Source: Chromera velia (lineage: Eukaryota; Sar; Chromeraceae). Taken from it: DNA of 20,792 nt. Positions 1 to 20,792 of the stretch are shown piece after piece; within the stretch, counting starts at the first letter, position 1; the number at the start of each line of letters is the position of its first letter. A program made the position numbers and the translations under genes. Under the pieces are notes generated by a model, which made no database searches, was not told the origin of the DNA, and saw nothing but the letters and a program-made list of their open reading frames with translations. The stretch is from assembly GCA_018398765.1 (NCBI GenBank), contig JAHBMJ010004573.1, positions 37,327 through 58,118 on the forward strand, read 5' to 3'.

Positions 1-18
1 GGGGGGGGGGGGGGGGGG
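1..18. repeat. G homopolymer at window edge
   Basis: Eighteen consecutive G open the window, followed by A and GGGG. The other two places where the sequence is uncertain (the N at 3002 and the N run at 17973-18292) are also bordered by G or C homopolymers. This edge is therefore probably a contig or gap boundary and not a biological end. Confidence 0.8.
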
Positions 19-395
19 AGGGGAGACCACAGAGAGATTCAGCATTCAGGGGCCTAACACATTCAGGGACACTCTGTGAAAACGAACATACGAGGGTGAC
101 ACATGGCAAAAAAGCCGGCTACTGTGCGCGCGTTCTGACAGTCCAAGAAAAGAAATGAAGCAGCTCAGAATTACATCGCGGACCGTTCAGGTTTTGAGAA
201 GATTTGAGCGCGACAAACATGCACACCCAATGAATGATAACTCGAAGAGAGAGTGAAAGGAAATTTCGTGAAGGAATTTCACAAGGTAGACGGGCGTGCA
301 GAGAGGCAGATATGAGACAGTTGGACGAAGAGACGGCCTCTGTTACGAAATGAAGGTCCAAGTAGATCGAGTGCAAACAAACAAAAGGGACACAC

Positions 396-486
396 CAGAA
401 AATGGGCACATGGCGTCGAGGAAAACTTCAACGACCACGGGGGCCTCCGGGTTCCCGAGAAACTTGGCCCATTGGACCACTCGGGG
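396..486 (-). CDS. Exon 2 of the DsbA-like gene (CPFS active-site loop)
   Basis: The exon is 91 nt (30 codons plus one base). The acceptor at 488-487 follows a strong pyrimidine tract. The encoded strand-turn (VVVEVFLDAMCPFS) is the most diagnostic part of the fold. The exon ends in phase 1 at G|GTGTGT, immediately after the active-site serine. The next exon would carry the first helix after the CxxS. Confidence 0.75.
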
Positions 487-596
487 CTGCAGAGAGAACA
501 GAGAAGGTTTAAAGTGTGCGAACACATTTTCCCAACCACGTGGAAAGACGACCGGCCGGGGCGTCCTACCCACAAACCTACCGCGGCAGGTGGCAT
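396..596 (-). CDS. DsbA-like / thioredoxin-fold protein, 5' part (exons 1-2, gene runs off the left edge)
   Basis: Two exons on the minus strand join in phase. Exon 1 (596-582) encodes MPPAA and ends at a GTAGGT donor. A 95-bp intron (487-581) ends in a pyrimidine-rich tract and CTCTGCAG. Exon 2 (486-396) continues PRVVQWAKFLGNPEAP and then VVVEVFLDAMCPFS, ending at G|GTGTGT. The pattern GNPxAPVxVxxFxDxxCPF is the N-terminal strand and active-site loop of the DsbA/Thioredoxin_4 fold. Here the redox motif reads C-P-F-S, so only the first cysteine of the usual pair is present. An in-frame TGA lies upstream of the ATG, which supports this start. There is no signal peptide, so the protein is probably cytosolic. 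I could not find the next exon between 395 and position 1, so the rest should lie beyond the edge. The fold is fairly sure; the substrate and role are unknown. Confidence 0.72.
582..596 (-). CDS. Exon 1 of the DsbA-like gene (start codon exon)
   Basis: This 15-nt coding exon begins with ATG at 596-594 and encodes MPPAA. It ends in phase 0 at a GTAGGT donor (GT at 581-580). The reading frame upstream is closed by TGA, so no longer N terminus is available in this frame without another exon. Confidence 0.6.
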
Positions 597-1591
597 CTCT
601 GCAAAGCTTTCCAGAGAAGGAAGGAGGAAAAGGGCCACCAAAGCCTTTCAAAGTATGAGGCACGGTGTATTTACGGTGCGTAGGGGAGGAGACGGCTAGC
701 TGGGGATTCGACTCAAAACGAGACGGAGCAAACAAGACTTTTCCAGCCTCTCTCAGTCGGCAACATGCACCCCTGTCATCAAAAGAGACTTTGGCCACCA
801 GAAATGCATGAGCGTCTGGCACCTCGTCTCATCTGCATGACCGACTCGAGCGAGCGATCATGAGCGATCGAAAGCGACGATCGAGGCGGGCGCATGCAGC
901 AGCGTAAGGAACTGCGGCGCGCCAGGACATGAAGGAACGCGAGCCATGTTGAGCCGCGCCTCACCGTCCGCGCCGCCGCGCGATTATCCCAAGACCATCC
1001 CCCTCTTTTATCATTTTTAAATAGGAAAACATTCACAATCATCTTTTTACCCCTTTCCTACTCTTTCCTACTCTTTCCCCATACGTGAGCTTAGCGCTCC
1101 AACTGGGCTTAGGCATCTTCTAACTAACTAACTAACTAACGTGGCGTTTACAGCGCGTTACAACGTGTTCTGACGTACTAGTTCATGCATGCATATAGTA
1201 TGTGAAGATAACTCGGGACCAAGCCACTCAGGCGCCGCCAGACGGAGCCTCTCTATCGGGTTTGGGACCACCGCCACAATGGATTTCAGGTCTTCTCAGG
1301 GGCCACGGCAAGCGTATTCACAGAAAAAGCGGTGGCCACGGCAACGACGAGACGCGGAGTGCCGCGCAATTTCGTGCTGGTCTCTTCAGAAACGACTTTT
1401 GAAACGGCTGAATATTCAATTCCCCTTCCAAATTTAAGACATTTCAAAGACTTTTTAGCCGACACTTCTTCTTCGTAGGTAAATTAATAGACGTGATAAA
1501 CTGACTGATAGATTGACTGACTGACTACTGACTGACTTATCGTACCTCGTAGGACCCCGGGATTTATTCCGGTAAGCTCCGAAGTAGCTTG
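597..1591. other. Intergenic region, no gene supported
   Basis: The part near 597 should hold the promoter and 5' leader of the minus-strand DsbA-like gene. Visible structure is limited to small repeats: five TAAC units at 1121-1140 and a TGAC-rich stretch at about 1501-1536. Short open frames exist on both strands, but none shows a family motif, credible splice sites or a composition that suggests coding. Confidence 0.5.
1121..1140. repeat. (TAAC)5 microsatellite
   Basis: Five perfect TAAC units. A second, imperfect TGAC tract lies at 1501-1536. Both are simple sequence repeats. Confidence 0.85.
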
Positions 1592-1930
1592 TGTCACGAG
1601 CTAGTCATGACACTCAAAAGGCTAAGCTAGAAGACGGCGGAAAAACTCTGTCCTAAACTAATTGACTCCAGAAGGTTGAGAAGGTCTATAGGTAAAGATC
1701 GTCAAGAAACCTCAAGATTCTCCAGTCATGCAATCTCATCCAATCTAATTCCATCTCACTCCAGAACAATCGTTTTCATCCCCGCACTTGATAAAGAATC
1801 AAACGTAACATGCAAACAGACTAAATTCATGCAACAGAACGAACTCAAGCTATAGGACAGCAGCTACAAGATAACATCCATGTCCCAGAGCCAATTTATC
1901 TACCAGGTTGTCACAGCGCGTAAGGACCAA
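1592..1930 (+). mobile_element. Retroelement fragment, copy 1 (gag-like region, degenerate)
   Basis: This 339-bp segment matches 7915-8253 base for base without any indel, with 27 differences (about 92% identity). The second copy sits about 430 bp downstream of a copia-type LTR and primer binding site, so both are probably internal 5' (gag-region) sequence of one retroelement family. A frame containing SRFSSHAISSNLIPSHSR is open in copy 2, but in copy 1 it is broken by TAG in the codon that reads CAG in copy 2. No LTR or primer binding site accompanies this copy, so it is a truncated relic. The coding assignment is an inference. Confidence 0.6.
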
Positions 1931-2622
1931 AACCCCAGCACTCAAACACCTGTAAGAAGGGCCCGCATCGCATCAGCACGTATAGAATGCCTGAGCCCGC
2001 ACTAGCTTTACCATCCGACCCGAGTCGTCTTGGCGTGTCCTGGCGCCGCCAGACAGTCCAAGACACATGCCCCCCTCTTGTATGAGATTCTTTCTCGCAG
2101 AGGAAGAATCTTTCTAGAACAGACTTCTCCTCAATCTCTTCCATAAACTTCCGTTTACGCTGAAGTGACCCAAATAGAAGGTGTGATCAGTCACCGCAGC
2201 CTCATCAGCGATGCTAACCCACCAGGCCTGTCTCCGCAGGACCTGTTGTAGGGACGTCGGCTTCTGCGTGGTTGCACACGGTCAACCTTCTCCGCCCCAT
2301 GGTAGAGTCCGCCACCTGACGGCCACAAGCTTCCCAATACAAGGTCTTCTGCCCCTCTCAGCTCTCCCATGTCTTCAAAATTATACGTCTGTTCCGAGAG
2401 TTCCCTTTCCGAAGAAGGATCTCCAACAGTAGTGTACACATTCTTCTCGCACAGCTTGATGTTCTTGTTCCCATATTTAATCTGACGCTCTCGTCAACTC
2501 TGTGTTAATCAGCGTAAACAGACAAATACATAGTTGCTGCACAGAAGCGGAAAAGAAAGGAAATAAAGAGTACTGCACACCACCTAACTCATCAAATATC
2601 ACCGTCTCTTCTTTTTATTTGG
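1931..2622. other. Degenerate sequence downstream of retroelement copy 1, unassigned
   Basis: The plus-strand frame of the retroelement fragment can be followed through this stretch, but it contains several stops, so any coding capacity is lost. On the minus strand, an 82-residue open frame at 2191-2439 has no motif I recognise. The stretch may be further internal sequence of the same decayed element. It ends where the 47-bp inverted repeat begins at 2623. Confidence 0.3.
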
Positions 2623-2669
2623 AACTGACTGTACTGACAATTGAAACTTTTATACTGGAAAGTGACTTT
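2623..2669 (+). repeat. Left terminal inverted repeat (47 bp)
   Basis: It pairs with 6124-6170; the single mismatch is G here against A when the right arm is read in the same sense. It is preceded by TTGG, which is also found directly after the right arm. Confidence 0.85.
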
Positions 2670-2991
2670 GAAAAATTTAGTTTTTAAAACATTAAAATAG
2701 ATAGTTTAACCTTTAAACTAATTGATTTTCATAATTTATTTAAGACTATTTAAGCTTAGTAAGATGTTTAAAAAATAAAATAAAAAAATGTATACATAGA
2801 GTATATATTTTTTTAAAACCATAAATTGTCTGGTACCTATCATCGTAACTTAATGCTAAGACAAAAACACAATAAGAAATGCATCTGAATAGCTCTGAAT
2901 CGATCCGATTGAAGCATTTCTTCTCATGATCATAACTGTTTTATTTTTAATTCATATGAGGCACTGCTCAACGGCGGGCGTGTCAGGGGCA

Positions 2992-3016
2992 GGGGGGGGG
3001 GNGGGGGGGGGGGGGG
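2992..3016. repeat. G homopolymer with one undetermined base
   Basis: About 25 G with an N at 3002. The length is probably not reliable, because the assembler could not resolve it. Confidence 0.8.
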
Positions 3017-3176
3017 AGGGCATCTCAGTATATATTAAACATGCACACCCGTGAACGCCACCTACAGAAATACGTGTACACAAACAGAAAGTCAGTCAAA
3101 TCACCAGAATACATATAAAAGCATGCATGCAAACATAACCTGTATCTTTAATTTACATCAGAATAATACATGAAAG

Positions 3177-3915
3177 CAGGAAGACTGAAATTGGGAAAGC
3201 AATCAGACGGGCAGGAAGGCCAAAATCGGGAAGGCAATCAGGCGGGCAGGAAGGCCAAAATTGGAAGGCAGTCAGGCCGCCAAGAAGACCGAAATTGGAA
3301 GGCAGGCATGTGAGCAGAAAGAATGAACTCTGGAAGGCAGTCAGATACACAAGAAGGCCAAACTTGGGAAGACAGTCAGGCCTGGCTCAGCAGGAAGAAC
3401 AAAATTGAGAAGGCCATCGGGCAAGCAGGATGACCGAAATTAGGAGGCGTTAGGAAGAAAGTTGGGTGGGAAGGAAGGCCGAAATAGGGAAGGTAATCAA
3501 GCAGGTAGGAAAGCCGAAATTGGGAAAGCAACCGGGCAGGCAGGAAGGCCGAAATTGCAAAGTCAGTCAGGCAGACAGAAAGGCCGAAATTTGGAAAGCA
3601 TTGAGGTAGACAGAAAGACCGAAATTTAGAGGGTAGTCAGGCAGGCAAGAAGGCCAAAATCGGAAAGCAGTCAGCATGGCAAGAATATAAAACTCTGGAA
3701 GACAGTCAAGCAGGCAAGAAGGCTGAAATTGGAAAGGCCATCGGGCAGGCAGGAAAACCGGAATTGGGAGCGCGGCGAAAGCCGAAATTAGGAAGGCAAT
3801 AAAGTGGGCGGAAAAGCCGAAATTGGAAAGGCATTTAGCCAGATAGAAAGGCCAAAAGTTAGAGGGCAGTCAAGCAGGCAAGAAGGGCAAAATTTCGGAG
3901 GCAGTCAGGCTGGTA
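3177..3915. repeat. Degenerate ~35-bp tandem array (about 21 units)
   Basis: Successive units of 34-36 bp follow a pattern like GAAATTGGGAAGGCAGTCAG and then GCAGGCAGGAAGGCC. The units differ by substitutions and small indels, so no long frame persists through the array. Short minus-strand frames with periodic Leu-Pro-Phe content are by-products of the repeat. The array lies inside the element bounded by the 47-bp inverted repeats. Confidence 0.85.
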
Positions 3916-4281
3916 AAAAAAAACACAGGCTCGGCACGTATGGGCACTACTGACTTTCGCAGTCTGAAGACTGCAGCCGTAACGAAGATGCAAAGACCTA
4001 CCTCTAGAGGAGTTGAAGAAAGCCTGGGACCTAGAACAAACATCTTCCAAATGAGACTAACGACCTGCAAAGAGCAGAGAACGGGGGAAGGGGTGAGCTA
4101 CACACGCAAAGGGAGACGGCAGTTTTTTGCCTTGCCAATGGCAGACCGGTCAGTCGCTCAGCAACCACAATGGCCAGGTTACAACCATACAAAAACACTT
4201 ACAGACATCGTACAAAGCCTTCTGCATGCACCAAGAAGGCTCATCTCTGCAAACAAGATTTTTTCAATTCCCTCACTGGGA

Positions 4282-4521
4282 GGGGGGGGTGGAACCTCTC
4301 GCAGGGGTACGAAACGACCGAATTTCGTATCCCTGCTGGAAGGGGGGGGTCCGACCTGCTCTGCAGGTTTGCGCCAAAAATGTGTCTAGGAAACATTGTG
4401 TCTAGGAGTATTTCCTAGACACATTTTGGACGCAAACCTGTAGAGCAGGTCGGACCCCCCCCTTCCAGCAGGGGTACGAAATTCGGTCGTTTCGTACCCC
4501 TGCGAGAGGGTCCACCCCCCC
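4282..4521. repeat. Large nested palindrome / foldback element
   Basis: The left arm (4282-4393) is complementary to the right arm (4411-4521) at about 95% of positions, with a spacer of about 17 nt. Each arm contains its own smaller hairpin: 4301-4314 pairs with 4323-4336 (one mismatch), and 4468-4481 pairs perfectly with 4490-4503, with 8-nt loops. A further short stem, ACCTGC-TCT-GCAGGT, lies in the left arm. Each arm also has two runs of 7-8 G (C on the right arm). It may be a foldback or MITE-type insertion, or a structured RNA template. No target duplication is evident. Confidence 0.85.
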
Positions 4522-6123
4522 TTGTTGCTGGTGGAACAACACAAAACGAACTGACCTGATTGAGTGATCCAAACCAGTTCGGCAACCCTTTTAGTTGTTG
4601 TACAACTCCTTTGCACTGAGGCAACCACTCCCACGAGCAACCAGAGGTGTTCAGCCAACACAGATACCGGAGGGGGACGAAACTCGAGAATCTGTAACCC
4701 CTCCAAAAATGAGGTTCTGGAACAACAAGCTGAACACGATTTCGTCATTGTTAAGCCTTCCAATACAATCCAATGAAACGTTTGATAACGAGATTTTATG
4801 GATAGAGGCCCATTCTGTTGACCTGACTTTCTGACTGGAGGAGAACTTTCTGAAGACCTGACTAAGAATTTTTCAGATCGGCATTTTGATGGGTCAGCGT
4901 GCAGCCGGGAAGTGCTTTTTGGCCTTGGTAGCCGGCCGGGCTCTGGCTTGCAACGCGTAGCTTGCCTTCCGGGGCTATCACATGGTTGGCTAATCTAAAA
5001 TCGGCTCCCAAAATCGGCTTTCCGTCGAATGTTTCAAGTTGATCAGAGCACGACCTAGTGCCACCTCTCTCCCATCACACAGACTTGCTCTCCAGCGATG
5101 AAAGTAGGCTTTATCAAAAGCTCAGAGGATTGGCTTCTTTGCGTTTTCTTGGGTTTATGACATTCACTCTACTGGTTGCCCTGAGAGGGCAATTTCGATC
5201 TTCCATTACAAAGGGCACGGCCCGTCTCCATGCAAAGAGGCCTATGAAATTGCCCCAGTAAAGCTTCCATTGAATCCCTAAGGCTTCCATGCGTGCGCTC
5301 TAACTAGCTCTAGATGAGGAGCTGGAAAGGCTTTTTGGATGAGGGGGCCAGCTCTGGGTGGCCAGAAGGTGAGCCACTTTATGAATTTTTGCATATCTGT
5401 GCTGCAGGTTAGACTGAGCCTTTCTCGGAGGACCGTTTGTCGGTGCTCGGGTTTCATAAGAAAGCATTACGGCTGGTAATCTCGGGTGACCTGAAGTTGT
5501 GAGAGTGAGACGCAGCTCTTGTTTGCATAAAATTTTGGAGGTGGGGCTCCTGGGTGGACTGAGACCCAGTGGCCAGTGCCGGGCCTCACAAAAAAAAAAT
5601 AAGAACGCTATGATGGCCGGTCGTGGGCAAGGCCCTCTGGCTAGAGGCCATAGATCGATCAGGCTTTCAGAAGCTAAGCATTTACCTCTTGCACGGTCAT
5701 AGTGCTCAACATTTGTTTGGTTGAACTGCTTTCTGTGGGTGTTAAATCGGCAGATCTGTTTGCGGACATTCATTCTTACCTTTCATGGGGGTTACCCGCT
5801 GTGTACTCCCTCCTTACATCAGTATGCGGATTCAACGTATTCCATTAGAAGTAAAAGTTGGCTTGTTTGTGCATTATATTGCGCATTATCACATGCCTGC
5901 AGAGTCTGTAATCACTCTCCGACATATCAAGATACTATAATTCTTTCACCTCTGAGTCACTGACGTCCAACAATTTCCAACATACACACTACAAACCTAT
6001 TAAACCTTATCTTTAAAAGTTGTTCATACTTTTATGCAGGGAAGAAACAATAAATAGAATCATTCTAAATGCTTTAAAGACTTAGTTTTTTATATAAAAT
6101 TTAGTATAATATATAGAACATTA
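4522..6123. other. Interior of the inverted-repeat element, no gene supported
   Basis: A 157-residue minus-strand open frame (5300-5773) and a 70-residue plus-strand frame (4564-4776) exist, but neither shows a transposase motif or any other family signature. A short perfect hairpin, TTGCCCT-GAG-AGGGCAA, lies at 5176-5192. From about 6000 the sequence becomes strongly AT-rich up to the right inverted repeat. Confidence 0.4.
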
Positions 6124-6170
6124 AAAGTCACTTTCTAGTATAAAAGTTTCAATTGTCAGTACAGTCAGTT
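6124..6170 (-). repeat. Right terminal inverted repeat (47 bp)
   Basis: Inverted copy of 2623-2669 at 46 of 47 positions, followed directly by TTGG. Confidence 0.85.
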
Positions 6171-6421
6171 TTGGTCCCTCTCTTGAAATGTTATCCCCTC
6201 CCCATGCATTTCCCTCAGAGTTGGTACTCCTGGGACCCCACTTTTCACCCCCCTCATACCGTGCCAAGACTCCACTCTTCAAGTGGCTTCGCTTTGATTG
6301 CTTGATCGTCTGATCATGATCTGTATTCTGCCACTGTCAACACTTTCCCTTCGTGGCTTTCCATCAATGACATGAAGAGCGACCCCACACCCAACCCCTC
6401 GTTTACTGTGGGTGGCGCACG
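6171..6421. other. Spacer between inverted-repeat element and LTR
   Basis: About 250 bp of ordinary composition between the right inverted repeat and the first base of the LTR. I see no gene, repeat or RNA in it. Confidence 0.4.
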
Positions 6422-7480
6422 TGTTGGAATCCACCAAACACAGCTCAACTACATATACCAGCGTATTTATCTACGCTTCTAATCGCTCTAATCGCTTTGA
6501 TCTCTGTTTCTCTACCCCAATCTGTCGTTCTGACTCACACAGGGACCCTCCCTACGGCAAGCAATCATCGCCAGTGTCAAAACACATCTCAATCCCTTCC
6601 AATCAAACGCACTCAGCGTCGCACTCTCAGAGAGAACTCTCGATGACTTTATGTCTTATCCATATGTATGATCTGTCTAGCTAACCGTGCTCTATTGCCC
6701 TAGCACCATGTATCAGCCTTTCTGTCTTTGTCTACGCTGAATAAGAGAAGAAGCGAATAATCAACTGGCCATTTCAATTGCGATCTGGTCGTAGACGGCA
6801 GCCGTGGTAGCTCTATGTTCCTCTGAACCAAAACAGCATCATAACACAAATCGTCTCCATAAGTCTCCAGCATGCAGCAGTCTTAAGGAAGACTCGCAAG
6901 AACTCCAATGTCGCGCATAAAAAGCAGAGTCCACAATGCCGGTACTAGGGCAGGAGTCGGTAGTGGAGGACTCAATGCGGTAGGTGTTGGTGGGGACGAC
7001 GGTCTCAAAGATAGTCTCAGTGCAGTAGCTAGGCTAAGAAGACATCATAGTAGAGAGTTGGTTGGCAGTGCCAACGGTCTCAGGGTGGGCGATTTTCATC
7101 ACAATCTCAGTGGTGTAGGTGAGAATCATGGAGAAGGTCTTAGTCATTGGGACGGGGTAGAGACGATCTTAATCTTAGACTAATCTCGGGCGGTGGAGTT
7201 AAAGTACTGAAAGAGAGAGACTCGGTGAAGTTAGTGCAGATCGATGAAGCTGAAAATGCTGAGAAGTTTCAGTTATAAAGGAGGTCTCATAGGTCTGGAA
7301 GATCTCCTCGGCGGTGCTGGTCTCAGAAAAGTCCTCAGTGAAATAGGTGATGACGGCGGAAACGATCTTAGTAGAAAAGTTGGTCACGACTAAGAGAAGG
7401 ACGGTCTCGGTGAGGCATCCCAGAGCCAGAGGCACTGAGAGCAATTTTTTTGAAAGCGCCAGGACTGTCGTTACCCAACA
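6422..7480 (+). mobile_element. Copia-type long terminal repeat (5' LTR)
   Basis: The segment begins TGTTGG and ends CCAACA, a perfect 6-bp inverted terminus of the TG...CA type. A primer binding site follows with no spacer, which fixes the right boundary and the element orientation (plus). The left boundary rests on the matching TGTTGG and is therefore less certain. The LTR would be 1,059 bp. Its right half contains degenerate internal subrepeats (about 6980-7430). No second LTR lies in the window, so the element is truncated or its 3' part is elsewhere. Confidence 0.68.
6980..7430 (+). repeat. Degenerate GGTCTCAGTG-type subrepeats inside the LTR
   Basis: Variants of CGGTCTCAGTG followed by GTAGGTG-like bases recur irregularly, for example near 7001, 7016, 7075, 7105, 7320, 7335 and 7403. 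The units are too diverged to define an exact period by eye. Confidence 0.45.
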
Positions 7481-7492
7481 TGGTATCAGAGC
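7481..7492 (+). other. Primer binding site complementary to initiator tRNA-Met
   Basis: TGGTATCAGAGC is the complement of the 3' end of eukaryotic initiator tRNA-Met and is the standard minus-strand primer site of Ty1/copia elements. It directly abuts the CCAACA end of the LTR. Confidence 0.85.
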
Positions 7493-8253
7493 AGGACCCA
7501 TCAGGACTTGTAGCTGATGTAGTCGCTGGACATGTTGGCATAAAGGCGTGACTTGCAAGGAGTGAGTCACTGACAGTATCACAGTGACCGCCTTCTCCCT
7601 CTTCTCCGTCTCCAGATGAAGAAGAGATACGAAGAGTTTCCAGCCAGCCTGGCAGCTAGCAAAGCATAAGTCACCAAGCAGGATGCAAGCGAGGCACTCC
7701 ATTCAGCTAACACGGGATATAAGGAGTCTCTGACACTCCCTTTCACAGTCTTTTGACTGTGCCCGCAGCGTTTTGGAAAGCAAAGAACGAGACGGAGAGA
7801 GACTGATCATCAAGTTGGCATCGATCTGGCACGTACCTGACTCCTCTCCAGAAGGACCTGGTGTGTTTTCGAGTTTCAGACCGGGGTCCCTCGAGCTGAG
7901 TGATCACTATATCATGTCACGAACTAGTCATGACACTCAAGAGGCTAAGTTAGAAGGCGGCGAAAAGACTCTGTCCTAAACTAATTGACTCCAGAAGGTT
8001 GAGAAGGTCTACAGGTAAAGATTATCAAGAAACTTCAAGATTCTCCAGTCATGCAATCTCATCCAATCTAATTCCATCTCACTCCAGAACAGTCGTTTTC
8101 ATCCCCGCACTTGATAGAAAATCAAATGTAACATGCAAACAGACTGAATTCATGCGACAGGACGAACTTAAGCTACAGGACAGCAGCTACAAGATAACAT
8201 CCATGTCTAAGAGCCAATTCATCTGCAAGGTAGTCACAGCGCATGAGGACCAA
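7493..8253 (+). pseudogene. Degenerate internal (gag-region) sequence of the copia-type element
   Basis: This is the leader and presumed gag region downstream of the primer binding site. An ATG at 7616-7618 opens MKKRYEEFPASLAASKA but is closed by TAA within 20 codons. Other partial frames follow, the longest ending near 8313. The last 339 bp (7915-8253) are the second copy of the repeat at 1592-1930. I see no nucleocapsid knuckle, protease, integrase or reverse transcriptase motif. After 8253 the similarity ends and AT-rich sequence begins. This is a broken remnant; calling it gag rests only on its position. Confidence 0.5.
7915..8253 (+). repeat. Retroelement fragment, copy 2
   Basis: Matches 1592-1930 over 339 bp without indels. 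Of the 27 differences I counted, 24 are transitions. In this copy the frame shared by both runs without a stop to about 8313. Confidence 0.8.
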
Positions 8254-8509
8254 GTCCAGATTGAAGTAATAATTAATAAAAAAAAACTCGGATTTAGAAT
8301 AAAAAAAGTTTAATTAAATTACGGTCTATAATCACGACCAGCCACTACAATTAAAATCATTCAACACTAATCTGAAAGCTTTAAATTCCTTCAACATACA
8401 TCTTTTTTTTAAAACTTAATTTTAAAAAAAATATTTTAATTATGTAATTTATTTTATGACCATTGATTCATTTTACTAAAGAAACGATATTCAAGGAAAG
8501 TTTGTGGTA
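8254..8509. other. AT-rich tract between retroelement and the large gene
   Basis: Strongly AT-rich, with several A and T runs, in otherwise GC-rich surroundings. Read on the minus strand, it is the region just after the stop codon of the large gene and contains AATAAA-like sequence (near 8446-8456), so it may supply the 3' UTR and polyadenylation signal. It begins exactly where similarity to the retroelement copy ends. Confidence 0.4.
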
Positions 8510-9511
8510 TTACCGCAGTTTCGTTTCGAATTGAATTTTTTCTGTTGTTTTCCAGGACCTTCTGCCGGACCTCCCAGCAATGACCCTTCCGGGGGGTCTC
8601 GCGCTGTCGGTTGCATGATTCCGATCGGCCTGCTCGTCTGCCACTACTTCAGATCCCGAATGGGAGGTGTTGTTAGAGAAGTTGGAGAGACTAGAGGTAG
8701 AATCCTCTGTCTCTGTCTTGGCCTGATGGGTTTCAGACCCCTTCTCCGTCTCCCCCCTTTCGCCCCGTGGCGGCAGACTGATTGAGTCGGCAGCAGCGTG
8801 GTCGGAGTCTGCAGTGTCCTCTGAAAAAGAATTGGGGACGGGTCTCTGCGGCGAAGGGACCTGTTGGAATTCTCCTCCCCTTCCTTCTTCTGAGCTCGCT
8901 CCTTCACCTTCTGGAAGACTGTTTGGGGAATCGGGGGGATGATGCTCCTCCTCTGCCTCCGTTCCTCCCTCACTCCCCGACGACTCATGCGAGGGAGGGG
9001 GAGGGGACGAGGATGAACGAGGGAGGGGATCAGGATCTTCTTCTTCAACAGACGAACCTTCGGTGGGAGAGCGCCCATTGACTTTGACTCTCTGCTCAGT
9101 CAGTGACCCGGCCCTCCGCAAATACGGGGAAGGGGGTGACTGTGCCGTCTCCTGCCCATCTTTCTGCTGCGTCTCTTCGTCCGCACCGTCAGTGTCCTGA
9201 CACTCCTGCTCTCTTTCTTCCTTCTGCTTCTGTGGTTCAGCTGGGGGGCCTCTGACGAGAATGCGTCTGGCCTCCTCAGAGAGGTGGAGCACCCTGAGGG
9301 CCCAACTGAGAGCTCGGGCCTGAGACAGGACAAGCGAGTCGAGACGGCCCACAAGAACACCCACTGCGGGGAAGAGCATCTTGCGCAAACGAAGTTCAAG
9401 TGCCTCGAGGGCATTTGCATCCTCTCCTCCCTGCTCTCCTCGCTCTCTGCTGCCTTTTTCTGAAAGGACGGAGAAGACAGACGCGGCGGCACAGAGAACC
9501 GACAGGAGCTC
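8510..9511 (-). CDS. Exon 9 (terminal) of the giant OPR-like gene
   Basis: 1,002 nt including TAA at 8512-8510. The acceptor is CACTGCAG before GAGCTCCTG; the upstream intron is 421 bp. The first third is helical (LLSVLCAAASVFSVL, then LRLRKMLFPAVGVLVGRL and ARALSWALRVLHL). The remainder is an acidic Ser/Pro/Glu-rich tail without domain features. The last residues (KIQFETKLR) are near an AT-rich boundary. A donor-like GCG|GTAATA overlaps the stop, so a further downstream exon cannot be excluded. Confidence 0.78.
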   Translation of the reverse strand, partial: ELLSVLCAAASVFSVLSEKGSRERGEQGGEDANALEALELRLRKMLFPAVGVLVGRLDSLVLSQARALSWALRVLHLSEEARRILVRGPPAEPQKQKEEREQECQDTDGADEETQQKDGQETAQSPPSPYLRRAGSLTEQRVKVNGRSPTEGSSVEEEDPDPLPRSSSSPPPPSHESSGSEGGTEAEEEHHPPDSPNSLPEGEGASSEEGRGGEFQQVPSPQRPVPNSFSEDTADSDHAAADSISLPPRGERGETEKGSETHQAKTETEDSTSSLSNFSNNTSHSGSEVVADEQADRNHATDSARPPGRVIAGRSGRRSWKTTEKIQFETKLR

Positions 9512-12500
9512 CTGCAGTGATGTGATGGTTAGACGGACAGACAGAGCAATCAGAGAAACACGACACTCGTGCGAGAAGAGTCTTCACAGGCTGTGGCAGA
9601 GAGAGGGGACGAGACGAGCAGGGAGGGATACAGGGATGAGGGGAACCCAGAAGAATTATAGAAGCGACGGAACCAGCAATTTGTTTGTATTTTTTTTTTT
9701 TCGAATTTTGTGGCACGATATTTTTCTGCGCGATGATCAAGGCGCTCCAAGTGCACGCTCTGACAGAGGGATGAGGAAAGGAATCGAAGGAAACGACTGA
9801 GATGCACACACAGGCCTGTCACAAAGCATAAGCTGAAGAGATCACAAAGAGAAAGGGCTGGTCAGGAAGGAAGTCAACCCCCACCAACGCCTTTTTTCTC
9901 TCTTTTGTCACATTTCCCCACCACAGACTGACCTGAGTGCTCCAGGAAGAGAAGGCCCTTTCCGACTGGTTTGCCACCAGAACGACCACACAACGAAGCA
10001 CAGACCCTGTCAACTCACGACCAGAGGCAGATTGCAAAGGATTCTCTTGACCTCTATCTCCCCCCTCTTGTACAAGCATCTTTCTCCTGCCCGCTCTCCT
10101 CGCAGACTTTTCAGGAACCTCCGGGACGAATACGGGAATGTCAACAGAGGGGTCCTCAAACCTTTGCGCAGTCTCCAAGGCTGTCTGCCTGTCTTGACGT
10201 TGGCTCAAGCGGGAAACGTCAGGAGGGGGATATGGGAGACCCATGAGGTTATACAAAATCTGGTCTCCTCCTTCTCTCGTGCTTTCCTCACTGCCGTGTG
10301 TCTGCTCATCCCCTCCCTGCACCGTCCCTTTCCCTTCAACGGACACATCGGGGGATGTGCAGGAAGCAAAGCAGACCGAGAGGAGCCGAACGAGAGACCA
10401 GAGGAGGGAGGAGAGCTGCCAACCAGAGAAGTAATTCCTCCGGTGCGCCAACGTGAATCGCTCTTCCAGTGCCTCCAGCAAGGGCCCAGGCGGCACATCC
10501 CGGGGGGCTCTTGACACAAAGCGGAAGAGGTCGACAACCCCGTTCGCGCTGAACTCTGGCAACCTGACGTAAGACAAGAGAAGACAAGGGAGGAGAGGAC
10601 AGGAGAGAAGAGGAGCGGGGTTACACGAGCAAAGTAAAAAAAGTACACACTCATAGAGACGTATAGACAAGACAGACAGACTAACAGACAGACGGACAGA
10701 GGGGCACACCAATCACTTGTTCTCAGTGAGAACAAGTGGCTTGGGGGAGAAAAAGAGACCGCATCAGCACAAGGACTGGTGCGAGAAACACCTAGACGCT
10801 GGTGAACTTCTCGAGGGATTTCCTTCGTCATCAAACTTTCACCAGAGGCCACTCACTCACTCACTCACCTTCGAGCTGCTCCCCTGATGAGGGAAAGCAG
10901 AAGGGACCGCACCTCTCGGTCCTCTGGGGGGCGCTGGAAGGTGAAGGCGCGCAACAGAGCTATGAGGGTCTGTAGGCAGGCAGGAGTTTAGGAGGGAAGG
11001 AAGAACACAATCTGTAAGTCGAGGAGCAGGTGAGCAAATCAATTAGTAAGCATTCAGCCAGGCAGCCAGCAAGTCGATGAGACAGTCATTAAGTTGCGAG
11101 AGCTTCGAAGAGAAGAGCATAAAAACAGAAAGAGAGAAACAAATAGAAGAAAGTTGTGAGATCAAGGAAGAGTGGGGGCTTTCTCCTCCATTATGAGTCT
11201 CGAACTCTCGGACAGGCACCGGGACCTGGACCAAAAGGGAGAATACAGAATGGCAGGGAATCACATACACAGATGTCAAGACGAATTGAAGCGTTTGACT
11301 GACATCGAGAGGCAGAGAAGAGAGACGATCCCGTGACGGCTTCTTGGCTTGTTCCTTGGCCCTTTCCGCAGTCTCGTACTCTTGCACAAAGGCTGCAATG
11401 TCGTTCAGGTCTTTCTCATCTTCTCTTTCCCTCTCTCTCACACTGCCAAATTCTTCTGCTTCTTCCAACAAAGGAGTGCGGCCCTCGACCCCTCCCTCCA
11501 CTTTTTCTTCCTTCTCCTTTTCTTCCCTCTCCAACTGTACCAGACTGCCACTTTCCAACGATTGCTCCTCAACTCCTTCCGCTTCCATGCCAGAAGAATC
11601 AGCTCTCGGTGAAGCATCCATCTCCTTGGGGTCTCTCTCGCCCTCTACCGTTTCTCCTTTTTTTTCGGTCCCTGCAGGCTCTGAGGACGCATCCTGAGGA
11701 GACACGTGTGGCGGGAATGAAGGCTCCTCCACGTCCTCTCTACTCCCGCCCCTCTGATACCGTTCCACTTCTTTCAGCAGCATGTCAGTGTACTGCGAAT
11801 ACGAATGGGTCGTTTCAGATGTGCCCCCCCCTCTCTCAAGGGCTGCAGACGTTGCCCCTCCTTCATCAAACGATTCTTTTTTGTCATCTTCTGTCTCCGC
11901 ACCTTCCCCCGCATTTTCCTCAGCCTTTTCAGTTTCATTTATGAGACCCTCCCTGCCTTCATCGAGAGGGTTCTGAAGACTGAGAGCCTTCATGAGAGTC
12001 TCGACGGGGGAGATCACGCTCTGCTGTGTGCCATTGTTTGACGTCTCGCTGCCAACACCCCACAAGATGTGGGGACTCAGAGCAGCAGCAGCGGAGGCAA
12101 ACGCACTGGCAGTCTGCGCGTCTTCCGGTACGTCCTTCCGCCCACTCTCTCTGTTTGGATGATCGGCTGTTGCGGTAAGGCTAGATGACGGGGACAGCGC
12201 AAGAATAATGTCTGCGAGTTGCGTGTTGGTCATGTCACCCCACGGTGTCGGTCTTTTCTTTCTTGTCTCCATATCGGCTCGCTCATTCTGCGCGTGGTCC
12301 CTCCCTTCCCCCCACCTCTCTGGCTGCTTTTCTAGGCCCAAAAGATTGTCGCGTGATGCTGCCGAGCTAAACCTGCTGACAGACCGTCGCTGGTGCTCCA
12401 TGAGGATTGCAGCCGTCTCCTCTGCCAGAGGGTGGTTGTCGATCCCTGCCCTTGTCAGAGAGGAGACAAGGGAGACCAGATGCTGCAGAGAACAAAGCGA

Positions 12501-15500
12501 GAAAGGGAGAAAGGAGGAGGTGCAGAGACGATGACGGACTTTACAACGAAAAGACAGCGAGATAAAAGGGAACAGGGGAAGAAGGGAGGATGGAAGCAAT
12601 AGCAGCAACAGAATGGACACGCATACACAGAGAGAGGGGGGGAGAGAGGCATAGAGGGACAGAGAGAGGAGGAGATAGAAAGATGCTTGATTTTTTTAGC
12701 GTCTGACTGACTGACGTTCAAAGAGAAGCTGCTGAGATGCGAGAGAGCCCAATCTGAGAGACGTATGAGGAAGGCCCTACACACGTCACATTCTGACTTC
12801 CATGACGAAGCTGTTCGTTGTCTGTCTGCATCAGTCATCATCTTCTGCTTCTCTCTGAAGCACAACAGATCAGAGGCTTCCGAGGAGACAGCACAAGCGG
12901 TCCCAAATGAGGCCGCTAGCTTCACCGCAAGGTCAGGCGTCAATCTGCTTCCCTCACTCTCGTCCAAAGGGAGTTTCTCCTCCCCTCTTCTCTTTTCCAT
13001 TCCTTTGCGGGAGGCCTCTGCGCCTGGAGAGATAAACCGAATCGTCAAGTCCTGAACAAACGGAGGGGGGAGAGAGGAAACAACAAAGAGATGTTCACAG
13101 GTCAGCAGCGGAAGGGTGGGGCACATTGCTAAATGCTCAAAATGATTGAGTGCGCACCAACTCAACCTCAACGCACAGATGACACAGAGCAGAAAAACAG
13201 GCAGACAAAGGAACAGAAAAAGGGCGAGGCAGATAACGAGGGAGAGCGAGGCGTTGCGACATCGAGGCAGAACCGGACGTAAAGACGGTTTGTCCTTTTA
13301 AAAATCATCTGCCGTCCTGTTTTTTGCCCGACGTACCTCAGCAGCAGCGTTGAAGAATGCAACAACAATGCCTTGCCACTCAGTCAACGCTCTGTGCTCG
13401 TCTTCGCGTCTTCGCCCCGCATTCCTATCCCCTCTTCCCTTATCATGCATTCCGCCCCCCTGTTCCTCGTTTCTCCCAAGCTGCCTTTCATGTTTCTGCG
13501 CGAGTCTATGCCTCAACACTTCAGATGCAGAGGCACCTGCGTTGACCAGTGACTCGATCTGTGACAACGACGACAGGGAGAGTTGCGTTGTCGCAATTTT
13601 GAGTACAGACGCACTCCCTCCCAGAAGATTCATTTCCAGACGGCTGAGCTCTCTCCCCAGGTCAAGCCCTCCTCGCCTGTCTTCCTCAGACTTTGAGACA
13701 CCACTCTCATCCCCAGCAGGAGAACCATCACCCCTGTGCACAACTGCACGACGAGAGTCCATGCACAGGCGGGCCATCGACCCCAGCGCCTTTGCAGATA
13801 CCCCCAAGGTCGTCAGGCTGAGTCTCTTCGCGTACCTCGGCTCTGCAGGGGCAGGAGCTGTGACCCCCCGGCGGTCCGCGATCTCGGCCCGAGGCCGGGG
13901 CGGCATCCCAAAAAACCTGCGGCGGTAGTTCCGCAAATCTGAAGCTGCGTATGAGGCTGCATGCAAGGCTGGCATGAGGCATTCCTCTCTTCCTTTCTTT
14001 TGGGACAGCCTCAGAGAGGCTTGAGGGAATCTGGAGAGAGAAGTCTCGAGAGCCCAGAGGGTGTTAGCGAGGTCACTTCCCCACAAAGGTGTCTGCCTCC
14101 AGAGAACGACTGCACACAAACAGAAAGAAGCATTCATTTGTTTGTTTGGAAGGTGAAGTCTCAGGAAGAAATTTCGTCTAACTACATGCACCAAACAAAA
14201 TAGGGATGCCCATACGCACCGAAGAGGTTCTCCCTCTAGAGGACAAGCGACCGCACCACAGGTACCGTCGAGGATCGGAAGAGAGAAGGGGCACGAGTGG
14301 AGCGGGAGACTTCATTTTTCTCTGGAGTTTCAGAACAAAAAGACGAAAGCAAAGACACAACAGAGCAAAAATGGAGAAATTCACAACGCGTCTCTCTGGC
14401 TCTGGTCGGAAGTGTCAAAGTACGCCTGTCTGTCTGAGAGAGGGAGGAGGGGATGTAATGGGACAGAAACGACGTGTTTACTTAAAAAGAAGACTCTGGG
14501 AGGAAACATCTCACAGACTGACTTACCGTCTGCAATCGCTGCATTCAATTCAAGGATGCTTTTTCTCAAAGGGTCCTCGTCCCCCCACGAATCTTCGTCT
14601 TCGCTTCTGTCTCCCTCAGGCCTCATCAGTCCTCCCACTCCTGTCGCTCCTCTCTGGGCTCCTCCTGTCAACACTCCCTTTCCTCTTCCAAGTGAAAGGC
14701 CAATTCTTGTTGCCGCCCACATCAAATTGGAAGTCTCTTCAACTGCAGTCACTGCCTCTAGTCTCTCTGACACCACTCCCACCACAGAAGACCCTCTTCT
14801 TCCCTCATCTTCTTCTGAACAAGACGCATCAACCACATCATCATCTCCAACCAATGCCCACCCTCTGAGAGCCAAAACCAGACCCTCGATCTCCCCCTCC
14901 AATTCCCGTACCCAGTCAGAGGGAAAAGACGCTACCACCGTGATCACTAAGGATGCATCTTTGCAACCAATGGTTGCAGGAAGACCCTTTCTACGGGGAG
15001 ACTGCCTGGGCACCCGGTCTTCGTTCAGACACTGGGTCACATGAAGGATCAAACGTGAGGCGAGGAACTTTAAATTCGGGATAATCTCGGGAGTGCACAA
15101 TTCAACTGCACTCCGCACGGGAACACGAAGGAAGTTTGCTAGGGCATTCAAAAGCTCCTTCGAGCCCCTTACACCAAGCCGACGTACAAATCCCTCATTC
15201 GCACCCACTCCCCTCGATTCTTCTTCTCTCACTCGTTCAGACAACGCAGAAAAGAAAAAGAGGGCCCCTGCAAGTAATGGGGGTTGAAGCGAGGAGACCC
15301 TCTCGCCCCGAGAGAGCACAATGGAGTTTTTGAGGAATGCGGTCAAACTACTCACTGCCTCTTCGCAGTCTGTGTCCGACCTCGGCACAAGCTCAACAAA
15401 AGCTGACGCCATCTGCACGACAGGGCGCGTCTGCAGAAAGGGGGCATACTCAGCCCCTCGGCGCATGATCAGTCCAAGCGCTTGGCGTAGTTGCCATCTG

Positions 15501-18500
15501 AATTCGTGGGGGGACAATGTCGACCCCAACTTTTCTGATCGTCTGAAGTCCCCATGCCCCCACTTGCAAAAAATCATGGCACAGGCCCTTGCAGAAAATC
15601 CCAAGGGCATGTTCCCAGATTTCTCCAACGCCCCTCCAAAGAGGAACACGTTGAGAAGACGCAGGAACAGATTTGGGGCCTCATCAACAAAGGTCCCAAA
15701 CGAACCGAGGGAGTGAAGAAGCGAACTCAAAGTCCGAGGGCCCCAGCCCATTTTGGCAGAAAGTCGTTCGTTTTTCTTTTTTTCCTTCGAAGAGAACGGT
15801 GTGTTGGAATCAGGACGCAGGAGCTCTTCTGAGTGTTCGAGCAACAGGTCCAGTCGTCTGAGGGTTTTCATAACGATCACAGAAGGAGAGGGCCCGTACG
15901 GATTGGAAGACGCACGAGTTCTCGTCTTGGGGGAGAACTTCGCGTAGGCAGAGAGAATCGTCGAGACTGTTCTCACACCCGCAAAGTCAATCCTGGTGGT
16001 CCCAGGCAGCCGGGGTCCTGGGCCAAAGGGCGAGAGGTAGGTGAGGGGAATCATCTGAGAGAATAGACTGGCCGGAGCGAGGTCCGTCTGCAGACAAGAA
16101 ACGAAAAAAAAAAAAAGCGTCTCTGTGCCTGTTGAATGCTTGCCCATCTGTATTTCTGTCCGGCTGAAATGGAAGAAGAAAAAAAACAAAACAAACAAGC
16201 AAGCAAGCAAGCATGAAAGAAGAAAGGAATAAAACGTCGAAGGAATGAAGGAAGGAGGAGCGAGCGAACGAAAGAGAGACAGAGGGGGGGGGGGAACACC
16301 CACCAAAGGCCTCTTTCATGAAACCAAAACTTATTTCACTGGTGTACCACAAAGGATGAACCGACTGACGTCTACCAGCACAGTGAGGGCTTTTGGGAAG
16401 AGAGCCTCTGCGGCGTTGCTCGACAGTCTCCTGTGTACTGCCCAAATCGTTCTGCCTGCAAATTCGCTGGTCAGGAGGCCCGACCGCCCCCCAAGAATTA
16501 GGGCAAAAAGCCAAGACTCACAGTCGACTACCCTGGCAACATTCATTGGAAGATTCATGAAGTGCGATAGAACTAGATCAACCTCGTCTTTGAGCCATGA
16601 AGGCAGACGACGAGCGGAGGCCTGCATAGGGGAAACTTGCTCCTCTTCTCCACCCTGGCTCCCGCTCTCGTTTTCCTCATCTTCTTCATCGAAAGAAGAG
16701 GTCTTGACTGTTTTTCTTTTCTCGATGCGGACGAGAATGTGAGCTATGTGTATGCGAATTTTCTCGCTCACGTTGAGGAATCCTTTCAGGCCGTCGGAGC
16801 GCCCCGCCACATACTGCGACGGAACACCCCCCTCCCCCTCCGCACTTTGAGCATCCGATGAACCCTCCAATTCCCTCTGCTCTCCTTTTTCTGTTTGGTC
16901 TTCATGTCCATCTTGAGTCTTCTCCGAGGAAGAACTCGCAGGAGATGGGTGTGGAGGAAACACCGGAAGGGGTCTGTTGGCCTGAGCCTCTTCAAGAGAT
17001 GCAAGGTCCCTCACGGCTGCTGCCCGCAAGCGGGGCAGGATTAGTTTAGAGACAAGGAGGAAGGTCTCGTCGGCAGGCATCGCCCCTTCCACCTTCCGTC
17101 GCATGCGGCCCTTTCTCCTGACCTCCGCCACCAGACTCTCGAACACTCCTGCTCGAAGACCCTTTAGGGCCTTTGAGCTGCTAGCCCCTGGCTCCTCCTC
17201 TGCCATGTCCTCCCCCCTACCCTCGACCGCAACGTTCTCCCCTCGGCCTTCTTCCAAAAGCAGTTCTCGAATAACCCTTACCATGGGACGCCGCTCGAAC
17301 TCGGGCTCATACAGGAGTGAGAGACAAGTCGGTCTACGGAGCCACACCAGGAGTCTCGTGAAAATCAAACCAAGCAAGTGGAGAAGACGGGGGCTGTACT
17401 TGTCCTTTTCTATCGACTCTCCTATCCTCAGTGTCTGGCTTGTTAGAAGAACCGTCCACCTTTCGTGGTCCTTCTCGGACGCACTCAAAGACACAAAACA
17501 ACAAATCACATAAAGCAACAATACCTCCAGACCAGGACAATCGCCACTCGCACTGGTGACTGTTCGAGGCAACCATTTTTTTTCTTCCCGTTTGGCTTCA
17601 AAGAGGGATAGTATAGTCTCGACAATTGAGTCTGCTCTAGACTCCCAAAAAGACGAAATTCGCCTCGAACGAAACGAAGAGAGAATATGGTCTGGCCTTC
17701 CCGAGAGGGCGAAGTAACGCCACAAGACGACAACAGACAAAGTCCGATACCGTGCTCCCGTGTTAACCCGTTTCTTTTCGGATTCGAAGAAAGCCAGGAT
17801 GCCCTCCTCCGTCTCCACCCCTGACACCTGTTCCATCGTTTTCTTCAGGTACACATCGCATTCATCAGGGGATTCTTGAACATCCTGCCCCACCTTGATT
17901 CCAACCTTCTGCAAAAGAAGACGCGGCATCTCCCTCAATCCCCGCCCACCCATCCGCGGGTCCCCCCCCCCCNNNNNNNNNNNNNNNNNNNNNNNNNNNN
18001 NNNNNNNNNNNNNNNNNNNNNNNNNNNNNNNNNNNNNNNNNNNNNNNNNNNNNNNNNNNNNNNNNNNNNNNNNNNNNNNNNNNNNNNNNNNNNNNNNNNN
18101 NNNNNNNNNNNNNNNNNNNNNNNNNNNNNNNNNNNNNNNNNNNNNNNNNNNNNNNNNNNNNNNNNNNNNNNNNNNNNNNNNNNNNNNNNNNNNNNNNNNN
18201 NNNNNNNNNNNNNNNNNNNNNNNNNNNNNNNNNNNNNNNNNNNNNNNNNNNNNNNNNNNNNNNNNNNNNNNNNNNNNNNNNNNNNNNNNNNNCCCCCCCC
18301 AACTCAAAACCCGAACTCGACTCCCCGACTCCCTCCTCATCCATCCTCATAGTCCCCCACGACTTTCCCGACTCCCCGCGCACGCGGGAGACGGGACCTA
18401 CCCGCCCTATCCTGTTGGAACGGTGCCATTCCCCGGTTCCTGAAGAGGAGTGCACAAACGAATGGACGGTGGAGGCGAGCCCAGCCACCGTCAGTGTTGC

Positions 18501-18581
18501 AAGAAGGGCGAACCTCCATCTACTGCCGCCGGCCCCAACCGACGGACATGACGGCATAAGCTGACATTTGCCCGACGGCAT
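8510..18581 (-). CDS. Giant OPR/heptatricopeptide-like protein, probably plastid-targeted (9 exons)
   Basis: Nine exons join with consistent phases; exons 2-9 give 2,394 residues, plus up to 96 in exon 1, which is interrupted by a gap. The N terminus has a signal peptide (hydrophobic residues about 24-39) followed by Phe42 and a basic, Ser-rich stretch, as in bipartite leaders for complex plastids. The body contains scattered helical motifs typical of OPR/FASTK-type repeats: VSTILSAYAKF and TLSSLLHSLGSF (exon 3), SNLMWAATRIGL (exon 3), LANTLWAL (exon 4), LIALLRAF (exon 7) and LSSLLWSLVRL (exon 8). Such proteins bind organellar RNA and act in its processing, stability or translation. Acidic, Ser-rich disordered segments break up the repeats, notably in exons 2, 6 and 9. 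No RAP domain is visible. The gene model is strong; the RNA-binding role is an inference from repeat resemblance. Confidence 0.75.
9933..10563 (-). CDS. Exon 8 of the giant OPR-like gene
   Basis: 631 nt; the first G completes AGG (Arg) from exon 7. The acceptor is TTACGTCAG and the donor is CAG|GTCAGT, phase 0. The upstream intron is 305 bp. It begins LPEFSANGVVDLFRFVSRAP and continues to WQLSSLLWSLVRLL (about 10421-10380), two typical helices of an OPR-like repeat, followed by a polar linker and another helix at its end. Confidence 0.82.
10851..10868 (-). repeat. TGAG tetranucleotide repeat at the exon 7 donor site
   Basis: Read on the minus strand, the intron starts GTGAGTGAGTGAGTGAGT. The same six-base donor GTGAGT therefore recurs every four bases. 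Only the first register keeps the frame into exon 8. Confidence 0.85.
10869..10969 (-). CDS. Exon 7 of the giant OPR-like gene (micro-exon)
   Basis: 101 nt, entering in phase 0 after GCCTACAG and leaving in phase 2 at AAG|GTGAGT. It encodes a pure helical hairpin containing TLIALLRAFTFQRP and EVRSLLLSLIRGAAR. Only this frame joins both neighbours without a stop. The upstream intron is 301 bp. The donor is the first unit of a TGAG-type tetranucleotide repeat. Confidence 0.78.
11271..12482 (-). CDS. Exon 6 of the giant OPR-like gene
   Basis: 1,212 nt (404 codons), phase 0 at both ends. The acceptor TGTTCTCTGCAG follows a long pyrimidine tract; the upstream intron is 233 bp. The exon contains helices such as NTQLADIILALSP and a long Glu/Lys/Ser-rich segment (about 11980-11380) likely to be disordered or coiled. 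The donor is placed at TCT|GTGTAT. A second GT two codons later is also in phase, so the end could be six bases further on. Confidence 0.75.
12716..13051 (-). CDS. Exon 5 of the giant OPR-like gene
   Basis: 336 nt (112 codons), phase 0 at both ends. The acceptor is TTTGTTCAG before GACTTG and the upstream intron is 285 bp. The donor AAC|GTCAGT sits at the start of a GTCA tetranucleotide repeat. It encodes LTIRFISPGA, a charged loop and further helices. Confidence 0.78.
13337..14109 (-). CDS. Exon 4 of the giant OPR-like gene
   Basis: 773 nt; entering bases TC complete the codon GTC begun by exon 3. The acceptor is GTGTGCAG and the donor is GAG|GTACGT. The upstream intron is 417 bp. The exon opens with WGSDLANTLWALETSLSRF, the most typical OPR-like helix in the protein. 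Further helical segments include GVSAKALGSMARLCMDSR. A basic, Gly-rich loop (about 13400-13480) separates the last helix. Confidence 0.85.
14527..16087 (-). CDS. Exon 3 of the giant OPR-like gene
   Basis: 1,561 nt, entering in phase 0 after CTTGTCTGCAG and leaving in phase 1 at GACG|GTAAGTC. The upstream intron is 252 bp. Repeat-like helices are clearest here: GVRTVSTILSAYAKF near 15980-15940, TLSSLLHSLGSFGTF near 15735-15690, and SNLMWAATRIGL near 14735-14695. These resemble the second helix of OPR repeats, where a conserved L-W-A-x-A-K-L pattern is usual. Confidence 0.8.
16340..17908 (-). CDS. Exon 2 of the giant OPR-like gene
   Basis: 1,569 nt (523 codons), phase 0 at both ends. The acceptor TCTTCTTTTGCAG precedes AAG GTT GGA. 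The end is placed at CCA|GTGAAA (GT at 16339-16338), because the alternative donor TGTG|GTACAC four codons earlier would break the frame into exon 3. The protein is mostly alpha-helical in appearance, with Leu-rich stretches (LLHLLGLIFTRLLVWL) and two acidic low-complexity parts, one around 17180-17240 and one around 16640-16700. Confidence 0.75.
17973..18292. other. Assembly gap (320 N) flanked by C runs
   Basis: The gap is bordered by 11 C on the left and 8 C on the right. It probably lies wholly or partly in the first intron of the giant gene, because a good acceptor (TCTTCTTTTGCAG at 17921-17909, minus strand) lies just downstream. The N count may not be the real length. Confidence 0.9.
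18293..18581 (-). CDS. Exon 1 of the giant OPR-like gene (bipartite targeting leader), 3' end in gap
   Basis: The first ATG is at 18581-18579; a second in-frame ATG at 18557 would shorten the N-region by eight residues. The segment SRWRFALLATLTVAGLASTV is a clear signal-peptide core. Cleavage near HS|F would leave Phe at +1, followed by a Ser/Arg-rich stretch and then an acidic part (MRMDEEGVGE). The exon's true end is unknown. It may run into the N gap, or it may end at CGG|GTAGGT (18402), which is in the right phase for exon 2. Confidence 0.7.
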
Positions 18582-18846
18582 CAAGACTAAAATGCCTATG
18601 GATCAAAGAAGTACCTCTGGGTTGTGTGCGAACGGGGACAGCAGAGAGGACTTGCACCTGTGCGCCAGAACAACCCGGCCAGCGGAGACGGATGTCGAGA
18701 CGGGCAACAACATCAACTGCCGTTTCTCATTCTGGAACTCCTACGCACTGCCAAACAGCCACTGCTCCACCGATCAGGTGGAAATGCAACAGACTGTCCA
18801 TAGTCGACGTCGTCTCGACGAACAACTCTGCAGCTGAACGTTGTGA

Positions 18847-18869
18847 ATATATATATATATATATATATA
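18847..18869. repeat. (AT)n microsatellite
   Basis: About 11 AT units, roughly 270 bp upstream of the start codon of the giant minus-strand gene. Confidence 0.9.
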
Positions 18870-19124
18870 AGTCTTCAAAATTCAATCGCCGAGCGGCCGC
18901 GGCCTGGATGTCAATTCATTTTTTCCGGTTGAATTCGGCCACCGCGTCGTGACAAAACACAAAAGTTTGTGTACTCCCGCCACTATGCACTGTGTACATA
19001 ACGAACGAGCCGGAACGACATAGCTCGAACGCGGCGCGCGCATTGCGCGCCCATGCCGATGTCGCGCAGTCCTGCTTCGGAATGCATGCAGATCCAGCTA
19101 GCTAGTGCATACACCATGCAAACG

Positions 19125-19144
19125 CCCTATAGATCCCTATAGGG
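19125..19144. repeat. Short perfect inverted repeat
   Basis: CCCTATAG and CTATAGGG separated by ATCC. It could be a protein-binding site or chance; nothing else supports a role. Confidence 0.6.
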
Positions 19145-19738
19145 AGCTCTGCAAATTTTGGATAAAATTTTGGTGGGTATTCAATGGCCAGTGCACTCAG
19201 TGCCACTCACAAGCAGGAGAGACATCCCAAGGCCCTGGATGTGGATGTTAGCACGGTTTTTCCCTAAGAAGTGGAAGAGTTCAAACCGCAGTTGGTAAAT
19301 AAAGGATTTTGGTTTTGTTTGCCATCACCACTTCAAGCCGTACAGGAGACTTCTTGCCCAGGACACCTCCTGCTCACCTGCGAGCGAAAACCGGTTTGTC
19401 CTTGTATTTACTACTTGTTTGCGTATCTTTTTTTTCTTCTTCCCGCACGGTTCGTGATATTCAAATACAAATTTGAGGATCAATCAAATGAATATCTCAC
19501 AATTCCATTGATCTGCAGGCAACAGGGATGACGCCTTCCGACCACTGTAGAAGTATGATATCCCCTGTAAGAAGTACAGATGTGGAGAGTGAGTCAATGT
19601 GTGAAACATAATGTGGTTTGTTAATGAAGAAACAGGAGGACGGATGCGGATCTATTATATTTGCATGAATATTCCATCAACAACACTTCTCCATCATACA
19701 TATATATTGGATGTGCATGTACCGTTTGCACCATGCAG

Positions 19739-19821
19739 ATGCTCTGGTGGAGACATTTGTCCGTATTCTCACTCTGAGAGGGATCTAAGAAAGAGGGGGG
19801 GTCAAGCATGCAAATTTCGTA
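19739..19821 (+). CDS. Candidate exon with a CCCH zinc-finger part
   Basis: After a possible acceptor (CCATGCAG) the frame reads CSGGDICPYSH, matching the C-x5-C-x3-H half of a CCCH zinc finger, a fold that usually binds RNA. It then continues to QACKFR, which resembles the first cysteine of another finger, and meets a good donor (GTGAGT at 19822). The finger's first cysteine would have to come from an upstream exon that I could not find. The nucleotide sequence of 19739-19771 resembles 20164-20196 (24 of 33 identical), so the two cassettes are probably duplicates. The gene is not assembled; it may be a partial gene or a relic. Confidence 0.42.
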
Positions 19822-20128
19822 GTGAGTCGCTTCTTGTTTCCATACTGTTGACAAGGTAGTCTGCATTCACCTGCAAAATCGCCATACGCAGCCGTTGTTT
19901 CAGCAGCAGGAAGAAAAGGTTTGCGTTTGAAAAGAAATTCTCCAGCAGACATTTATCTGGAACATCGGGAACGGTTTGTATGTATGTTGGGGGCAATATG
20001 TGGAATGCCAAAAAAGAGATCAAAGAGGAATTTTTGGTGTTGGAGCAACATACTGCAGCGTAAGTTTGAGCACTCTAGTGAGCGGTTTCCTCTCAGAGAA
20101 AAAATTGTATGTTGATGTGTATATACAG

Positions 20129-20237
20129 GAAAAATTGTGCGAGAAAGTTTAGAAGGGGAAGAGATGTAGGTTTGGAGACAAGTGTCGGTATTCTCATGAC
20201 CTTGGACACCACCAATACTTCCACCTGTATGCATACG
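20129..20237 (+). CDS. Candidate exon with a CCCH zinc finger, possibly frameshifted
   Basis: The segment CRFGDKCRYSHD (20165-20200) is an excellent match to the C-x5-C-x3-H half of a CCCH finger and ends at a strong donor, G|GTAAGT (20238). Just upstream, in a frame offset by two bases, lies CARKFRRGR, which would supply the first cysteine at exactly eight residues' spacing. As written, two extra bases (GA at about 20163-20164) separate the two parts. Either an acceptor inside this stretch (GTTTAG at 20143-20148) removes the first part, or the locus carries a frameshift. I see no way to decide. Flanking exons were not found with confidence. Confidence 0.42.
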
Positions 20238-20792
20238 GTAAGTGAAGATAGTCAACAATATCTATGGAAAGCATGGAAACATAGCCGGCAATGTTTTTGG
20301 GGACTCTGATAATGTGGGGCACCACCCATGCTGCCAACTGTGTACGATATATAGAGGTGGAATTGGGGCTCATGTGCACTTTCCCGTCAAGCACTGGTGG
20401 CTTCTATGGTGTTGCGTTGCAATATTCCCGATAGAATATTCCTTCTGTACAGTGGGATGCAACTGTCTTACCTCTTTCGGTTGCTACCAGCATTGTTGAT
20501 TCATTTTGTTGCACATCGATTCTACTTACCTCAGCTTCTTTGCATTTGGTCAGCTTTCGTTTGTAGAATTGAAGTTGAGGTGGGTGATAGAGAGAATTCC
20601 ATGTCGAAATGACTATTCAGAAGACAAGTGACTTACCTGTCTCTATGAATAACTTTGCAGAGGTAAACAGTCATTCATAAATTTCATTACTCAGTACTGT
20701 AAAGTCGGGTGTTTCATGCCGTTGAGGTCTGTTGGGGGAATAGAGTGCGATTGAACAAGGATGTGTATGGTTGTTTACCTGTACGTACGTGC
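20238..20792. other. Sequence downstream of the zinc-finger cassettes, unassigned
   Basis: It probably starts as an intron, given the GTAAGTG donor at 20238. Possible acceptors occur (for example TTTGTAG near 20570 and CTTTGCAG near 20660), but no exon with a recognisable continuation can be fixed before the window ends. Confidence 0.3.

Follow-up and report, generated by a model that had tools for sequence, protein, structure and literature searches.

The minus strand of this Chromera velia locus carries a series of very long open stretches, which raises the question of what they encode, and whether the product is, as an earlier note on this DNA had proposed, a very large OPR-like plastid protein made unusual by its want of a RAP domain. 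The window analysed here is the whole stretch of 20,792 nucleotides from contig JAHBMJ010004573.1 (positions 37,327 to 58,118 of the forward strand), and all coordinates below are counted from its first letter. The locus is probably, though far from surely, a nuclear gene, belonging to an alga whose complex plastid is of red origin, and its product would be a plastid RNA factor: a very large and divergent alpha-solenoid protein of OPR/HPR type.

The gene and its exons

Between positions 8500 and 17972 the longest stop-to-stop stretches on the minus strand, intron parts counted in, run to 644, 550 and 546 codons. In 300 second-order Markov simulations of this region the longest open stretch reached at most 435 codons, against the 644 observed, and the seven longest together at most 1,660, against 3,011. 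Because the open stretches lie so far above chance, and because nine exons join in consistent phase, the gene is real. It starts at 18581 and ends at 8510, the limits that the earlier note had correctly given. Where that note had counted eight coding exons, nine were found; they join without phase conflict, as it had stated (exon end phases 0, 0, 1, 0, 0, 0, 2, 0), into a protein of 2,431 amino acids, close to its estimate of about 2,400.

All nine exons lie on the minus strand. Exon 1 (18402-18581) encodes the leader, residues 1-60, with an alternative start at Met9 (18557), and is followed by exon 2 (16376-17908; residues 61-571), predicted to be helical with a disorder-like stretch at about residues 351-500, and by exon 3 (14527-16087; residues 572-1091, with codon 1092 split), predicted to be all-helical. 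Exon 4 (13337-14109) specifies residues 1092-1349; exon 5 (12716-13051), with its donor at 12715, residues 1350-1461; and exon 6 (11304-12482) residues 1462-1854, which from about position 12065 onwards are acidic and disorder-like. The short exon 7 (10869-10969) provides residues 1855-1887 and ends within codon 1888, exon 8 (9933-10563) extends to residue 2098, and exon 9 (8510-9511) contains residues 2099-2431 and the stop codon, with a Ser/Glu-rich tail from about position 9238. Every one of the eight introns is of GT-AG type with a pyrimidine-rich acceptor, and their lengths range from 233 to 493 nt. The G+C content is 55.5% in the coding sequence and 49.4% in the introns; for reference transcripts PMC6668581 gives 53.0% in C. 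velia and 59.6% in Vitrella.

Searches for domains, folds and relatives

No Pfam family was found on the 2,431-residue protein at E<=10, under filters that discard most weak matches, and no Pfam model of the 34-35-residue PPR or TPR repeats was matched at that threshold. Members of the FASTK family bear FAST_1 and FAST_2 domains plus a RAP domain; membership of this family was rejected, since the protein matches no Pfam family at all. Searches of the PDB by sequence returned no match for the whole protein, three for exon 3 (best E=0.38), one for exon 8 (E=1.9) and one for the start of exon 2 (E=1.5), none of them a relative. Viral contigs queried with an OPR consensus or with exon 3, and bacterial and archaeal genomes queried with exon 3, gave pattern matches among which no relative was confirmed, such single-sequence queries being able to detect close relatives only.

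Structure prediction of exon 3, which had been proposed as a check, gave an all-helical AlphaFold model from the single sequence, but at a low-confidence mean pLDDT of 44.5 and without a Foldseek match at E<=0.001. The same is true of exon 2, all-helical at a mean pLDDT of 48.9. Designed helical repeats stand at the top of the Foldseek list for exon 3, with many ARM and TPR chains, while that for exon 2 contains many 14-3-3 and TPR-like chains, none of these being significant. The second entry for exon 2 is the Toxoplasma mitoribosome chain 9hqv_Yb (E=0.21), which is also matched weakly by an OPR profile (E=0.033). The Foldseek matches of both exons are hints only. Weak models and lists of this kind, together with the very hydrophobic 15-mers that start at residues 189 and 2100, would suit a different reading, in which the protein is a large helical, perhaps membrane-bound scaffold that resembles OPR proteins by chance or through convergence of amphipathic helices. 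This seems improbable in the light of the shuffle controls described below. On charge-hydropathy analysis the acidic residues 1601-1850 and 2201-2400, plus shorter stretches, are disorder-like, and the last 242 residues include 36 Ser and 35 Glu, so that the Ser/Glu-rich tail reported earlier is indeed present.

Profiles built from real OPR/HPR repeats

An OPR/heptatricopeptide profile search had also been proposed. The profiles used here were built solely from real repeats in PDB search alignments: those of the algal mitoribosomal proteins mL115, mL116 and mL123, of RESC6, of ASA2, and of two RAP-domain mitoribosome chains of entries 9g6k and 9i05. The sources of these entries are in part our assumption; we take 9g6k, whose chain L2 is named mL162, to be the Toxoplasma mitoribosome. 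An OPR consensus composed after the protein had been read, against which it scores 23.4 and 21.9 bits, was set aside as possibly biased, since it shares words with the protein; it nonetheless determined which PDB chains were examined first. Scores were compared with those of local shuffles, global shuffles, and class-preserving shuffles in which the hydrophobic pattern is kept.

A profile drawn at first from just three proteins gave no significant result: the protein scored 0.7 bits, while shuffles reached as much as 8.2. With RESC6 and ASA2 added (profile it2) the score was 10.8 bits, equalled by none of 200 local, none of 200 global and one of 300 class shuffles; in a larger run none of 1000 local and one of 1000 class shuffles scored as high. 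Addition of the first RAP-domain chain (it3) gave 17.3 bits, and the 26-row profile it4 gave 16.5 bits, and in each case every one of 1000 local and 1000 class shuffles fell below the protein. An OPR-type repeat signal is therefore present. The best single domain is less distinctive, being matched by 5 (it2), 2 (it3) and 8 (it4) of 1000 class shuffles, and a MAFFT-aligned profile of 12 sequences (A2) gave 13.0 bits, which exceeds the local shuffle maximum of 7.7 yet is surpassed by the best class shuffle at 14.3. That no shuffle in 1000 with the hydrophobic pattern preserved attains the it3 or it4 score argues against a scaffold whose likeness to OPR proteins would lie in its amphipathic helices alone. 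Of the OPR/FASTK-type motifs that had been claimed, the OPR part is thus weakly upheld by the profiles made from real repeats, but the FASTK part finds no Pfam family behind it.

At E<=10 the 12-sequence profile matches 36 PDB entries, its own training chains among them, and 34 of the 36 bear the names of mitoribosomal or RAP-domain chains, of RESC subunits, of ASA2 or of FASTKD4; because its matches fall so largely under these names, the profile is specific. The other two matches are to a receptor (E 0.9 and 1.2). Reaching FASTKD4 with the same profile is the point of contact with the FASTK family, to which the present protein shows no further likeness in Pfam. Many of the PDB chains found by OPR profiles belong to large complexes (mitoribosomal mL115, mL116, mL123 and mL162, the RAP-domain chains, and the ATP synthase subunit ASA2), and this gives some weight to the view that the OPR/HPR solenoid is a structural part of the plastid ribosome or of another plastid complex and not a sequence-specific RNA factor. 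A structural role such as that of ASA2 and of the mitoribosomal OPR-type chains would be the main rival to the RNA-factor reading, both roles being assigned by analogy. It is unlikely, if still to be reckoned with: no PDB chain matches this protein by sequence, and its long disordered inserts would be out of place in a compact ribosomal subunit.

Repeat units and half-repeats

When the protein was scanned with an ungapped 37-residue profile from the 26 real OPR/HPR repeat rows, three full units of at least 10 bits were found, all on the minus strand. Unit 1 (14030-14557; residues 1082-1118, 12.7 bits) is split by intron 3 (14526-14110), unit 2 (12438-12781; residues 1440-1476, 19.3 bits) by intron 5 (12715-12483), and unit 3 (10497-10912; residues 1874-1910, 13.8 bits) by intron 7 (10868-10564). 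A count of three at 6 bits or more was reached by none of 200 local and none of 200 class shuffles; at 4 bits, three units were also seen in two of 200 class shuffles. In a set of 27 E. coli proteins totalling 12,513 aa, with BcsC, presumably a TPR protein, among them, there was no full unit of at least 6 bits, which again tells against a chance product of helical sequence. Since a RAP-domain chain kept out of the training rows reaches 29.8 and 16.5 bits, the three units lie at the degenerate end. Taken together, these three units, each of 10 bits or more, and HMM scores of 17.3 and 16.5 bits, set against a three-protein profile that is not significant, indicate OPR/HPR units weakly.

The helix-B half of the repeat is more frequent. 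Of its 12 matches of at least 4 bits, 11 fall in the mature part, three of these within full units, and the other falls in the leader; eight matches have at least 6 bits. Neither count was reached by any of 500 local or 500 class shuffles; the E. coli set, although five-fold larger, has six and two matches at the same thresholds. In exon 3 helix-B-like matches start at residues 605, 684, 836 and 1016, and unit 3 is followed by a further match at residues 1931-1950. At higher thresholds the count does not stand out, being equalled by 8 of 500 class shuffles (8 bits) and by 119 of 500 (10 bits). The reversed protein contains five helix-B matches of at least 4 bits, the best at 11.1, which is a point in favour of the scaffold reading, as is the small number of full units and the distance between them.

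From the start of one full unit to that of the next there are 358 and 434 residues, so that the full units are not in tandem, and this fits the earlier description of motifs spread thinly amid acidic, disordered segments. This wide spacing of recognisable units is what stays unusual about the protein as one of OPR type. All three units straddle exon junctions (3/4, 5/6 and 7/8) and are cut at differing positions within the unit. As only 11.7% of the protein's 37-residue stretches span any junction, three such cases are unlikely by chance, and the three joins are therefore supported, with the caution that for join 5/6 the exon-5 donor had been selected partly for repeat continuity. That donor, at 12715, was picked by phase, splice consensus and repeat continuity, while joins 3/4 and 7/8 were set by splice consensus and phase. 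Alternative exon-5 donors at 12925, 12889 and 12784 are possible, but with these the it3 score falls from 17.3 to 4.2-8.2 bits.

The RAP domain and the OPR family

The absence of a RAP domain, as claimed earlier, was confirmed. Pfam gives no family on the protein at E<=10 and no RAP in six other ORFs of the window at E<=1, and when all six frames of the window were scanned for the published RAP core in relaxed form, the best hit agreed at 9 of 11 positions and lay outside the gene. A hidden RAP domain was rejected on these results. It does not follow that the protein is unusual for want of RAP, since RAP is in the minority among OPR proteins: a survey of 43 Archaeplastida proteomes reports it for 163 of its 1067 OPR candidates (PMC13126933), and in chromerids the overlap between RAP and HPR/OPR proteins is put at about 10-19% (PMC8190603). 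Disordered, charge-biased regions are also described as common to many OPR candidates (PMC13126933). With so low a share of RAP and such frequent disorder in these surveys, an OPR protein that lacks RAP and is partly disordered is the common case, and this one looks like a large, divergent member of a known family, not something new in kind. Among the open-licence literature matches listed, no chromerid plastid OPR protein of this kind is described.

HPR proteins are counted within the OPR family by PMC13126933, and according to that paper and PMC12691811 the HPR/OPR motifs are hard to recognise and domain databases do not describe them. The HPR proteins of Apicomplexa, represented by the RAP-domain chains L4 and LJ of 9g6k, have the same 37-residue two-helix unit, and it was addition of the L4 rows that raised the score of this protein from 10.8 to 17.3 bits. 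In L4 and LJ, however, the repeats run in tandem as printed, whereas here the units are far apart and a plastid-type leader precedes them. Green-algal OPR proteins (TBC2, TDA1 and the mitoribosomal mL115) are likewise organelle proteins with degenerate helical repeats, and they too are mostly without RAP and often have disordered regions, as PMC13126933 describes them. The motif PPPEW, said in PMC8635915 to occur in most OPR proteins, is absent from the present protein, and the complex-plastid leader is a further difference. PPPEW is not a strict criterion, because the OPR protein CCS2 has LWALAR in its place (PMC8635915) and HPR is described as having no fixed motif (PMC12691811). With RAP proteins and the OPR-RAP proteins of the NCL family the helical region of OPR/HPR type is shared, and the RAP domain is what is missing here.

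The leader and the assembly gap

The plastid-type leader that had been claimed stands in its form, but its join to the rest of the protein crosses a gap. A hydrophobic 15-mer at residues 25-39 (mean 1.83, rank 14 among the 2,417 15-mers of the protein) is followed by Phe42 and then by a basic stretch rich in Ser, Thr, His and Arg that extends to residue 60 (three Arg, two His and one acidic residue). PMC6668581 reports that plastid proteins of C. velia strongly conserve a Phe immediately behind the point of signal cleavage, and that those of Vitrella do so less. The form of the leader is consistent with that rule and would suit a plastid address. More hydrophobic 15-mers start at residues 189 (2.60), 2100 (2.41), 236 and 711 (1.89). 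The most hydrophobic of all, VLLLYVICCFVSLSA (residues 189-203, about positions 17524-17480, mean 2.60), may represent a membrane segment or else a buried helix.

Intron 1 (18401-17909) contains an assembly gap of 320 N (17973-18292) with C runs at both edges, perhaps a collapsed simple repeat. Because of this gap the join of exon 1 to exon 2 is unproven and the leader's link to the body of the protein is a prediction; an extra exon could lie in the gap. The same 320 N leave room for the protein, still of OPR type, to act in the mitochondrion or another compartment, if exon 1 came from another transcript or if the gap held another exon, and in malaria parasites and Toxoplasma most RAP proteins have a predicted mitochondrial location (15 of 24 and 17, respectively, as given in PMC8190603). 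Such a location is a minor possibility, given that a GT donor and a strong acceptor join the two exons in matching phase and that the Phe-led leader fits the C. velia rule (PMC6668581).

Surroundings of the gene

No further gene was recognised in the 8.5 kb that follow the 3' end of this one when six ORFs were compared with Pfam and the window with tRNA and Rfam families, none of the latter being found anywhere in the window. The median intergenic distance is given as 989 bp in Chromera and 92 bp in Vitrella (PMC4501334). Together with the Phe-led leader and the G+C content, so long a flank with no recognised gene fits Chromera better than Vitrella. This flank contains a degenerate direct repeat array with a 35-nt period (3145-3944), made up of families of 10 and 13 overlapping copies of at least 60% identity; an inverted repeat with 111-nt arms, 95% complementary and 17 nt apart (4283-4393 and 4411-4521); and an inverted repeat pair with 50-nt arms at 96% (2623-2672 and 6121-6170). 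A dispersed 300-nt direct repeat (1592-1891 and 7915-8214), its copies 93% identical and 6.3 kb apart, is possibly a mobile-element remnant. It overlaps a 119-codon ORF at 7954-8313 on the plus strand, which has a sub-threshold match to Pfam DUF5729 (E=0.0015; 19.2 bits, the cut-off being 27.4).

Proposed role

That the gene is transcribed, and that its protein is imported into the plastid, binds RNA and has an RNA target there, we infer. If the preferred reading of a divergent OPR/HPR-type plastid RNA factor is right, the signal peptide would direct the protein into the secretory route, and the Phe-led transit stretch then exposed would take it into the plastid. There the helical blocks, by analogy with OPR/HPR proteins, may form pieces of solenoid that grip single-stranded plastid RNA, the paired-helix repeats holding one or a few plastid RNAs (protecting them, trimming them or aiding their translation) or a piece of rRNA. 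The acidic, disordered insertions that part the helical blocks would keep the solenoid pieces apart or recruit partners. A more particular version, in which a giant RAP-less plastid OPR protein carries single units far apart on a disordered chain and so tethers several RNA segments or partners at once, is a long shot. Were it true, the spaced units would tether, for example, a plastid transcript or rRNA fragments, and would not read one RNA by a continuous solenoid.

A profile made from real repeats here recognises a gene that goes unnoticed in sequence searches of Pfam and the PDB. Its product is a candidate for a plastid RNA factor, in an alga that is probably close to the malaria parasites, in contrast to those parasites themselves, most of whose RAP proteins are predicted to be mitochondrial, as PMC8190603 has it.
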